A stretch of DNA of 64,000 nucleotides from an uncultured Bacteroidales bacterium. Lineage in GTDB: Bacteria; Bacteroidota; Bacteroidia; Bacteroidales; P3. The notes under the pieces are model-generated. The model had not been told where the DNA came from and ran no database searches. It was given only the letters and a program-made list of their open reading frames with translations. Shown here piece after piece: positions 1-64,000 of the stretch. Position numbers and translations under genes: made by a program. The first letter of the stretch is position 1. Every line of letters starts with the position of its first letter. Location: contig CAJOIV010000003.1 in NCBI GenBank assembly GCA_905234665.1, positions 1 to 64,000 on the forward strand, read 5' to 3'.

Positions 1-3000
1 AGGTGTGCGTGTTGGTAGTCACCGTGACGGTGTCGTAGTCCTGGCCGTCGGTGCAGACCACGCGGTAGCCCATGGCGCCCGTCACTGCTGTCCAGCTCAG
101 GGTCACGCTGTTGAAGGTCACGTCGCTCGAGGCGAGGCCCGTGACAGACTCGCAGGTCGCGGCGGTGAACTGCACCGTGTCGCCCCATTCGCCCTCGATG
201 TTGGAGGCGTCGCCGCAGAGGGCGCGGATGGTGGCGTTGTAGGTCACGCCGGCCGTGAAGCCGCTGACCGTGGCGGGGATGCTGGGGACGCTGTAGAGGG
301 AATCCCAGGTGCTGTTCCACACGAAGATCTCCCAGGCCGTCTCGTTGCCGGCAGGCAGCCAGGCGAAGGTGGCCGTGGCGTTGGTCGTGCCAATCACGCC
401 GAAGGTGTCGGGTGCCAGGCAAGGCAGGCTGTCGGTGGTGAAGGTCGTGGTGACCCAGTCGGAGTAGCCGAGGGTGTCAGCCGTGCAGTCCTGACGCACA
501 CGCAGCTGGTACGGCGTGGCGGGCTGCAGGCCGGTGAAGGTGTAGGTCGTGGCGGTGACAGGAATCTCAACACCCCAGTCGGTGGCCGAGACAGGCTTGA
601 TGGCAACTTCGTAGTCCGTGCCGTTGCCGGTCCATGTCATCGTCGCGCTCTGGTAGGTACCCGTCGTCGAGGTGATGACAGGCGGACGGCAAGTGGCAGC
701 GCCGCCGCAGGAATAGAAGCGGAGGTCGCCGACATAGCTGCCCGAGCCGGAAGAACTGGCGCTGGGGCTGGTGATGCTGATGGGACCGCTGTCCTGATAC
801 ATGTACCGGGTGTGGATGCCGGTGGTGTTGTGGACCTGGAAGGAGGCACCAGAACTCCAGCTACCGTGGTCACGCTTCATGGCGAAGAGCACGTTGCTGT
901 GGCCGTCCCAGGTGAAGTTGCTGTCGAAGCTGTGCAGCTGCCAGTCAGCCGTGGTGTAGTTCATGTTGCGGTCATCGACGACCTTCACGAAGCGGTGCGT
1001 CGTCGTGTCGGGCAATATCATGCTGCTGAGGCTGGTCTCCGGCACATTGGCCATGTAGATGGTGATGTGGGTAAAGTAGTTACCCGTACTGCTCGTGGAG
1101 GGCTTGAAGGCGAAGGCGCTGATGTCGCCCTGGATGTCGGCGAACTGCGCCGAGTCGATGAGGGTCTGGACGTAGGTGTAGTTGTAGGTGCTGTAGCCCA
1201 TGGGAGCGTAGCTGCTGGTGCTGGTGCTCATGGTGCTGTCCCAGCTCTCGACGATGATGGCGTTCTCGCACATGGCGGTCATCAGCGTGGTGGGACCTGC
1301 CCAGGTGCCGGTGTCGGTAGCAGAGCAGATGGGACGCACGTAGATGTCATAGTTGGTCAACGTGTCGAGGCCAGTGATGGTGGTGGGGTGCGAGGTGACA
1401 ATCACGCGGGTTGCGGCAGAGCTTCCGAAGGTGTGGCCCTGGAGGCCATACTCAATCTCCCATGCCGTAGCCGTGGACTGGTCGGTCCAGTCGACATCGA
1501 TCGATGAGGTGGAGGCACCCGTAGAGGTGATGCCCAGCACCGGTGCGCAGGTGGGGATGTAGGTGACCTCGATGTTGTCGAGGTAGTGGTAGCTGTAGTA
1601 GGTGGAGGTGGAGGTGGTGTAGTAGTTGCGGAAGGCGATGATGCGGCTGTTGCCCGTGTAGGTGCTGAGGTAGACGGTGGTCTGCACGTGCGTGCTGCTG
1701 GCCGACGGGGTGACATCCTGGATGGGCACGAAGGTGTTGCCTTCCATCACGCCGATCTCAAGACCGTAGTAGGCGGAGGTGGTGTAGTTCCAGAAGGAGA
1801 TCTGCAGGCTGTCGAGAGGCACGCTCATCGGCGGCAGCATGAAGTAGCCGACACCATAGAGCTTCAGCGAGTAGTTGCCACTGTGTGCGTAGGTCGACGA
1901 GCTGTAGACCTGGGGCAGGTAGCTGCCGGTCTGGTAGGAGGAGGTACCCGTCATGATGTAGTTCCAGCAGGGGACATAGGAACCGGTGGGAAGGGCGTCG
2001 AAGTTCTCGGTGTAGGGCACCGCGACGGCCACACAGGGCGTGTGGTAGTTCTGGGTGTAGTACATGCTGGTGTCGCCAGCGCCGCAGATGGCACGGATGG
2101 TCACTGTGTAGTCGCTGTTGGGGGTGAGACCCGAGAAGGTGTGGGCGGGCGTGTAGACAATCACCGAAGTGGTGTCAATCGTGACTTCCCATTCCATCTC
2201 GCTGCCACCGGCCGTCCAGGTGAGGATGATACTGTCGGAGGTGACACCGGCAGAGACGTTCTGAACCGGGGGGCAGGTGTTGCGCTGCAGGCTGACATTG
2301 TCGATGGCTCCCGGAGGCATGGTGCCCACGGAACCGTCGTTGTGCCAGAAGAAGACCATCCTGTAGATGCCCGGCGTGGTGATACGGAAAGTACCCATAT
2401 TGTTCTGCCAAGTAGAATAAACATTCATTCTGCTGGAGTTGGAGAGGTCGACAATGGCGCCGGGGACGGGAGTGCCGTCAGCCTGTGCGAAGGTGGCATC
2501 GCCAGCCGTCGGGGTGAAGGTGGCGGGCATGAGGGCGGCACGCATATAGTCGCAGCAGCTCTCGCCGTAGGCCAGCCAGTCGTAGGAGTAGGAATACTCG
2601 CCCGTGTCGGTGAGGTTGAAGTCACGATAGGCATAGACGTTGCTGGTCGCAGTGATGGTGTAGGAGTGCGTCGTGCCGAGGTCGTTGGAGATGTAGAGGG
2701 CGTGGGTACCGCCGTTGTTGGTGGCTGTGCCGACATACCAGGCATTGGTCTGCTCGCCGTTGATGAGATCCCAGCCATTGAGGCCCGTGCCTTCAAAGTT
2801 GCAGAAGTACGGCACCGTGGCGGGCAGTCCGGCGAGGGTGGTGAAACGGGTGCTGATGGCCATGCCGGTGTCGCCGGTGCAGATGCTGCTGACGCTGACA
2901 TAGTAGGTCGTGCCCGTGTCAAGGCCGCTCAGGATGACCGTCGAGTCGGTGGTGACGAATGAGTTGGCGGCATTGCCGGGGGTGAAGAGCACCGTGTCGT

Positions 3001-6000
3001 ACTCGACAAAGAAGTCGGTATGGTCCTCAGATGTGTTCCAGCTGATGGTGGCAGAATCCACGCGGAGGTCGCTAACTGCCAAGTTGGTGACGGTGGGGCA
3101 GATGTTCTGCACCAGGGTGACATTGTCGACAGCGGCAGGAGGATTGGTACCACTCGAAGCATCGTCGCCCCAGGCGAAGACCAGTTTGTAGACGCCGTCC
3201 TGCGGGACCTGGAAGGTGCCGGAGTAGTGTGTCCAGGTACCCTGGTCGACCCAGGCGTAGCTGATGGTGTAGTCGCTCAATTCGATGCAGCCCGAGGGGA
3301 GCGTCGACTCGGCGAAGTCATAGCTGTCGGTGGTGTAGCCGTCGGGGGCGACACCGGGAGTCAGCGTCAGACCCGTGGGAGCCACGAAGGGACGGAAGAA
3401 GTCGTAGGCATAGTCATCTTCCTCTCCCTCACCGGCGCAATGCCAGTCGAAGCTGAGGCCATACTCACCTGCGCTGAGGCGGAAGGTGCGGTAGGCGTAG
3501 GTGATGGACGCTGTGTTCATATTGTAGGTGTGGGTGGTGCCACCGTCGCTGCTGATGTAGAGCGACGCGCTGTCGGACGTGCCGGCATAGTCAGCACCGC
3601 CGACGCACCACTTGTTGGCCTGGTTGCCGTTGACGAGATCCCAAGCCATGCCGGACTCACCTGCGAAGTCGCAGAAGTAAGGCGGATAGGCGGGACCGGC
3701 TGCCAGCGTGCGGACTTCGGCATGGCGATAGTAGACATCGCCGTTACAGTCGGGATAGACATATATATGGTAGGTGGTGCCGCTGTCGAGACCCGACAAG
3801 GTGTAGAAGGTGTCGGTGACCATGATCGCGGTGACAAGGCCGGTGCCGGGGGCGAAGGGCACTGTGTCGTACTCGACATACCAGGCACTGTTGCTGCTGG
3901 TGTCCTCCCAGGCAATGGTGATGGTGTCGAGGGTGACCACGGTGGCGTGGAGATTCTCGACGCGCGGGCAGAGCGGGATGAGGTCGAGGCTGATGTCGTC
4001 CATGTAGGCAGTCCACGTGCTGCTGGGACGGAATGCGCGGATAGCCACATACTGGCCATAACCCGTGTAACTGTTGAGGGGAACAATGTGCTCGGTCCAG
4101 GTGGTGTTGCCATTGACGTTGATGGTACCAATGGGATGGAATGCCGTGTCGGTGTTGCTCTCCATCACACCCACCTGGAAGACGGGATTGTAGCTCGTGC
4201 TGCTCGAACGCACCCAGAAGCTCAGCTGGAGGGTGTTGAGCGGCAGTGCCAGCGTGTCAATCGGCGGGAGGATGATATAGTAGTAGTCACCGTAGGTGCC
4301 TGTGGTGGTGGTGGCATACCAGTAGAGGCCATTGCCGCCGCCAGCAGTGTGGTTGTAGGTGCTGCTGTTGCTCACATAGGGGTAGCCGCTGTAGCTGGTG
4401 CCGTTGTTGAGGTGGCCCCAGCAGGGGATGAAGGGCGAGTTGGTCGAGCTGCTGCCCGTGACTTGGTTCTCGAAGTCCTCAAAGAAGGGCATCGAGTCAA
4501 TCACGCCGCAGGCGGTACGGAACTGGTACTGGAACGACCAGTTGGCGGTGTCGTCCGAACAGATGCCGCGCACATAGACGTCATAGGGCGTGTTGAGCGA
4601 AAGGCCCGTGATGGCGACGCTGTCGTCCATAATGCCCGAGACAATGGTGCCGCTACCCATATTGAAGCCCGCGGGACCGTATTGCACCTCATACTCGAGG
4701 GCGTCGTTATTCGATGTCCAGGCAATGGTGGCACTGTTCTGGGTGATGTTGTCGGCATGGACATTGGTGATACGCGGGCAGTTGGGAGCATGCTCGATGC
4801 TGATGTCGTCGACGTAGGCATACCACGAACTGCTCGGGCGGTTGGCGCGGAGGGCGATGTACTCGCCGTTGCCGGTGTAGCTGCTCAGGACCACCTCATA
4901 GGGATGGAAGTTGGTGTTGGTATTGTCGATGTTGACCGTACCCACACTCTGGAAGGTGGTGACATCCTCGGGATCGGTCAGCACACCCACCTCGAAGACC
5001 GGGGCGTAGCTGGTGCTGCTGGGCTTGGCCCAGAAGGTCATCTGCAGCGTGTTGACGGGGTTGACAGTGCCGTCCACTCTCGGCATGACGACAATCTGGT
5101 AGTCGCCGTAGGTGACGGTGGTGGTGGTGTTATACCAGTAGAGACCCTGGCTGCCGCCGGGAGTGTGGTTGTAGGTGGTGGAGTTGCTCACATAAGGATA
5201 GTAGCCATAAGTGGAGCCGTTGTTGAGGCGGTACATGCAGGAGGGGAATTCTGCATTCGAGCCTGTGGGGAGTCCCTCGAAGGTCTGCGTGTAGGGGATT
5301 GAGACGGGGGCGCAGGGGGTCTTCACCGTGATGATGGAGGCCATGTCGGTGTCGCTGCAGTTGGCGGTGATGCGGACCTGGTAGGTGGTGTTGGCATTGA
5401 GGCCGGTGAAGGTGTAGCTCATCGTGCTCTCGTTGCTCTCGTAGGTCCAGCTGCCGGAGGTACCCTGGCGGTACTCGACATCCCACGAGGACTCGTCGGC
5501 GCCGGCAGCCCAGCTGACGGAAATCGAGCTCTCCGAAGTGGAGTCGACCACCACTAACGGAGCTGCGCAGGTGCCATACTGGGCGCAGCCGTCGGTGACG
5601 AAGGAGATACTGGGCAGGTAGGTGCTGGTAGAACCGGTGTTGCCCTGCGAGGTGCAGCTGCTGGCGGTGAAGGGGTTGCTGTCCATATATCTGTAGACAG
5701 AGGCGCCCGTGCGGCCGGAATTGGTGCTGTAACCATAGAAACCCGAAGAGGACTGGCTGCTGCCCGACTGGTTCATGAAGGTGGAGAGGATGATGTTGCT
5801 GGTGCCGTCCCACACGAAGGGCGTGGTGAAGGTGTAGTCAATCCAGCCACTCGTGCCCGAGGTCGAGCGGACCGTGGGGCCGTAGCAAAGCGTCATCGTC
5901 GTGGGCAAGACCATGCTGCTCGCCGAAGAGAAGGATGACAGGGTAGTGTTGCCCATGTAGATGGAGAACTCCTTGCTGTAGGAACCTCCCGAGGAGTAGC

Positions 6001-9000
6001 CCAGACGGACACCCTTGATGCGGCCGGCGCTGACGCCTGCGGCGCGGAGTTCTTCGGCGGTATAGATGGCCTGGCAGAAGGTGTTACCCCAACCGCTGTT
6101 GACAAAGATACCGTTGGTCTGTGCCGTGCCATTGGAGAATTCTCTTGTCACCGAGGTGGTGAGGTCGGGCACCAGACAGGCAGGTCCTACCGTGGTGAAG
6201 GTCACGGGGCTGCTCCAGGTGCCATAGCCGTCGGCGCCGCAGTCGGCGCGCACCACCATCGAGTACCCGGTGGAGTGGGTGAGGCCGGTGATGAAGAGAC
6301 GGTTTTCGGTGGAGGTGAAGCTGAGGGCCGTCGAGCCGGGAGTGGTGGGCGTGACCTCAATCTCATAGTGGGTGGGGACACCCGCGATGCCCGCCTGGGG
6401 AGTCCAGGAGACAAGGGCACCCGTGGTACCTACCTGGTTAACAGAGATATTGGCGATGGGAGGACAGAGGGGAGCCTGCTCGAGGGTGAAGTCGTCGACG
6501 TAGGCATACCATCCGCCGCGCTGGCCGCGGAGGGCCACATACTCGCCAGTACCGGTGTAGCTGGACAGGCCGGTGGTGTATTCCTCCCACTGGGCGCTGT
6601 TGCCCACACTGATGGTGCCCACCTGCTGGAAGGTGGTGGCGTCGTTGGGGTCGGTCAGCACACCCACCGTGAAGATGGGGCTGTAGGAGCTGCTGGTGGC
6701 TCTGGCCCAGACCTTGAGCTGGAGGTCGCGGATGGGATAGATGTTGGTGTCGACACCGGGCAGGACGACAATCTGGTAGTCGCCGTAGGTGCCGGTGGTG
6801 CTGCTGGCATACCAGTAGAGGCCGCGGCTGCCGGTGTGTGCCGTGCTGGTGATGTAGGGATAGCCGAAATACTGGGTGCCGTTGTTGAGGTGGTGCCAGC
6901 AGGGAATGAAGGGATGCTGATCGCTGGAGGTGGTGTTCAGACCCTCGAAACCATAGGTGTAGGGCAGGGTGCTCAGAGCGGCGCACTCCGTACGGAAATT
7001 GAACATGTCGACAGGTGCCGTACCCGAGCATTCGGGCGAGACATAGACCGTATATTCGGTGTTGGGCATCAGGCCGGTGACGGTGTGCGGCAGGGAATAG
7101 ACATATTCCATGGTGCCGTTGCCGCGGATGAAGCCCTGGGGACCGTATTCAATCTCCCAGTAGGAGGCGGTGCCGTTCTCCGTCCAGTTGAGGGTGGCGT
7201 CGGTGGTGGTGATATTCGTGGCGGTCATGTTGGTGACATCGGGGCAGTCGGGGATGGCCTCGACGGTGATGTCGTCCATGTACATGTACCATAACGAGGA
7301 GGGACGCAGGGCTCCGATAGCGATATAGTCGCCACTGCCCGTGAAGCTGGAGAAGTCGACAGTGAACTCAGACCAGGCAGTGCTGCTGCCGGGGTTGATG
7401 GCGATGTTGGCATCCACCGGCTGGAAGGTGGTGACGTCGGTGGGGTCGGTCATCACACCCACGCGCACGATGGGATGGTACGAAGTGCTGGAAGCCTTGG
7501 CCCAGAACTTGACGCGGATGCCGTTGGCGGGGTTGACGGTGGTGTCTAACGGCGGAAGGACGATGTAGTAGTAGTCGCCATAGGTGCCGGTGGTGGTGCT
7601 GCCATACCAGTAGAGGCCCTTGGTGCCGCCAGAGGTGTGGTTGTAGGAAGTGGTGCTGGAGATGTAGGGATAGCCCGGGTAGCTGGTACCGTTGTTGAGG
7701 TGGTGCCAGCAGTTGATGAAGGCGGTGCCGGAGCTGCTGGTGGTGGCACGGCTCTCGAAGTTCTCGGTGAAGGGCAGCGTGAGGGTGCCGCAGAGCGTCG
7801 TGACGCGACGGCCGAAGGACCAGGCGCCGGTGTCGCCGCTGCAGATACCGCGGACATAGATGTCCAGGTCGCTGCTGGAGGTCAGGCCCGTGAGGGCATA
7901 GGTGGTGTCGAGGATGCCGTTGGTGATGTTGCCGAGGTTCGGCTGGATGCCGGCGGGGCCCCAGGAGACCTCATACTCGTCAGCTCCGGTGCTGCCCCAA
8001 GTGAGGTCGACCGAGTTGGCGGTGACGTTGGCAGTGACAACATTGCCGACACGGTGGCAGTCGGAGAGGCGCTCCACCGCGAGGTCGTCGAGGTAAGGAT
8101 AGCTGTAGACGCCGTTGGGCGACATGATGGCGATGCGGCGGCCTGTGCCGGTGTAGTTGGCCAAGGAAATCTCGAAGCCTTCCCACAGGCTCAGCTGGGT
8201 GGGAGTGGCTGTGCCCACAAGCTCGAAGGTGGCGGGATCCTCGGGATCGGTCATCACGCCCACCTGGATGGCATGGGTGTAGGAGGTGTTGGTCCTATAG
8301 AGATAGAAGGAGACCACCGTGCTGTCGATGGGCAGGTTGAACTCCGGCAGCACCATGTAGCTGTAGGTACTGCTGGTGGAGTACATGTACAACGAGCGGC
8401 CGCTGGCCGTGCTGCTATGGTTGTAGCTGGTCTGTGCGTAGGGATAGTTGGTGCTGTAGTTGGTCTTCTTGTACCAGCAGACAGGGAACGGGTCGCTGCC
8501 GCTGGTGGGGAAGGTCTCGAAGTTCTCGTAGTAGGGAACGTCGACGGGGAGACAGGGAGTGGTCAGGGTGATGGAGTTGGAGCGATACTCAGTGCCGCAG
8601 TCTGTGCTGACGCGGAACTCGTAGTTCGTGGCGGGGTTGAGGTTGGTGAAGTTGTAGGAGGTGGTGGTCACCGTGCCTTCGTTCACCCAGGCACCCGTGC
8701 CCTGGCGGTAGGAGACTTCCCAGGAGGTCTCGTCGTTGCCGGGCAGCCAGCTGACGTAGACGTCGGTGGCGGTGGCGGAGTCGAGGAAGACGGTGGGGGC
8801 ACCACAGGTGGCATACTGCAGACAGCCGAAGGTGTGCAGCTTCATGTTGGTACGGTAGCTGACACTCGAACCGCCAGAGACGGAAGAGAGATCATACGGG
8901 CTACTGTCGTTATTGATATAACGGCCCATGGCTGCGGAAGTGCCGTGGTGGTTCCAGACATAGCTGCTACCCATATAGGAGCCCGAGTTGTCGTGCACCA

Positions 9001-11974
9001 CAATCAGCAGGTTGCTGGTGCCGTCATACTGGAAGTTGTTGGTGAAGGTGAAGGAGGTCCATCCGTTATTGCTCGTCTGGCCATTGAGGTTGCCCGTATA
9101 GACCATCTGGAAGGTCGAGGCGTTATAAGGCACGAAGGCCGAACTGAGGTCGCTGACCGAGACATTGGCCAGATAGATGGTGCAGTTGGTCTTGTCAGTC
9201 ACTGCCGAAGTATAGCCATATTGGAACTCGATGCCGCTGATGGTGGTGGGACCGTCCAGCTCGGAAGCGAGAATCAGCTGCTGGGTGTAGGTGTAGTTGT
9301 AGAAATTATTGACAGGCATGTAGTAGTCGGTGCCGGCCGTGCCTTGGTTGAAGGTGAGCGTGGCGGTCTGGGTGGGATCGGGGGTCTCGCAGCCAAGGCT
9401 GTTGGTGGTGAAGTCGAGGGTGTCGCTCCAGGGGCTGTAGCCGTCGGCCATGCAGTTGCTGCGGATGATGACATGATAGGTGCTGCCCGGGGTGAGACCG
9501 GTGACGACGAGGCGCTGCTCATAGGCCGTGAGGCTCTGGGAAGTCTCGGTGGAGTCTTCGGGGATAATCTCTACCTCAAACTCCTCGGCGGTGCCGGCGA
9601 GGCCCTGGCGGACAGTCCACTCGAGGATGGCGCCAGTGGTGGCCGTTGTGGTGGCCTCGAAGGTGAGGATGTCGGGGCAGAGAGGTGCCTCACGCAACTG
9701 GATGTCGTCGACGTAGGCATACCAGCTGGCGGTGTTGCGCAGGGCGCGGATGGCCACATGCTTGCCATAGCCGGTGTAGTTGGCAAAGGCGGCCGAATAT
9801 TCAGCCCACTGCGTGCTGTTGCCCACGTTGATGGTGCTCACGTGCGTGAAGGTGGAGACATCGTAGGGGTCGTCCATCACACCCACCTCGAAGACGGGGC
9901 TGTAGCTCGTGCTGCTGGCCTTGGCCCAGAAGAGGAGCTCGAGGGCCTGGACATTGAAGACATTGGAATCGACCGCGGGCAGGACGACGTACTGGTAGTC
10001 GCCGTAGGTGCCGGTGGTGGTGGTGTTGTACCAATAGAGACCCTTGCTGCCGCCCGCGGTGTGGTTGTAGCTGCTGCCGCCCACATAGGGGTAGCCGAAA
10101 TAGGTCGTTCCGTTGTTCAGACGGGTGAGGCAGGGGGCGAAACGGGGGTCGGTGTTGCTGCTGGTGGCCACGGCATCCTCGAAGTCGAAGACCACGGGGA
10201 GTGAGTCGAGGGGGGCGCACTGGGTGGTCACGGCAATGGAGACATCCATGGTGGTGTCGCCGCTGGTGCAGATGGAGGATACATATAATGTATACGCGCG
10301 CCCGGGATCAAGCATAAGGTAGGTGATGGTGGTGTCGTAGACCTCCTGCACATCGTAGGTGCCGCCGACAGTGTCGAGACGCACCAGATAGGAGCCTGCG
10401 TTGGCATCGCCCGTCCAAGTGGCGGTGAACTCCTCGTGGGTCACGCCATGGGCCGCGAGGTTGTTGACGTGGCCGCAGGAAGGCTCGACCTGAAGGGAGA
10501 CGTCATCGACGTAGACATACCAAGAAGCCGTGGAGCGGGTGGCGCGGAGGGCCACATACCGGCCCGCGCCGGTCCAGGAGGAGAGGGAAGCCTCGTAGAG
10601 GTCCCAGGCGGTGCTGTTGCTGACGTTGATGGTGGTGACGTTCTGGAAGGTGGCGGGGTCGTTGGGGTTGGTCATCACACCCACCTCCAGGACGGGATGG
10701 TAGCTCGTCGACGAGGACTTGGCCCAGAACATGAGCTGAAGGGTGTTGAGGGGGAGCACAGTGGTGTCGAGACCCGGGAGGACGATAATCTGGTAGTCGC
10801 CGTAGGTGCCGGTGGTGGTGGTGTTGTACCAATAGAGACCCACGGTGCCGCCGGGGGTATGGTTATAGGTGGTGCTGCTGCTCGCGTAGGGGTAGTAGCC
10901 ATAGGTGGTGCCGTTGTTCAGACGGGTCCAGCAGTCCACGAAGGGCACGCTGCTTCCCGTAGGAATGCCCTCGAAGTTCATGGTGTAGGGCAGCTCGGTG
11001 AGGTAGGAGCAGGGGGTCTTAACAGTAACGGAACGCGCGCGCGCGGTGTCGTCGCCCGTGCAGATGGCGGTGACGTTCACCGTGTAGGTGGTGTTGAGGG
11101 TGAGGCCCGTGAAGCTATAGAAGGTGTCGGTGACATCAATCAGGGTGTCGCCGTCGAAGTCAATCTCCCAGGCGGAGGCTGCCGTGTCGGACCAGCTGAT
11201 GTCGAACGAGGCGGTGTCGAGGTTCGACGAGGTCAGGTTGAACACCGCCGGGCAGGTGATGACCGGGCGCGTAAAGCGGTAGTAGCGGTTGCCCGAGAAC
11301 CAGGTGCCGGAGGAGTTGGTGGTGCTGCTGCCGGCCGTGAAATGGGTGGCGGTGTTGGAAGAAGAAGAGATAATCCATCCGTCGGTGGAACCCACGCACA
11401 TGCCGCACTGGTGCGAGACGGCGGGGTTGGTGGCGGGCATGTCGCTGGTGGCGGGGAAGACTATCTCGACGTTGCCGTTGCTGTGGAGATGTATCTGCCA
11501 CTTGTAGGTATAGTTGCGGGTGGAGCTGGTGTAGGTGCCCATGCAGAATTCGACCACGAGGAGCGAATCGCCGAACAGTTTCTTTTTCACATAGTGGGTA
11601 CCCGAGACAAGGTAACCGTCGCATCCGAAGGCGTTAATCTTGGGGTTGTTGGTATTGGCGTTAGACGAACTGAAAGGCGTCGAGTAGCTGCCCGTGCCTG
11701 TCACCGTCGAACCCAGACGGAGGTTGCCGTCGGAGTTCACCGAGAACTGCGAGTAGTCGCCATCCCCGAAGGGGAAGGTGAACCCGATCGTCTGCACCGA
11801 CGAGGCCGTACCGTCACCCGAGGAGGTGAGGATCGACGTGGAGGAGGTCATGTCGACCCACAGCGTCGCGTCGGTACCTGTCGAGAACGTGTAGTCGCCA
11901 AGCGACTGCGCCCTACCCACCCACGGCAGCATCAGCGCCGCGAGCAGCAAAAGACATTGTAAAAACTTTTTCAT
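1..11974 (-). CDS. Giant secreted multidomain adhesin (FnIII plus gingipain-adhesin/MAM-like repeats), 3' end outside window
   Basis: A single frame stays open on the minus strand from ATG 11974 to the window edge: at least 3991 residues and no stop. It opens with a signal peptide (MKKFLQCLLLLAALMLP, cleaved near VGRAQS). A beta-rich N-terminal domain follows (about residues 25-230). The rest is a mosaic in which about 15 fibronectin type III modules alternate with three other module types. Eight are cleaved-adhesin/MAM-like jelly-roll modules ending in a V-D-D-[IV]-S-like strand (ends near 10500, 9705, 8075, 7265, 6490, 4800, 3990 and 1570). Two are a second jelly-roll type with G-T-x-P-P-A-[AG]-[VI]-D-N-V (near 3120 and 2285). 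Three are a fimbria-like module (about 9380-8810, 6180-5570 and 1290-690). The protein is rich in Ser/Thr and Tyr. Such proteins are exported and surface-attached in Bacteroidota, often by type IX secretion, but the C-terminal sorting domain is out of view. Role inferred: adhesion or polymer binding. The module DNA is very similar between copies. Confidence 0.9.
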   Translation of the reverse strand, partial: MKKFLQCLLLLAALMLPWVGRAQSLGDYTFSTGTDATLWVDMTSSTSILTSSGDGTASSVQTIGFTFPFGDGDYSQFSVNSDGNLRLGSTVTGTGSYSTPFSSSNANTNNPKINAFGCDGYLVSGTHYVKKKLFGDSLLVVEFCMGTYTSSTRNYTYKWQIHLHSNGNVEIVFPATSDMPATNPAVSHQCGMCVGSTDGWIISSSSNTATHFTAGSSTTNSSGTWFSGNRYYRFTRPVITCPAVFNLTSSNLDTASFDISWSDTAASAWEIDFDGDTLIDVTDTFYSFTGLTLNTTYTVNVTAICTGDDTARARSVTVKTPCSYLTELPYTMNFEGIPTGSSVPFVDCWTRLNNGTTYGYYPYASSSTTYNHTPGGTVGLYWYNTTTTGTYGDYQIIVLPGLDTTVLPLNTLQLMFWAKSSSTSYHPVLEVGVMTNPNDPATFQNVTTINVSNSTAWDLYEASLSSWTGAGRYVALRATRSTASWYVYVDDVSLQVEPSCGHVNNLAAHGVTHEEFTATWTGDANAGSYLVRLDTVGGTYDVQEVYDTTITYLMLDPGRAYTLYVSSICTSGDTTMDVSIAVTTQCAPLDSLPVVFDFEDAVATSSNTDPRFAPCLTRLNNGTTYFGYPYVGGSSYNHTAGGSKGLYWYNTTTTGTYGDYQYVVLPAVDSNVFNVQALELLFWAKASSTSYSPVFEVGVMDDPYDVSTFTHVSTINVGNSTQWAEYSAAFANYTGYGKHVAIRALRNTASWYAYVDDIQLREAPLCPDILTFEATTTATTGAILEWTVRQGLAGTAEEFEVEIIPEDSTETSQSLTAYEQRLVVTGLTPGSTYHVIIRSNCMADGYSPWSDTLDFTTNSLGCETPDPTQTATLTFNQGTAGTDYYMPVNNFYNYTYTQQLILASELDGPTTISGIEFQYGYTSAVTDKTNCTIYLANVSVSDLSSAFVPYNASTFQMVYTGNLNGQTSNNGWTSFTFTNNFQYDGTSNLLIVVHDNSGSYMGSSYVWNHHGTSAAMGRYINNDSSPYDLSSVSGGSSVSYRTNMKLHTFGCLQYATCGAPTVFLDSATATDVYVSWLPGNDETSWEVSYRQGTGAWVNEGTVTTTSYNFTNLNPATNYEFRVSTDCGTEYRSNSITLTTPCLPVDVPYYENFETFPTSGSDPFPVCWYKKTNYSTNYPYAQTSYNHSSTASGRSLYMYSTSSTYSYMVLPEFNLPIDSTVVSFYLYRTNTSYTHAIQVGVMTDPEDPATFELVGTATPTQLSLWEGFEISLANYTGTGRRIAIMSPNGVYSYPYLDDLAVERLSDCHRVGNVVTANVTANSVDLTWGSTGADEYEVSWGPAGIQPNLGNITNGILDTTYALTGLTSSSDLDIYVRGICSGDTGAWSFGRRVTTLCGTLTLPFTENFESRATTSSSGTAFINCWHHLNNGTSYPGYPYISSTTSYNHTSGGTKGLYWYGSTTTGTYGDYYYIVLPPLDTTVNPANGIRVKFWAKASSTSYHPIVRVGVMTDPTDVTTFQPVDANIAINPGSSTAWSEFTVDFSSFTGSGDYIAIGALRPSSLWYMYMDDITVEAIPDCPDVTNMTATNITTTDATLNWTENGTASYWEIEYGPQGFIRGNGTMEYVYSLPHTVTGLMPNTEYTVYVSPECSGTAPVDMFNFRTECAALSTLPYTYGFEGLNTTSSDQHPFIPCWHHLNNGTQYFGYPYITSTAHTGSRGLYWYASSTTGTYGDYQIVVLPGVDTNIYPIRDLQLKVWARATSSSYSPIFTVGVLTDPNDATTFQQVGTISVGNSAQWEEYTTGLSSYTGTGEYVALRGQRGGWYAYVDDFTLEQAPLCPPIANISVNQVGTTGALVSWTPQAGIAGVPTHYEIEVTPTTPGSTALSFTSTENRLFITGLTHSTGYSMVVRADCGADGYGTWSSPVTFTTVGPACLVPDLTTSVTREFSNGTAQTNGIFVNSGWGNTFCQAIYTAEELRAAGVSAGRIKGVRLGYSSGGSYSKEFSIYMGNTTLSSFSSASSMVLPTTMTLCYGPTVRSTSGTSGWIDYTFTTPFVWDGTSNIILSTFMNQSGSSQSSSGFYGYSTNSGRTGASVYRYMDSNPFTASSCTSQGNTGSTSTYLPSISFVTDGCAQYGTCAAPLVVVDSTSESSISVSWAAGADESSWDVEYRQGTSGSWTYESNESTMSYTFTGLNANTTYQVRITANCSDTDMASIITVKTPCAPVSIPYTQTFEGLPTGSNAEFPSCMYRLNNGSTYGYYPYVSNSTTYNHTPGGSQGLYWYNTTTTVTYGDYQIVVMPRVDGTVNPVNTLQMTFWAKPSSTSYAPVFEVGVLTDPEDVTTFQSVGTVNIDNTNTNFHPYEVVLSSYTGNGEYIALRANRPSSSWYAYVDDISIEHAPNCPRITNVHADNITQNSATIAWTSNNDALEYEVQYGPAGFNMGSGTIVSGIMDDSVAITGLSLNTPYDVYVRGICSDDTANWSFQYQFRTACGVIDSMPFFEDFENQVTGSSSTNSPFIPCWGHLNNGTSYSGYPYVSNSSTYNHTAGGGNGLYWYATTTTGTYGDYYYIILPPIDTLALPLNTLQLSFWVRSSSTSYNPVFQVGVMESNTDTAFHPIGTINVNGNTTWTEHIVPLNSYTGYGQYVAIRAFRPSSTWTAYMDDISLDLIPLCPRVENLHATVVTLDTITIAWEDTSSNSAWYVEYDTVPFAPGTGLVTAIMVTDTFYTLSGLDSGTTYHIYVYPDCNGDVYYRHAEVRTLAAGPAYPPYFCDFAGESGMAWDLVNGNQANKWCVGGADYAGTSDSASLYISSDGGTTHTYNMNTASITYAYRTFRLSAGEYGLSFDWHCAGEGEEDDYAYDFFRPFVAPTGLTLTPGVAPDGYTTDSYDFAESTLPSGCIELSDYTISYAWVDQGTWTHYSGTFQVPQDGVYKLVFAWGDDASSGTNPPAAVDNVTLVQNICPTVTNLAVSDLRVDSATISWNTSEDHTDFFVEYDTVLFTPGNAANSFVTTDSTVILSGLDTGTTYYVSVSSICTGDTGMAISTRFTTLAGLPATVPYFCNFEGTGLNGWDLINGEQTNAWYVGTATNNGGTHALYISNDLGTTHSYTITATSNVYAYRDFNLTDTGEYSYSYDWLAYGESCCDYMRAALMPATFTPTAGDATFAQADGTPVPGAIVDLSNSSRMNVYSTWQNNMGTFRITTPGIYRMVFFWHNDGSVGTMPPGAIDNVSLQRNTCPPVQNVSAGVTSDSIILTWTAGGSEMEWEVTIDTTSVIVYTPAHTFSGLTPNSDYTVTIRAICGAGDTSMYYTQNYHTPCVAVAVPYTENFDALPTGSYVPCWNYIMTGTSSYQTGSYLPQVYSSSTYAHSGNYSLKLYGVGYFMLPPMSVPLDSLQISFWNYTTSAYYGLEIGVMEGNTFVPIQDVTPSASSTHVQTTVYLSTYTGNSRIIAFRNYYTTSTSTYYSYHYLDNIEVTYIPTCAPVLGITSTGASTSSIDVDWTDQSTATAWEIEYGLQGHTFGSSAATRVIVTSHPTTITGLDTLTNYDIYVRPICSATDTGTWAGPTTLMTAMCENAIIVESWDSTMSTSTSSYAPMGYSTYNYTYVQTLIDSAQFADIQGDISAFAFKPSTSSTGNYFTHITIYMANVPETSLSSMILPDTTTHRFVKVVDDRNMNYTTADWQLHSFDSNFTWDGHSNVLFAMKRDHGSWSSGASFQVHNTTGIHTRYMYQDSGPISITSPSASSSGSGSYVGDLRFYSCGGAATCRPPVITSTTGTYQSATMTWTGNGTDYEVAIKPVSATDWGVEIPVTATTYTFTGLQPATPYQLRVRQDCTADTLGYSDWVTTTFTTDSLPCLAPDTFGVIGTTNATATFAWLPAGNETAWEIFVWNSTWDSLYSVPSIPATVSGFTAGVTYNATIRALCGDASNIEGEWGDTVQFTAATCESVTGLASSDVTFNSVTLSWTAVTGAMGYRVVCTDGQDYDTVTVTTNTHT

Positions 11975-12049
11975 AGGTAAAAGGTGTTTGTTAATAATTA
12001 TTGTTTGCTTTTCATTTGTTCCGCTATATATATGTTATTGGCTTACGTT

Positions 12050-12084
12050 CATGTGGTTACAGCCACATGGACGGGGTATACCCC
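12050..12084 (-). promoter_or_regulatory. Two hairpins in the 5' leader of the adhesin mRNA
   Basis: The predicted leader contains a perfect palindrome GGGGTATACCCC (12073-12084) and directly downstream a 7-bp hairpin CATGTGG/CCACATG with a 6-nt loop (12050-12069). They lie near the inferred 5' end of the transcript and could stabilise the long mRNA or act in regulation. This role is inferred from sequence only. Confidence 0.5.
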
Positions 12085-12100
12085 ACCAATTAACAACCCA

Positions 12101-12132
12101 CAAAGGTACACACAATTTTTCAACTGCGCAAA
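12101..12132 (-). promoter_or_regulatory. Bacteroidota promoter for the giant adhesin gene
   Basis: On the minus strand the -33 element TTTG (12132-12129) is followed by a 20-bp spacer and the -7 element TACCTTTG (12108-12101), an exact match to the Bacteroidota sigma consensus. Transcription should begin near 12095, giving a leader of about 120 nt before the ATG at 11974. Confidence 0.85.
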
Positions 12133-12280
12133 CTTTCCGCACAAAAAAATGATTTTTTAACATTTTTCCAACAAAATCCTGACAGCTTCCCAACACCTTT
12201 CCAACAGGTTTTCCACCGCCCAGCACCCTCCGCCACCCACCTGCCACCGCCTTACCACCTCCCTGCCCTTTCCCCCAGGA

Positions 12281-12376
12281 CTTATATTGAAGTTATATTA
12301 TAGTTATACTATAGTTATACGTAACTTATGGTATAAATTCAATATAACTATAATATAACTGTGGTATAACTATAGG
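12281..12376. repeat. AT-rich inverted and tandem repeat block
   Basis: This AT-rich patch stands out from its GC-rich surroundings. It contains a perfect 17-bp inverted repeat (12292-12308 with 12343-12359), a second overlapping pairing (12282-12291 with 12338-12347), and several copies of TATAGTTATA-like units. It lies between the DPP11 terminator and the adhesin promoter and has no coding potential. Confidence 0.75.
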
Positions 12377-12378
12377 AT

Positions 12379-12411
12379 AAAACAGGAGGGGGCTCGCAAG
12401 GAGCCCCCTCC
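12379..12411 (-). terminator. Intrinsic terminator downstream of dpp11
   Basis: A perfect 11-bp GC-rich stem (12385-12395 with 12401-12411, 5-nt loop) is followed on the minus strand by a T-rich run (TGTTTTATCC). It sits 36 bp beyond the dpp11 stop and separates that gene from the adhesin. Confidence 0.85.
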
Positions 12412-12446
12412 TCGTTGGTGGGTGGCGGGCAGGATGCCGCGCGGGA

Positions 12447-14576
12447 CTACTCGACGATGGTCATCTCGTCGACGAGGTGTCTGGCCCCGGCGAACTTGTC
12501 GATGATGAAGAGGCAGTAGCGGATGTCGAGGCTGATGTTGCGGCAATAGGCGGGGTCGAAGAGGAGGTCGCTCATGGTGCCCTCCCAGCAGCGGTCGAAG
12601 TTGATGCCCACGAGCTGGCCGTCGGCGTTGAGGACGGGGCTGCCCGAGTTGCCGCCGGTGGTGTGGTTGGTGGCGATGAAGGCCACGGGCATCTCGCCGC
12701 GCAGGTTGGCGTAGCGGCCGTAGTCCTTAGTGTTGTAGAGCTCCTTGAGGCGCGGCTCGACGACATAGTCGTAGATGTCGGGGTTCTCCTTCTCCATGAT
12801 GCCGTCGAGGGTGCTGTAGGGGGTGTAGTAGACGGCGTCCTTGGGGCGGAAGCCCTGGACGTGGCCGTAGGCGACACGGAGGGTGAGGTTGGCGTCGGGG
12901 AAGAAGTTGGAGTCGGGGTACTGCTGCATCATGCCGCGGACGTAGGTGCGCATGAGCTTGCCGATGTTGCGGCGGCAGAGGTCGAAGGTGAACTCGTCCT
13001 CGGGACGGTAGGTGTAGGCGTGGGCCACGATGAAGAGGTCGACAGCGGGGTCTTTGACGATTTTCTCGTAGTCCTTGGCCTTGTAGCCTTTGAGGAACTT
13101 GTCCATCTCCTTGGGGTTGGTGAGCATCGACTTGTCGTAGACGCCCTCGAGGTGCTTGCGGATGGCGGCCTCGCCCTTGCCCTTGGCGTCGAGGTAGGGG
13201 GCGTAGCCCTGCTGCCACATGTAGAGGAAGGTCTCGACGAAGATGGCGCGGTCGACGGGGCTGTGGAGGTCGAAGTCGGCGAAGAACTTCTCGTTGTCGG
13301 CGAGGAACTTCTCGGCGTCCTCACGGGCTTTGATGTCGTCGCCGATGTTCTGGGCCATCTGGTTGAAGCGGCGGGCGCGGGCCATGATGTCGGAGGCCAT
13401 GACCGCCTCGGAGAAGTAGACCCACTTGAGTTCGATGGGGCTGAGGGCGCGGTAGTTCTCGTCGAGGTCGGCGAGCACCTTGCGGTATTCGGGGCGGTTG
13501 TCGGCCCACTGCTGGAAGGTCTTCTCCTGGGCTTTCTTCTGGTCGACGCCATTGAGGCGCTGGATGCCGAGGGTCTCGCCCTGCCATTTCTTCCATCCGT
13601 TGGCGATGGAGGCCACCTTGGAGGCGTATTTGAGGCGCTGGGCGGGCGACTGTTCCATGGCGGCCTTGTAGTGGTTGAGGCGGATGTCGCGGAGGGCGAT
13701 GCGGATGGGGTTCTCCTGCAGGGCCTGGAGCTCCATCTGCTGGTGGGGCACATAGCGCTGGGTGGTGCCGGGGTAGCCGAAGACGAAGGTGAAGTCGCCC
13801 TCGTCGACGCCCTTGAGCGAGATGGTGAGGTGTTTCAGCGGCTTGTAGGGGACGTTGTGCTTGCTGTAGTCGGCGGGCTTGCCGTCCTTGCCCACGTAGA
13901 CGCGGAACATGGAGAAGTCGCCCGTGTGGCGGGGCCACATCCAGTTGTCGGTGTCGCCGCCGAACTTGCCGATGTTGCTCGGGGGAGCACCCACGAGGCG
14001 CACGTCGGTGAAGACCTCGTTGACGTACATGAAGTACTGGTTGCCATAGTAGAAGGGCTTGATGACGGCCTTGTAGTGGGTGCCTTCGACGGCGTCGCCG
14101 GTAATCACGGCGATGTGCTGTTTGATGATGCGCTCACGGTCCTGCTCGGAGGTGTTGTCGTCGATGCCCTGGAGCACCTGGCGTGTGACGTCCTCCATGC
14201 GCACGAGGCGGGTGGCGGTGAGGCCCTTGCAGGGAATCTCCTGCTCGCGGCTCATGGCCCAGAAGCCGTGGGTGAGGTAGTCGTGCTCGACGGTGGAGTT
14301 GGAGGTGATGTAGTAGTAGCCGCAGTGGTGGTTGGTGAGGAAGAGCCCCTGGTCGGAGACGAACTCGCCGGTACAGCCCTGGTTGAAGAGGATGACGGCG
14401 TCCTTGAGGCAGGCGTTATTGATGTCGTAGATGTCCTTGGCGGTGATGCGCATGCCGGCTTTCTGCATGGCGGCCTCGTTGCGGCCGAGGAGCATCGGGA
14501 TCCACATGCCCTCGTCGGCGAGAGCCACCACGGGCAGGACAAGGGCGAAAAGGAGGGTAAGGGTGATTTTTTTCAT
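12447..14576 (-). CDS. dpp11: S46 family dipeptidyl-peptidase 11 (Asp/Glu-specific)
   Basis: This 709-residue protein has the full length of S46 serine dipeptidyl-peptidases and a Sec signal peptide (MKKITLTLLFALVLPVVALA, cleaved before DEG). The catalytic histidine is H84 in T-N-H-H-C-G-Y and the catalytic serine is S644 in G-G-N-S-G-S-P. Residue R662, exactly 18 after the serine in I-N-F-D-R-C-W-E-G, occupies the position that in characterised enzymes separates DPP11 (Arg, binds acidic P1) from DPP7 (Gly, hydrophobic P1). The enzyme should act in the periplasm and release Asp/Glu-ended dipeptides for amino-acid use. It is monocistronic or last in its unit, with a strong terminator behind it. 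Confidence 0.93.
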   Translation of the reverse strand: MKKITLTLLFALVLPVVALADEGMWIPMLLGRNEAAMQKAGMRITAKDIYDINNACLKDAVILFNQGCTGEFVSDQGLFLTNHHCGYYYITSNSTVEHDYLTHGFWAMSREQEIPCKGLTATRLVRMEDVTRQVLQGIDDNTSEQDRERIIKQHIAVITGDAVEGTHYKAVIKPFYYGNQYFMYVNEVFTDVRLVGAPPSNIGKFGGDTDNWMWPRHTGDFSMFRVYVGKDGKPADYSKHNVPYKPLKHLTISLKGVDEGDFTFVFGYPGTTQRYVPHQQMELQALQENPIRIALRDIRLNHYKAAMEQSPAQRLKYASKVASIANGWKKWQGETLGIQRLNGVDQKKAQEKTFQQWADNRPEYRKVLADLDENYRALSPIELKWVYFSEAVMASDIMARARRFNQMAQNIGDDIKAREDAEKFLADNEKFFADFDLHSPVDRAIFVETFLYMWQQGYAPYLDAKGKGEAAIRKHLEGVYDKSMLTNPKEMDKFLKGYKAKDYEKIVKDPAVDLFIVAHAYTYRPEDEFTFDLCRRNIGKLMRTYVRGMMQQYPDSNFFPDANLTLRVAYGHVQGFRPKDAVYYTPYSTLDGIMEKENPDIYDYVVEPRLKELYNTKDYGRYANLRGEMPVAFIATNHTTGGNSGSPVLNADGQLVGINFDRCWEGTMSDLLFDPAYCRNISLDIRYCLFIIDKFAGARHLVDEMTIVE

Positions 14577-14614
14577 GGTTTTATGGGGTTTTTGTTGTTG
14601 TTGTCGGTATTGTC

Positions 14615-14648
14615 GTTATTACGGGATTACGTAATTACGTTATTACGG
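14615..14648. repeat. Short octad repeat (TAATTACG type)
   Basis: Degenerate units of ATTACGTA/ATTACGTT spaced by 8 bp lie upstream of the dpp11 start and run into the 3' end of the neighbouring lipoprotein gene. The same unit recurs after lptB at 22526-22563. Confidence 0.7.
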
Positions 14649-15335
14649 CTCTGGCGGGGAGGAATAGTCCACCAGGACCACTTTGACGGCGGGGTGGGCG
14701 GCAATCATGAGGGAGTGGGCGCAGTTGGTGTCGTTGTCGTCGCGGGGGGTGTCCCAGATGTGGATGTTCTCGCGGGGGAAGGCGTCGGGGTGGAGCCTTT
14801 GGACCTGCCGGCGGGTGTTTTCGAGCCACTGCTCTTCGGAGACGCCCGACCACCAGGGGTTGTCGACCCAGAGGATGACATGGAGGCCCGAGTCGCGGAG
14901 GGTGCGCAGGGCGGTGTCGTTCTGGCTCTCGACCATGGCGCGGGAGAGGATGCCGTGGCGGCGGGCGGCGCAGCAGAGGCGGTGGGCCACGCGGGGGGCG
15001 TTGGCGGGGGTGAGGTTCTTGAGGTCGAGCCAGTACCAGTTGTCGGCGGGGTGGCGGAGCGAGTCGAGCCAGGCGTCGAGGGTGAGGCCCTTGGCGGTGT
15101 CGCAGAGGTCGTGGCCGAGGAAGAGGCTGTCGCGGTAGTCGGAATAGTTGATGTCGACCTCCATGCGGCCGCCGAAGAGCTCCTCGGCGTTGCGGCCCAG
15201 CCCGACACCCGTGGCGCCATGGGCCCAGAACTTGTCGTCGGGATACTGGCAGGCGGGACGGCAGGAGACCAGGAGGAGGAAGAGAATTGAGAATTGAAAA
15301 TTGAGAATTGAAAATAGGCTGCCGCGGGTTGACAC
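14643..15335 (-). CDS. Lipoprotein with GDPD/FAM151-like fold
   Basis: The likely start is GTG 15335, giving 230 residues. A lipoprotein signal peptide ends in the lipobox L-V-S-C, followed by R-P-A-C-Q. The mature part carries W-A-H-G-A-T-G, then M-E-V-D-I-N and F-L-G-H-D, then W-L-D-L-K-N. This order resembles the metal and acid-base residues of glycerophosphodiester phosphodiesterase-like TIM barrels, particularly the FAM151/menorin branch, although the protein is short for the family. The hydrophobic core of the signal peptide (F-S-I-L-N-F-Q-F-S-I-L) is encoded entirely by an intergenic-type heptad repeat, and the start codon lies in a MITE-like terminal repeat, so the 5' end looks rebuilt. 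It sits downstream of an LtaS/MdoB-like transferase, whose glycerophosphate chemistry would fit a GDPD partner. Specific activity is not established. Confidence 0.6.
   Translation of the reverse strand: MSTRGSLFSILNFQFSILFLLLVSCRPACQYPDDKFWAHGATGVGLGRNAEELFGGRMEVDINYSDYRDSLFLGHDLCDTAKGLTLDAWLDSLRHPADNWYWLDLKNLTPANAPRVAHRLCCAARRHGILSRAMVESQNDTALRTLRDSGLHVILWVDNPWWSGVSEEQWLENTRRQVQRLHPDAFPRENIHIWDTPRDDNDTNCAHSLMIAAHPAVKVVLVDYSSPPEP
15284..15315. repeat. Heptad repeat (AATTGAG/AATTGAA) read as a signal peptide
   Basis: About four and a half degenerate 7-bp units lie inside the lipoprotein gene. Read from the minus strand they have no stop codon in the used frame and supply the hydrophobic stretch of the signal peptide. 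Confidence 0.8.
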
Positions 15336-15560
15336 ACTCCTCCGCCCTGCGGGGAAGCCTGAAGAAGGTTCAGAAGTTGGGAGTTGTCGGCTCCTCGGGC
15401 TCTTTGCCTCGTCGCCCTCGTGGTCTCCACTGGAGACCACTCTCATAGGGGAGGAGTGGGCGGGAGCCGGTTGTATTTCTAGCTGCTCCCCTAAGTTAGG
15501 GGAACCGAAGGTCGACGACCTTGTGGAGTCAACTGAAGCTTTGCTGACTGAGGAGTGTGT
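15332..15560. repeat. MITE-like element, copy 1 (expanded or degenerate)
   Basis: The element begins with ACACACTCCTCCG and ends with CTGAGGAGTGTGT, an imperfect terminal inverted repeat. Inside it shares with copy 2 (17932-18057) the segment reading GGAGGAGTGGGCGGGAGCCG and the palindrome TCCCCTAAGTTAGGGGA. It is about 100 bp longer than copy 2. It lies between the LtaS-like stop and the lipoprotein signal peptide. No transposase is present. Confidence 0.75.
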
Positions 15561-15588
15561 CGGGGAGGACAGAGGTGTATATCGCATT

Positions 15589-17937
15589 CTATTTCCCATA
15601 TTCCAAGGTGATTAGGATATTGGAGAGGGTGGCGGTGGTGCCGGGGTGCCAGCGGACGTCGTCGACAGGGGACCGCAGCAGGATGTCGAGGTTGTTGGGG
15701 AGGGTGGCACTCAGGGCGAATTCCTTGGTGAGCCTGAGATGCCCTTCGGACTCCTGCAGGCGGTAGAGGTTCTCGCCATAGGTATGACGGCTGTCGCCCT
15801 GGAAGGTGATGTAGACTTCGGGCTGCTGCTCGACGGAGGTATAGTTCTCGACCGTGCAGTCGGCCTCGAGGGTGATGCGCACGGAGGTGTAGCCCGCGGT
15901 GTTGAGGAGTTTGGTTTCGGGGAGGAGGGTCTGGATGTCGCAGGCGGTGGCGGGAGGGGTGTCGGGGGTGACGCAGGTGACCGACCCGGGGAGCCGGACG
16001 ATGCGGGCCAGGGAGTAGTGGCAGGCGGTGAGGGGGTGGGCCGTGAGACGGTCGGCGAGGTAGGTATAGCTGTAGAGGTAGCGCATGAGCTGGAGCTGGC
16101 GGCGACAGCTGTCGAGGACGGCAGGGTCGTCGCAGGGCTGCAAGACCATGTCGCTGCCAAAGGTGGTGCAGAACTCGGGCAAGAAGCGCGAGGCCGACTG
16201 GTAGTAATGGTTGTGGAAGATGATGTCGTGGATTTCGTGGGCATAGTCGACCACCAGGAGGGTCTTGGGCGTGGGGCCGAGACCGTCGCCGAGCCAATGG
16301 ACGGTGGGATGGGCGGCGACACCGTAGAGGCTTGTCAGCAGGGAATAGAGCGTCGGGGCTATGTCGTTGTGGGTCACGACATGGCCGAAACTGACGGGCT
16401 GTCGGACGAGGGGCGACCAGAGGATGAGGGGCACGCGGTGGTAGGAGAGCTTGTCGCCCTCCTGGCGCCCCGAGGCATGGTCGCCGGTGATGACGAAGAT
16501 GGTGTTCTGGAAGTCGGGACGGCGGCTGTAGTCGCGGAAGAACCGGCGGAGGCAGTCGTCGGTGAAGAGGCAGTTGGGCAGCAGCGGGGCGAAGTCGGGG
16601 GATGAAGCATAGAGGGGCAGACGGGAGGCACGACGCTCATAGGCATGCTGACGGGCAGTGTCGAGGAGCTTGAGGGGGTCGTGCATGGTGAGGGTGGTGA
16701 GAATTGAGAATTGACAATTGACAATTGGGAATTGGCTCAGGTCGCGGAGGTAACGGGCGAAGAGGGTGTCGTCGTGGTAGCCCCACCAGTTGGGCTTGAG
16801 GTCCATGGGCAGGGCGTCGACCTCCTCGTAGAGGGGCGAGAGGTGGTCGACATGCTGGGCGGCGAGGTAGTCGTAGACGCAGTCGAAGGAGAAGTCGCCG
16901 CAGTAGTAGGCGTTCGTCGTGTAGCCCGCCGCCTTGAGGAGAGAGAAGAGGCTGTTGTGGGCGGGCATGTTGCCGAACTGGAAGCTGCGGGGGCCTCCCA
17001 CGGAGCCGGTGAGCGCGGGGACGGCACCATAGGAGCGCGTGGTGGCGGAGAGGCAGTTGGGCCAGTAGAGGCCCGTGGCGGCCAGCGAGTCGACGAACGG
17101 CATGGTGCCATTGCCCATGAACTCATGCCCAAGGGACTCGACAAGGATGAGGACGACGTTGGGCGGGGAGGGCGAGGGGTTGAACCAGGGGTTGAGGAAG
17201 GTGTCGGGCGTGAAGGGGCGCTCGAGGGGGTAGGTGGTGTCGAGGGGGGTACCCCATTCGGGATGGGTGGCGAGGAGGTCGCTAAGAAGGGCTTCGTCGT
17301 AGTCGGGCGCGCTGACGCTGTAGCCGTTGCCGGCGGAGGGGTGGCGGAGGTAGTCGTAGCTGTCGGTGACCAGGTAATGGAGCTTGTTGAGGATAAAGGA
17401 GCTGTGCTGATGATAGACCAGGTGGGAGGGCTTGAAGCAGAGGGAGAGGAGCACGAAGAGCACCGTCACCACGGGGACGGCCCAGACGGCTTTGGAGGGC
17501 TTTGCGGTGCGCCAGAGGGCCAGGACGACAAACGCGCCCGGCAATACAAGCGACAGCACCACAGGCAGCACCACGCCCATGCTGCCACGGATGGCCGTCA
17601 GGCTCTCCGACAGAGAGCGTGCCACCAACTCGCTGCCCAGCAGGTAGCCATTGTGCCAGAGATAGAGCAACAGCCCCACTTCGGCGAGCAACAGCACCCC
17701 GTAGACCACGGCGGCGGCGATGGTTGCCGCCTTGCGCGAGAGGAGCTGCACGAGCCAGTAGAGTATGCCCAGGGCCAGGACTGTCCACGAGGCCACGACA
17801 AGGTTGTAGACCACCGCGTTGAGGAGTATCTGCCCCCGGTTGGGGGCGTCGATGCCCACCACAAAGAACTCCACCACCTTGAGCAGCGTGAGGAGAAGGA
17901 GGTAAAGTCCAGAAATAGAGAAGTAGGGTTGACACAC
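15589..17937 (-). CDS. LtaS/MdoB-like phosphoglycerol (alkaline-phosphatase-fold) transferase, membrane-bound
   Basis: The product of about 782 residues has four or five N-terminal membrane helices and then an extracytoplasmic sulfatase-fold domain. N-V-V-L-I-L-V-E-S-L-G-H (metal Glu), S-A-T-T-R-S-Y-G-A (nucleophile Thr region) and V-I-T-G-D-H-A (metal Asp/His) match lipoteichoic-acid-synthase and phosphoglycerol-transferase families. It probably transfers a polyol-phosphate or phosphoethanolamine-type group to an envelope glycan; the substrate is unknown. The start is uncertain. The frame continues upstream through a MITE-like element and over the thioesterase gene, which is not credible, so GTG 17937 at the element's edge is chosen. 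Within the catalytic domain, just before T-L-T-M-H-D-P, the residues F-P-I-V-N-C-Q-F-S-I-L are encoded by an inserted heptad repeat (16701-16735). Confidence 0.85.
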   Translation of the reverse strand: MCQPYFSISGLYLLLLTLLKVVEFFVVGIDAPNRGQILLNAVVYNLVVASWTVLALGILYWLVQLLSRKAATIAAAVVYGVLLLAEVGLLLYLWHNGYLLGSELVARSLSESLTAIRGSMGVVLPVVLSLVLPGAFVVLALWRTAKPSKAVWAVPVVTVLFVLLSLCFKPSHLVYHQHSSFILNKLHYLVTDSYDYLRHPSAGNGYSVSAPDYDEALLSDLLATHPEWGTPLDTTYPLERPFTPDTFLNPWFNPSPSPPNVVLILVESLGHEFMGNGTMPFVDSLAATGLYWPNCLSATTRSYGAVPALTGSVGGPRSFQFGNMPAHNSLFSLLKAAGYTTNAYYCGDFSFDCVYDYLAAQHVDHLSPLYEEVDALPMDLKPNWWGYHDDTLFARYLRDLSQFPIVNCQFSILTTLTMHDPLKLLDTARQHAYERRASRLPLYASSPDFAPLLPNCLFTDDCLRRFFRDYSRRPDFQNTIFVITGDHASGRQEGDKLSYHRVPLILWSPLVRQPVSFGHVVTHNDIAPTLYSLLTSLYGVAAHPTVHWLGDGLGPTPKTLLVVDYAHEIHDIIFHNHYYQSASRFLPEFCTTFGSDMVLQPCDDPAVLDSCRRQLQLMRYLYSYTYLADRLTAHPLTACHYSLARIVRLPGSVTCVTPDTPPATACDIQTLLPETKLLNTAGYTSVRITLEADCTVENYTSVEQQPEVYITFQGDSRHTYGENLYRLQESEGHLRLTKEFALSATLPNNLDILLRSPVDDVRWHPGTTATLSNILITLEYGK
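16701..16735. repeat. Heptad repeat inserted in frame in the LtaS-like catalytic domain
   Basis: Five degenerate AATTGAG/AATTGAC/AATTGGG units lie in frame inside the gene. On the coding strand they contain no stop codon and encode a hydrophobic beta-strand-like segment. Confidence 0.85.
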
Positions 17938-18057
17938 TCCTCCGGCCCTTCGGGCCACCTCCCCTAACTTAGGGGAGGAGTGGGCGGGAGCCGGTTGTAT
18001 CTCTGGCTGCTCCCCTAAGTTAGGGGAGCTGTCAGCTTTGCTGACTGAGGAGTGTGT
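17932..18057. repeat. MITE-like element, copy 2
   Basis: A 126-bp element has an imperfect terminal inverted repeat (ACACACTCCTCCG and CTGAGGAGTGTGT) and three internal palindromes: GGCCCTTCGGGCC, TCCCCTAACTTAGGGGA and TCCCCTAAGTTAGGGGA. It sits between the thioesterase stop (18069) and the LtaS-like gene. Its left end provides the GTG taken as that gene's start. Confidence 0.8.
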
Positions 18058-18068
18058 AAACGGCCACC

Positions 18069-18455
18069 TCATTTCCCTTTGGCGTCGATTTTGGCTTGGA
18101 ACTTGGCGGAGTCGATGACAAAGCGTTCGTGACGGCCTTCGCCGATGAGGCCACACTCGTCGTAGGCCTTGACGGAGAAGACCAGCCGACGGCGGTCGAC
18201 CTCGACAAGCTCGCTGTCGCACCAGACGCGCATGCCCACGGGGGTGGCGGCGCTGTGCGTGACGTTGACAAGGGTGCCCACGGTGCCCTGCCCCTCGTCG
18301 AGGTAGGGCAGGACGCTCTCGAGGCATGTCTGCTCGACGAGGGCTATCATCATGGGGGTGGCGAAGACCTCGACCAGCCCGCTGCCGATGCGCGCGGCGG
18401 TAAGGTCAGGGGTGACGGTCTGTTCGATATGACCTTTGGTATGAACTGGTATCAT
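18069..18455 (-). CDS. Hotdog-fold acyl-CoA thioesterase (fluoroacetyl-CoA-thioesterase-like)
   Basis: The 128-residue product fits a single hotdog domain. It has the segment V-F-A-T-P-M-M-I-A-L-V-E-Q-T-C followed by G-T-V-G-T-L-V-N-V-T-H-S-A-A-T-P-V-G, the Thr/Glu/His pattern of FlK-like thioesterases. The role is probably cytosolic acyl-CoA hydrolysis or detoxification; the substrate cannot be read from sequence. It follows recQ on the same strand by about 60 bp, with a GC-rich hairpin (about 18476-18496) between them. Confidence 0.8.
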   Translation of the reverse strand: MIPVHTKGHIEQTVTPDLTAARIGSGLVEVFATPMMIALVEQTCLESVLPYLDEGQGTVGTLVNVTHSAATPVGMRVWCDSELVEVDRRRLVFSVKAYDECGLIGEGRHERFVIDSAKFQAKIDAKGK

Positions 18456-18512
18456 ATTATGTTGTTTGAACTGAGGGCGGCGGCGAGAACGCCGCCGAAA
18501 TGCACGGGAGAA

Positions 18513-20711
<2,199 letters not shown>

Positions 20712-20728
20712 AATCCAAAAAAAAGATG

Positions 20729-20736
20729 TAATTTTG
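20729..20736 (+). promoter_or_regulatory. kdsD promoter (-7 element)
   Basis: TAATTTTG matches TAnnTTTG and lies 42 bp before the GTG start of kdsD. It is face to face with the recQ promoter in a 67-bp divergent gap. The -33 element is not clear. Confidence 0.5.
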
Positions 20737-20741
20737 CAGTC

Positions 20742-20771
20742 CAAAGTTAGGAAAAAATATCCATTCTACAA
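20742..20771 (-). promoter_or_regulatory. recQ promoter
   Basis: On the minus strand the -7 element TAACTTTG (20749-20742) matches TAnnTTTG. A TTG lies 19 bp upstream (20771-20769). It precedes ATG 20711 by about 30 nt. Confidence 0.65.
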
Positions 20772-20778
20772 GAAAAAA

Positions 20779-21753
20779 GTGAACTTGAAGACACAAGAAG
20801 AAATAAAACGTATTGCCTTACAGGTGATTGCAGACGAAAAAAAAGCTGTCGAGGGTCTCGAAAAACATATCAATAACAGCTTTTCGGAGGCCGTCGAAAC
20901 GCTTTTTCAGTGTCGCGGAAGGGTGATAATAACCGGCATCGGGAAGAGTGCGAACATCGCCACAAAAATCGTCTCGACACTCAACAGCACGGGCACCCCC
21001 GCCCTCTTCATGCATGCCGCCGACGCCATCCACGGCGACCTGGGCATGATACAGCCCGACGACGTGGTGGTGTGCATCTCGAAGAGCGGCAACACCCCCG
21101 AAATCAAGGTGCTCATCCCGCTGGTGAAGAACTTCGGCAACTGGCTCATCGCCATCGTGGGCAACACCGAGTCGTTCCTGGCCCGCGAGGCCGACATCGT
21201 GCTGGACACCACCGTGGACCACGAGGCCTGCCCCAACAACCTGGCTCCCACGAGCAGCACCACGGCGCAGCTGGTGATGGGCGACGCCCTGGCGGTGGCC
21301 CTGATAGAGTGCCGCAACTTCACGGCGCAGGACTTCGCCCGCTTCCACCCGGGCGGTGCGCTGGGCAAGCAGCTCTATATGCGCGTGAGCGACCTCTACA
21401 AGCAGAACGAGAAACCCCAGGTGACCCCGGGGACCTCGGTGCGCGACACCATCATCGAGATGACCTCGAAATGCCTCGGCTGCGCCGTGGTGGTGGAGGG
21501 AGAGAGCATCCGCGGCATCATCACCGACGGCGACCTGCGGCGCATGCTCAAGAGCAACCGCCCCACCGAGCAACTGACGGCGGGCGACATCATGTCGGCC
21601 CACCCCAAGACCATTGCCGAGACGGAATATGCCGTCAACGCCCTCCAGCTGATGCGCAACAACTCCATCACCCAGCTCATCGTGGTGGACACGGAAGGCC
21701 ACTATGCCGGCGTGCTCCATCTGCACGACATACTCCGTGAAGGTATCATCTGA
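20779..21753 (+). CDS. kdsD: Arabinose-5-phosphate isomerase (KdsD/KpsF/GutQ family)
   Basis: The product has about 324 residues with a SIS sugar-isomerase domain (G-I-G-K-S-A-N-I-A, I-S-K-S-G-N-T-P-E, T-S-S-T-T-A-Q) and two C-terminal CBS domains (D-I-M-S-A-H-P-K-T and Y-A-G-V-L-H-L-H-D-I-L). It converts ribulose-5-phosphate to arabinose-5-phosphate, the first step of Kdo synthesis for LPS. The frame extends upstream of the predicted promoter, so GTG 20779 (V-N-L-K-T-Q-E-E) is chosen; TTG 20785 is an alternative. It is followed at short distance by lptB, an LPS pairing also seen in other genomes. Confidence 0.93.
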   Translation: MNLKTQEEIKRIALQVIADEKKAVEGLEKHINNSFSEAVETLFQCRGRVIITGIGKSANIATKIVSTLNSTGTPALFMHAADAIHGDLGMIQPDDVVVCISKSGNTPEIKVLIPLVKNFGNWLIAIVGNTESFLAREADIVLDTTVDHEACPNNLAPTSSTTAQLVMGDALAVALIECRNFTAQDFARFHPGGALGKQLYMRVSDLYKQNEKPQVTPGTSVRDTIIEMTSKCLGCAVVVEGESIRGIITDGDLRRMLKSNRPTEQLTAGDIMSAHPKTIAETEYAVNALQLMRNNSITQLIVVDTEGHYAGVLHLHDILREGII

Positions 21754-21754
21754 G

Positions 21755-21781
21755 TTGAGAATTGAAAATTGAAAATTGAAA
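21755..21781. repeat. Heptad repeat between kdsD and lptB
   Basis: Units of TTGAGAA/TTGAAAA fill the gap from the kdsD stop to the lptB ATG. In this orientation they contain TGA codons. Confidence 0.75.
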
Positions 21782-21782
21782 A

Positions 21783-22529
21783 ATGCTGCTTAGGACAGAA
21801 AATATAGTCAAGATTTACCACTCGAGGACCGTGGTCAAGGAGGTCTCGGTGCAGGTGCAACAGGGCGAGATTGTGGGTCTGCTGGGTCCCAACGGGGCCG
21901 GCAAGACCACCACATTCTACATGATTGTGGGCATCATCAAGCCCTATGCCGGCAAGGTGTTCCTCGACGATATGGAAATCACCAACATGCCCATGTACCG
22001 CCGCGCCCAGCTGGGCGTGGGCTATCTGGCGCAGGAGGCCTCGGTGTTCCGCCAGATGAGCGTGGAGGACAACATCATGTCCATCCTGGAGTTCCGCAAG
22101 GACATGACCCGCGAGCAACGGCGCGAGAAGATGGAGTCGCTCATCGAGGAATTCGGCCTCAGCAAGATACGGAAGAGCAAAGGCATACAATTGTCCGGCG
22201 GCGAACGGCGCCGCACGGAGATTGCCCGCGCCCTAGCCAACGACCCCGCCTTCCTGCTGCTCGACGAGCCCTTTGCGGGCGTCGACCCCATCGCCGTGCA
22301 GGACATCCAGGACATCGTGGCGCACCTCAAGGACCGCAACATCGGCATCCTCATCACCGACCACAACGTGCACGAGACCCTCTCCATCACCGACAGGGCC
22401 TACCTGCTCTACGAAGGCACCGTGCTGCACCACGGCACCCCGGAGGAGATGGCCGCCGACCCCGACGTGCGCGAGAAATACCTGGGGCGCGACTTCGAGC
22501 TGCGCCGGAGAACAAGCGCGGCAGAATAA
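21783..22529 (+). CDS. lptB: LPS export ABC transporter ATPase LptB
   Basis: The 248-residue ATPase has Walker A (G-P-N-G-A-G-K-T-T), the signature L-S-G-G-E-R-R-R, Walker B ([12 protein letters not shown]) and the switch histidine (I-T-D-H-N-V-H-E-T), with LptB-typical wording throughout. It powers LPS extraction from the inner membrane together with LptF/G; one such permease is encoded at 40106-41515. A heptad repeat lies upstream and an octad repeat starts at its stop codon. Confidence 0.95.
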
Positions 22530-22563
22530 CGTAATTACGTAATTACGTGATAACGGAATAACG
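22526..22563. repeat. Octad repeat (TAATTACG type) after lptB
   Basis: Five degenerate 8-bp units (TAATTACG, TGATAACG, GAATAACG) begin at the lptB stop codon. They are the same family as 14615-14648. Confidence 0.75.
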
Positions 22564-22602
22564 ACACATAAAACAAAAAACAACAATAAAACACCAAACA
22601 CC

Positions 22603-24372
22603 ATGAAGAAAACAAGACTCTTCTCCGCAGCCCTCGTGCTGCTGGCAGTGCTGACGGCCAACAACGCCGCCGACGCCTGCACCAATTTCCTTTTCACCAA
22701 GGGCGCCACCAAGGACGGCAGCACCATGATCACCTATGCCGCCGACAGCCACACCCTCTATGGCGAGCTCTACTACCGCAAGGCTGCCTCCTACCCCGCC
22801 GGCACGATGTTCATGCTCATCGACTGGGACAGCGGCCGCGAGCTGTTTGAAATCCCCCAGGTGGAACACACCTACAGCGTGGTGGGCAACATGAACGAGC
22901 ACCAGCTGGCCATCGGCGAGACCACCTACGGCGGCCGCGAGGAATGCTGGAAGGACGAGGTCAAGGGCATCGACTACGGCTCGCTCATCTATGTCACCCT
23001 CCAGCGCGCCAAGAACGCCCGCGAGGCCATCAAGGTGATGACGACCCTGGTGAAAGACTACGGCTACTGCTCGGAGGGCGAGAGTTTCTCCATCTGCGAC
23101 CCCAACGAGGTGTGGATCCTTGAGCTCATCGGCAAGCGCGGCGCTCCCGTGAAGGCCGACCTTGCCAAGAACCTGAAATACAACTACACAGAAGGGGCTG
23201 TGTGGGTAGCCCGCCGCATTCCCGACGGCTATGTCTCGGGCCACGCCAACCAGGCCCGCATCACCCAGTTCCCCCAGGAAGGCAAATGGAACAAGGCCAA
23301 AGGCAAGGGCCTCCACAAAGCCATCAGCAGCAACCACATAGACTATATATTCGAGCCTGAGGTGGAGTGCGTCTACGCCGCCGACATCATCAACTACGCC
23401 CGCGCCTGCGGCTGGTATGCCGGTTCCGACGCCGACTTCTCCTTCGCCGACACCTACGCTCCGCTGACCTTCAGCGGCATCCGCGGATGCGACGCCCGCG
23501 TGTACGCCATGTTCCACCGCGTCAACGCCGACGCCCAGCGCTACGAGAAATACGCCATGGGCGACCCCAACGCCGAACGTATGCCCCTCTGGATCATGCC
23601 CGACCACAAGGTGGACCTGCACGAGGTGATGAACCTCATGCGCGACCACTACGAGGGTACCGCCATGGACATGACCAAAGACCTGGGCTCGGGTCCCTAT
23701 CGTTGCCCCTACCGTTGGCGCCCCATGGGCTTTGAACTCGACGGACAGAAGTATATCCACGAGCGCGCCACCTCGACCCAGCAGACCGGCTTCAGCTTCG
23801 TGGCCCAGTGCCGCGGCTGGCTCCCCGCCAAAATCGGCGGCATCCTCTGGTTCGGCGTCGACGACACCTACAGCACCGTCTACTGCCCCATGTACTGCGG
23901 CATCACCGAGATTCCCGAATGCTTCCGCCAGGGCAACGGCGACATGGTGACCTACAGCGAGACGGCCGCCTTCTGGCTCTTCAACCGCGTGACCAACTTC
24001 GTCTACAGCCGCTACTGCGACATGATTGTCGACCTCCAGAAGGTGCAGAACCACCTGGAAGAGACCTTCATCAAGGAAGTGGCCCGCAACGACGAGCGCG
24101 CCAAGACCACCGTCAACAACGAAGAGGTCCTCGTCAAGATTCTCAACGAATTCAGCGGCCGCATGGCTGAGCGCATGATGAAGGAATGGAACGACCTCGA
24201 CCACTACCTGCTGGTGAAATACATCGACGGCAACATCAAGAAGGAGAAGAACGGCCGCTTCGAGCGCACCGCCACAGGCCAGGCCGCCTTCCCCGACCAG
24301 CCCGCCTACCGTCCCGAATGGATCCGCATGATTGTCAAGGACCACGGCGAAACCATCAAACAAACTTTCTGA
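22603..24372 (+). CDS. Family C69 dipeptidase (PepD-like), secreted
   Basis: The 589-residue protein has a signal peptide (MKKTRLFSAALVLLAVLTAN) cleaved directly before C26 in A-D-A-C-T-N-F-L. In C69 N-terminal nucleophile enzymes the exposed cysteine is the catalytic residue. Typical C69 segments follow, such as Y-A-A-D-S-H-T, N-M-N-E-H-Q-L-A-I-G-E-T and C-D-P-N-E-V-W-I-L-E. It should hydrolyse dipeptides in the periplasm, complementing DPP11. The leader before the ATG is AC-rich without a Shine-Dalgarno sequence, as is usual in this phylum. Confidence 0.93.
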   Translation: MKKTRLFSAALVLLAVLTANNAADACTNFLFTKGATKDGSTMITYAADSHTLYGELYYRKAASYPAGTMFMLIDWDSGRELFEIPQVEHTYSVVGNMNEHQLAIGETTYGGREECWKDEVKGIDYGSLIYVTLQRAKNAREAIKVMTTLVKDYGYCSEGESFSICDPNEVWILELIGKRGAPVKADLAKNLKYNYTEGAVWVARRIPDGYVSGHANQARITQFPQEGKWNKAKGKGLHKAISSNHIDYIFEPEVECVYAADIINYARACGWYAGSDADFSFADTYAPLTFSGIRGCDARVYAMFHRVNADAQRYEKYAMGDPNAERMPLWIMPDHKVDLHEVMNLMRDHYEGTAMDMTKDLGSGPYRCPYRWRPMGFELDGQKYIHERATSTQQTGFSFVAQCRGWLPAKIGGILWFGVDDTYSTVYCPMYCGITEIPECFRQGNGDMVTYSETAAFWLFNRVTNFVYSRYCDMIVDLQKVQNHLEETFIKEVARNDERAKTTVNNEEVLVKILNEFSGRMAERMMKEWNDLDHYLLVKYIDGNIKKEKNGRFERTATGQAAFPDQPAYRPEWIRMIVKDHGETIKQTF

Positions 24373-24400
24373 ATTGAGAATTGAAAATTGAGAATTGAGA
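24371..24400. repeat. Heptad repeat after the C69 gene
   Basis: Four AATTGAG/AATTGAA units start at the TGA stop of the C69 dipeptidase and end 8 bp before the next ATG. Confidence 0.75.
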
Positions 24401-24407
24401 CCTGCCA

Positions 24408-25574
24408 ATGTACCTTTCTCCCATACGTCCGTCGGACTTCGACTTCTTCAGCAGCGAGCTGATGCCCCGCCTGGGCGACCAGATAGTCACCTACACCCCC
24501 GAAGGGGGTATGCCCGAGATGCCTGAAGAGTCGCTGGTCATCCTCGGCATCCCCGAAGACCGCGGCACCGAGGCCAACGCCGGCTGCGCCGACGCTCCCG
24601 ACCGCATCCGCAAATACCTCTACGCCCTCGCCTGTCCTGCCGACGACGCCCGCCTCTACGACTTCGGCAATATCGCCGTGGGGCAGGAAGTGGAAGACAC
24701 CTACTACGCCCTCACAGAGACCCTTGCGGAGTTCCTCAAGCACGACAACACCGTGCTGCTCCTCGGCGGCAGCCAGGACCTCACCTTCCCAGCCTACAAA
24801 GCCTACGAGCGCATCAGCCGCATCATCAACATCAGCACCATCGACCCGCGCTTCGACATAGAGCCCTACGAAGAGATGACCTCGCGCACCTACATGCGCC
24901 ACATCGTCATGCAGACCCCCAACTACCTCTTCTTCCATGCCAACCTCGGCTGCCAGAAGTACTTCGTGGGGAACAGCCAGCTGCAGCTCATGGACGACCT
25001 GAAGTTCGACGCCTACCGCCTGGGCGACCTGCAGAAAGACATGAAACGTGCCGAGGCCATGCTGCGGAACGCCGACCTGGTGTCGGTGGACATCGCCGCC
25101 GTGCGCCAGAGCGACGCCCCCGGTGTGGGCGCCCCCTCGCCCCACGGGTTCTACGGCGAGGAGCTGTGCCAGATGCTGAGTTTCGCAGGCAAAAGCGACA
25201 AAGTGAGCTGCCTCGGCCTCTTCGAGGTGAACCCCGACTATGACCGCGGCGACCAGACCGTCCACATGGCCGCGCAGGCCGCGTGGCACTTCATCGAGGG
25301 GTGGTTCGCCCGTGTGATGGACTCGCCGAGGCTGGCCCCCGAGCAGTGCCGCCGCTACAAAGTGCTCATGGAAGACCACGGGACGGAGCTCCTCTTCTAC
25401 AAGAGCAAACTCAGCGACCGCTGGTGGGTGGAGGTGCCCTGCGACGACCCCGAGCTGCACGAGCTCTACTCGCGCCACCTCCTGCTCCCCTGCACCTATG
25501 CCGACTACGAGCAGGCCATGCAGGGCGAAATCCCCGCCCTCTGGTGGCGCTACTACAACCGGCTGCACCCATAG
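24408..25574 (+). CDS. Arginase-fold (ureohydrolase superfamily) protein with altered metal ligands
   Basis: The 388-residue product aligns by eye to the arginase/agmatinase/formimidoylglutamase fold: L-L-L-G-G-S-Q-D (120s), I-S-T-I-D-P-R-F-D (about 142-150) and V-S-V-D-I-A-A-V-R-Q-S-D-A-P-G (about 224-240). In catalytically proven members these are G-G-D-H, D-A-H-x-D and D-x-D-x-x-D-P. Here the histidines of the first two are replaced by Gln and Arg, and the third keeps only part of its acids. Hence a classical Mn2 centre is doubtful. Related Bacteroidota proteins, often called formimidoylglutamase or arginase, appear to share these changes. Function is uncertain. Confidence 0.75.
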   Translation: MYLSPIRPSDFDFFSSELMPRLGDQIVTYTPEGGMPEMPEESLVILGIPEDRGTEANAGCADAPDRIRKYLYALACPADDARLYDFGNIAVGQEVEDTYYALTETLAEFLKHDNTVLLLGGSQDLTFPAYKAYERISRIINISTIDPRFDIEPYEEMTSRTYMRHIVMQTPNYLFFHANLGCQKYFVGNSQLQLMDDLKFDAYRLGDLQKDMKRAEAMLRNADLVSVDIAAVRQSDAPGVGAPSPHGFYGEELCQMLSFAGKSDKVSCLGLFEVNPDYDRGDQTVHMAAQAAWHFIEGWFARVMDSPRLAPEQCRRYKVLMEDHGTELLFYKSKLSDRWWVEVPCDDPELHELYSRHLLLPCTYADYEQAMQGEIPALWWRYYNRLHP

Positions 25575-25590
25575 ACATAAAAAATCATAA

Positions 25591-25668
25591 CGGGGCAATA
25601 AACCTCCCCGAAAGGCGTTTCATGAAGGTAGACACCATACCTCACGACACATGAAACGCCTTTTTGGT
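25591..25668 (+). promoter_or_regulatory. Tandem hairpins over the start codon of the efflux operon
   Basis: A short hairpin (CGGGG/CCCCG, 25591-25610) abuts a perfect 14-bp inverted repeat (25611-25624 with 25650-25663). Its right arm includes the ATG at 25651 and is followed by TTTTT. The structure resembles either a terminator or a translation-blocking stem, so the operon may be controlled by attenuation. This is inferred from sequence. Confidence 0.6.
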
Positions 25669-26697
25669 TATATTACTGTTATTCTGACCGTCACAAGCTT
25701 CCTGCTGACCTCCTCATGCAACCATCTGGTCCACCAGAAGGACCCTCGGGTGGTGCTTGTGAGAGCCATAGAGGTGCACGGAAGCAACCTCACCAACAGA
25801 CACGAATATGTGGGCACCATCGAGGAAGCCTCGTCCAGCGACCTGAGTTTCTCGACGGCAGGGAGAGTGACACACATCTATGTGAAAAACGGACAGCATG
25901 TACAGAAAGGCGCATTGCTGGCCTCGGTGGACAAGACGACGGCCACAAGCAGCTACAAGGCGGCCCAGGCCACCCTGGAACAGGCCCGCGACGGCTACAA
26001 CCGCGCCAAGCAGGTGCACGACCAGGGCAGCCTGCCCGAAGTGCGCTGGGTGGAAGTACAGGCCACCCTGCAAAAGGCCGAGGCCGCCTGCGAGATAGCC
26101 CGCAAGAACCTGGACGACTGCGACCTGTTCGCCCCTCATGACGGGACTGTGGACAACCGCCAGGTGGAACGCGGCACCTCGGTGACCCCCTTCCAGCCCG
26201 TGATGCGGCTGCTGGACCTCTCGCGGGTATATGTCCGCATCAGCGTGCCCGATGTAGACATCAACAGCATCCATCCGGGCGACACCGCCACCCTCGCCGT
26301 GAACGCCCTCCAGGGCGACGGGGAAGAGCAACTCATGGCCGTGGTGGACGAGCGCACTGTGAGTGCCGACATACTGTCGCACAGCTATTCCGTGCGGCTG
26401 CGGCTGCTGAAAAGGCCCAAGACAGTGCTGCCGGGCATGGTGTGCCGCGTCAGCTTCGCCACACACCAAGCCGGGACAGGATTCGAAGTCCCCAACCGCG
26501 CGGTGCAGCTGACCCACGAGGGCGACCGCTACGTGTGGGTGGTGAACGGGGGCACGGCCGAACGGCGCAAAGTGACCATCGGCGACCTGACCCGCACGGG
26601 TGTCGTCATCACCGGAGGCCTGCAAGAGGGCGACATGGTGGTGACGGACGGCATGGTGAAGATATCGAACGGGACGGACGTGGAAATTGAAAATTGA
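25651..26697 (+). CDS. RND efflux periplasmic adaptor (membrane fusion) lipoprotein
   Basis: The 348-residue product has a lipoprotein signal (lipobox L-T-S-S-C, C23), a barrel-sandwich segment (G-R-V-T-H-I-Y-V-K-N-G-Q-H-V-Q-K-G and D-L-F-A-P-H-D-G-T-V), an alpha-helical hairpin between them and C-terminal beta domains. It is the HlyD/AcrA-type adaptor linking the RND pump to the outer-membrane channel encoded next. The last codons (V-E-I-E-N-stop) come from a heptad repeat. The frame begins inside a strong hairpin. Confidence 0.92.
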   Translation: MKRLFGYITVILTVTSFLLTSSCNHLVHQKDPRVVLVRAIEVHGSNLTNRHEYVGTIEEASSSDLSFSTAGRVTHIYVKNGQHVQKGALLASVDKTTATSSYKAAQATLEQARDGYNRAKQVHDQGSLPEVRWVEVQATLQKAEAACEIARKNLDDCDLFAPHDGTVDNRQVERGTSVTPFQPVMRLLDLSRVYVRISVPDVDINSIHPGDTATLAVNALQGDGEEQLMAVVDERTVSADILSHSYSVRLRLLKRPKTVLPGMVCRVSFATHQAGTGFEVPNRAVQLTHEGDRYVWVVNGGTAERRKVTIGDLTRTGVVITGGLQEGDMVVTDGMVKISNGTDVEIEN

Positions 26698-26725
26698 GAA
26701 TTGACAATTGGAAATTGAGAATTAG
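26683..26725. repeat. Heptad repeat forming the adaptor's C-terminus and the intergenic gap
   Basis: Six degenerate AATTGAA/AATTGAG/AATTGAC units run from the last codons of the adaptor gene to the ATG of the pump gene. They supply the adaptor's stop codon. Confidence 0.8.
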
Positions 26726-29700
26726 ATGAAGAACCGCCGCGGAATCATAGAGACCGTCATGGAGAACCCGACAATCGTATTCTTGATTGTCAGCATATTG
26801 GTCGTGTTCGGCGTGTACGGTCTGGACCGGATGAACAAGCAGGAATTCCCCGAGTTCCCGGTCCGCATGGGCGTGGTGGCGGCGGCCTACCCGGGGGCCA
26901 CGAGCGACGAGGTGGAGCAGCAGGTCACCTTCCCGTTGGAGGAATACCTCTTCACCTACCCCGAGGTGGACAAGTCGAAGACCTTCAGCATCACCAAAGA
27001 AGGCATCACCTACATCCGTGTGTATGTCAACAACTCGGTGAAAGACGAGCAGAAGATGTGGTCGCGCATCCGTCACGGACTGCGTGACTTCAAGGCGAAA
27101 CTGCCCGCCGGAGTGGCGGCCATCGTGGTGGTGGACGACTTCGGGAGCACCTCGTCGCTGATGATCACCCTGGAGTCGACGGACAAGAGCTACCGCGAGA
27201 TGAAGGGCTACATGGACATGCTGAAACGGCGGCTGCACCGTGTGCCCGCCATGGGCAATATCAAGTCGTTCGGCGAGCAGCAGGAAGAGCTGCAAGTCAC
27301 CGTCGACAAGGAGCGGCTGGCCTCCTACGGCATCAGCTACCAGCTGTTTGCCGCCACCCTGGCCAGCCAGGGCCTGACGAGCCTCGGCGGCACGATGGAG
27401 ACAGACGACGGGGTGATACCCCTACATGCCGAAAGCCCCCTGCGTTCGGAGGCAGAAGTGGCGGAGCAGGTCATCTTCACCGACGCGACGGGACGCGCCA
27501 TACAGCTGAAAGACGTGGCACGCGTGGAACGCCGCTATGCCGACCCGACAAGCTATATCACCAAAGACGGCAACCGCGCCCTGGTGCTCTCGTTAGAGAT
27601 GACACAGGACAACAACATCGTGCAGTTCGGCAAGGATGTAGACGTGGTGCTGAAAGACTTCCAGCGCACCCTGCCCGACGGCGTGCGCACCTACCGCATC
27701 ACCGACCTGCCCAAGGTGGTGGACGACAGCGTCTGGTCGTTCATGGGCGACCTGCTGACCGCCATCCTGGTGGTCATCCTCGTGATGCTGATGCTCTTCC
27801 CCCTCACCTCGGCCCTCATCCCGGCCATCGAGATACCGCTGACCACGGCCATCACGATAGCCATCATGTACATCGTGGGCTACGAGATGAACACCGTGAC
27901 CCTGGCGGCCCTGATAGTGACGCTGGGCATGATAGTGGACGACAGCATCGTGATGATAGACGGCTACATGGACAACCTGCGGCACGGCGAGCGGCCCTGG
28001 GAGGCCGCCCTGCACAGCGCGAAGACCTTCTTCCCCTCGCTGGTGGTGGCCACGATAACCATCTGCTCCATCTTCTTCCCCTTCCTGTTCACCATGGAAG
28101 GGGTGCTGGAAGAGTTCGTCAAGTTCTTCCCCACCACCATCAGCATCTCGCTGGCAGTATCGCTGGCGCTGGCCATGCTGCTGACGCCGTGGCTGGAACA
28201 GCGGATGATCAAGCCCCGCGAGGTTTCGGCTGAGGGGGTGCCCGTGCTGAGCAGGAAAGACAACCGGCTGACCCGCATACAGAACCGTTTCTTCCACTGG
28301 CTGGAAGAGAACTACGAGAGACTGCTGAAGATATGCTTCGCCCGGCCGTGGCAGACCATCGCCGTGGGCGTGGGGTCGGTAGCCCTGGCTGTGCTGGTAT
28401 TCTTCAATCTGCCCCTGCAGCTGATGCCCATGGCCGAGAGAGACAGCTTCGCCGTGGAGATACACCTGCCCGAAGGGATGGGACTGCATCAGACAGAGCG
28501 GGTGTGCCAAATGTTCGAGGGAGTGCTGCAAGAGGACCCCGACGTGGTGAGCGTGACCACCTTCGTGGGCAGCAGCTCGCCACGATTCATGGCGGCCTAC
28601 TCGCCCGAGATGCCTGGCAAGAACTACGCCCAGATGATTGTCAAGACACGCAACTACGATGTCACCCCACGGGTGATAAAACGATACAAAGACAGCTACG
28701 TGGACGCCTTCAGCAACGCCTCCATCCGCGTCAAGCAGTTGGACTACCAAGGCGTGCAGAACCCCGTGGAGGTGCGCCTCCTGGGCGAGGACTACGCCAC
28801 GCTGATGCGCTATGCCGACACGCTGAAAGCCTTTATGCAGAAGCATGACGACGACGTGGTGTGGGTGCACAGCAACTGCGAGGGGTTCCTGCCCTCGGTA
28901 AAGATAAGCCTCAAGCCCGACGAGGCCGCCCGGACCGGGGTGACACGGTCGATGCTCTCGGCCAACCTGGCCATGCTTTTCGGCAGTGTGCCCGTCACCA
29001 AAGTGTGGGAGGGAGACTACGCCGTGCAGGTGGTGCTGACAAGCGACAACCACGGGGAGAAGCCCAACTTTGAACAGCTGGGCAACACCCTTATCCCCAC
29101 ACGTTTGCCAGGGGTGTGGGTGCCCCTGCGGCAGGTGGCCGACCTGCAGCCCGACTGGCAACCCTCGCAGATAAACCACCGCAGCGGCATCCCCTCCGTG
29201 ACGGTGGGTGCCGACCTGCGCTTCGGCAAGAGCCAGCCCCGCGTGATGGGCAAAATGAAGCCCTGGATAGAGCATGAGTTCCGCGACATGCTGCCCGACG
29301 ACGTGACTATAGAATACGGCGGACTGGACGAAGCCAACCAGACCTACGGACGCGGCATCATCGTGGGCCTGATTATCGCCGTGGTCATTGTCTTCTTCTT
29401 CCTGCTCTTCAACTTCAAGAAGATACGCCTGACGCTGCTCTCGCTGTGCGGCACGCTGCTGTGCCTGCTGGGAGCTTTCCTCGGCCTGGCGGTGTTCGGC
29501 CTCGACGTGAGCCTCACGGCAGTCATCGGCATTGTGAGCCTCATGGGCATCAACGTGAGGAACACCATCGTGATGTTCGACTATGCCGAAGAGCTGCGCG
29601 CCACAGGGATGAAACTCCGCAACGTAGCCTTCGAGGCCGGGCGCCGCCGCATGCGCCCCATCTTCCTGACAAGCATCACCACGGCCGTGGGAGTGATACC

Positions 29701-29830
29701 CATGATAGTGCACCGCAGCACCCTCTGGATGCCTATGGGCGTGGTTATCTGCTTCGGCACCCTCTGCGCCATAACGCTGATTGTGACGGTACTGCCCGTC
29801 GCCTATTGGAAACTATTCGACAAGAAATGA
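26726..29830 (+). CDS. RND efflux transporter, inner-membrane permease (AcrB/HAE family)
   Basis: The 1034-residue protein has the full RND size, with twelve expected helices in two halves and large periplasmic loops. Family signatures include G-M-I-V-D-D-S-I-V-M-I-D-G and the repeated second-half G-I-V-S-L-M-G-I-N-V-R-N-T-I-V-M-F-D. It exports drugs, bile salts or other amphiphiles by proton antiport; the substrate cannot be read. Its TGA overlaps the ATG of the channel gene (ATGA), so translation is probably coupled. Confidence 0.95.
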   Translation: MKNRRGIIETVMENPTIVFLIVSILVVFGVYGLDRMNKQEFPEFPVRMGVVAAAYPGATSDEVEQQVTFPLEEYLFTYPEVDKSKTFSITKEGITYIRVYVNNSVKDEQKMWSRIRHGLRDFKAKLPAGVAAIVVVDDFGSTSSLMITLESTDKSYREMKGYMDMLKRRLHRVPAMGNIKSFGEQQEELQVTVDKERLASYGISYQLFAATLASQGLTSLGGTMETDDGVIPLHAESPLRSEAEVAEQVIFTDATGRAIQLKDVARVERRYADPTSYITKDGNRALVLSLEMTQDNNIVQFGKDVDVVLKDFQRTLPDGVRTYRITDLPKVVDDSVWSFMGDLLTAILVVILVMLMLFPLTSALIPAIEIPLTTAITIAIMYIVGYEMNTVTLAALIVTLGMIVDDSIVMIDGYMDNLRHGERPWEAALHSAKTFFPSLVVATITICSIFFPFLFTMEGVLEEFVKFFPTTISISLAVSLALAMLLTPWLEQRMIKPREVSAEGVPVLSRKDNRLTRIQNRFFHWLEENYERLLKICFARPWQTIAVGVGSVALAVLVFFNLPLQLMPMAERDSFAVEIHLPEGMGLHQTERVCQMFEGVLQEDPDVVSVTTFVGSSSPRFMAAYSPEMPGKNYAQMIVKTRNYDVTPRVIKRYKDSYVDAFSNASIRVKQLDYQGVQNPVEVRLLGEDYATLMRYADTLKAFMQKHDDDVVWVHSNCEGFLPSVKISLKPDEAARTGVTRSMLSANLAMLFGSVPVTKVWEGDYAVQVVLTSDNHGEKPNFEQLGNTLIPTRLPGVWVPLRQVADLQPDWQPSQINHRSGIPSVTVGADLRFGKSQPRVMGKMKPWIEHEFRDMLPDDVTIEYGGLDEANQTYGRGIIVGLIIAVVIVFFFLLFNFKKIRLTLLSLCGTLLCLLGAFLGLAVFGLDVSLTAVIGIVSLMGINVRNTIVMFDYAEELRATGMKLRNVAFEAGRRRMRPIFLTSITTAVGVIPMIVHRSTLWMPMGVVICFGTLCAITLIVTVLPVAYWKLFDKK

Positions 29831-31209
29831 AAAGAACGCTCATAACCCTGTTGCTGACAGCCCTCGCGGCCACCGCCACCGCGCAGGAGCACCCGACGGT
29901 GCACCTGCCGCTGGACAGCTGCACGGCCTGGGCTCTGCAACACCAGGCCGCCCTGAAGAACGCCGCCATTGAAGTAGAGATGGCCCAGGAGACCCGCCGC
30001 GCGGCACTGACCAAGTACTTCCCCACACTGTACATGTCGGCCTTCTACTTCCAAGCCAAAGACCCCTTGGTGGACGTGAAAGCCTCGGAGAATGGAGACA
30101 AGATACAGGTCTCGACGCATATCGATGGCTTCGACGGCGACCTGGAGGAGATTGTCCAAAAGCTGCTGGAAAGAGTGTCGTTCGACGCACGGCTCCAGCT
30201 GTTTGAACACGGCGCCGTAGTCAACGCCGTGGCCATGCAGCCCATCTTCGCCGGCGGGCGCATCGTGAATGGCAACCGGCTGGCGGAACTGGGGGTGCAG
30301 GCGGCCGAACTGAAGCTGGCCATGACCACCGACGAGGTGGAGATGAACACCCGGCAGTACTACTGGCGCGTCGTGTCGCTGCAAACCAAGACGGCCACCG
30401 TGCAGCAGGCACTGCAACTGCTCGACACCCTGGAGCACGATGCCGTGGCGGCGCACAATGCCGGTGTCATCGGGCGGAACGACCTGCTGAAAGTGCGCCT
30501 GAAGAAGAACGAGATGCTGGCCTCGGAGGTGCAGCTGAAGAACGGTATAGAGCTGGCCACGATGGCGTTGTGCCAATACGTGGGCATCCCCTACGAGGAG
30601 GGCACGGAGTACACCTTCGACACTATCGCCATCGACAGACGGCTGACCGACAGCCCCTCGCTGCTGACGGCTGCAGGCCGCAAAGAGAGCCAACTGCTGG
30701 AACTGGGCGTAGAAGCCTCGCGCCTGCAGAAAGCCATGGCCCTCGGCGAGGCATTGCCCCAAGTGACGGTGGGAGCCACCTACGGGCTGAACAACCTGAT
30801 GGATAATGGGTTCAAAGGCAACGGACTGATGTTCGCCACCCTCACCGTCCCCCTCACGGCCTGGTGGGAGACCTCGCACAAAGTGCGCAAGGCCGAATTG
30901 GAACGGCAACAGGCAGAGCTGAAACGCGACGACCTGCGCGAACAGATGGAACTACAGAACCGCCAGGCATGGAACGAGATGAACGAGGCCTACACCCAGA
31001 CAGGCATCCGCCAGCAGGCCATGGACGACGCCGAAGACAACCTGAAAGAGATAAGGCAGTACTACCAAGCCGGACTGCAAGGAGTGGCTGACCTGCTGGA
31101 GGCCCAGACCCTGCTGACACAAGCCCGGAACGAATGGGTCGACCAACTCATCACTTTCCAGTTGAAGTACTTCAGATACTACCAACTATCCCACACACAA
31201 GAGCACTGA
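29827..31209 (+). CDS. TolC-family outer-membrane efflux channel
   Basis: The 460-residue product starts at ATG 29827, overlapping the pump gene by 4 nt, and begins with a clear signal peptide (MKRTLITLLLTALAATATAQ). The frame is open far upstream, but the signal peptide fixes the start. Long amphipathic helices (for example E-L-E-R-Q-Q-A-E-L-K-R and L-L-E-A-Q-T-L-L-T-Q-A-R-N) are typical of OEP proteins. It completes the tripartite efflux system. Confidence 0.92.
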   Translation: MKRTLITLLLTALAATATAQEHPTVHLPLDSCTAWALQHQAALKNAAIEVEMAQETRRAALTKYFPTLYMSAFYFQAKDPLVDVKASENGDKIQVSTHIDGFDGDLEEIVQKLLERVSFDARLQLFEHGAVVNAVAMQPIFAGGRIVNGNRLAELGVQAAELKLAMTTDEVEMNTRQYYWRVVSLQTKTATVQQALQLLDTLEHDAVAAHNAGVIGRNDLLKVRLKKNEMLASEVQLKNGIELATMALCQYVGIPYEEGTEYTFDTIAIDRRLTDSPSLLTAAGRKESQLLELGVEASRLQKAMALGEALPQVTVGATYGLNNLMDNGFKGNGLMFATLTVPLTAWWETSHKVRKAELERQQAELKRDDLREQMELQNRQAWNEMNEAYTQTGIRQQAMDDAEDNLKEIRQYYQAGLQGVADLLEAQTLLTQARNEWVDQLITFQLKYFRYYQLSHTQEH

Positions 31210-31242
31210 TAGGACAAGAAAATCAACGGGTTGCAAATAAGA

Positions 31243-31274
31243 TTTGGTCAATTGGATAATAATTCGTACCTTTG
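31243..31274 (+). promoter_or_regulatory. Promoter of the M23/LysM gene
   Basis: TTTG (31243-31246), a 20-bp spacer and TACCTTTG (31267-31274) form an exact Bacteroidota promoter. The ATG at 31285 is only 10 bp downstream, so the leader is nearly absent. Confidence 0.85.
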
Positions 31275-31284
31275 CAGATTATTT

Positions 31285-32418
31285 ATGAAGACACTCAGAT
31301 ACCTCATACTACTCCTCTCATTGGTGGCTGTACCCGCCCTGACACAGGCACAGGTCAGCAAGAACAAACCCAAAAAGACACCGACCATCGTTCCAACAAA
31401 GGACCGCAAGCCCATCAAGCCGGAAAACCTGGAGTTGTCGGACCCCAACGACGCTGAATACAAAGGCGTGCTGAACAGGAACGAGAACCTGAACCCCAAA
31501 GACCACATGGACGAGAGCGAGCTGGACGTGGACCTGGACCAGCCCCAGCAGCCGTACAGACGCCCCTTCATCATCAACCCTGAAGAGGACGAGGAGGATG
31601 ACGGGGACGCGCAGCTCAACCCCTATCCGAGCAGTGCCGATGACGAGGGCGCGGAGAGTGAGGATGAAATCCTCTTCGTGGGCGACTCGACGCTTGTCCA
31701 CAACCCCAAGACCGACCTCTCCTCCATCACCGATCCCATCATCATCCAGCTCACCAATCCGCAGAAGGGCGAGGTGTTCGTCTTCCCGACCCCCGAAATC
31801 GCGCGCGCCACATCGCATTTCGGCCCCCGCCGCCGCCGGTTCCATTATGGCGTGGACCTCGCCATGCCCACCGGGGAACCCATCTATGCCGCCTTCGACG
31901 GCGTGGTGCGGTTCTCGAAATACAACCGTTCCTACGGCAACCTGGTGGTCATCCACCATGCCAACGGGCTGGAGACCTACTATGCCCACCTCTCGAAACG
32001 GCACGTCACACCCGGCACACAGGTGCGGGCGGGCGACATCATAGGCCTCTGCGGCAACACGGGCCGTTCCTATGGCAGCCACCTCCATTTCGAGATACGC
32101 TACGAGGGCAACGCCATGAACCCCGAGAATGTGATAGACTGCAGCACACGCACCCTCATCTCCCCCACCCTCACACTGACGAAAGAATCGTTCCGCAAGG
32201 TGGCCAAAAAGGGTGCCGAGAACCGCAGCGGCAAAGGGACCACGAAAAAATCCACCAGCAACTACAGCAGCGACGGCAAATACTACAAGGTGCGCAGCGG
32301 CGACACCCTTGGCCGCATCGCCAAACGCAACGGCACCACGGTGGCCAAGCTGTGCAAGCTCAACAACCTGAAGGAGACCTCCATCCTCCAAATCGGCCAA
32401 CGGATCAGATTGCGGTAA
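31285..32418 (+). CDS. M23 peptidoglycan endopeptidase with LysM domain
   Basis: The 377-residue protein starts at ATG 31285 with a signal peptide (MKTLRYLILLLSLVAVPALTQ). An acidic, low-complexity linker (E-E-D-E-E-D-D-G-D) is followed by a lysostaphin-type M23 domain with zinc ligands H-Y-G-V-D (HxxxD) and H-L-H, then a C-terminal LysM (V-R-S-G-D-T-L-G-R-I-A). It should bind and cut, or regulate the cutting of, peptidoglycan during growth or division. Its own promoter separates it from the efflux operon; trmD follows across a short repeat. Confidence 0.92.
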   Translation: MKTLRYLILLLSLVAVPALTQAQVSKNKPKKTPTIVPTKDRKPIKPENLELSDPNDAEYKGVLNRNENLNPKDHMDESELDVDLDQPQQPYRRPFIINPEEDEEDDGDAQLNPYPSSADDEGAESEDEILFVGDSTLVHNPKTDLSSITDPIIIQLTNPQKGEVFVFPTPEIARATSHFGPRRRRFHYGVDLAMPTGEPIYAAFDGVVRFSKYNRSYGNLVVIHHANGLETYYAHLSKRHVTPGTQVRAGDIIGLCGNTGRSYGSHLHFEIRYEGNAMNPENVIDCSTRTLISPTLTLTKESFRKVAKKGAENRSGKGTTKKSTSNYSSDGKYYKVRSGDTLGRIAKRNGTTVAKLCKLNNLKETSILQIGQRIRLR

Positions 32419-32448
32419 TTAGGAATTAGCAATTAGGAATTAGGAATT
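32417..32448. repeat. Heptad repeat (AATTAGG type)
   Basis: Four units of AATTAGG/AATTAGC with 7-bp spacing start at the stop of the M23 gene and run up to the trmD ATG. This is a sequence variant of the AATTGAG family with the same position and period. Confidence 0.75.
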
Positions 32449-33126
32449 ATGCGCCTCGACATCCTCACCCTCTTCCCGAACATGATGACGATGTTCTTCG
32501 AGGAATCCATCATGAAAAGGGCCCAAAAGAAAGGCCTCGTGGAGGTGCATTTCCACGACCTGCACGACTATTCCCTGACCCGCTACGGGTCGGTGGACGA
32601 CTACCCCTACGGCGGCAGTGCAGGCATGGTGATGGCCGTGGAGCCTCTGGCCAACTGCATCGAGGGACTCCAGAAAGAACGCACATACGACGAGATTATC
32701 TATACCGCCCCCGACGGCGAGATGCTCAGCCAGCCGATGGCCAACAGCCTCTCGCTGAAGAAGAACCTCATGATACTCTGCGGCCACTACAAGGGTGTGG
32801 ACGAGCGCGTGAGGGAACATTTCATCACGATGGAAATCTCCATAGGCGACTATGTCCTCACGGGTGGCGAACTGGCGGCAGCCGTCATTGCCGACACCGT
32901 GGTGCGTCTGGTTCCCGGCGTCATCGGCGACGAGCAGTCGGCCCTCGGCGACTCGTTCCAGGACGGCCTTGTGGCGCCGCCGGAATACACCCGTCCCCCC
33001 GAGTTCCGGGGCTGGAAAGTCCCCGATGTCCTCCTCAGCGGCAACCACGCCAAGATAGAGCAATGGCGCATGGAACAGGCCATCGCCCGCACCAAGGAAC
33101 GCCGTCCGGGCCTCCTGAAAGACTGA
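32449..33126 (+). CDS. trmD: tRNA (guanine-N1)-methyltransferase TrmD
   Basis: The 225-residue SPOUT enzyme has the characteristic L-T-L-F-P start, [19 protein letters not shown] and [11 protein letters not shown] motifs that form the AdoMet-binding knot. It methylates G37 in tRNAs reading CNN codons and prevents frameshifting. In many bacteria it lies with rimM, rpsP or rplS; here it is followed by a lipoprotein and a radical SAM gene. Confidence 0.96.
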
Positions 33127-33156
33127 TTGTCCACCTTTTTGACACCATAACACACC

Positions 33157-33609
33157 ATGAAGAAGATTGTTCGTACTGTATGGATTGGCGCATTGTCGGG
33201 ACTGGCATTCCTGACCGCCTGCAATGGTCCCAAAGGGCTCTCGCGCCAGGAGCGCAAGCAACTCATCAAGGAGCGCGACCACATCCAAGAGATACTCAAG
33301 GCTCGGGAGAGTTCCTGCGTCTACGGCTCGCCCGAAATCCTCGACAGATACTCAGCCCAGACCTACCGCCTGATGAACCAGCTCGACTCCATCAACGCGA
33401 AACTGGGGCAGGACGTGGACCTCGCGAAGAGTGCCCGCCGTGTCGAACTGCAAGAACGCATTGCCGAACTCAGGGCTGTCATACGGGAACGTGAAGGCTC
33501 CTGCGTCTACGGCTCGCCCGAGGTTATCGAAGAGTACAGCCGGGAGACCAACAGACTCCGCACAGAGGAGGCCGAGGCTGTGAAAGAACTGAGGGAACTC
33601 AACCAATAG
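33157..33609 (+). CDS. Small lipoprotein with duplicated CVYGSPE motif, probable partner of the adjacent radical SAM enzyme
   Basis: The 150-residue product has a lipoprotein signal ending in L-T-A-C (C22). The mature protein is a charged, helical, coiled-coil-like duplication with a 62-residue period. Each half ends in S-C-V-Y-G-S-P-E (C54-E60 and C116-E122) followed by an acidic helix. There are no other cysteines beyond C22. It ends one base before the radical SAM gene. From memory, Bacteroidota rSAM/lipoprotein pairs (TIGR04133/TIGR04134) have lipoproteins with a Y-G-[ST]-P motif. This one appears to be a variant with two internal motifs rather than a member of the usual Ig-like type. It may be the substrate of the enzyme; no modification can be shown from sequence. 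Confidence 0.7.
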   Translation: MKKIVRTVWIGALSGLAFLTACNGPKGLSRQERKQLIKERDHIQEILKARESSCVYGSPEILDRYSAQTYRLMNQLDSINAKLGQDVDLAKSARRVELQERIAELRAVIREREGSCVYGSPEVIEEYSRETNRLRTEEAEAVKELRELNQ

Positions 33610-33610
33610 A

Positions 33611-34684
33611 TTGAAGATAGGTTTCCATAAAAGGGTGATGCTGGAGCTGAACCGTGCGGTGCTGCAGAAACGCATCGACGAGCACGAGTTGCACCAGCTG
33701 TTCTGGGAATGCACGCTGCGCTGCAATCTCAACTGCCGCCACTGCGGGTCGGACTGCCGGATGCTCTCGGAAAAGGACGACATGCCGCTGGAAGACTTCC
33801 TGCGGGTGCTGGACGAGGTGCGCACCCATCAGGACCCCGCCAAAGTGATGGTCATCACCACCGGCGGCGAACCCACCATGCGCAGCGACCTGGCCCACTG
33901 CGGCGCGGAAATCACCCGTCGCGGATTCGTGTGGGGCATGGTGTGCAACGGCATGCTGCTCTCGCCCGAGAGACTCGACGAGTTTGTCACCGCAGGGCTG
34001 AAAAGCATCGCCGTGAGTTTCGACGGCTTCGAGGAAGACCACAACTGGATGCGCGGAAACCCGCAGAGCTACAAGAACGTGCTGCGGGCCGTGGAGGGGA
34101 TGAAACAGCACCCGGGGCTGACGTGGGATGTCATCACCTGCGTCAACCAGCGCACAATCAAGTACCTGCCGCAGTTCCGCGACTACCTCATCTCCTTGGG
34201 CATCAGCCGATGGCGACTCTTCACTGTGTTTCCTTCGGGCCGTGCCGCCAATGACCCCGACATGAAAATCTCCAACGCCCAGCTCGTCGAGTTGATGGAA
34301 TTCATCAAGCAGACCCGCCGAGAGGGGAATATCCGTGCCGACTACGGCTGCGACGGCTTCCTTGGAAGCTATGAGGGCGAGGTGCGCAACCACTACTACT
34401 CGTGCAGTGCCGGCATCAATGTCGCCTCGGTGCTGGCCGACGGCTCCATCTCGGGCTGCCTCAGCATCCGCAGCGACTACCATCAAGGAAACATCTATCG
34501 GGACAGTTTCTGGGAGGTGTGGCAGAACCGTTTCGGAGTCTACCGCGACCGCCGCTGGATGAAGACCGGCCAGTGCAAGCATTGCGCGATGTGGCGCTAC
34601 TGCCAGGGCAACGGCATGCACCTGCGCGACGGCGAGGGGCGGCTGCAGATGTGCCAATACTCCATGCTGAACGAGACCCATTGA
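33611..34684 (+). CDS. Radical SAM/SPASM enzyme of the rSAM/lipoprotein type
   Basis: The 357-residue enzyme starts at TTG 33611 (M-K-I-G-F-H-K-R); an ATG ten codons later is possible but family N-termini favour the longer form. The 4Fe-4S motif is C38-N-L-N-C42-R-H-C45, flanked by extra C34 and C49 (E-C-T-L-R-C and G-S-D-C). T-T-G-G-E-P is the SAM-binding GGE motif. The C-terminal part has SPASM-like cysteines (Y-Y-S-C-S-A-G, S-G-C-L-S-I-R, G-Q-C-K-H-C-A-M-W-R-Y-C and Q-M-C-Q-Y) for auxiliary clusters. The wording closely resembles the rSAM/lipoprotein-system enzymes (TIGR04133). It probably modifies a peptide or protein; the lipoprotein just upstream is the obvious candidate. It is last in the plus-strand run, before a terminator. 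Confidence 0.85.
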   Translation: MKIGFHKRVMLELNRAVLQKRIDEHELHQLFWECTLRCNLNCRHCGSDCRMLSEKDDMPLEDFLRVLDEVRTHQDPAKVMVITTGGEPTMRSDLAHCGAEITRRGFVWGMVCNGMLLSPERLDEFVTAGLKSIAVSFDGFEEDHNWMRGNPQSYKNVLRAVEGMKQHPGLTWDVITCVNQRTIKYLPQFRDYLISLGISRWRLFTVFPSGRAANDPDMKISNAQLVELMEFIKQTRREGNIRADYGCDGFLGSYEGEVRNHYYSCSAGINVASVLADGSISGCLSIRSDYHQGNIYRDSFWEVWQNRFGVYRDRRWMKTGQCKHCAMWRYCQGNGMHLRDGEGRLQMCQYSMLNETH

Positions 34685-34703
34685 CCCATCCTGAGAGATA
34701 ATG

Positions 34704-34739
34704 CAAGCGTTCCCTTGGACTTGGCCGAGGGAACGCTTG
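34704..34739. terminator. Bidirectional stem between convergent genes
   Basis: A perfect 12-bp stem (34704-34715 with 34728-34739) lies between the radical SAM stop and the aminotransferase stop. There is no strong T-run on either side, so termination efficiency is uncertain. Confidence 0.65.
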
Positions 34740-34763
34740 GAGTATATCTGGAAGCGGGCTCTT

Positions 34764-35966
34764 CTACTTCAGTTGGGCAAGGGCTTCCTTGATGCGGCGG
34801 AGGGCCTCGCGGAGGAGGTCTTCGCTGGTGGCGTAGCTGAGACGGATGCAGGAGTCGTCGCCGAAGGCGGAACCCATGACGGTGGCCACGTTGGCCTCGT
34901 TGAGGAGGTAGAAGGCCATGTCGGTGGAGTTCTCAATCTTCTTGCCGTTGAAGCTCTTGCCATAGTAGGAGCTGCAGTCGGGGAAGAAATAGAAGGCACC
35001 CTGGGGCATGCGCACTTTCAGGCCGGGGATGTCGCAGAGGAGCTTGTAGACCATGTCGCGACGCTGGAGGAAGATGTTGCGCATGTTGATGATGTCGGGG
35101 CTGTTGGCGGGGTCCATAAGCATTGCCTTGACGGTGGCCTTTTGGGCGATGGAGCAGGTGGCGCTGGTCACCTGGCCCTGCAGTTTGTTGCATGCCTTGG
35201 CGATGACGAGAGGGGCTCCGATGAAGCCAATACGCCAGCCGGTCATGGCGAAGCCTTTGGCGACACCGTTGACGGTGACGACACGCTCCTTGACCTCGGG
35301 GAACTGGGCGATGCTCTGGTGCTTGCCCACGAAATTGATGTGCTCGTAAATCTCGTCGGAGACGACGAAGAGGTTTTCATGCTTGGCGACCACCTCGGCG
35401 ATGCCCTTCAGCTCCTCACGGCTGTAGAGCATGCCCGTGGGGTTCGAGGGAGAGGAGAACATGATGAGCTTGGTCTTCGGGGTGATGGCGGCCTCGAGCT
35501 GGGCGGGAGTGACCTTGAAGTCGTTCTCGAGGGTGGTCTTCACATAGACGGGGGTACCGCCGGCGAGACGGACGAACTCCTTGTAGGAGACCCAGTAGGG
35601 AGTGGGGATGATGACCTCGTCGCCGGGGTTGACGAGCACCTGCACCACCTGGTAGAGGGCCTGCTTGCCGCCGGTGCTGACGACAATCTGCTCGGGCTTG
35701 TACTCCAGGCCGTTGTCGCGGAGGAACTTGGCACTGACGGCCTCACGCAGATCCTGATAGCCAGGCACGGGAGGATAATGGGTGAAGTTGTCGTCGATGG
35801 CCTTCTTGGCGGCTTCCTTGACCTCGTCGGGAGTGTTGAAGTCGGGCTCGCCAATGGAGAGGCTTATCACGTCTTTGCCCTGGGCTTTCAGCTCGCGGGC
35901 TTTGGCAGTCATGGCGAGGGTCTCGCTTTCGGCCATGTTGAGAATACGGTTGCTTAATATTTCCAT
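34764..35966 (-). CDS. Pyridoxal-phosphate aspartate aminotransferase (class I, AspB/AspC-like)
   Basis: The product has 400 residues from ATG 35966 (M-E-I-L-S-N-R-I-L); the longer frame would cross the promoter. It shows fold type I aminotransferase motifs: S-T-G-G-K-Q-A-L, S-S-P-S-N-P-T-G (Asn binding PLP), V-S-D-E-I-Y-E and the Schiff-base lysine in G-V-A-K-G-F-A-M-T-G-W-R-I-G. The substrate-carboxylate arginine is near F-G-D-D-S-C-I-R-L-S-Y. It probably interconverts aspartate/2-oxoglutarate and oxaloacetate/glutamate. Confidence 0.92.
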   Translation of the reverse strand: MEILSNRILNMAESETLAMTAKARELKAQGKDVISLSIGEPDFNTPDEVKEAAKKAIDDNFTHYPPVPGYQDLREAVSAKFLRDNGLEYKPEQIVVSTGGKQALYQVVQVLVNPGDEVIIPTPYWVSYKEFVRLAGGTPVYVKTTLENDFKVTPAQLEAAITPKTKLIMFSSPSNPTGMLYSREELKGIAEVVAKHENLFVVSDEIYEHINFVGKHQSIAQFPEVKERVVTVNGVAKGFAMTGWRIGFIGAPLVIAKACNKLQGQVTSATCSIAQKATVKAMLMDPANSPDIINMRNIFLQRRDMVYKLLCDIPGLKVRMPQGAFYFFPDCSSYYGKSFNGKKIENSTDMAFYLLNEANVATVMGSAFGDDSCIRLSYATSEDLLREALRRIKEALAQLK

Positions 35967-35988
35967 GTTGAGTAAAGATTTGAGGGTG

Positions 35989-35996
35989 CAAAGGTA
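35989..35996 (-). promoter_or_regulatory. -7 element of the aminotransferase gene
   Basis: TACCTTTG on the minus strand lies 22 bp before ATG 35966. No good -33 box is seen at the usual distance. Confidence 0.6.
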
Positions 35997-36037
35997 CACA
36001 TAATTTTCCAAATGGGCGGTATTTGAGAAAAAAATTG

Positions 36038-36045
36038 TATATTTG
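36038..36045 (+). promoter_or_regulatory. -7 element of recA
   Basis: TATATTTG matches TAnnTTTG and lies 58 bp before the recA ATG, back to back with the aminotransferase promoter. No LexA-type palindrome was recognised. Confidence 0.55.
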
Positions 36046-36103
36046 TAGTCTCCTAAGGGAGACAGATACACCCATGAAGTAATAACATAAACACCTGATA
36101 ACT

Positions 36104-37135
36104 ATGGCAAAAGAAATGACCGACGCAGAAGCCGCAAGATTGGAAAAAATAAAGATTCTGCAAAGCACACTGGACAAGATTGAGAAAAACTATGGCAAGG
36201 GCTCCATCATGAAACTGGGCGACCGGGCCACTGAGAAGGTGGATGTCATCTCCACCGGCAGCATCAGCCTGGACGCCGCCCTGGGTGTCGGCGGATTCCC
36301 GAAAGGGCGTATCATCGAGATTTTCGGACCCGAGTCGTCGGGAAAGACCACACTGGCCATCCATGCCATCGCCGAATGCCAAAAGAACGGCGGAATGGCG
36401 GTCTTCATCGACGCCGAGCATGCTTTCGACAGTTTCTATGCCGAGAAGTTAGGTGTGGACATCGAGAATCTGCTGGTCTCGCAGCCCGACAATGGAGAGC
36501 AGGCCCTGGAGATTGCCGACAACCTGATCCGCTCGGGTGCCATCGACATCCTGGTGGTCGACTCGGTGGCAGCCCTGACCCCCAAGGCTGAGATCGACGG
36601 CGAGATGGGCGACTCGAAAGTGGGTCTGCAGGCACGCCTCATGAGCCAGGCCATGCGCAAACTGACCTCCACCATCAGCAAGACCAACTGCTGCTGCATC
36701 TTCATCAACCAGCTACGCGAGAAGATCGGTGTCCTGTTCGGCAACCCCGAGACCACCACGGGCGGCAACGCGCTGAAATTCTACTCGTCGGTTCGTGTCG
36801 ACATCCGTCGCATCCAAGCCATCAAGGACGGCGACCAGAACATAGGCAACCGTGTGAAAGTAAAGATAGTGAAGAACAAAGTGGCTCCGCCCTTCCGCAC
36901 CTGCGAGTTCGACCTCATGTTCGGAGAGGGCATCTCGAAAGTGGGCGAGATTATCGACCTCGGCGTAGAGCGCGACATCCTCAAGAAGAGCGGCTCGTGG
37001 TTCAGCTATGGCGAGACCAAACTTGCCCAGGGACGCGAAGCCCTGAAGCAGTTGCTGAGAGACAACCCCGAATTGTGCGACGAGCTGGAAGGCAAAGTGC
37101 GCGCCGCCCTGATGGGGAACAACAACGCCGAATAG
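36104..37135 (+). CDS. recA: Recombinase RecA
   Basis: The 343-residue RecA has Walker [10 protein letters not shown] (near residue 68), Walker B with [10 protein letters not shown] and loop regions such as [13 protein letters not shown]. It forms filaments on single-stranded DNA, drives strand exchange and triggers the SOS response. It heads a plus-strand run with the Rsh gene 43 bp downstream. Confidence 0.98.
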
Positions 37136-37178
37136 CACAGAGACGTTAAGCCACTGGATTGCAGTACCGTGTAGCCCT

Positions 37179-39437
37179 ATGTACGAGATAGACGAAGAAA
37201 AAGAGGAACAGGCCATCCAGGCCAAATACGAAGAGCTGATAGCCGCCTGCCGGCAGGTTTTTCCCCTCACTCCCAAGACGGAGGAGGAGATATTCCGTGC
37301 CTTCACCCTGGCCAAGAAGTCGCACAAGGGCATCCGTCGCAAGTCGGGCGAGCCGTATATCTTCCACCCTCTCGCCGTGGCTTTGATTGCTGTGCAGGAG
37401 GTGGGGCTGGGCCCCATCGCCGTAGTGTGCGCCCTGCTGCACGACGTGGTGGAAGACACCGACGTGACCCTTGACGAGATACGCACCATCTTCGGCGAGC
37501 GTGTAGCCATCATCGTGGACGGCGTGACGAAGATTGAGGATGTCATCGGGCTGCAGCAGTCGGACTCGAAACAGGCAGAGAACTACCGCAAGATACTGCT
37601 CTCGATGTGCAACGACGCCTACGTCATCTTCCTCAAGCTCTGCGACCGGCTGCACAATATGCGCACCCTCGACTCGATGCGCGACACGAAGAAACTGGCC
37701 ATCGCGTCAGAAACCTCCTACCTCTACATCCCATTGGCGCACCGCCTCGGCCTCTATGCCATCAAGACCGAGCTGGAAGACCTGGTGATGAGATACACCA
37801 ACCCCGAAAAGTACTACGAGATTGCCACTCTCATCGACGCTACCTCCGGCACGGAGGAACGGCTGAAACAGACTTTCACTAAACAGGTGATAGAGATTCT
37901 GGACAGCCACGGCTACAAGTACACCATCAAGACGCGTGTCAAGTCGGTGTACAGCTGTTGGAAGAAGATGGAACGCAAGGGAATCCCGTTCAAAGAGATC
38001 TACGACCTCTACGCCATGCGCATCATCCTCGACGAGCCCCCCGAAGTCGAGAAACAGGAGTGTTTCAATGTCTATTCCCTTCTTGTCGGGAAGTTCAAAT
38101 ACAATCCCAACCGTACTCGCGACTGGATTTCCAACCCCAAGTCCAACGGGTATGAGTCTTTGCAGGTCACCATAATGACCCCCATAGGGCAATGGGTGGA
38201 GGTGCAGATACGCAGCACCCGCATGGACACCATCGCCGAGAAGGGCATGGCCGCCCACTTCCTCTACAAGGAGGCTCACCCCGAGGAGAATATCAAGGAC
38301 AACCCCGTGGAAGAATGGCTTCAGCAGATACGCAGCACCCTCGAGAACACCGAGAAGAGCGCCCTCGACCTGGTGCAGGAGTTTCGCGAAACACTCTACA
38401 CCAACGAGATTGTCCTCTTCACCCCCAAGGGCCATTCCATCAAGCTGCCCGCACACTCCTCGGTGCTCGACTTCGCCTTCGCCATCCACTCCGACCTCGG
38501 ACTGCACTGCATCGGAGCCAAAGTCAACTCCAAGGTGGAGTCTGTCGGCTACCGTCTGCATGCCGGTGACCAGGTGCAGGTGCTCACCGGACGCAACGCC
38601 CAGCCCGAAGACAACTGGCTCGAGTTGGTTCGCACCCAGCGGGCCAAGGAAGCCATCAAGGACGCCCTGCGCCTGCAACGCAAGGGATTCCGCGAAGAGG
38701 GGGAGAAACGACTGAAGGAGATACTCGAGAAGCTCCACTACCGCTACAACCTATCCAATCTGGGACAGTTGAAGAGTTACTTCGAGATAGCCAGCGACAC
38801 CGACCTCTTCTATCAGGTGGCAACAGGCAGTCTGGGAGAGAATGACATCCTCGAATGCTTCGACCGGGGCCAACCGTCGAAGACCCGCCGGCACCACCTC
38901 TACTTCCTCGGCCCCTACCGCAACCTTTTCGACTGGGACGAGAACCATATCCAGCCCACGGGGACCTACACTGACGCTCAGGAGAACACCAACCACCAGA
39001 GCATCCTTCTCGACGAGAACTACGAGAGCTACGAGACCCTTCCCGCACCCTGCTGCAACCCCGTGCAGGGCGACAACGTGGTGGGCATCGTCGCTGACGG
39101 GAAAATAATGGTGCATCGTACCACCTGCAGAAAGGCAAGGGACGAGATGGCCACCCACGAGAACCGCATCGTCAGAGCCCGCTGGCGTCCCGGCGAGACG
39201 GTGGCCCTCCTCTCGGGCATCGCCTTCACGGCCATTGACCGGCAGGGCCTCCTGCAGGAGATTACACGTATCGTGTCGGAGGAGATGAACCTCAACATGC
39301 GCGCTATCACCATCGAGGCCATTGAGGGTGTCGTACATGGCATCATCATGCTCTATGTCCTCAATCTGGACAACCTCAACCAGCTGATGGACGGCATCAA
39401 GAACCTCGAAGGTGTCGAACAAGTCAACAGGATATGA
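37179..39437 (+). CDS. RelA/SpoT homologue (bifunctional (p)ppGpp synthetase/hydrolase)
   Basis: The 752-residue protein has all Rsh domains in order. The HD hydrolase domain retains A-L-L-H-D-V-V-E-D-T, so hydrolysis is likely active. The synthetase domain has D-L-Y-A-M-R-I-I-L and W-I-S-N-P-K-S-N-G-Y-E-S-L. A TGS domain (I-V-L-F-T-P-K-G-H-S-I-K-L) and a C-terminal ACT domain (about 670-752) follow. A conserved C-C-N-P-V-Q-G-D segment precedes the ACT domain. It controls the stringent response. Its stop overlaps the mazG start (ATGATGA), suggesting coupling. Confidence 0.95.
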   Translation: MYEIDEEKEEQAIQAKYEELIAACRQVFPLTPKTEEEIFRAFTLAKKSHKGIRRKSGEPYIFHPLAVALIAVQEVGLGPIAVVCALLHDVVEDTDVTLDEIRTIFGERVAIIVDGVTKIEDVIGLQQSDSKQAENYRKILLSMCNDAYVIFLKLCDRLHNMRTLDSMRDTKKLAIASETSYLYIPLAHRLGLYAIKTELEDLVMRYTNPEKYYEIATLIDATSGTEERLKQTFTKQVIEILDSHGYKYTIKTRVKSVYSCWKKMERKGIPFKEIYDLYAMRIILDEPPEVEKQECFNVYSLLVGKFKYNPNRTRDWISNPKSNGYESLQVTIMTPIGQWVEVQIRSTRMDTIAEKGMAAHFLYKEAHPEENIKDNPVEEWLQQIRSTLENTEKSALDLVQEFRETLYTNEIVLFTPKGHSIKLPAHSSVLDFAFAIHSDLGLHCIGAKVNSKVESVGYRLHAGDQVQVLTGRNAQPEDNWLELVRTQRAKEAIKDALRLQRKGFREEGEKRLKEILEKLHYRYNLSNLGQLKSYFEIASDTDLFYQVATGSLGENDILECFDRGQPSKTRRHHLYFLGPYRNLFDWDENHIQPTGTYTDAQENTNHQSILLDENYESYETLPAPCCNPVQGDNVVGIVADGKIMVHRTTCRKARDEMATHENRIVRARWRPGETVALLSGIAFTAIDRQGLLQEITRIVSEEMNLNMRAITIEAIEGVVHGIIMLYVLNLDNLNQLMDGIKNLEGVEQVNRI

Positions 39438-40096
39438 TGAACCAGGAAACACTCACGGCCTTTGAACGGCTGAGCGAGATACTCGACACCCTGCGGCGCG
39501 AATGCCCGTGGGACCGCGTGCAGACGCTCGACAGCCTGCGCTATCTGACAATAGAGGAAGTCTATGAACTCAGCGAGGCCATCCTCACCCGCGACCAGGA
39601 TAACCCAACGGGCCCGAACGATGACTTGAAAAAGGAACTCGGCGACCTCTTCATGCACCTCATGTTCTACGCCAAGATAGCCGAAGACGAAGGGCGTTTC
39701 ACCCTGGCCGATGTCCTCAACGGCATCTGCGACAAGCTCATCGGACGTCATCCTTTCATCTACAACAAAGACGAGTACCACGGTGAGAGCTGGGAACAGC
39801 TCAAGATGCACGAAGGCCGACGCTCTGTCCTCGAAGGCGTCCCCGCCAGCCTGCCCCCCTTGGTGAAAGCTCTGCGCATGCAGCAGAAAGCCTCGGGCAT
39901 AGGCTACCGACGTCCGGATGGCGACCTTGCACCCCATGAAGGGATGAGTGAGGAAGAGTACGGCGACCTGCTCTTTGGACTCATCCATTGGGCCAACGAC
40001 CATGGAATCAACGCCGACGATGCCCTTGCCAAGAGCAATATCCGCTTCGCCCAAGAGGTGAAGCGCTACGAGGAAAGTAAAGAGGCATCAAAATAA
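39434..40096 (+). CDS. mazG: Nucleoside triphosphate pyrophosphohydrolase MazG
   Basis: The 220-residue product resembles the two-repeat MazG NTPase: L-R-R-E-C-P-W-D-R-V-Q-T near the start, E-E-V-Y-E-L-S-E-A and K-K-E-L-G-D-L-F-M-H-L metal-binding helices, and a second E-E-Y-G-D-L-L-F-G-L half. It hydrolyses NTPs to NMP plus PPi. In E. coli MazG influences ppGpp level and cell death, so the tight linkage to rsh is meaningful. It converges on lptF/G with only 9 bp between stops. Confidence 0.93.
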   Translation: MMNQETLTAFERLSEILDTLRRECPWDRVQTLDSLRYLTIEEVYELSEAILTRDQDNPTGPNDDLKKELGDLFMHLMFYAKIAEDEGRFTLADVLNGICDKLIGRHPFIYNKDEYHGESWEQLKMHEGRRSVLEGVPASLPPLVKALRMQQKASGIGYRRPDGDLAPHEGMSEEEYGDLLFGLIHWANDHGINADDALAKSNIRFAQEVKRYEESKEASK

Positions 40097-40105
40097 GCAG
40101 ACGTC

Positions 40106-41515
40106 TTATTTCTTCCGGAAGACCTTGCCCAGCAATTTGCGCCAGCGCGCAAGGTCGAAGACGTTGACATCCGTCGTGGCCTGATAGGTGAACAGCAGTC
40201 CTATGGGGATGAAGGCAAAGGTTGAAATCCACATGCCTATCGGCCCTACAGCGCCTTCGCGGACAGACTTCTCGCTGATCATGCCCACCACATAATAAAG
40301 CACGAAGAAGACCACCGAGGCCACCAACGGCATCCCTAAGCCGCCTTTGCGCACGATGGAGCCAAAGGGCGCCCCGATGAAGAAAAGCAGAAGGCAGGCC
40401 ACCGAGAGGGTGAACTTGCGCATCCACTCGATATAGTGACGGTTGATGTATTCGCTGTCGCTTCTGATTATCTGTTCGTACATCCCTACGTCGGATTCGG
40501 CGTTGCGGGCCACAGCCAGTGCCTGGATGAGGATTTTCTTGCGCACTGCTTGAGCAGTGTCGGCCGTGATGCGGAATACGTCCTTGTATACAAAATCCTT
40601 CGCCGTGTCGGGTGCCGTGGCCCTATAGGCACGTAGCTTGTTCATCATGACCAGGTTGAACTCTTTGTAGCGGTCCTCGCGGCTTGCCTCCAGCTGGCGT
40701 ACCGAGGTATCCAGCTGACTGACGTTCATCATCTTGTAGTCGCCCCTGAAACGGTCATCGTCGGTCTTGTTGAAAGCAAACGACGAGATGTCGAAAGTCA
40801 GCACCTGCTCCTTGAACCCGATGCTGGTGAGGGGTCGGGTGCGGAAGTTCTCTCCGTCCATAGGTTCACTGTAAGTATACCCGTCGTAAAGGGTGAAAAG
40901 GAGGTAGCGGTCATCGGGCGTGGTCTGCATCATGCCGCGGTCGGCGACGATGACGTTGGTGCGGTCCAGCCCCTCGCTGTGGTCGTAGACGATGATGTCG
41001 TAGAGTGTCCTGCCGTCCTTCGATTTGCGGTCGATGCGTATCACGTAGCCGTCGATGTCGCTGTAATACTCACTTGGGCGGATGCTGATGGCGGGTTTCT
41101 TGCGCTGTATATCGTAAAGGGTTGTCCTGTATCGGTACATGGCCACCGGCAGGACGTTATTGGCGAAATAGAAGGCCACACCCGTCAGCAACAGGCAGAC
41201 AAAAGCCATCGGCATCATCATGCGGCGCAGCGAGATACCGCCCGCCTTGATGGCCACCAACTCGTACTTCTCGCCGAAATTGCCCATCGTCATGATGGAG
41301 GCAAAAAGCACCGCAATGGGCAGCGCCATGGGCACCACTGTGGCGGCGGCGTAGAGAAGGAGCTCGGCAATGACGGCGATATCAAGGCCCTTGCCCACCA
41401 TATCGTCCACATAGAGCCACACCAACTGCATCAGCAGCACGAAGACCGAGATGGTAAAGGTCAGCAACAGTGGCCCAAGGAACGATTTCAGCAGCAGCCG
41501 GTCTAACTTCTTCAC
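40106..41515 (-). CDS. LPS export permease of the LptF/LptG (YjgP/YjgQ) family
   Basis: The 469-residue membrane protein has the YjgP/YjgQ layout: three N-terminal helices (first starting S-F-L-G-P-L-L-L-T-F-T), a large periplasmic beta-jellyroll (about 110-330) and three C-terminal helices. N-F-G-E-K-Y-E-L-V-A-I-K-A-G-G-I-S is the coupling-helix signature that contacts LptB. It pairs functionally with LptB (21783-22529). Only one such permease is in the window, and whether it is LptF or LptG cannot be decided. Confidence 0.9.
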   Translation of the reverse strand: MKKLDRLLLKSFLGPLLLTFTISVFVLLMQLVWLYVDDMVGKGLDIAVIAELLLYAAATVVPMALPIAVLFASIMTMGNFGEKYELVAIKAGGISLRRMMMPMAFVCLLLTGVAFYFANNVLPVAMYRYRTTLYDIQRKKPAISIRPSEYYSDIDGYVIRIDRKSKDGRTLYDIIVYDHSEGLDRTNVIVADRGMMQTTPDDRYLLFTLYDGYTYSEPMDGENFRTRPLTSIGFKEQVLTFDISSFAFNKTDDDRFRGDYKMMNVSQLDTSVRQLEASREDRYKEFNLVMMNKLRAYRATAPDTAKDFVYKDVFRITADTAQAVRKKILIQALAVARNAESDVGMYEQIIRSDSEYINRHYIEWMRKFTLSVACLLLFFIGAPFGSIVRKGGLGMPLVASVVFFVLYYVVGMISEKSVREGAVGPIGMWISTFAFIPIGLLFTYQATTDVNVFDLARWRKLLGKVFRKK

Positions 41516-41556
41516 CTTAGTCCTTACTTCTTAGTTCTCAGTTCTTACTTCTTACC
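41516..41556. repeat. Heptad repeat (AAGAAGT/AAGAACT type)
   Basis: On the minus strand units AAGAAGT, AAGAACT, GAGAACT, AAGAAGT and AAGGACT follow each other at 7-bp spacing between rseP and the LptF/G gene. This is a third sequence variant of the window's heptad repeats. Confidence 0.7.
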
Positions 41557-41560
41557 TCCC

Positions 41561-42958
41561 TTAGAACCAGCCGTTGAACAGACGTATCAGGTCGTTGCCG
41601 TTGGCCACAATGAGCAGCAGCAGCAACAGGGCCATGCCTATCTTCTGGATAACGTCGAGGGCTTTCTCGCTGGCTTTCCTGCGGGTGATCATCTCATAAA
41701 GGGTGATGACGATATGTCCGCCGTCCAGACCGGGAATGGGGATGATGTTCATGAAGGCCAAAACCAGCGCCAGGAGGGCCGTAAGGTTCCAGAATGCGTA
41801 CCAGTCCCACACCTTGGGGAAAAGGCTCCCCATGGCCAGAAAACCGCCCAAATTCTTGGCACCGTCTTTTGTGAAAAGGATACGGAGCGACGAGACATAC
41901 TCAACCATCTTCTCCCAGCCGTAACTGATACCCGCCGGGATGGCCTCGCCCACAGTATAGGAGGTGTGCTTCACCTCGAAGATATCTGTCGGATTCATGG
42001 CATAGATGCCCAGCCGACCGTCTTTGTTCAACTCCACCTTCTGGGCGTGGTATTCCCCCTGACGGTAGAAGCCTATCGTCACCGTATCGTCGGCAAAGAG
42101 AGGCAGTGTGGTCATGAACTCTACGGCTGTCGGCGTGGGCTGGCCTCCAATGCTGACGAGGCTGTCGCCCTCCAGCAGGCCGTACTTCTTGCCTATCGAA
42201 CCCGCCGTAAACGATTTTATCACGAATGGATACCGGACAGCGAACAGATGCTTGGGGTTGATGTCCATCATGCGGGAATACATGGCGTCCTCGACCTCGA
42301 AAGTGCAGAGGCTGTCGTCACGCATGACGGTAATCTGCTGCGGCCGGTCGTAGAACATAGTGCTGACGGCCTCGGCCATATCATACTGCTCCTTGCCGTC
42401 CAGTGCGTAGATGATGTCGCCGTTGCGGAACCCCTGGTCCAGCATCACCTCGTTGTACTCATACCCCATCGTGGCGTTGCGCAGAGGCAACTCGTCCTGT
42501 CCCCAATGGGCGAAGACAACGGCATAAATGGCCAATGCCGACAGAAAGTTCACCAGCACACCACCCGATATGATACAGAGCTTCTGCCAGCCCTTCTTGG
42601 TGCGGTATTCCCATGGTTGTGGCTCACTTTCCATATCCTCCGAGTTCTTGGTCTCGTCCACCATGCCTGCGATATCGCAATAGCCGCCCAGAGGTATCCA
42701 TCCCAAACCCCACAGGGTGTTGTTCTTGTCCTCGGGTTTCAGGTTCTTCTCGTCCCACGACTCGGGGGTCTCTTTGTTAAAGAAAAGGAAATGCCACTTG
42801 CCGTCGAATTTCTTGGCCTTCAATATGGAGAATTTCCAGTTGAAGAAGACATAGAAGCGGTTCACACGGGTATGGAACAACTTGGCGAAACCCAGATGTC
42901 CCAGCTCGTGCGTCACCACCAAGAGTGACAAACTCAGTAAAAAAGCCAATACCTGCAT
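41561..42958 (-). CDS. rseP: Site-2 intramembrane metalloprotease RseP (M50)
   Basis: The 465-residue membrane protease has the zinc motif V-T-H-E-L-G-H-L-G-F in helix 1 and the third ligand region N-I-I-P-I-P-G-L-D-G-G-H. The long central part (about 170-330) has PDZ-like segments (G-L-L-E-G-D-S-L-V-S-I-G-G-Q). It cleaves membrane anti-sigma factors and remnant signal peptides. The gene is followed by the LptF/G permease across a repeat-filled gap. Confidence 0.92.
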   Translation of the reverse strand: MQVLAFLLSLSLLVVTHELGHLGFAKLFHTRVNRFYVFFNWKFSILKAKKFDGKWHFLFFNKETPESWDEKNLKPEDKNNTLWGLGWIPLGGYCDIAGMVDETKNSEDMESEPQPWEYRTKKGWQKLCIISGGVLVNFLSALAIYAVVFAHWGQDELPLRNATMGYEYNEVMLDQGFRNGDIIYALDGKEQYDMAEAVSTMFYDRPQQITVMRDDSLCTFEVEDAMYSRMMDINPKHLFAVRYPFVIKSFTAGSIGKKYGLLEGDSLVSIGGQPTPTAVEFMTTLPLFADDTVTIGFYRQGEYHAQKVELNKDGRLGIYAMNPTDIFEVKHTSYTVGEAIPAGISYGWEKMVEYVSSLRILFTKDGAKNLGGFLAMGSLFPKVWDWYAFWNLTALLALVLAFMNIIPIPGLDGGHIVITLYEMITRRKASEKALDVIQKIGMALLLLLLIVANGNDLIRLFNGWF

Positions 42959-42996
42959 ATAGTTACAGTCTCTGTTGATGATACAAATAAAGTGTG

Positions 42997-43004
42997 CAAA
43001 GATA
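42997..43004 (-). promoter_or_regulatory. -7 element of rseP
   Basis: TATCTTTG on the minus strand lies 38 bp before the rseP ATG (42958) and is divergent from the recombinase promoter. Confidence 0.6.
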
Positions 43005-43077
43005 CGAACTTTTTCCGTAACCGCGACTTTTTTTGCATCATTCTTTCGTTTTTAACGTTTATCCCGATTTTTTTGTG

Positions 43078-43085
43078 TATCTTTG
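43078..43085 (+). promoter_or_regulatory. -7 element of the tyrosine recombinase gene, leaderless
   Basis: TATCTTTG ends 5 bp before the GTG start at 43091. With the usual spacing, transcription starts at or within a base or two of the start codon. Confidence 0.6.
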
Positions 43086-43090
43086 CACTC

Positions 43091-44014
43091 GTGAAAATAG
43101 AAGAAGCCATACAGCGTTTCGCCGACCATATCACTGTCGAACGTCGGCTGGCACCAGGCACGGTGAAATACTACCTTGGTGGCGTCGAGGATTTCTCCCA
43201 GTTCCTTGCCGTACAGAAAGTCACTGACCTCGACCAGGTCGAGCCACGTCATGTGCGCGAATGGCAGATGGAGCTCGTCGGTTCGGGACACAAGCCCGGG
43301 ACCGTCACAAAGCTCCTCACCGCCTTACGGGTATGGTTCCGTTACCTGCGCCGCGAGAAGTACCTGGACCGGGATATCATGGCCCGCATCACTCCGCCTA
43401 AAGGCGAGAAGCACCTGCCCGTCTTTTTCCGGCAGCAGGAGGCTGAACATATCTACGACGACATCTATCCCGACACCTTCGACGGTCAACGCGACCGGCT
43501 GGTGCTGCGCATGTTGTACGAGACTGGCATGCGGCGTTCCGAACTGGCCACTCTTCCCGTTGCGAATATTGATACCTCGGGTCTCTCCATCAAGGTGCAC
43601 GGGAAACGCGACAAGGAACGCATAATCCCCATAGAAAATGAGCTGGCGCACAATATTTCCAATTATCTCGCGTTAAGGAATCAGGTAATCGCCGAACAGC
43701 GTGAACAGGTTCCGGGATACGAAGAGCCTTGTACCCTGCTCGTTAGCAGCAACGGCAAAGCGGTGAATGATGCCAAGATATACAGGATTGTCGAGCACTA
43801 TATGGCCATCCTTTCCAATGCAGAACGCACCAGTCCCCACATCTTCCGCCACTCTTTTGCCACCCACATGCTCGACGAGGGGGCCAACATCGACGCCATC
43901 AAAGACCTCCTCGGACACAGCAGCCTCGACAGCACCGAAATCTACACCCACGTCACCCGGCAACACCTAAAAGAATCATATAAACACGCCCACCCCAGGG
44001 CACTAAAAACATAG
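43091..44014 (+). CDS. Tyrosine recombinase XerC/XerD-like
   Basis: The 307-residue product starts at GTG 43091 (V-K-I-E-E-A-I-Q-R-F); the frame extends upstream through the promoter, which is not coding. It has a SAM-like core-binding domain (about 1-90) and a catalytic domain with Arg in T-G-M-R-R-S-E-L, H-I-F-R-H-S-F-A-T-H-M-L (HxxR), L-G-H-S-S and Tyr in T-E-I-Y-T-H-V. The size and the following hpf gene match the housekeeping recombinase of Bacteroidota, which resolves chromosome dimers, rather than a mobile-element integrase. Confidence 0.9.
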   Translation: MKIEEAIQRFADHITVERRLAPGTVKYYLGGVEDFSQFLAVQKVTDLDQVEPRHVREWQMELVGSGHKPGTVTKLLTALRVWFRYLRREKYLDRDIMARITPPKGEKHLPVFFRQQEAEHIYDDIYPDTFDGQRDRLVLRMLYETGMRRSELATLPVANIDTSGLSIKVHGKRDKERIIPIENELAHNISNYLALRNQVIAEQREQVPGYEEPCTLLVSSNGKAVNDAKIYRIVEHYMAILSNAERTSPHIFRHSFATHMLDEGANIDAIKDLLGHSSLDSTEIYTHVTRQHLKESYKHAHPRALKT

Positions 44015-44025
44015 GAGATCACATT

Positions 44026-44316
44026 ATGAACACTACAATCAACGCCGTCAAGTTCAAAGCTGACGAGAAACTGGAGAAGTTTATCCTCGACAAGGTTGCC
44101 AAGCTGGATCGCCTTATCGACAACGTCACTAAATGCGAAGTCACCCTCAAGGTCGACAAACCTGAAAGCGACAATAACAAGATTGCCGAAATCGAGCTGA
44201 ACCTCCCCGGTCCCAACATCTTCATCAGCAAGCAGGCCGACACCTTCGAGCAGGCCGTCGCCGACTGCATCGACGCTCTCCGTCCCCAAATCGAAAAATA
44301 CAAGGAACGCCGCTAA
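44026..44316 (+). CDS. hpf: Ribosome hibernation promoting factor (short HPF/RaiA)
   Basis: The 96-residue protein is a single HPF/YfiA domain (I-N-A-V-K-F-K-A-D-E-K-L, then F-I-S-K-Q-A-D-T-F-E-Q-A-V-D-C-I-like C-terminal helix). It lacks the long-form dimerisation tail. It binds the 30S decoding region in stationary phase and dimerises or silences ribosomes. It lies 11 bp after the recombinase gene, so the two are probably co-transcribed. Confidence 0.93.
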   Translation: MNTTINAVKFKADEKLEKFILDKVAKLDRLIDNVTKCEVTLKVDKPESDNNKIAEIELNLPGPNIFISKQADTFEQAVADCIDALRPQIEKYKERR

Positions 44317-44330
44317 ACGAAGCGTCATAT

Positions 44331-44376
44331 AAAAAGAAGAAAGGGTCCATTACAATCAGGACCCTTTCTTCTTTTT
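44331..44376. terminator. Bidirectional terminator between hpf and lgt
   Basis: A perfect 18-bp stem (44331-44348 with 44359-44376) has A-rich and T-rich outer ends, so it can terminate both strands. It overlaps the last codons and stop of lgt (stop at 44356-44358). Confidence 0.9.
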
Positions 44377-45273
44377 CTTGTCTTTCTTAGGCTCGCCCAA
44401 GTAGGGGGGCTTGCCGTCGGGAGTGGTGTAGGTGCCTTCTTTCAGTTTACCGTTGTAGGAGAGGAACACGAGGACGACGCCTGCAAGGATGAAGGGGATA
44501 CTGAGCCATTGGCCCATGTCGAGAATCATGTCCTTCTCGAAAGCTTCCTGCTCTTCCTTGATGAATTCTATCAGGAACCGCACACCCCAAAGGGCTATCA
44601 GCCACCAGGCGAAGAGGCGTCCGTTGCGCAGTTCTCCTTTCCTGCGCCGGTAGGCCCAGATGCAGCCCAGGAAGATGAGGAGGTAGGAGAACGACTCGTA
44701 AAGCTGTGTCGGGTGCTTGGGAACGGTTTCGTGGTTGCGCTCGAATATAAAGCCCCAAGGCAGAGAGGTCTCCACGCCATAAATCTCGCTGTTGAAGAGG
44801 TTGCCCAACCGGATAAAGAAACCCGAGAGAGCCACCACCATGACGAGCCTGTCGAGCAGCCACCATGCGTTGACTTTGAACTTGCGGCAATAATACCAAA
44901 TCGTCAGCAGGATGGCGATAGCCGCCCCGTGGCTGGCCAAGCCCTCGTAGCCGGTAAATTCCCCCGTCTGCATGTTGAAAGGCAGGATAATCTCCAACCA
45001 ATGGTCGGAGGTGAGGAAATAGTCTGGCTGATAGAATATACAATGCCCCAAACGTGCGCCCACCAGCACGGCGACGAAAACCCAGACGGTGAGCGTGTCG
45101 AGCAGACGGATGTCCACCTTCTCGCGCTTGAAGATACGGGACAGCACTATATAGCTGAACAGGAAGGCAAAGAGGAACCCGAAGGAGTAGTAGCGTATGG
45201 AAAACGACCCGATGTGTATCATCACCGGGTCGACATTCCAATGGATGAATTGCAGCAACATAGATGCAATCAA
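44356..45273 (-). CDS. lgt: Prolipoprotein diacylglyceryl transferase Lgt
   Basis: The 305-residue membrane protein shows the Lgt signatures I-R-Y-Y-S-F-G near the N-terminus, V-G-A-R-L-G-H-C-I-F-Y, G-L-A-S-H-G-A, I-R-L-G-N-L-F-N-S-E-I-Y-G and H-P-T-Q-L-Y-E-S. It transfers diacylglycerol from phosphatidylglycerol to the lipobox cysteine, so it serves the several lipoproteins encoded here. The C-terminus is a lysine tail (K-K-D-K-K-K-K-K-G-S). The final codons are part of the terminator stem. It is separated from rny by one base. Confidence 0.95.
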   Translation of the reverse strand: MIASMLLQFIHWNVDPVMIHIGSFSIRYYSFGFLFAFLFSYIVLSRIFKREKVDIRLLDTLTVWVFVAVLVGARLGHCIFYQPDYFLTSDHWLEIILPFNMQTGEFTGYEGLASHGAAIAILLTIWYYCRKFKVNAWWLLDRLVMVVALSGFFIRLGNLFNSEIYGVETSLPWGFIFERNHETVPKHPTQLYESFSYLLIFLGCIWAYRRRKGELRNGRLFAWWLIALWGVRFLIEFIKEEQEAFEKDMILDMGQWLSIPFILAGVVLVFLSYNGKLKEGTYTTPDGKPPYLGEPKKDKKKKKGS

Positions 45274-45274
45274 A

Positions 45275-46819
45275 TTACTTTGCGTAGTTCACGGCACGGG
45301 TCTCGCGGATGACCGTCACCTTGATCTGGCCAGGATAGGTCATCTCGTTCTGAATCTGGCGCGAGAGGTCGAGGCTCAGTTTGTTGGCCTCGGTGTCGCT
45401 CACCTTGTCGGCACCCACGATAACGCGCAGTTCGCGACCGGCCTGGATGGCATAGGTCTTCACCACACCGGGATACGACATGGCCATGTCCTCAAGCTTC
45501 TTGAGACGGTTGATATAGGCCTCCACCACCTCGCGGCGGGCGCCGGGACGGGCACCGCTGATGGCATCGCACACCTGGATGATGGGCGAGATGAGGTTGG
45601 TCATCTCCACCTCGTCGTGGTGGGCGCCGATGGCGTTGCAGATATCGGGATTCTCCTTGTACTTCTCGGCCAGTTTCATACCGAAGATGGCATGCGGCAT
45701 CTCGGGATCGGTCTCGGGCACCTTGCCTATGTCATGCAGCAGACCTGCACGCTTGGCCATCTTGGGGTTGAGACCCAACTCCGAAGCCATTGTAGCGGCC
45801 AGGTTGGCCACCTCGCGGCTGTGCTGCAGGAGGTTCTGCCCGTAGGACGAGCGGTACTTCATGCGGCCAATCATGCGCATCAGCTCATGGTTCATATTGG
45901 TGATACCCAGGTCGATGCAGGTGCGCTTGCCGACCTCGGCGATTTCCTGCTCAATCTGGCGGCGGGTCTTGGCCACTACCTCTTCGATGCGGGCGGGATG
46001 GATGCGGCCGTCAGTTACCAGCTTATGCAGCGACAGGCGGGCAATCTCGCGGCGCACGGGGTCGAAACCGCTGATGATGATAGCGTCGGGCGAGTCGTCG
46101 ATGATAATCTCCACGCCTGTGAGGGACTCAAGGGCACGGATATTGCGGCCTTCACGGCCGATGATACGGCCCTTCACCTCCTCGTTCTCGAGGTTGAAGA
46201 CACTGACAGTGTTCTCGACGGCCACCTCAGTGGCGGTGCGCTGGATGCTCTGGATGACAATCTTCTTGGCCTCCTCGTTGGCGGTGATTTTGGCCTCCTC
46301 GACGATGTCGATGATACTGTTGGCAGCCTCGTTGCGGGCCTCTTCGGTCATCGACTCGATGAGGTTCTGCTTGGCCTCCTCGGCGGTCATGCCGGCGATG
46401 TGCTCCAGTTTCTCTATACTCTCGTTGTAGACCTTCTCGACCTCGGCCTGGCGCTTGCGCAGCACCTCGATCTGGTTGTTCAGGTTATCGCTCACCTGCT
46501 TGATTTCGTTGTTCTTCTTCTGCAGTTCATTCACCTGCTGGTTGAGGCTCTGCTCGCGCTGTTTCAGCTTGCGCTCCTCGTCGCGCAGGGCGTTGTTCTT
46601 CTCGTTCACCTGCTTCTCGTGCTCGCTTTTCATCTGGAGGAACTTCTCCTTGGCTTGGAGGATTTTGTCCTTCTTGATGATTTCGCCTTTCTCTTCAGCG
46701 TCTCTCAGCACTTCCTGGCTCTTGGCCAACAATCTGTTGCGCAGCACGCTTGTGGTGAGCCATATACCCACGCCGCCACCTGCGACAATTCCGATAATAA
46801 TTCCAATAACTATGTTCAT
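45275..46819 (-). CDS. rny: Ribonuclease Y
   Basis: The product has 514 residues from ATG 46819 ([10 protein letters not shown]), preferred because the N-terminal membrane anchor starts there. A long coiled coil follows (about 30-190), then a KH domain ([13 protein letters not shown]) and an HD domain ([10 protein letters not shown]). It is a membrane-bound endoribonuclease that starts mRNA decay. It lies downstream of zapA with a structured RNA in the gap. Confidence 0.96.
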
Positions 46820-46878
46820 TTGTTGATACTGTGTTTGTTTGTGGGGATGGGCTGAGGCTCTTCGGGGGTGCACTCAGT

Positions 46879-47037
46879 AAAAAAGGCTGCACCGACCTCC
46901 TCCGGGAGTTGTGGTAAACTCTGAAAAGATAAGATTTGAGTGCCGGACGTATCAGCCATACAACCTACCCGTCCCTGAGCTTACTCGGTTTGTAAAAGGT
47001 GTTGAGTTTACAAACTGTTTTGGAACTCAGTGCAGCC
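46879..47037 (-). ncRNA. ssrS: Probable 6S RNA between zapA and rny
   Basis: The 217-bp gap between zapA and rny is not coding but is highly structured. A closing stem GGCTGCAC (47037-47030) pairs perfectly with GTGCAGCC (46892-46885) and is followed by six T residues on the minus strand. Inside are GTTTGTAAA/TTTACAAAC and GGACG/CGTCC hairpins. In E. coli ssrS follows zapA, so position, length (about 159 nt) and closing stem favour 6S RNA. The interior looks more branched than E. coli 6S, so another Bacteroidales structured RNA remains possible. The 5' end overlaps the zapA stop, and no TAnnTTTG box lies just upstream, so it may be processed from the operon transcript. Confidence 0.6.
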
Positions 47038-47330
47038 TATCCTTCGGTTTCCGCTCTGTCCAGCAATTGACTTATGGCGTTGAGCCGTGATTCCAATCCG
47101 TTGCTTTGGTAGCTCCGCTGTCCCTGCATCTTGATAAGGTTGGTTATCTGCGTCAACGACACCATTGCCAGTAAGTCCTGGCCGTCTTGGTGGCCGTAAC
47201 GTTTCCCATAGTCGCGGGCCTGCTGTTCTATCAGGTCGGCGGCCTTGCGCAAATACTGCTCTTCGCTGCCACTGATTTTCAGTTTGTATTTGCGGCCCAG
47301 GATGGTGACTGTTACGGGAAGTTCGTCCAT
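47037..47330 (-). CDS. zapA: Cell division protein ZapA
   Basis: The 97-residue product has a ZapA globular start (V-T-V-T-I-L-G-R-K-Y-K-L-K) followed by R-K-A-A-D-L-I-E-Q-Q and a C-terminal coiled coil. ZapA cross-links FtsZ filaments at the division ring. It lies 9 bp after the coiled-coil gene and shares its promoter. Confidence 0.88.
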   Translation of the reverse strand: MDELPVTVTILGRKYKLKISGSEEQYLRKAADLIEQQARDYGKRYGHQDGQDLLAMVSLTQITNLIKMQGQRSYQSNGLESRLNAISQLLDRAETEG

Positions 47331-47339
47331 GGTTGATGC

Positions 47340-47660
47340 TTATTCTTCGGGTTGCGCTGTGGCCTCTGCGCCGGTCTCATTTATCATTGCCAGACTTTTG
47401 TCTATATTGCGTATCAGTTGGTTAATCCTCAGTTTCAATTCTGTAGTATCACCCTTCTGAGTCAGCTTTTCCCCTAGTTTTAATAATTTGTTTTCTTCTT
47501 TTAAGTTTGATATTATTGTGTTTTGTTGCTTTGTCTGCTCCTGCAGGTCTCTCAGCTCTTCTGCCAGGCTCTTCTCCTTTGCACGCAGACGGGCGTTCTC
47601 TTCCAGCAAACGCGTTGCCTTCCGTTCGATGTCTGCCACTATGGTTTCGATGTCTAACAT
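47340..47660 (-). CDS. Coiled-coil protein upstream of zapA
   Basis: The 106-residue product is almost entirely a heptad coiled coil (about residues 5-65, with L-L-E-E-N-A-R-L-R and L-A-E-E-L-R-D-L-Q-E-Q) with a short acidic tail (Q-P-E-E). It has no signal peptide. Its place at the head of the zapA operon suggests a divisome-related partner, analogous in style to ZapB, but homology is not shown. Confidence 0.7.
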   Translation of the reverse strand: MLDIETIVADIERKATRLLEENARLRAKEKSLAEELRDLQEQTKQQNTIISNLKEENKLLKLGEKLTQKGDTTELKLRINQLIRNIDKSLAMINETGAEATAQPEE

Positions 47661-47691
47661 GGTGTACTGATTCTACACTACAAAAAGCGTG

Positions 47692-47723
47692 CAAAAATAC
47701 ATATTTTCCCGCACATAGGCAAA
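47692..47723 (-). promoter_or_regulatory. Promoter of the coiled-coil/zapA operon
   Basis: On the minus strand TTTG (47723-47720), a 20-bp spacer and TATTTTTG (47699-47692) match the Bacteroidota consensus exactly, about 31 bp before the start codon at 47660. Confidence 0.82.
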
Positions 47724-47876
47724 AAATATTTTCCCTTCCCTTGGCGGGGAGTCGCTATCGGACTAATCTACAAACCTTTATTCTTATTATGAATATTTAC
47801 CTCTCTATCTTGCGCGCGTCTCTATAATAGGGAAAACCGCCCTGTACAGGCGGCATTTTCATCTGTTGGCGATGAC

Positions 47877-47916
47877 AAAAAAGTAGTCGCACCCCTCTTT
47901 TCAAGGGGCACGACTG
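47877..47916 (-). terminator. Terminator after rpsU
   Basis: A 12-bp stem with a 2-nt internal mismatch (arms about 47885-47896 and 47904-47915) is followed on the minus strand by six T residues. It lies about 30 bp beyond the bS21 stop. Confidence 0.8.
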
Positions 47917-47945
47917 CTTTGGCTGATGCGAAGCTTGGGGACCGA

Positions 47946-48143
47946 CTACTTGTCGAGCTCCTGCTGGCGCAGGTGCTGTACGTAGATGGCCTTCTGCCTC
48001 CGTTCCCGGTTGATAACGGAAGGTTTGGTGAATTTCTGACGTTCGCGAAGCTCTTTCACAACGCCAGTCTTCTCGAACTTTCTTTTCAACTTCTTAAGGG
48101 CTTTCTCGATGTTGTCGCCCTCTTTAATAGGAACTACGATCAT
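47946..48143 (-). CDS. rpsU: Ribosomal protein bS21
   Basis: The 65-residue basic protein has the bS21 start (I-V-V-P-I-K-E-G-D-N-I-E-K-A-L-K-K-L-K-R) and the K-F-E-K-T-G-V motif. It is part of the 30S subunit near the anti-Shine-Dalgarno. In Bacteroidota bS21 helps sequester the 16S tail, which fits the absence of clear Shine-Dalgarno sequences here. It lies 66 bp after the bL28 gene. Confidence 0.95.
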   Translation of the reverse strand: MIVVPIKEGDNIEKALKKLKRKFEKTGVVKELRERQKFTKPSVINRERRQKAIYVQHLRQQELDK

Positions 48144-48209
48144 GTTTCTTACCTCTTTCTTGTTAAAGGATGAATAAAACTATTAATAAGACTCTTGTCT
48201 TCTAAAGGG

Positions 48210-48449
48210 TTAGAACTGCAGGTGACCCTGGGCGGCAGCGTCGTTGAGGGCGGCCACAATGCCTTTCTTGTTGATGATACGCATGCCCTTGGCACTCACC
48301 TTCAAGGTGATCCACATATCCTCTTCGGGGATGTAGAACTTCTTTGTCTGCAGGTTGGGAGAGAAGGTTCTCTTCGTATGGATGCGGGAATGGGAAACAT
48401 TGTTGCCCACAATCACTTTCTTACCGGTAATTTCACAAATCTTTGACAT
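48210..48449 (-). CDS. rpmB: Ribosomal protein bL28
   Basis: The 79-residue product starts at ATG 48449 (M-S-K-I-C-E-I-T-G-K-K); the longer frame is not credible. It has G-N-N-V-S-H-S, R-T-K-R-T-F and a C-terminal L-K-V-S-A-K-G-M-R-I-I-N-K-K-G typical of bL28. In other Bacteroidetes bL28 is commonly followed by bL33; here it is followed by bS21. Confidence 0.95.
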   Translation of the reverse strand: MSKICEITGKKVIVGNNVSHSRIHTKRTFSPNLQTKKFYIPEEDMWITLKVSAKGMRIINKKGIVAALNDAAAQGHLQF

Positions 48450-48517
48450 TTTCTGTATACTTTTTAATGAATAATGACGTTGTTTTACGTGTGCTTCCTT
48501 TCGGGAAAAGCGGGTGC

Positions 48518-48547
48518 AAAAGTCGGACTTTTTTTTGACATGACAAA
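48518..48547 (-). promoter_or_regulatory. Probable rpmB promoter
   Basis: TTTG (48547-48544), 18 bp and GACTTTTG (48525-48518, one mismatch to TAnnTTTG) lie about 70 bp upstream of the bL28 start on the minus strand. Confidence 0.5.
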
Positions 48548-48889
48548 GATTTTGGCCTCCCCTGACGGCCAAAATCAGGACTTTTAACATATCGTATTTT
48601 GATGTACATTATCTACCAGTGTATTACAAAGAACCGAGAACAAATATTTAACACAGGTTTCCCAAGCACTTAGCGCCTCATAACTTGTTCAAAACACCCG
48701 AATCGACCCCTAAAAAACCAAAATTCGGGGTGTCTTGGATTGCACTTTTCCACTGCATGGGTTCTTCATCACTTGCGTTCTGCGTTTTAGGCGGTTTTCT
48801 GCCGGCATCCCCGCCTGATGGGTCTTCGCCATCTATACAATAAAGTTTCCTTTTCTGCGTTAAAAGGAGACGTTAACTTTCCCCCTCCT
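48548..48889. other. Intergenic gap between rpmB promoter and mutY
   Basis: No credible coding frame, RNA gene or repeat is seen in about 340 bp. A short imperfect inverted repeat (CCCCTAAA near 48710 with TTCGGGG near 48730) is the only structure noticed. The mutY promoter must lie here but no good TAnnTTTG box was found. Confidence 0.5.
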
Positions 48890-49948
48890 ATGTTCACAGA
48901 CAAACTCCTCAACTGGTATTCCGAGAACGGGCGCGACCTCCCCTGGCGCAGGACAGACAACCCATACTACATCTGGCTCTCGGAGATTATCCTCCAGCAG
49001 ACCCGCATAGAACAAGGCAGGGCCTATTACGAACGCTTCATTAAAGAGTACCCCTCCGTCCGCCATCTGGCCGATGCCACTGAGGAACAAGTGCTGAAGA
49101 CATGGCAGGGGCTCGGATACTACTCGCGGGCCCGCAACCTCCATGCCGCCGCAAGGCATATAGCTCACGACCTCGGGGGACGGTTACCCGACACCTACGA
49201 GGGCATCCTCGCCCTCAAAGGCGTAGGGCGCTACACAGCCGCGGCCATCGCCTCTTTCGCATTCCGCCTCCCCCACCCCGTCATCGACGGCAACGTCTAC
49301 CGGTTCATCTCGCGCCTCTACGGTATCTACACTCCCATCGGCACCGACGCTGCCTACCGCGAGTTCGAGACGCTTCTCACACACTTGATAGACCGCGAGC
49401 GCCCCGACCTTTTCAACCAGGCACTCATGGACTTCGGCTCCACATGGTGCAAGCCCACAGGATGCGACTGCGGCAACTGTATCTTCGCACAGGAATGTGT
49501 GGCCCGCCGTGAAGGCAAAGTGGCCCTGCTGCCGGTCAAACCCGACAAAGTGCAAGTGAAACCACGGTATTTCTATTATATAGATGTCCAATGGCCTGAC
49601 GAGGGTGACACCATGGCGCTGGTGCACAGGCGCGAGGCGGGCGACATCTGGCAGGGGCTCTACGAACTCCCCCTCTGCGAGACCTCCAACACCCTCGCCG
49701 ACGAGGAGACTCTGCCATACCTCCGGCAGCAGCTCATCCAATGGTTCGGCACAGAGCCCAACGAAATCCTCGCCGGCCCCTGCTTCCGGCACCAATTGAC
49801 CCACCGCCTCATCACCGCCCGATTCTTGCAAGCGAGATACAGCCACCGGCCTTCTGCAATACCCGAAAAGTTCACTGTCGTGAGGCGTGACGAGATGAAG
49901 AAACTACCCGTCCCACGACTGATAGACAAGTACTTGAAGTCCCTGTGA
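48890..49948 (+). CDS. mutY: Adenine DNA glycosylase MutY
   Basis: The product has 352 residues from ATG 48890 (M-F-T-D-K-L-L-N-W-Y); the upstream extension is not conserved-looking. It has the helix-hairpin-helix L-K-G-V-G-R-Y-T-A-A-A, the catalytic Asp in V-I-D-G-N-V and the cluster ligands C-x6-C-x2-C-x5-C (C-K-P-T-G-C-D-C-G-N-C-I-F-A-Q-E-C). The C-terminal NUDIX-like domain recognises 8-oxoG. It removes A opposite 8-oxoG. The mutY-ssb order is common in Bacteroidota. Confidence 0.96.
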   Translation: MFTDKLLNWYSENGRDLPWRRTDNPYYIWLSEIILQQTRIEQGRAYYERFIKEYPSVRHLADATEEQVLKTWQGLGYYSRARNLHAAARHIAHDLGGRLPDTYEGILALKGVGRYTAAAIASFAFRLPHPVIDGNVYRFISRLYGIYTPIGTDAAYREFETLLTHLIDRERPDLFNQALMDFGSTWCKPTGCDCGNCIFAQECVARREGKVALLPVKPDKVQVKPRYFYYIDVQWPDEGDTMALVHRREAGDIWQGLYELPLCETSNTLADEETLPYLRQQLIQWFGTEPNEILAGPCFRHQLTHRLITARFLQARYSHRPSAIPEKFTVVRRDEMKKLPVPRLIDKYLKSL

Positions 49949-49981
49949 ATAACTTTGCCACGATAATCCCGCAAAAAGTGG

Positions 49982-49989
49982 TATCTTTG
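49982..49989 (+). promoter_or_regulatory. -7 element of ssb
   Basis: TATCTTTG lies 62 bp before the ssb ATG. A TTTG at 49954-49957 is 24 bp upstream, slightly long for a -33 box. Confidence 0.65.
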
Positions 49990-50051
49990 CATTTGGTTAT
50001 TTATCCGTAGTACGTATATCAAAGTATTATAAATTAGTTAGGTAAACAAAC

Positions 50052-50498
50052 ATGACTGGCGTAAACAAAGTAATTCTCCTTGGCAATCTGGCCAAGAACC
50101 CCGATGTAGTGGCATTCCCGCAGAACAAAAGCAACGGCACCGCCGGCGTAGTGAAGAAAGCCTCCTTCCCGGTGATGACTTCCGAATACCGTAGAAACCG
50201 TGATGGTGAACGGACCGAACACAGCGAACGGCATAATGTCGTCTGCTGGTACTCCCTGGCCGAAATCGCCGAGAAAATCCTCCGCAAAGGATCCCTTGTC
50301 TATGTAGAGGGCAAGCTCCAAACCCGTTCGTGGGAGGACAAGGAAGGCAACAAGCACTATATCACCGAAATCATTGCCGATAGTTTCAACGTCATCGCCA
50401 ACCGCAACCGTCCCGACGAGGCTCCCGCCCAGGAACCCGACCCTCTCTCGACCATCCTCAACAACGAGACTGAACCCCTCGGCGACCTTCCCTTCTAA
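50052..50498 (+). CDS. ssb: Single-stranded DNA-binding protein
   Basis: The 148-residue protein has the SSB OB-fold start (N-K-V-I-L-L-G-N-L-A-K-N-P-D), W-Y-S-L-A-E-I-A-E-K-I-L-R-K-G and V-Y-V-E-G-K-L. The short tail ends in D-L-P-F, the acidic tip that recruits repair partners such as RecQ. The interior loop is a little longer than in E. coli. The U32 gene follows 11 bp later. Confidence 0.95.
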   Translation: MTGVNKVILLGNLAKNPDVVAFPQNKSNGTAGVVKKASFPVMTSEYRRNRDGERTEHSERHNVVCWYSLAEIAEKILRKGSLVYVEGKLQTRSWEDKEGNKHYITEIIADSFNVIANRNRPDEAPAQEPDPLSTILNNETEPLGDLPF

Positions 50499-50509
50499 CC
50501 CTTGAGTCT

Positions 50510-52333
50510 ATGACTCTTGAACTCCTGTCGCCCGCCAAGAACCTGGAACAGGGACGCGAGGCTGTTAACCACGGCGCCGATGCGCTCTATATCGGTGCAC
50601 CGGCTTTCGGTGCGCGTGTGGCGGCAGGCAACAGCATCGAGGAGATAGAACAGCTGACACGCTATGCCCACCGCTATCACGCACGTGTCTATACCACTGT
50701 CAACACGCTCCTCTTCGACGAGGAGGTGGATGCCGCCGTCCGTCTTCTCCACCAGCTGTACAACGCGGGGGTCGACGCAGCCATCATCCAGGACCTCGGC
50801 CTGCTGGAATGCGATCTGCCCCCCATCGAGCTGCATGCCAGCACCCAGACACACAACGCCTCCATCGAGCGCGTAAAGTTCATGGAACAAGTGGGGTTCG
50901 CCCGCGTCATCCTTGCCCGCGAGACCTCATTGGAGCAGATGAAATCCCTGCGGCAGGCCACCCATGTGGAACTCGAGGCTTTTGTGCAGGGGGCCCTCTG
51001 CGTCAGCTACAGCGGCCAGTGCTACCTCAGCCAGTTTATCAACGGTCGCAGCGGGAACCGCGGATGCTGCAGCCAGCCCTGCCGGTCGGCCTACGACCTC
51101 GTCGATGCCCAGGGACGCGTGCTCCGCAAAGACCAGCACCTCCTCTCCCTCCGCGACTTCTCGGCGGCACGGCACCTGCAGGAGATGGCCGACGCAGGCA
51201 TCACGTCGTTCAAGATAGAGGGCCGCCTCAAGGATATGGCCTACGTGAAGAATGTCACCGCCTACTACCGCCAACTGCTTGACAACATGATGTCCCACGA
51301 CGGGGAATATCGTCCCGCCTCCTCCGGCAAGTGCACCTTCTTCTTCACTCCCGACCTCGAGAAGACATTCAACCGTGGATTCACCGACTATTTCCTGCGC
51401 GGGAGGCAACCGATGGCGACACTTACCACGCAAAAGTCTCTCGGCAAGCGCCTTGGCAAGGTTACGCGCCTCGACCGCAACAGCATCACCGTCGACACAC
51501 GCGAGACTCTCACCCCTGGCGACGGACTCTGTTTCTTCTCCCCCAAAGGCGAACTGGTAGGCTTCCAGGTGAACCATGTGCAGGGCCGCACCCTCCAGCC
51601 CAACCGTATGCCCGACGGGCTGGCCGTGGGCACCCTCCTCTGGCGCAACAACGACCAGGCCTTCGAGCGACAGCTGCAAGGCCGCACTGCCGAGCGCAAG
51701 ATAGACATAGATGCCATACTTTCAGGCACTCCCGACGGCCTCATGCTGACGTTGACCGATGACGACGGCACCCGCATAGAAGTCTCCATTGCCTGCACCA
51801 AGGAACCCGCCCAGAACCCGGAGAAAGCCCAAGAGCAGATGGCTCGTCAGCTCAGCAAGACAGGCGACACCCCCTTCCGCATCGCCCGTTTCGAGAACCG
51901 TTGCCCACAGCCGTGGTTCCTTCCGGCGGCCCTCCTCAACGACCTCCGCCGCCAAGCCCTCACGCAGTTGGAGGAGGCCCGTGTCGCCGACCATCTGGCA
52001 CGACGTGGCCACTGCCCTCCCCTTGCCGAGAGACAAGAGAACAGTACCCCCTATTTCGAGACCATTCTCGACTACCGCGCCAATATTCTCAACACGAAGG
52101 CTGAGACCTTCTACCGCCGCCACGGCGTGGAAGAAATGGAATATGGCCTCGAAAAGACCCTCGACTACGACGGCAAAGCCCTCATGACCACCAAGTATTG
52201 TCTGCGTTACGAGTTGGGCATGTGCCTCAAAGAGCACCCCGACACCGCCGGAGACCTATTCTTGAAGAACAACCGCAACCGCTTCCGCCTTGTCTTCGAC
52301 TGCCGTCGTTGCGAGATGCAGATCCTGCCCTGA
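50510..52333 (+). CDS. Peptidase U32 family protein (RlhA/TrhP-like RNA hydroxylation)
   Basis: The 607-residue product has the U32 TIM-barrel domain: L-L-S-P-A-K-N-L-E, H-G-A-D-A-L-Y-I-G and E-A-F-V-Q-G-A-L-C-V-S-Y-S-G-Q-C-Y-L-S. A cysteine group (G-C-C-S-Q-P-C-R) follows, which in the family binds an iron-sulfur cluster, then F-K-I-E-G-R-L-K-D. An extended C-terminal region ends in further cysteines (C-R-R-C-E). E. coli relatives RlhA and TrhP hydroxylate rRNA C2501 and tRNA U34 using prephenate-linked chemistry. The length is nearer RlhA, but the exact target is not decided. Confidence 0.88.
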   Translation: MTLELLSPAKNLEQGREAVNHGADALYIGAPAFGARVAAGNSIEEIEQLTRYAHRYHARVYTTVNTLLFDEEVDAAVRLLHQLYNAGVDAAIIQDLGLLECDLPPIELHASTQTHNASIERVKFMEQVGFARVILARETSLEQMKSLRQATHVELEAFVQGALCVSYSGQCYLSQFINGRSGNRGCCSQPCRSAYDLVDAQGRVLRKDQHLLSLRDFSAARHLQEMADAGITSFKIEGRLKDMAYVKNVTAYYRQLLDNMMSHDGEYRPASSGKCTFFFTPDLEKTFNRGFTDYFLRGRQPMATLTTQKSLGKRLGKVTRLDRNSITVDTRETLTPGDGLCFFSPKGELVGFQVNHVQGRTLQPNRMPDGLAVGTLLWRNNDQAFERQLQGRTAERKIDIDAILSGTPDGLMLTLTDDDGTRIEVSIACTKEPAQNPEKAQEQMARQLSKTGDTPFRIARFENRCPQPWFLPAALLNDLRRQALTQLEEARVADHLARRGHCPPLAERQENSTPYFETILDYRANILNTKAETFYRRHGVEEMEYGLEKTLDYDGKALMTTKYCLRYELGMCLKEHPDTAGDLFLKNNRNRFRLVFDCRRCEMQILP

Positions 52334-52714
52334 ACGGCCAGCCCTACAGAGATTACTCTCTCCCTACCGACCCACTTTTGCAGTCTCCAACTAAGAAAAG
52401 ATTTCACCCTCTTGTAAAAATAGTTTGGATAGTTAATATATTTTCGTATCCTTGCATCGTGAAAATACGGAGTACAACTCCTTAGATTATCGTTTCTTAT
52501 GTAGCTATTCCAATGATAGAAAGATCCCTGAAAATCACTGATGCAAAGGATGATAGCGTAGATTCAGACACCAAGTACAACATTATTGTGCAAAGGCAAT
52601 AAGAATTTCTGAATTTCGGTGCAAAAATGCGAAATTCCCAAGATTTTCAATTTTGTCGGAATCTCCCGTCAACATCAGGCTGCTGTCGTACATTGGAACC
52701 GTGGTAGAGAGTAA
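52334..52714. other. Intergenic border of the accessory island
   Basis: About 380 bp with no gene. It holds the left copy of the 38-bp direct repeat (52558-52595) and an 8-bp hairpin GAATTTCG/CGAAATTC (52611-52637). Base composition turns AT-rich here. Confidence 0.6.
52558..52595. repeat. Left 38-bp imperfect direct repeat bounding the accessory island
   Basis: It begins GTAGATTCA and ends TTGTGCAAAG. It matches the copy at 56185-56222 at 32 of 38 positions and contains a small dyad around CAACA. Confidence 0.65.
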
Positions 52715-52927
52715 TCAAAGTGTACCACCCATTCTACGACAATAGGCAGAGAGGTCGCGCACGTTGGATGCGAACGACTGCGTGTGGAGGTAGCCGTACT
52801 GACGGTCGTATAGATCCAAAGCCTTATACTGGCTCAGGTACTTAGCTGCCTCTGTTGTCATTATCCCATAATGCTCAGCAAACTCCGCAATAAGCGCCAC
52901 CACATATTGTGCCTTGTCTGATGCCAT
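52715..52927 (-). CDS. DUF3791-like small protein
   Basis: The 70-residue product (V-V-A-L-I-A-E-F-A-E-H-Y-G-I-M-T-T-E-A-A and Y-G-Y-L-H-T-Q-S-F near the C-terminus) resembles the DUF3791 family. That family is frequent in gut Bacteroidota and Firmicutes and is often beside DUF3990 in presumed toxin-antitoxin or phage-defence modules. No DUF3990 partner is visible here, so it may be an orphan. Function is unknown. Confidence 0.65.
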   Translation of the reverse strand: MASDKAQYVVALIAEFAEHYGIMTTEAAKYLSQYKALDLYDRQYGYLHTQSFASNVRDLSAYCRRMGGTL

Positions 52928-52952
52928 AGTTGTTCTATTGTTTATTTAGTAT

Positions 52953-53273
52953 TTAGATAATGTGATTATACTGTTTTTCGTATGTGTGTTTATAACCTAG
53001 AAATTGCTGGAGACTTTGGTCGCAAAAGGTTTCTACAATTTTTTCTGCCAAGGGTTTGTCTTTTTCTGGTATGATAGGTTCGATAAGTTTTAGCAATACT
53101 TTACCTTCTTCTTTTTTGTATTCTACACCACGATGGATGTCCTCCTCGGAAATCTGATAATATTGCCCACGTCGCATTGCACTTATAAACTCACACAAGT
53201 GCACATGACTGTCAGAATTGTTCCTTGCGACATCACTACTTTGGAATAGTTCAAAGATGTCTTTTTCGTTCAT
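52953..53273 (-). CDS. Hypothetical protein (106 aa)
   Basis: I do not recognise this 106-residue, soluble-looking, Glu/Lys-rich protein. It has no signal peptide or membrane helix. It starts 2 bp after the stop of the UPF0489 gene, so the two form one transcription unit. Its AT-rich codon use matches the island and not the flanking genes. Confidence 0.65.
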   Translation of the reverse strand: MNEKDIFELFQSSDVARNNSDSHVHLCEFISAMRRGQYYQISEEDIHRGVEYKKEEGKVLLKLIEPIIPEKDKPLAEKIVETFCDQSLQQFLGYKHTYEKQYNHII

Positions 53274-53275
53274 AA

Positions 53276-54118
53276 TTATTGAATGGTCTCTGTTCCAAGA
53301 ACGCCATCAAATAAATATCGGTCAAGGTATCCAAGTATCTTGTTTGATTCACCGATACCACCACAACAACGAGGTTCTCTACATATTGTTATTATGGATG
53401 CTTTTTCTATTAGTTGTTCAACAAATATCCTATAATCATAATTGTTTTCTGGCCAAAATTCATCTTTGAAGAAAACTTCTGGCCATGCAAAAGTTGTGTC
53501 TCGACATTCTGTCGTAAAACAATCAAGGTCAAAATCTAAAATATACGGAATGCTCGGTTGAATAATAGATTTACTTCGTTTGTATCCGAAAACATCTCTA
53601 ATTTTCTGATAATATGGATACTTAAGAATTGAATCACCTAAGACACCACGACTTCCTGTTTCCCATTTCAAGTGGCCAATACAAAAACCCTTATGTTCGA
53701 TATTAGTCGCCGTTTTGTATGTATTATTGTCCCAACTATTAATATTGTGATTTGTCTCACTTCCAATACACACCACATCATTAATTAGGCCTAATTCCAT
53801 TCCTGCAGTTACCCAATCATCGTCCTGCGAACTTAATTCAAATTCAATTAAAGACCAAAAGTCTTTGCTTGACAATTTGAGGATATCATCTACACCGTAT
53901 TTTGACAATTTGACATCGGTATAGCAAGCATCATCGTGATGGTCAAAGTATATAACATTAGGTATTTGTTCATTAAATGAGTTGAGTTTCATAGCCTCGA
54001 AGATTACATTTAGAATCCAGCGGTGATCATCATAAAGAATAATATGTTTGTCTCGGTAAGTGTATGTTTCTATATTACTATGCCAAGATAGTTGACAAAT
54101 GTATTCTATAGTATTCAT
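53276..54118 (-). CDS. UPF0489-like protein (arginase-related fold)
   Basis: The product has 280 residues from ATG 54118 (M-N-T-I-E-Y-I); an ATG 21 bp upstream is also possible. H-I-I-L-Y-D-D-H-R-W near residue 30, V-I-Y-F-D-H-H-D-D-A and I-L-D-F-D-L-D-C-F-T give the acid/His pattern of the UPF0489 (C5orf22-like) family, related in fold to arginases. The function of the family is unknown. It is AT-rich and probably acquired. It may act with the 106-aa protein encoded immediately downstream. Confidence 0.7.
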   Translation of the reverse strand: MNTIEYICQLSWHSNIETYTYRDKHIILYDDHRWILNVIFEAMKLNSFNEQIPNVIYFDHHDDACYTDVKLSKYGVDDILKLSSKDFWSLIEFELSSQDDDWVTAGMELGLINDVVCIGSETNHNINSWDNNTYKTATNIEHKGFCIGHLKWETGSRGVLGDSILKYPYYQKIRDVFGYKRSKSIIQPSIPYILDFDLDCFTTECRDTTFAWPEVFFKDEFWPENNYDYRIFVEQLIEKASIITICREPRCCGGIGESNKILGYLDRYLFDGVLGTETIQ

Positions 54119-54273
54119 ATTTATTGATGCTTTTCGCATTTGAATTAACAGTATGCAACTTTGTAAATGTGTAATAGGAACGATGAGGCTGCTTTGTGTG
54201 CTGCGTGGGCGATGCTGACGATGTCGATTTGATTAGGTAACTGTATAATCATTATCTTTTATTGTTATTATTA

Positions 54274-55032
54274 TCAATCAGTATTCCACCTATTTACTTC
54301 GTCACCCTCATAGGCATCGAGTATATCATAGTCAACTATAGGAGGGCGACTGGGGAATAGGTCGTAATCATCTTCGTTAATATTCCATTCATGGATACTC
54401 GAAACAATATTATTGTAGTGGTCTATTTCATAATCTTGAACTATTCCGTCTTCTTCAATGTATTTGCGAACCGTAACCTTCCCATTATGAAACATATTCT
54501 GGTTCTTTTTTAAGTAGACATAATTCATCGGAATCACTATGTGACTTAAACAATCCATATATCCCATTTTTTTCCCTTTTACAATACCTATGGTATATTC
54601 CGACATTTCTAATATCTTATCATATATTGTTCCACACAAAACCTTCCCCTCGGAACTTATTATTCCATACCTATTATCTCTTCCAACACGGAACAAAGCG
54701 TTTCCTAAATATTCTATTGTATTATAACAATTAGGTATGACAATATCCCCTCTCCCTGAAAGTAATCCAAGATATTTTCCACTTGAACCATATATTTTTA
54801 ATTTCTCAAAAATGGTTCCTTGGGGTGCGGATATTGTGTCAGGACGTATGATTTTAGCATAGACAAAAAAGATGTCTGCAGATAAAGGGTCTTCAGCCTC
54901 GTCATCATCGAAATATCCTTTAACTATGATGTCGTCTTTCAGCAGGAATGAATAGTCTATAGACCAATTCTCTTTTACAAATTCACAAAAGGAGAAAAGT
55001 TCATTCTTATTTTCTATTTGTCTATATATCAT
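54274..55032 (-). CDS. WG-repeat-like protein
   Basis: The 252-residue protein carries repeats of WG/KWG type in its middle (R-Y-G-I-I-S-S-E-G-K-V-L-C-G-T-I-Y-D-K-I and K-M-G-Y-M-D-C-L-S-H-I-V-I-P), each roughly 30-40 residues, and an acidic C-terminus. Such repeats form beta-propeller-like scaffolds of unknown role and are frequent in Bacteroidota accessory genes. No signal peptide is seen. It is AT-rich like its island neighbours. Confidence 0.65.
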   Translation of the reverse strand: MIYRQIENKNELFSFCEFVKENWSIDYSFLLKDDIIVKGYFDDDEAEDPLSADIFFVYAKIIRPDTISAPQGTIFEKLKIYGSSGKYLGLLSGRGDIVIPNCYNTIEYLGNALFRVGRDNRYGIISSEGKVLCGTIYDKILEMSEYTIGIVKGKKMGYMDCLSHIVIPMNYVYLKKNQNMFHNGKVTVRKYIEEDGIVQDYEIDHYNNIVSSIHEWNINEDDYDLFPSRPPIVDYDILDAYEGDEVNRWNTD

Positions 55033-55046
55033 ACTGTTTATTTTTG

Positions 55047-55078
55047 AAGTCTGGAAGACCTCTCGGCCTTCCAGACTT
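55047..55078. repeat. Hairpin AAGTCTGGAAG/CTTCCAGACTT
   Basis: An 11-bp perfect stem, with extra CC/GG pairing inside, lies between the WG-repeat gene and the 34-aa ORF. A decayed version is present at about 55901-55932 before the 52-aa ORF, so hairpin and small ORF are duplicated together. Confidence 0.7.
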
Positions 55079-55093
55079 GGGATTGAGTGGAGA

Positions 55094-55198
55094 TTACATC
55101 TCCGAGAGTTTCTCGTAGCCTTCGTAGCGCAGTTTGGCGTTGCGCTCGGTGGCGACGATGAGTTCTTCGGCCTTATTATATGTTTCTACAATCATCAT
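55094..55198 (-). CDS. Small 34-aa ORF coupled to the ORF6N gene
   Basis: A 34-residue frame (M-M-I-V-E-T-Y-N-K-A-E-E-L-I) ends in A-T-E-R-N-A-K-L-R-Y-E-G-Y-E-K-L-S-E-M. Its ATG overlaps the ORF6N stop as ATGATGA, which suggests translational coupling. The C-terminal 24 residues are nearly the same as those of the 52-aa ORF at 55956-56114. Function is unknown. Confidence 0.5.
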   Translation of the reverse strand: MMIVETYNKAEELIVATERNAKLRYEGYEKLSEM

Positions 55199-55848
55199 CT
55201 TTCTGTCTGCTTAAATCCAATTTGTCTTCTTGGTGTTGATTTCTTCTCTCTTAATTGGTCGAGGGCATCGTTGATAGCCTCAATCTGCACAGCTATCTCA
55301 TTGTTGGTCTGTTCTTGTTGCTCGTTGATGTCGTTTTGATCACGCAAAATTTCTTCAACATAAGCATTCAACTGGTCGACTTTATGGGATAGTTGTTCAT
55401 ATCGGAAATCCGCAGTTTGCATTGCAGCCACAGCCTGACGGATTGCAATAAAGGCTCTCATAATATTTATGTTCACTTGTATTGCTATATCAGACCGTAG
55501 GACCGAACTGAGCATTGCTATGCCATATTCAGTAAAGGCATAAGGTTTGTATCTTGTGCCACCTCGCTTTGAGGTCGCAATTTGCGACCTCAAAGATTCA
55601 TTGGTTGTGTTTGAGGTCACAATTTGTGACCTCAAACGAAGCCACTCTTCTTCTGTCAACACAAACATAAAGTCCTCAGGGAAGCGACTAATGTTACGTT
55701 TGACGGCCTGATTCAGCACCTTGGTTTCCACTCCATAAAGTTCTGCAAGGTCGCGGTCAAGCATTACACGTTGCCCCCTTATTTCTAATATCCGATCTTT
55801 AATGGTCTCAATATTTGAAACTTTGATTGGTACTAATTCATTACTCAT
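55195..55848 (-). CDS. ORF6N domain protein (KilA-N-like DNA-binding)
   Basis: The 217-residue protein has an N-terminal ORF6N domain (I-L-E-I-R-G-Q-R-V-M-L-D-R-D-L-A-E-L-Y-G-V-E-T and N-I-S-R-F-P-E-D-F-M-F). The segment Y-K-P-Y-A-F-T-E-Y-G-I-A-M-L-S-S follows, and a C-terminal coiled coil (about 130-200). ORF6N proteins are phage- or island-associated putative DNA-binding regulators. The linker contains two similar peptides, L-R-S-Q-I-V-T-S-N and L-R-S-Q-I-A-T-S-K, each encoded by a perfect 27-bp palindrome. Confidence 0.9.
   Translation of the reverse strand: MSNELVPIKVSNIETIKDRILEIRGQRVMLDRDLAELYGVETKVLNQAVKRNISRFPEDFMFVLTEEEWLRLRSQIVTSNTTNESLRSQIATSKRGGTRYKPYAFTEYGIAMLSSVLRSDIAIQVNINIMRAFIAIRQAVAAMQTADFRYEQLSHKVDQLNAYVEEILRDQNDINEQQEQTNNEIAVQIEAINDALDQLREKKSTPRRQIGFKQTER
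55568..55636. repeat. Two perfect 27-bp palindromes inside the ORF6N gene
   Basis: Palindromes at 55568-55594 and 55610-55636 have 13-bp arms around one central T. They are the same except for one symmetric pair (GGTCGCAA against GGTCACAA). They are 15 bp apart and encode the R-S-Q-I-[AV]-T peptides. Confidence 0.9.
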
Positions 55849-55955
55849 AAGACTTTATGTTTCATTATGTGCTCACAACTTGTGATGTTATATCCTTTAG
55901 AAGTCTGGAAGACCTCTCGACCTTCCTGCCTTGGCTTTACAATCTCGATTAGAGA

Positions 55956-56114
55956 TTACATCTCACTTAGTTTCTTGTAGTCCTCGTAGTGCAGTTTGGC
56001 GTTGCGCTCGGTTGCGGCAAAGAGTTCTTCAATCTCTTGGGGGAAAGTCTTCATCGGTGAGTTGTGGTCTGGTTGAGCGTTGCCGACATGTAGCATCATG
56101 GGCATATAAGTCAT
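55956..56114 (-). CDS. Small 52-aa hypothetical ORF
   Basis: The frame runs from ATG 56114 (M-T-Y-M-P-M-M-L-H-V-G-N-A) to TAA 55956. The end, E-E-L-F-A-A-T-E-R-N-A-K-L-H-Y-E-D-Y-K-K-L-S-E-M, is a near copy of the small ORF at 55094-55198. The synonymous and conservative differences between the two copies suggest that the peptide is maintained. Function is unknown. Confidence 0.5.
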   Translation of the reverse strand: MTYMPMMLHVGNAQPDHNSPMKTFPQEIEELFAATERNAKLHYEDYKKLSEM

Positions 56115-56184
56115 TTCTGATAAAACATTATTTATAACGCCATTCTTTATATTATATTGCCCATAATGCTACTTTTTTTCAGCT

Positions 56185-56222
56185 GTAGATTCAACTACCA
56201 AGTGCAACACTGTTGTGCAAAG
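56185..56222. repeat. Right 38-bp imperfect direct repeat bounding the accessory island
   Basis: Partner of 52558-52595 (32/38 identical by eye). On the minus strand its end forms TAACTTTG together with the next bases (56225-56218), so it may also carry a promoter reading into the island. Confidence 0.65.
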
Positions 56223-56553
56223 TTAACTATAATATTTTTCAATCCCTGCAGAATCCCTGTGTGTGACGGATTCCCAATCTCCGCCGTATCACCGGCGGAG
56301 GGGTGGAGCAATGCGGCGGCAGTAGGTGGCATGATTTGACCGCCCCACGTGATGAGAAGGACTTGAACGGGATTAATCTGCATTTATAATCACTTGAAAA
56401 ACAGATTTTACAAGGACTTTCTCCGCTATTTTCCCGCATTTTGTCGCTCTGAGAGCGAAGCCGAGCGACAAAAATGCGGGTAAAATGCTACATTATAGCG
56501 TTTTAGATGCTAACAAAAACACAACAAACAATGAATCAATTACTTGTTACCTC
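56223..56553. other. Intergenic region with two strong hairpins
   Basis: No gene is seen. A GC-rich 8-bp stem CTCCGCCG/CGGCGGAG lies at 56279-56300. A long stem of about 17 bp (56433-56449 with 56463-56480, arms CCCGCATTTTGTCGCTC and GAGCGACAAAAATGCGGG) lies nearer the mntP stop and could terminate minus-strand transcription. Confidence 0.6.
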
Positions 56554-57117
56554 TCAAGCGTCGACGGCACCCTTGATGGCGTAGAGGAGGAGGAAGAGGG
56601 TAGCGATGAGGAGCCAACGGCGACGGTGCATGTCCTTGTGCTGGCGGCCCAGCATGATGCCCAGATAGCCCAGGAGGAAGACCGAGACGGCCAAGGGGAG
56701 GGAGACTGCCAAGGAATCCTGCCCCACAGAGGCGCGGAAACCGAGCCCTAAGCCCACAAAGAGGGTGTTGGTGCCGATGGCTACACCCATGAGGAGAACG
56801 GTCGGCAGACGCGAAATATCGAAAACGGCGGCATCGGCTTTCTCCGCCTTGCGGAAGGCCTGGATGAACATGCGAATGGCCACAACGACGAACAGGCCGA
56901 GGAAGACGAGGTTGTCGTACTCGGGGATGTCGAAACGCAGGAGGTTGCCCAGGTACATGCCCAAGAGGACCAAGAGTGACTGCTCGAAGGCTATGACAAA
57001 CGAGACGAAGAGGCCGCGAGAGAGACGCACGCGCACCTTGTCGGCACTGGCACGGAGAGTCAGCAGCACAGGCAGGGCCAGCGCGAGGGAGAGGACGATA
57101 TATTCAAAGACTTTCAT
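56554..57117 (-). CDS. MntP-like manganese efflux membrane protein
   Basis: The 187-residue protein has about six membrane helices and two related halves, the layout of the MntP (formerly DUF204) family: E-Y-I-V-L-S-L-A-L-A-L at the start and L-L-M-G-V-A-I-G-T-N-T-L-F-V-G-L-G-L-G in the second half. The usual acidic residues of the first repeat are less clear, so manganese specificity is not assured. It lies 6 bp from the rsmA gene. Confidence 0.65.
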   Translation of the reverse strand: MKVFEYIVLSLALALPVLLTLRASADKVRVRLSRGLFVSFVIAFEQSLLVLLGMYLGNLLRFDIPEYDNLVFLGLFVVVAIRMFIQAFRKAEKADAAVFDISRLPTVLLMGVAIGTNTLFVGLGLGFRASVGQDSLAVSLPLAVSVFLLGYLGIMLGRQHKDMHRRRWLLIATLFLLLYAIKGAVDA

Positions 57118-57123
57118 GGGCTA

Positions 57124-57882
57124 TTATGATAACAATTGGGTGAGGGTGACGAACTGGGGAACTGTGAGCTGCTCGGCCCGCTTGGCGAGGAGGTCGGCAG
57201 GGACGCCGTCGAGGGGCAACTGGAGCTGCTGGAGGGCGTTGCGGAGGGTCTTGCGGCGTTGGTTGAAGCCGGCCTTGACGACACGCACAAAGAGCGCCTC
57301 GTCGCAGTCGAGGGCTTGCACGCCGTTGCGCCTCAGGCGGATGACGGCCGACTTGACCTTGGGAGGCGGGGTGAAGACATGTTCGGGAACGGTGAAGAGG
57401 TATTCGATGTCGTAGTAGGCTGAAAGCAAGACACTCAAGATGCCGTAGGCTTTGTTGCCCGCGGGGGAGGCGACACGCTCGGCGACTTCTTTCTGGAACA
57501 TGCCCACGAGCTCGGGCACCTGGTTGCGGTTGTCGAAGAGCTTGAAGAGAATCTGCGACGAGATGTTGTAGGGGAAGTTGCCGATGATGGCGAAGGGCTC
57601 GGAGAAGAGCGTCGAGAGGTCGAGGGCCAGGAAGTCGCCCTCGATGACATGGAGGGAGGGGTAGCGCTGATGGAGATAAGCCACTGATTCCATGTCAATC
57701 TCGATGGCATAGAAGTCGAGGTCGGGGCGGTTGCAGAGGTATTTGGTCAGCACACCCATGCCGGGGCCTATCTCCAGCACATGGGGCGTGATGCCCGTGA
57801 GGCTGTCGGCGATGCGGCTGGCGATACCCTCGTCGCGGAGGAAATGCTGACCGAGCTGTTTTTTGGCGCGTACTTCCTTCAT
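57124..57882 (-). CDS. rsmA: 16S rRNA dimethyladenosine transferase RsmA (KsgA)
   Basis: The 252-residue methyltransferase has K-K-Q-L-G-Q-H-F-L at the N-terminus, V-L-E-I-G-P-G-M-G-V-L-T (AdoMet site) and the catalytic I-G-N-F-P-Y-N-I-S motif. It dimethylates A1518 and A1519 of 16S rRNA and acts as a 30S assembly checkpoint. Its ATG overlaps the stop of the TPR gene by 4 nt. Confidence 0.96.
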   Translation of the reverse strand: MKEVRAKKQLGQHFLRDEGIASRIADSLTGITPHVLEIGPGMGVLTKYLCNRPDLDFYAIEIDMESVAYLHQRYPSLHVIEGDFLALDLSTLFSEPFAIIGNFPYNISSQILFKLFDNRNQVPELVGMFQKEVAERVASPAGNKAYGILSVLLSAYYDIEYLFTVPEHVFTPPPKVKSAVIRLRRNGVQALDCDEALFVRVVKAGFNQRRKTLRNALQQLQLPLDGVPADLLAKRAEQLTVPQFVTLTQLLS

Positions 57883-59708
57883 TTCAGCTTTGCTTTGAGG
57901 AGGTTATAACGTTTGCGGGCTTGGTCGACGAAGAGGCTGGCGGGATAGTCGAGGATGAGTTTCTCGTAGTAGTAACGGGCTTGTTCCATGTTGTTTAACT
58001 TCTCCTCGTTGAGCTGCGCCAGCAGAATGACGGCATCGTCGGCCACAATCTCGTTGGGATAGAACTCGACGAGCTTCTGCAGGAGGCTGTCGGCCTCGGC
58101 ATAGCGCTGCTGACGGATGCGGATGCGGGCCTTCTGGAGGAGGACCTCGTCGAAGATGGGGTGCGAGAGGGCACTGGTGGAGAGGGCCTCGAGGGCGTCG
58201 TAGGCCGAGTCGAGCTGGTTGCGGTAGAGCAGGAGGTCGGCGTCGGCGTATTTCTCCAACATGGTGAAGGTACTATCGTCGTCCATGTTGTCGCTGATAA
58301 GGAGAGAGAGCTCCATGGCGTCGTTGGCGATGAGCTTGGTGGTGGAGGCGCGGAGCACCTTAAGTTGGGAGTTGGCCCACTCGAAGTCGTGGTTATAGTA
58401 GGAGAGCTTGGCGTTGCGGTACTTGGCCTGCGACCCCAGCACGTCGTTGTGGTTGGCCTTGTCGACCTGCATATATAGCAGTGAAGCATCCCACACCTCG
58501 CCGGCGAAGAGGAGGAGGTCGCCGAGATCGAGTTTTACCTCATCGCGCACCTTGGAGGGGAGTTTGGGGAGTTCGAGGATGTCGTAGAGGCAGTCGGCGG
58601 CGGCCTGAGTGCTGTCGGCGTAATAGGCCAGGAGATGGGCGTAGTTGCGCATAAGGATGCAGGTATTCACATTCTTGCCTAACTCGGCAAAGGCACCCTG
58701 ATAGTCGCGCAACAGTTGCTGCAGACGGGCGTTGTCGACGGGGAAATTGCGGTCGAGACGGTCGAACTGGACCTCCAGCACGCCAACCCTTGCCTCAAAA
58801 TAGTAGGGGTTCTCGGCACCCTTGCGGGCCACCGTGGCGTAGCTCTCCTGAGCCACGTCGTAGTCGCCGTTGGAGCGGGCGATGCCGGCCACACGCATGA
58901 GGGTCTCACCACCCATGTCGGGGAAACGGGCGTCGACAGCCTGGGCCTGCTCCATCGCGAAGCGGAAATCCTTCTGCTGGAGGGAGAACCAGATCATCAT
59001 CTCCAGATACTGTTTGTTCTCCGGATGCTGCTGCACACGTTGCACCAGAGCCCTGCGCAGGCCGTCGGCCACCTGGGGCGAGGAGGTCTCAGCCAGCACC
59101 CGCTGCAGCGAGAGCTGGATGGAACTCATATACCCCGGCGAATTGTCCAGCAGGTCGAAGTATTCCTGCATCATGGCCTCGTAGTTGCCCATGCGCTGGT
59201 GGAGAGTGGCAACCTCGCCCACATAGACGTACTTATTGCGCATCTTCTCGCGGGCGGCAAGGTATGTCTTGAGGGCATATTCGAGATGATTGACATTCTC
59301 GAAGGCCAATGCCAGGTCGCCCGTCTGCTTGCTGTCGAAACCTATCTTCTCCAAACTGCGGTCGAACACCTTGGAAGCCTTCTTGGCATCACCTTTCTTC
59401 TCGTATATCATGCCCTGGTCGACATAGACGTATAACTCGCCAGGGAACTGCTTCAAGCGTTTTTCCGTCAGCCGCTCGGCATCACGGTACTGCTGCAGCT
59501 CTATGTATGAACGATAGAGCATCTGATAGTAGAACTTGTTGGGGTATTGTTTGTAGAGACCTTCATAGATTTCCGCCGCCTGGGCGAACTCGCCCGAGGA
59601 ATAGTAGTGCGAAGCCAGCTGCTCCTGCGTCTGCTGGGCACGAGCCGACGGCAGGGAGAGCAGGGAGAGCAGCAAGCAGAGCACCGTTGCGACGATAGGT
59701 CTTCTCAT
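57879..59708 (-). CDS. Secreted TPR-repeat protein
   Basis: The product has 609 residues from ATG 59708 (M-R-R-P-I-V-A-T-V-L-C); an ATG three codons upstream is equally possible. The signal peptide ends near S-A-R-A-Q. Tetratricopeptide-like helices follow throughout, for example Y-Y-S-S-G-E-F-A-Q-A-A-E-I-Y-E-G and A-Q-E-S-Y-A-T-V-A-R-K-G-A. The C-terminal part has the ordered repeats R-Y-A-E-A-D-S-L-L-Q-K-L-V-E-F-Y-P. Periplasmic TPR proteins of this kind scaffold envelope complexes; the partner is not known. It is co-transcribed with rsmA (overlap of 4 nt). Confidence 0.85.
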   Translation of the reverse strand: MRRPIVATVLCLLLSLLSLPSARAQQTQEQLASHYYSSGEFAQAAEIYEGLYKQYPNKFYYQMLYRSYIELQQYRDAERLTEKRLKQFPGELYVYVDQGMIYEKKGDAKKASKVFDRSLEKIGFDSKQTGDLALAFENVNHLEYALKTYLAAREKMRNKYVYVGEVATLHQRMGNYEAMMQEYFDLLDNSPGYMSSIQLSLQRVLAETSSPQVADGLRRALVQRVQQHPENKQYLEMMIWFSLQQKDFRFAMEQAQAVDARFPDMGGETLMRVAGIARSNGDYDVAQESYATVARKGAENPYYFEARVGVLEVQFDRLDRNFPVDNARLQQLLRDYQGAFAELGKNVNTCILMRNYAHLLAYYADSTQAAADCLYDILELPKLPSKVRDEVKLDLGDLLLFAGEVWDASLLYMQVDKANHNDVLGSQAKYRNAKLSYYNHDFEWANSQLKVLRASTTKLIANDAMELSLLISDNMDDDSTFTMLEKYADADLLLYRNQLDSAYDALEALSTSALSHPIFDEVLLQKARIRIRQQRYAEADSLLQKLVEFYPNEIVADDAVILLAQLNEEKLNNMEQARYYYEKLILDYPASLFVDQARKRYNLLKAKLK

Positions 59709-59748
59709 ATACAACAAAGCCGGAAGCAGGCTCCCGGCACTAAATTCG

Positions 59749-59821
59749 TGACTAAGCTGGGATTCGAACCCAGGACCCCATCCTTAAAAGGGATGTGCTC
59801 TACCTGCTGAGCTACTTAGTC
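59749..59821 (-). tRNA. tRNA-Lys (UUU), copy 1 (3' copy)
   Basis: The 73-nt gene folds as a cloverleaf: acceptor GACTAAG/CTTAGTC, D arm GCTC/GAGC, anticodon arm CATCC-CTTTTAA-GGATG with anticodon TTT, T arm CTGGG-TTCGAAT-CCCAG, discriminator A. CCA is not encoded. Confidence 0.97.
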
Positions 59822-59831
59822 GCCTTCGTTG

Positions 59832-59904
59832 TGACTAAGCTGGGATTCGAACCCAGGACCCCATCCTTAAAAGGGATGTGCTCTACCTGCTGAGCTACTT
59901 AGTC
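59832..59904 (-). tRNA. tRNA-Lys (UUU), copy 2 (5' copy)
   Basis: This is an identical 73-nt copy of the neighbouring tRNA, separated by 10 bp. It is the promoter-proximal copy. Confidence 0.97.
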
Positions 59905-59923
59905 GACCTCAAATTTGAGTTTG

Positions 59924-59955
59924 CAAAAGTACAACTTTTTTCTCTTTCGGACAAA
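59924..59955 (-). promoter_or_regulatory. Promoter of the tRNA-Lys pair
   Basis: TTTG (59955-59952), 20 bp and TACTTTTG (59931-59924) on the minus strand form a consensus Bacteroidota promoter 20 bp before the first tRNA. Confidence 0.85.
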
Positions 59956-60033
59956 ATTATTTGCGCAGTTCTTTTTTTCTTGCATCCGTAGGCGCTGGAA
60001 ACCAACGGTCTATCAAAAAGAGGAAAGAAAAAA

Positions 60034-60065
60034 TTTGCCCATTCGGGAAAAGTTTCGTACCTTTG
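60034..60065 (+). promoter_or_regulatory. Promoter of the 60087 gene
   Basis: TTTG (60034-60037), a 20-bp spacer and TACCTTTG (60058-60065) match the consensus exactly. The ATG is 21 bp downstream. Confidence 0.85.
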
Positions 60066-60086
60066 TTTCGCCAAATATCGACTACT

Positions 60087-60497
60087 ATGAACCACGAAAT
60101 CGCTATAAAACAAGGATACGGCGACATCCGTTTTGACATGCCCGTCGAGGAGGTTGTCGCCATCATGGGCAACGCCACCGAGGTGGAGAACATAGACAAT
60201 GCCGAGGACGAATCGACCACCGTGCTGCGCTACGACGACAGGCTGACACTCTTCTTCGAGGGGGAGAACCCCACCCTTGCGTGCATCGACATATACGAAG
60301 AGGAGGCGACGCTGTTCGGCAAGGAGGTGTTCGACCTGGACGAGAAGGCCCTCGTGCAACTGATGGTGGCCAACAACTACTACGAGCAGGACGTGGAGAA
60401 CGAGGACTGGGGTGAACGGCGCGTCACTTTCGGCGAGGGGAACATCGACTTCTTCTTCGACGACGGCGAGCTGGTCTCTATCATCATAGGCAAATAG
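60087..60497 (+). CDS. Conserved-looking hypothetical protein (136 aa)
   Basis: The start at ATG 60087 (M-N-H-E-I-A-I-K-Q-G-Y-G) fits the promoter; the longer frame overlaps it. The protein is small, strongly acidic and soluble, with alternating beta-like segments (Y-G-D-I-R-F-D-M-P-V-E-E-V-V-A-I-M-G, V-L-R-Y-D-D-R-L-T-L-F-F-E-G). I do not recognise the family; the pattern recalls SmpA-like or immunity-type alpha/beta folds but no assignment is made. It ends 2 bp before the WbqC-like gene, so the two form an operon. Confidence 0.75.
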   Translation: MNHEIAIKQGYGDIRFDMPVEEVVAIMGNATEVENIDNAEDESTTVLRYDDRLTLFFEGENPTLACIDIYEEEATLFGKEVFDLDEKALVQLMVANNYYEQDVENEDWGERRVTFGEGNIDFFFDDGELVSIIIGK

Positions 60498-60499
60498 AG

Positions 60500-61114
60500 A
60501 TGACCAGCCCCTACCCTACCCTCTCCACTGCCTATTTGCCCTCGACACTCTACATGGCTCACCTGTGCCGCTACGGCGAGGCGGCCATCGAGATGTGGGA
60601 GACTTTCCCGAAACAGACTTTTCGCAACCGCGCCGTCATCGCCACAGGCAACGGTCCGCAGGTGCTCACCGTCCCTGTGGTGCGCACGCACGGCAACCAC
60701 ACCCTCACGCGCGACATCGGCATCAGCTACCAGGAGCCTTGGAACGTCCGGCATTGGCGAGCGATAGTATCGGCCTACAATGCCGCACCCTATTTCCTCT
60801 ACTACCGCGACGAGTTGGAGGCCATCCTGATGCGGCGCTACGAGAGGCTCGCGGATCTCAACGAGGCCCTGACGGGCTACCTCGTCAGGATAATGAAGAT
60901 GGACTGCACCCTCAGCCGTACGGAGGAGTTCGTTCCACCCGCCGACGGCGACCCGCGCGTGGAGGTCACCGCCAAGCACCCGCGCACCGACTGGCACTTC
61001 CCGCCCTACAGCCAGGTATTCGACACACTCTACGGCTTCCAGCCCAACGTAAGTGCCATAGACCTACTCTTTAATGCCGGCCCGGAGGCAAAAAAGTACC
61101 TCCCTACGCCATAA
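60500..61114 (+). CDS. WbqC-like family protein
   Basis: The 204-residue protein resembles WbqC: an L-S-T-A-Y-L-P-S-T-L-Y start, Q-T-F-R-N-R-A-V-I-A-T-G-N-G-P-Q-V-L-T-V-P and N-V-R-H-W-R-A-I-V-S-A-Y-N-A-A-P-Y-F. Some family members lie in O-antigen clusters, but this one is widespread near housekeeping genes in Bacteroidota and its role is not known. It is co-transcribed with the 136-aa gene. Confidence 0.82.
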   Translation: MTSPYPTLSTAYLPSTLYMAHLCRYGEAAIEMWETFPKQTFRNRAVIATGNGPQVLTVPVVRTHGNHTLTRDIGISYQEPWNVRHWRAIVSAYNAAPYFLYYRDELEAILMRRYERLADLNEALTGYLVRIMKMDCTLSRTEEFVPPADGDPRVEVTAKHPRTDWHFPPYSQVFDTLYGFQPNVSAIDLLFNAGPEAKKYLPTP

Positions 61115-61195
61115 GGACCCCTTTTCCCGTTTCGCAGCGGGTCAAGAATCATAGAACATGTGTTTTACGGACTCCGTTCCTCGTGAAACGGAAGG

Positions 61196-63085
61196 CTATT
61201 CCGATGCCTGGTTGAGGTATATCATCAGCACCGAGACATCGGCCGGCGACACCCCGCTGATGCGCGATGCCTGCCCCAAAGTGGCGGGCCGCATCTTGGT
61301 GAGTTTCTCGCGGGCCTCGTAGGAGAGGGCCTGCAGGGCGAAGTAGTCCATGTCGTGCGGCAGGCGCACATTCTCGAACTTCAGTATCCGCTCCGCCACC
61401 TCCTGCTCCTTCTCGATGTAGCGCTGATACTTCAAGGAGATTTCGGTGGCTCGGACGATATCGGTGCGGAGAGTGTCGGGGAGCGTTTGGACCTGTGCCT
61501 CCAGTTCGGGCGAGAGTGTTCGCAGTTGCTCCATGCTAATTTCGGGGCGCAGCAGCAGGTTGTGGAGTTTGACCTTCTGCTGGAGTTGCGGGCTGCCGAG
61601 GGTGTCCAGCCAAGGATTGGCCTCGATGGGCGTCACCGACTGGCTGCAGACGAATTCCGACAGGTTCGCGGTGTGACGGTTCTTCTCCTCTACCCGCGCC
61701 ATGCGCTCGTCGGAGGCCAGTCCCAGAGCGTGGGACAGCGGCGTGAGGCGCACGTCGGCATTGTCCTGTCGCAGGAGGATGCGGTACTCGGCCCGCGAGG
61801 TGAACATGCGGTAGGGCTCGTCGACCCCCTTGGTGACGAGGTCGTCAATCAGCACGCCGATGTAGGCCTGGGTACGGTTGAGGATGAAGGGCGGGCGGCC
61901 ATTGATTTTGAGGACGGCATTGATGCCAGCCATCAGGCCCTGGCAGGCGGCCTCCTCGTAGCCGGTGGTGCCGTTTATCTGTCCGGCAAAATAGAGGTTC
62001 TCGACACGCTTGGTCTCCAGGGTGTAGGAGAGCTGCGTGGGCGGGAAGTAGTCGTACTCGATGGCGTAGCCGGGCTTGTAAATGCGCGCCTCCTCGAAGC
62101 CGGGGATGCTGTGCAGGGCCTCCATCTGTACCTCCAGGGGGAGCGAGGAGGAGAAGCCGTTGAGGTAATAGGAGTTGGTGGTCCACCCCTCGGGTTCGAC
62201 GAAGAGCTGGTGGCGCTCCTTGCCAGCGAAGCGGACTATCTTGTCCTCTATCGACGGACAGTAGCGGGGTCCGTGGCCTTGGATGCGTCCCTGATAGAGG
62301 GGCGAACGGTCGAAGCCGGTACGCAGGATGTCGTGGGTGTGCTCGTTGGTGTAGGCCAAGTAGCAGGGGCGCTGACGCTCCAGGCGTGGCGTATCGGTGA
62401 AGGAGAAGCGCTGCGGGTCGGCATCGCCGGGTTGTTCTTCCAGTCGGTCGAAACGGATGGTGCGGCCATCGATGCGGACGGGCGTTCCCGTCTTGAGGCG
62501 GTCCACCTCGAACCCCTGGGCGCGGAGACTGTCGGAGAGCGACGCAGCCGCCCCCTCCCCTATCCTGCCGCCCGACCACGACGAGAGGCCGATGTAGATG
62601 GTGCCCTTGAGGAAGGTGCCGTTGGTGAGGACGACGGCACGGGAGGGAATCTCTATCCCCATGCGGGTGCGGACGCCGCACGCCACGCCGTCGCGGATGA
62701 TGACATCCGTCACCTCATCCTGCCAGAGGGAGAGGTTGGGCGTGTTCTCCAGCTGATGGCGCCAGTTGAGAGAGAACTGCATCTTGTCGCACTGGGCACG
62801 GGGGCTCCACATGGCGGGACCCTTGGAGAGGTTGAGCATCCGGAACTGGATGGCCGAGCGGTCGGTGATGATTCCCGACCAACCGCCGAGGGCGTCGACC
62901 TCGCGCACGATTTGTCCTTTGGCGACGCCACCCATGGCGGGGTTGCACGACATCTGACAGATGGCCTCCAACGACATTGTCACCAGCAGGGTCTTAGCAC
63001 CCATGTTGGCCGCCGCGGCAGCAGCTTCCGCTCCTGCGTGTCCTGCGCCGACAACAACGACATCGTATGGTTCCCACGTTATCAT
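61196..63085 (-). CDS. mnmG: tRNA uridine-5-carboxymethylaminomethyl modification enzyme MnmG (GidA)
   Basis: The 629-residue FAD protein has the dinucleotide-binding start V-V-V-V-G-A-G-H-A-G-A-E-A-A, C-N-P-A-M-G-G-V-A-K-G and Y-C-P-S-I-E-D-K-I-V-R-F, and the C-terminal helical domain. With MnmE it installs cmnm5U34 on tRNAs such as tRNA-Lys(UUU), whose genes lie close by. It follows ybeY on the same strand, 30 bp away. Confidence 0.97.
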   Translation of the reverse strand: MITWEPYDVVVVGAGHAGAEAAAAAANMGAKTLLVTMSLEAICQMSCNPAMGGVAKGQIVREVDALGGWSGIITDRSAIQFRMLNLSKGPAMWSPRAQCDKMQFSLNWRHQLENTPNLSLWQDEVTDVIIRDGVACGVRTRMGIEIPSRAVVLTNGTFLKGTIYIGLSSWSGGRIGEGAAASLSDSLRAQGFEVDRLKTGTPVRIDGRTIRFDRLEEQPGDADPQRFSFTDTPRLERQRPCYLAYTNEHTHDILRTGFDRSPLYQGRIQGHGPRYCPSIEDKIVRFAGKERHQLFVEPEGWTTNSYYLNGFSSSLPLEVQMEALHSIPGFEEARIYKPGYAIEYDYFPPTQLSYTLETKRVENLYFAGQINGTTGYEEAACQGLMAGINAVLKINGRPPFILNRTQAYIGVLIDDLVTKGVDEPYRMFTSRAEYRILLRQDNADVRLTPLSHALGLASDERMARVEEKNRHTANLSEFVCSQSVTPIEANPWLDTLGSPQLQQKVKLHNLLLRPEISMEQLRTLSPELEAQVQTLPDTLRTDIVRATEISLKYQRYIEKEQEVAERILKFENVRLPHDMDYFALQALSYEAREKLTKMRPATLGQASRISGVSPADVSVLMIYLNQASE

Positions 63086-63115
63086 ATCGTGCCCGTTCCT
63101 TGTGAAACAAAACGT

Positions 63116-63541
63116 CTATTTAATTGTATTCCAAATTTCCAAGCATTCCTCTTCGCGTCTGCGCATCTCTTTGGCATCGTCCTCGCTCTTGTCGCCCTGC
63201 CCCAGCAGATGGAGTACGCCGTGGATGATGACGCGGTGGAGTTCGCGCTCGAAGGAGGTGTCGAAGAGGCGGGCGTTCTCCTTCACGCGCTCGATACTAA
63301 TAAATATATCGCCCGAGATGATGTTGCCAGCGACATAGTCGAAAGTGATGATGTCGGTGTAGGTGTCGTGGTCGAGGTAGGTACGGTTGACTTCGAGGAG
63401 GTAGGCATCGTCGCAGAAGAGGTAGTTCACCTCCCCTACCCTCTTGCCATGAACACGGACGACATGAGAAATCCAGCGCCGAACCCTTTCGGGGTCTGGG
63501 AGGTCAAACTTCACATTCTCGTTGGAGAAATATATCGCCAT
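63116..63541 (-). CDS. ybeY: Endoribonuclease YbeY
   Basis: The product has 141 residues from ATG 63541 (M-A-I-Y-F-S-N-E-N-V). It has the UPF0054 motif H-G-V-L-H-L-L-G-Q-G-D-K, which keeps two zinc histidines but lacks the third of the classical HGxLHLxGyDH. Loss of that histidine appears usual in Bacteroidota, where K or another residue follows the Asp. It participates in 16S rRNA 3' maturation and ribosome quality control. The upstream flank carries a perfect 19-bp palindrome (63572-63590). Confidence 0.92.
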   Translation of the reverse strand: MAIYFSNENVKFDLPDPERVRRWISHVVRVHGKRVGEVNYLFCDDAYLLEVNRTYLDHDTYTDIITFDYVAGNIISGDIFISIERVKENARLFDTSFERELHRVIIHGVLHLLGQGDKSEDDAKEMRRREEECLEIWNTIK

Positions 63542-63571
63542 GGTGTCGTACTTATTTTTTAGAAGTCTGGG

Positions 63572-63590
63572 GATGTTGTGACACAACATC
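63572..63590. promoter_or_regulatory. Palindrome upstream of ybeY
   Basis: GATGTTGTG-A-CACAACATC is a perfect 9-bp inverted repeat about 30 bp before the ybeY ATG, in the position of an operator or promoter-overlapping site. No regulator is assigned. Confidence 0.45.
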
Positions 63591-63741
63591 ACACAGAGTA
63601 CTGATTGTTAGATTACTATATGGCTATTCGGGTTATTATTCCTCATTCTGGCTGGCGTATTTTGCCGTTTTAGGGCCGTTGCCTTGCGGGACGGGAGTCT
63701 CGAAGGCTTATTGAAGGAGGGTAGGGGAGAGGGGTGGTGTC

Positions 63742-64000
63742 TCATGCCTCGACAAGAGCAGGCTGGTAGAATTTCTCGAGGACGGCGATGCGGGCGGCGC
63801 ACTCGCGGGGGGCGATGCCCTGGACGGCGAAGCGGACCTGGAGGGTGCTGCCGTCTGTGGTGACGAGGAGGTCGTCAGCGAGGGTACGCGTCAGGAATGC
63901 CATCTCGGAGGTCGGCATGTCGGTGAGCATGGAGTCTTCAGCGAGGAAAGTGTCGAAGGTGCCTTCGGCGCAGGATAGGGAGAAGCAGATGCCATTGTCG
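63742..64000 (-). CDS. 3' end of an unidentified gene cut by the right edge
   Basis: An open frame enters from the right edge and stops at 63742-63744. The 85 visible C-terminal residues (D-N-G-I-C-F-S-L-S-C-A-E-G-T-F-D-T at the edge, ending E-K-F-Y-Q-P-A-L-V-E-A) show mixed alpha/beta character without a recognisable motif. It is transcribed toward ybeY, about 150-200 bp away. No function is proposed. Confidence 0.55.
   Translation of the reverse strand, partial: DNGICFSLSCAEGTFDTFLAEDSMLTDMPTSEMAFLTRTLADDLLVTTDGSTLQVRFAVQGIAPRECAARIAVLEKFYQPALVEA

Follow-up and report, generated by a model that had tools for sequence, protein, structure and literature searches.

A helical lipoprotein with two predicted YGSP turns and its adjoining TIGR04133 radical SAM enzyme: a candidate protein-modification unit in Bacteroidales

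Results

A lipoprotein gene directly precedes a radical SAM gene

The window analysed here is a 64,000-nucleotide stretch of DNA (positions 1-64,000, forward strand) of contig CAJOIV010000003.1, from an uncultured Bacteroidales bacterium (assembly GCA_905234665.1). Within it, trmD (32449-33126) is followed by a lipoprotein gene, a gene for a radical SAM enzyme and an opposite-strand aminotransferase gene that was named from its own sequence (Table 1). The lipoprotein begins with MKKIVRTVWIGALSGLAFLTAC and contains three cysteines in all (C22, C54 and C116), the last two of which open a pair of CVYGSPE motifs spaced 62 residues apart. This motif is not due to chance, because none of 20,000 shuffled versions of the mature protein carried two YGxP sequences or one CVYGSPE. 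The enzyme reading frame opens at TTG 33611, one base past the lipoprotein stop codon, and this earlier start is favoured because the residues 5' of ATG 33638 resemble those in homologous enzymes.

Carrying both a Radical_SAM and a SPASM domain, the enzyme scores 558.9 bits against TIGR04133 (cut-off 425), a family annotated as a hypothetical equivalog, and its model (pLDDT 93.4) matches the folds of anSME, BlsE, PqqE, SkfB and SuiB. Counting from ATG 33638, the SPASM cysteines at residues 256, 274, 313, 316, 322 and 339 are invariant in 83 enzymes, as is a Cys at residue 238, just ahead of the SPASM region. A preliminary description of this DNA had pointed out the lipidated C22, the single Cys in each CVYGSPE, the 62-residue spacing and a SPASM-type gene of the rSAM/lipoprotein type one base downstream, and the reading frames and the TIGR04133 score bear it out on each of these points.

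The lipoprotein reaches no curated cut-off in Pfam or NCBIfam. Of the two profiles named in the preliminary description, TIGR04133 recognizes the enzyme, but TIGR04134 gives no match to the lipoprotein at E<=1 (curated cut-off 39.8), which rules out membership, and this place is likewise absent from the matches of a TIGR04134 search of the same genome. A YGxP downstream of the lipobox, in a gene beside a TIGR04133 gene, is a feature that the protein has in common with TIGR04134, not a sign of membership. With its helical body, its several motifs and its lack of a TIGR04134 match, the architecture is unlike that of the usual partner, as had been proposed. A search of the open-licence literature found no paper on TIGR04133, TIGR04134 or this lipoprotein. 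We regard the pair as a real, conserved enzyme-substrate system in which the enzyme is of a known family and the lipoprotein family is without a profile model.

Three TIGR04133 enzymes over the cut-off are encoded in this genome, each with a different lipoprotein directly upstream, so that three parallel lipoprotein/enzyme sets exist within one genome. On contig C4 (locus L001), an enzyme gene (313-1398, minus strand) is accompanied by a gene for a protein over the TIGR04134 cut-off (1492-2046, minus strand) with a single motif, MYGVP. On contig C33 (L005), a lipoprotein (987-1475) with CYGTM directly at its lipobox Cys precedes the enzyme (1483-2646). A wider conserved gene neighbourhood can be dismissed, since trmD, M23, recA and other neighbours are mostly missing round relatives (TrmD in 3 of 84 loci), and comparing the neighbourhoods at these 84 loci revealed no third partner gene.

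Table 1. Features of the lipoprotein and enzyme genes, with positions in the window
Feature	Coordinates	Strand	Basis
Substrate lipoprotein (putative), 150 aa, two YGSP turns, four-helix body	33157..33609	+	ORF, alignment, AlphaFold2 model
Signal peptide (residues 1-21) and lipidated Cys22	33157..33222	+	Sequence
Site 1, CVYGSPE (residues 54-60), turn between helices 30-52 and 59-82	33316..33336	+	Sequence and model
Site 2, CVYGSPE (residues 116-122), turn between helices 89-114 and 121-149	33502..33522	+	Sequence and model
TIGR04133 radical SAM/SPASM enzyme, TTG start, alternative ATG 33638	33611..34684	+	ORF, profile, model
CX3CX2C radical SAM cluster motif, CNLNCRHC	33722..33745	+	Sequence; Cys invariant in 83 enzymes
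SPASM region	34403..34654	+	Pfam domain; Cys invariant in 83 enzymes

Fold and conservation of the lipoprotein

The AlphaFold2 model of the lipoprotein (mean pLDDT 86.1, with residues 1-24 below 50) consists of four helices, in agreement with the helical body foreseen in the preliminary description. The first and third turns hold the motifs, and turn 2 (residues 83-88) is at the opposite end, so the two motif turns are predicted to share one end of the helical bundle. Turns 1 and 3 are plausibly directed away from the membrane, given the N-terminal anchor. A fold search with this model against solved structures gave 0 matches at E<=0.001.

At E<=0.001, 920 of the 992 candidates from a protein database qualify as relatives and make up the close family; the best 120 of the 920 were examined. 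C-x-Y-G-[ST]-P is present twice in 14 of these 120, the window protein included, and once in the other 106; the first site reads AVYGSPE in 98. Many of the longer relatives among the 120 also have, close to the C-terminus, a third stretch that resembles LYGxP but has no Cys. An alignment of 38 rows shows Y118, G119, P121, E122 and P59 to be invariant, and Y56 and C116 to be kept in at least 90%. The C-V-Y-G-S-P-E motif was expected to be conserved as a whole, and this holds for Y, G and P but not for Cys, which is poorly kept. The Cys two positions before the Tyr of site 2 is nevertheless retained by most homologues. In the same 38 rows, which cover this lipoprotein family alone, the signal-peptide columns are 90% conserved on average versus 60-79% in the body outside the motifs, and the signal peptide is more conserved than any body segment except site 2. 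Such conservation would fit a role in enzyme recognition, in which the signal peptide may serve as a leader.

Linked, unlinked and arrayed lipoproteins

Among 295 genomes drawn from the window's order, the lipoprotein occurs in 8 and TIGR04133 (threshold E<=1e-80) in 66, and in all 8 genomes that have the lipoprotein it lies directly before the enzyme. The other three genomes of the draw that belong to the window genome's family have neither. Seven other enzymes beside helical lipoproteins are 67-86% identical to the window enzyme, whereas the remaining 75 of 83 are at most 55% identical.

A second sample of 77 loci was obtained from a scan of named genomes, many of them from ruminant and horse samples; 76 are titled Bacteroidales or Bacteroidia and one Candidatus Limimorpha equi, and five coincide with loci from the order-wide draw. 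The enzyme is in cis at 66 of the 77 (64 by rule within the fetched stretch, with L138 and L139 at its edge), and at 11 loci the lipoprotein has no adjoining enzyme. Eight genomes of these lone loci encode an enzyme elsewhere that is 80-87% identical to the window's, on another contig in the case of L167, L174, L177 and L181; two hold only a 46% identical TIGR04133 enzyme, partnered by a CYGAP protein, and one holds no TIGR04133 enzyme at E<=1e-80. The co-occurrence of motif protein and enzyme, which the preliminary description had proposed as a check, is complete in the order-wide draw and frequent in cis in the second sample, but it breaks down in the last three genomes. Their loci (L171, L172 and L176), which are without a close enzyme, count against strict co-occurrence, although missing contigs are a possible cause. 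A shikimate-kinase-like gene, so named from its sequence, follows the lipoprotein in 7 of eight lone loci examined, and at L171, L172, L174, L175, L177, L181 and others the lone lipoproteins before this gene are short and carry YGSP.

Arrays of two to six YGxP genes upstream of a single enzyme occur at 15 distinct places. This count was taken after removal of two repeats (L185 is the same place as L138, and L186 the same as L139) and three chance cases, L140, L143 and L147, whose second genes encode glycosidase-like lipoproteins of more than 700 aa with one YGxP. The array at L139 consists of six lipoprotein genes and 12 motifs, that at L138 of five lipoproteins plus one signal-less ORF and 11 motifs; the array motifs include CVYGPP, VLYGSP, CYYGPP and EIYGPP. 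Signal-less ORFs lie directly before the TIGR04133 enzyme at L136 (4431-4706) and L138 (5862-6131, equal to L185 1205-1474), and have an acidic part that resembles a leader, together with ATYGCP or GVYGCP. These small ORFs resemble RiPP precursors; for the one at L185, 3 homologous proteins were found and no wider family.

YGxP is common to the partners of TIGR04133 enzymes

The neighbourhoods of all 83 TIGR04133 matches in the order-wide draw were inspected. A same-strand upstream ORF with YGxP is present at 70 of the 83 enzymes versus 1-13 of 83 for 15 decoy patterns, the highest of which is YGxL (13/83). Thirteen enzymes are without an upstream YGxP ORF: L049, L086 and L102 are at contig ends with fewer than 310 bases upstream, L069, L093 and L105 have the variants AAYGTF, CYGTM and CYAP, and one of the 13 is the third set of the window genome (CYGTM).

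A stricter signal filter kept 68 partners and left out 15 of the 83 enzymes. Among these 68, 27 long and 8 short proteins have the motif after the lipobox, 25 have the lipid Cys directly before YGxP, and 8 are helical. The residue before Tyr varies by partner type (E, M, K, A, L, N, V or C), and a Cys two positions before Tyr is found at 8 of 15 helical sites versus 5 of 65 other partner motifs. Judged from these sequences, TIGR04133 partners differ in their bodies and have X-Y-G-x-P in common, while the Cys is not constant. Elsewhere, at L197-L204 and L193-L196, lipoproteins of 64-128 aa with ACYG[ATSV]P at the lipobox precede a second type of TIGR04133 enzyme, and outside Bacteroidota, plasmid pTS1 of the spirochaete Treponema saccharophilum (L211) encodes a TIGR04133 enzyme together with a lipoprotein of the TIGR04134 family (SCYGMP).

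Likely kinship with spliceases

PlpXY is described as excising tyramine from XYG, a loss of about 135 Da (C8H9NO), to leave a ketoamide (PMC10533398), XYG being defined as the site motif of PlpX (PMC10533398, PMC11002830). MYG and LYG are the sites that it uses in nature, LYGLPI is the sequence of a tag derived from PlpA2, and PlpXY also works at internal positions in proteins (PMC10533398). Two further papers state that the XYG core permits several events per precursor (PMC10373908) and describe spliceotide products as protease inhibitors (PMC11117315, PMC10373908). The window lipoprotein has XYG in the form of VYG, twice.

PlpX appears to belong to TIGR04103, to judge from IPR026482 (PMC11002830) and from its Nif11 precursors. 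The window enzyme scores 121.4 bits against TIGR04103, below the cut-off of 725, and its scores for AhbD, TIGR04053, NirJ2 and TIGR03913 are about equal to this; since the families score alike, the NCBIfam ranking is not decisive as proof of kinship with PlpX. A tblastn search of plasmid records lists TIGR03913, Agathobacter and Nostoc enzymes (111-136 bits) as the best matches next after TIGR04133 members, and among the listed matches TIGR04053 reaches at most 100 bits and MftC at most 84 bits. In Nostoc sp. C057, an enzyme annotated as nif11-class peptide radical SAM maturase 3 adjoins a PlpX-type precursor with a Nif11 leader that ends in ALYGLPPELF. MYGTG occurs in a small ORF that precedes the Agathobacter enzyme, and of six DUF1843 peptides next to TIGR03913 enzymes, three have MLYGGA, KPYGVA or QPYGAG and the other three have MYM or YA forms. 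TIGR03913-type enzymes also lie with several DUF1843-like peptides at L205 (828-1251, 1435-2865), L208 and L209, and these loci are possibly another splicease-like group.

A first tree of 33 rows, which included a long-branch distant SPASM protein of the window genome, left the deep forks unresolved. For the second tree, of 32 rows, this protein was dropped as a long branch; the outgroup comprised six rows (TIGR04053, MftC and AhbD-like, the AhbD row being below its family cut-off), and PqqE rows were sought and none found. In this second tree, TIGR04133 is itself a well-supported group, and a branch with support of 100/99 separates TIGR04133 and the Nostoc, TIGR03913, Tropicibacter and Agathobacter enzymes from the 6 others. 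An AU test does not reject two other arrangements: TIGR04133 grouped with TIGR04053 and AhbD, which fits less well (p-AU 0.064), and TIGR04133 grouped with only TIGR04103 and TIGR03913 (p-AU 0.096). The pattern G[FY]x[GSAN]x[YFW][ED] is found in 15 of 20 TIGR04133 rows, in 5 of 6 rows of the Nostoc/TIGR03913/Tropicibacter/Agathobacter group and in 0 of 7 others. Kinship of TIGR04133 with PlpX-type enzymes is likely, but not proven.

Discussion

A candidate mechanism and its alternatives

The gene pair, the motif, its association with the enzyme and the multi-gene substrate sets of relatives are matters of observation, and we believe that they are best explained by a two-gene protein-modification unit. 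Splicease-like chemistry is the most likely chemistry for such a unit, and we give it an even chance. The enzyme would modify each X-Y-G-x-P of the prelipoprotein (V-Y-G-S-P, twice) while this protein is still in the cytoplasm. Tyramine excision at each YG would yield alpha-keto amides, and the modified protein would then be exported and lipidated at Cys22. Through the helical hairpins, both modified turns would be exposed at one end of the bundle, plausibly the one distal to the membrane, as a double electrophilic display that could act, for example, against proteases. One modified site per motif, as the preliminary description had suggested, is probable.

The splicease reading is favoured by the presence of YGxP in helical, Ig-like, short and lipid-Cys-adjacent partners alike, at frequencies well above those of the decoys, and by a residue before Tyr that varies between partner types, as XYG allows. 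The Nostoc sp. C057 precursor beside its maturase, the tblastn order, the 100/99 branch, the counts of the enzyme sequence pattern and the RiPP-like YGCP ORFs at two array loci point the same way. The reading is weakened, however, because PlpX works with PlpY, and the window ORF list has no PlpY-like gene between or beside the pair; because TIGR04103 is not clearly nearest by NCBIfam, the first tree is unresolved and the grouping with TIGR04053 and AhbD survives; because TIGR03913 substrates are without P and 13 of 83 enzymes are without an upstream YGxP ORF; and because most homologues retain, for no evident reason, the Cys at -2 in site 2.

A serious alternative, to which we assign a lesser but appreciable probability, is that YGxP is modified without excision, by a C-C, C-O or cyclophane-type crosslink, by hydroxylation or by epimerisation at Gly. 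The enzyme has the fold of SPASM enzymes that modify peptides, the P next to YG is conserved in TIGR04133 partners although it lies outside the published XYG core, and TIGR04103 is not singled out by its score. Yet a crosslink partner is not obvious, because no second invariant side chain stands beside Y, G and P across partner types, and the substrate motif and the tree lean towards the splicease group. Another alternative, put forward in the preliminary description, is that each C-V-Y-G-S-P-E forms a Cys-Tyr or thioether crosslink with Cys as its essential half. It would suit both the 14 of 120 proteins with Cys at both sites, the window protein included, and the retention of C116. It is at odds with the comparison of relatives: most of the best 120 have a single C-x-Y-G-[ST]-P and an AVYGSPE first site, L118-L120 read AAVYGSPE at both repeats and L122 reads AAVYGSPE and ASVYGSPE, in each case beside an 87-88% identical enzyme, and Cys is rare at this position outside the helical clade. 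On conservation, Cys is ruled out as part of the modified site, and we consider such a crosslink very improbable. This argument rests on the best 120 relatives and the partner survey because counts of Cys at the 77 loci are skewed: of the two patterns used to fetch these loci, one had SC or AC before VYGSPE.

It is also conceivable, but unlikely, that YGSP is a structural helix-turn with Pro as the N-cap and that the enzyme acts elsewhere or is unrelated. Both motifs are placed exactly at turns in the model, but YGxP recurs in partners with Ig-like or short bodies, immediately behind the lipid Cys, and in the two signal-less ORFs that precede an enzyme gene, and the enzymes beside helical lipoproteins form an identity group of their own.

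Extending the splicease reading to the whole family, we tentatively propose, with more doubt than confidence, that the TIGR04133 family consists of spliceases that act on surface lipoproteins. A single enzyme in rumen-type Bacteroidales would serve tandem (up to 6 upstream genes, 12 motifs) and unlinked helical lipoproteins displaying ketoamide turns on the cell surface as multivalent, protease-directed warheads, and the conserved signal peptide may double as a recognition leader. If true, the splicease link would provide a testable chemistry for many TIGR04133 members in Bacteroidales (66 of 295 genomes), and gut and rumen bacteria would carry backbone-edited, electrophilic surface proteins. 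The arrays, and the new lipoprotein family as a whole, would also be a source of substrates with several sites for an enzyme that edits proteins.

Comparison with known systems

DAG-RiPPs (DybH/DybA) resemble the window pair in that the peptide substrate of a metalloenzyme enters the lipoprotein pathway, and Bacteroidota are among their hosts (PMC12636315). They differ in using an MNIO enzyme rather than a radical SAM enzyme, and in their C-terminal CPACGMG motif and short peptides; the main text of PMC12636315 contains neither the term radical SAM nor rSAM. The TIGR03913/DUF1843 system (GDL motif system) has related SPASM enzymes and several peptides with LYG or PYG near the N-terminus, but its substrates are short, cytosolic helical peptides without a lipobox or YGxP, some having LYA, MYM or MYA instead. 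The PlpX splicease likewise has an XYG site with variable X and several sites per substrate, and XYGxP is found in the PlpA2-derived tag and the Nostoc precursor; its substrates, however, are Nif11/NHLP leader-core peptides and it works with PlpY, whereas the window substrate is a signal-peptide lipoprotein. With the TIGR04133/TIGR04134 system, the pair has in common a clear TIGR04133 enzyme, a lipoprotein gene directly upstream and YGxP after the lipobox, but the window lipoprotein is helical and has two internal sites, and its relatives occur in arrays and as unlinked copies.
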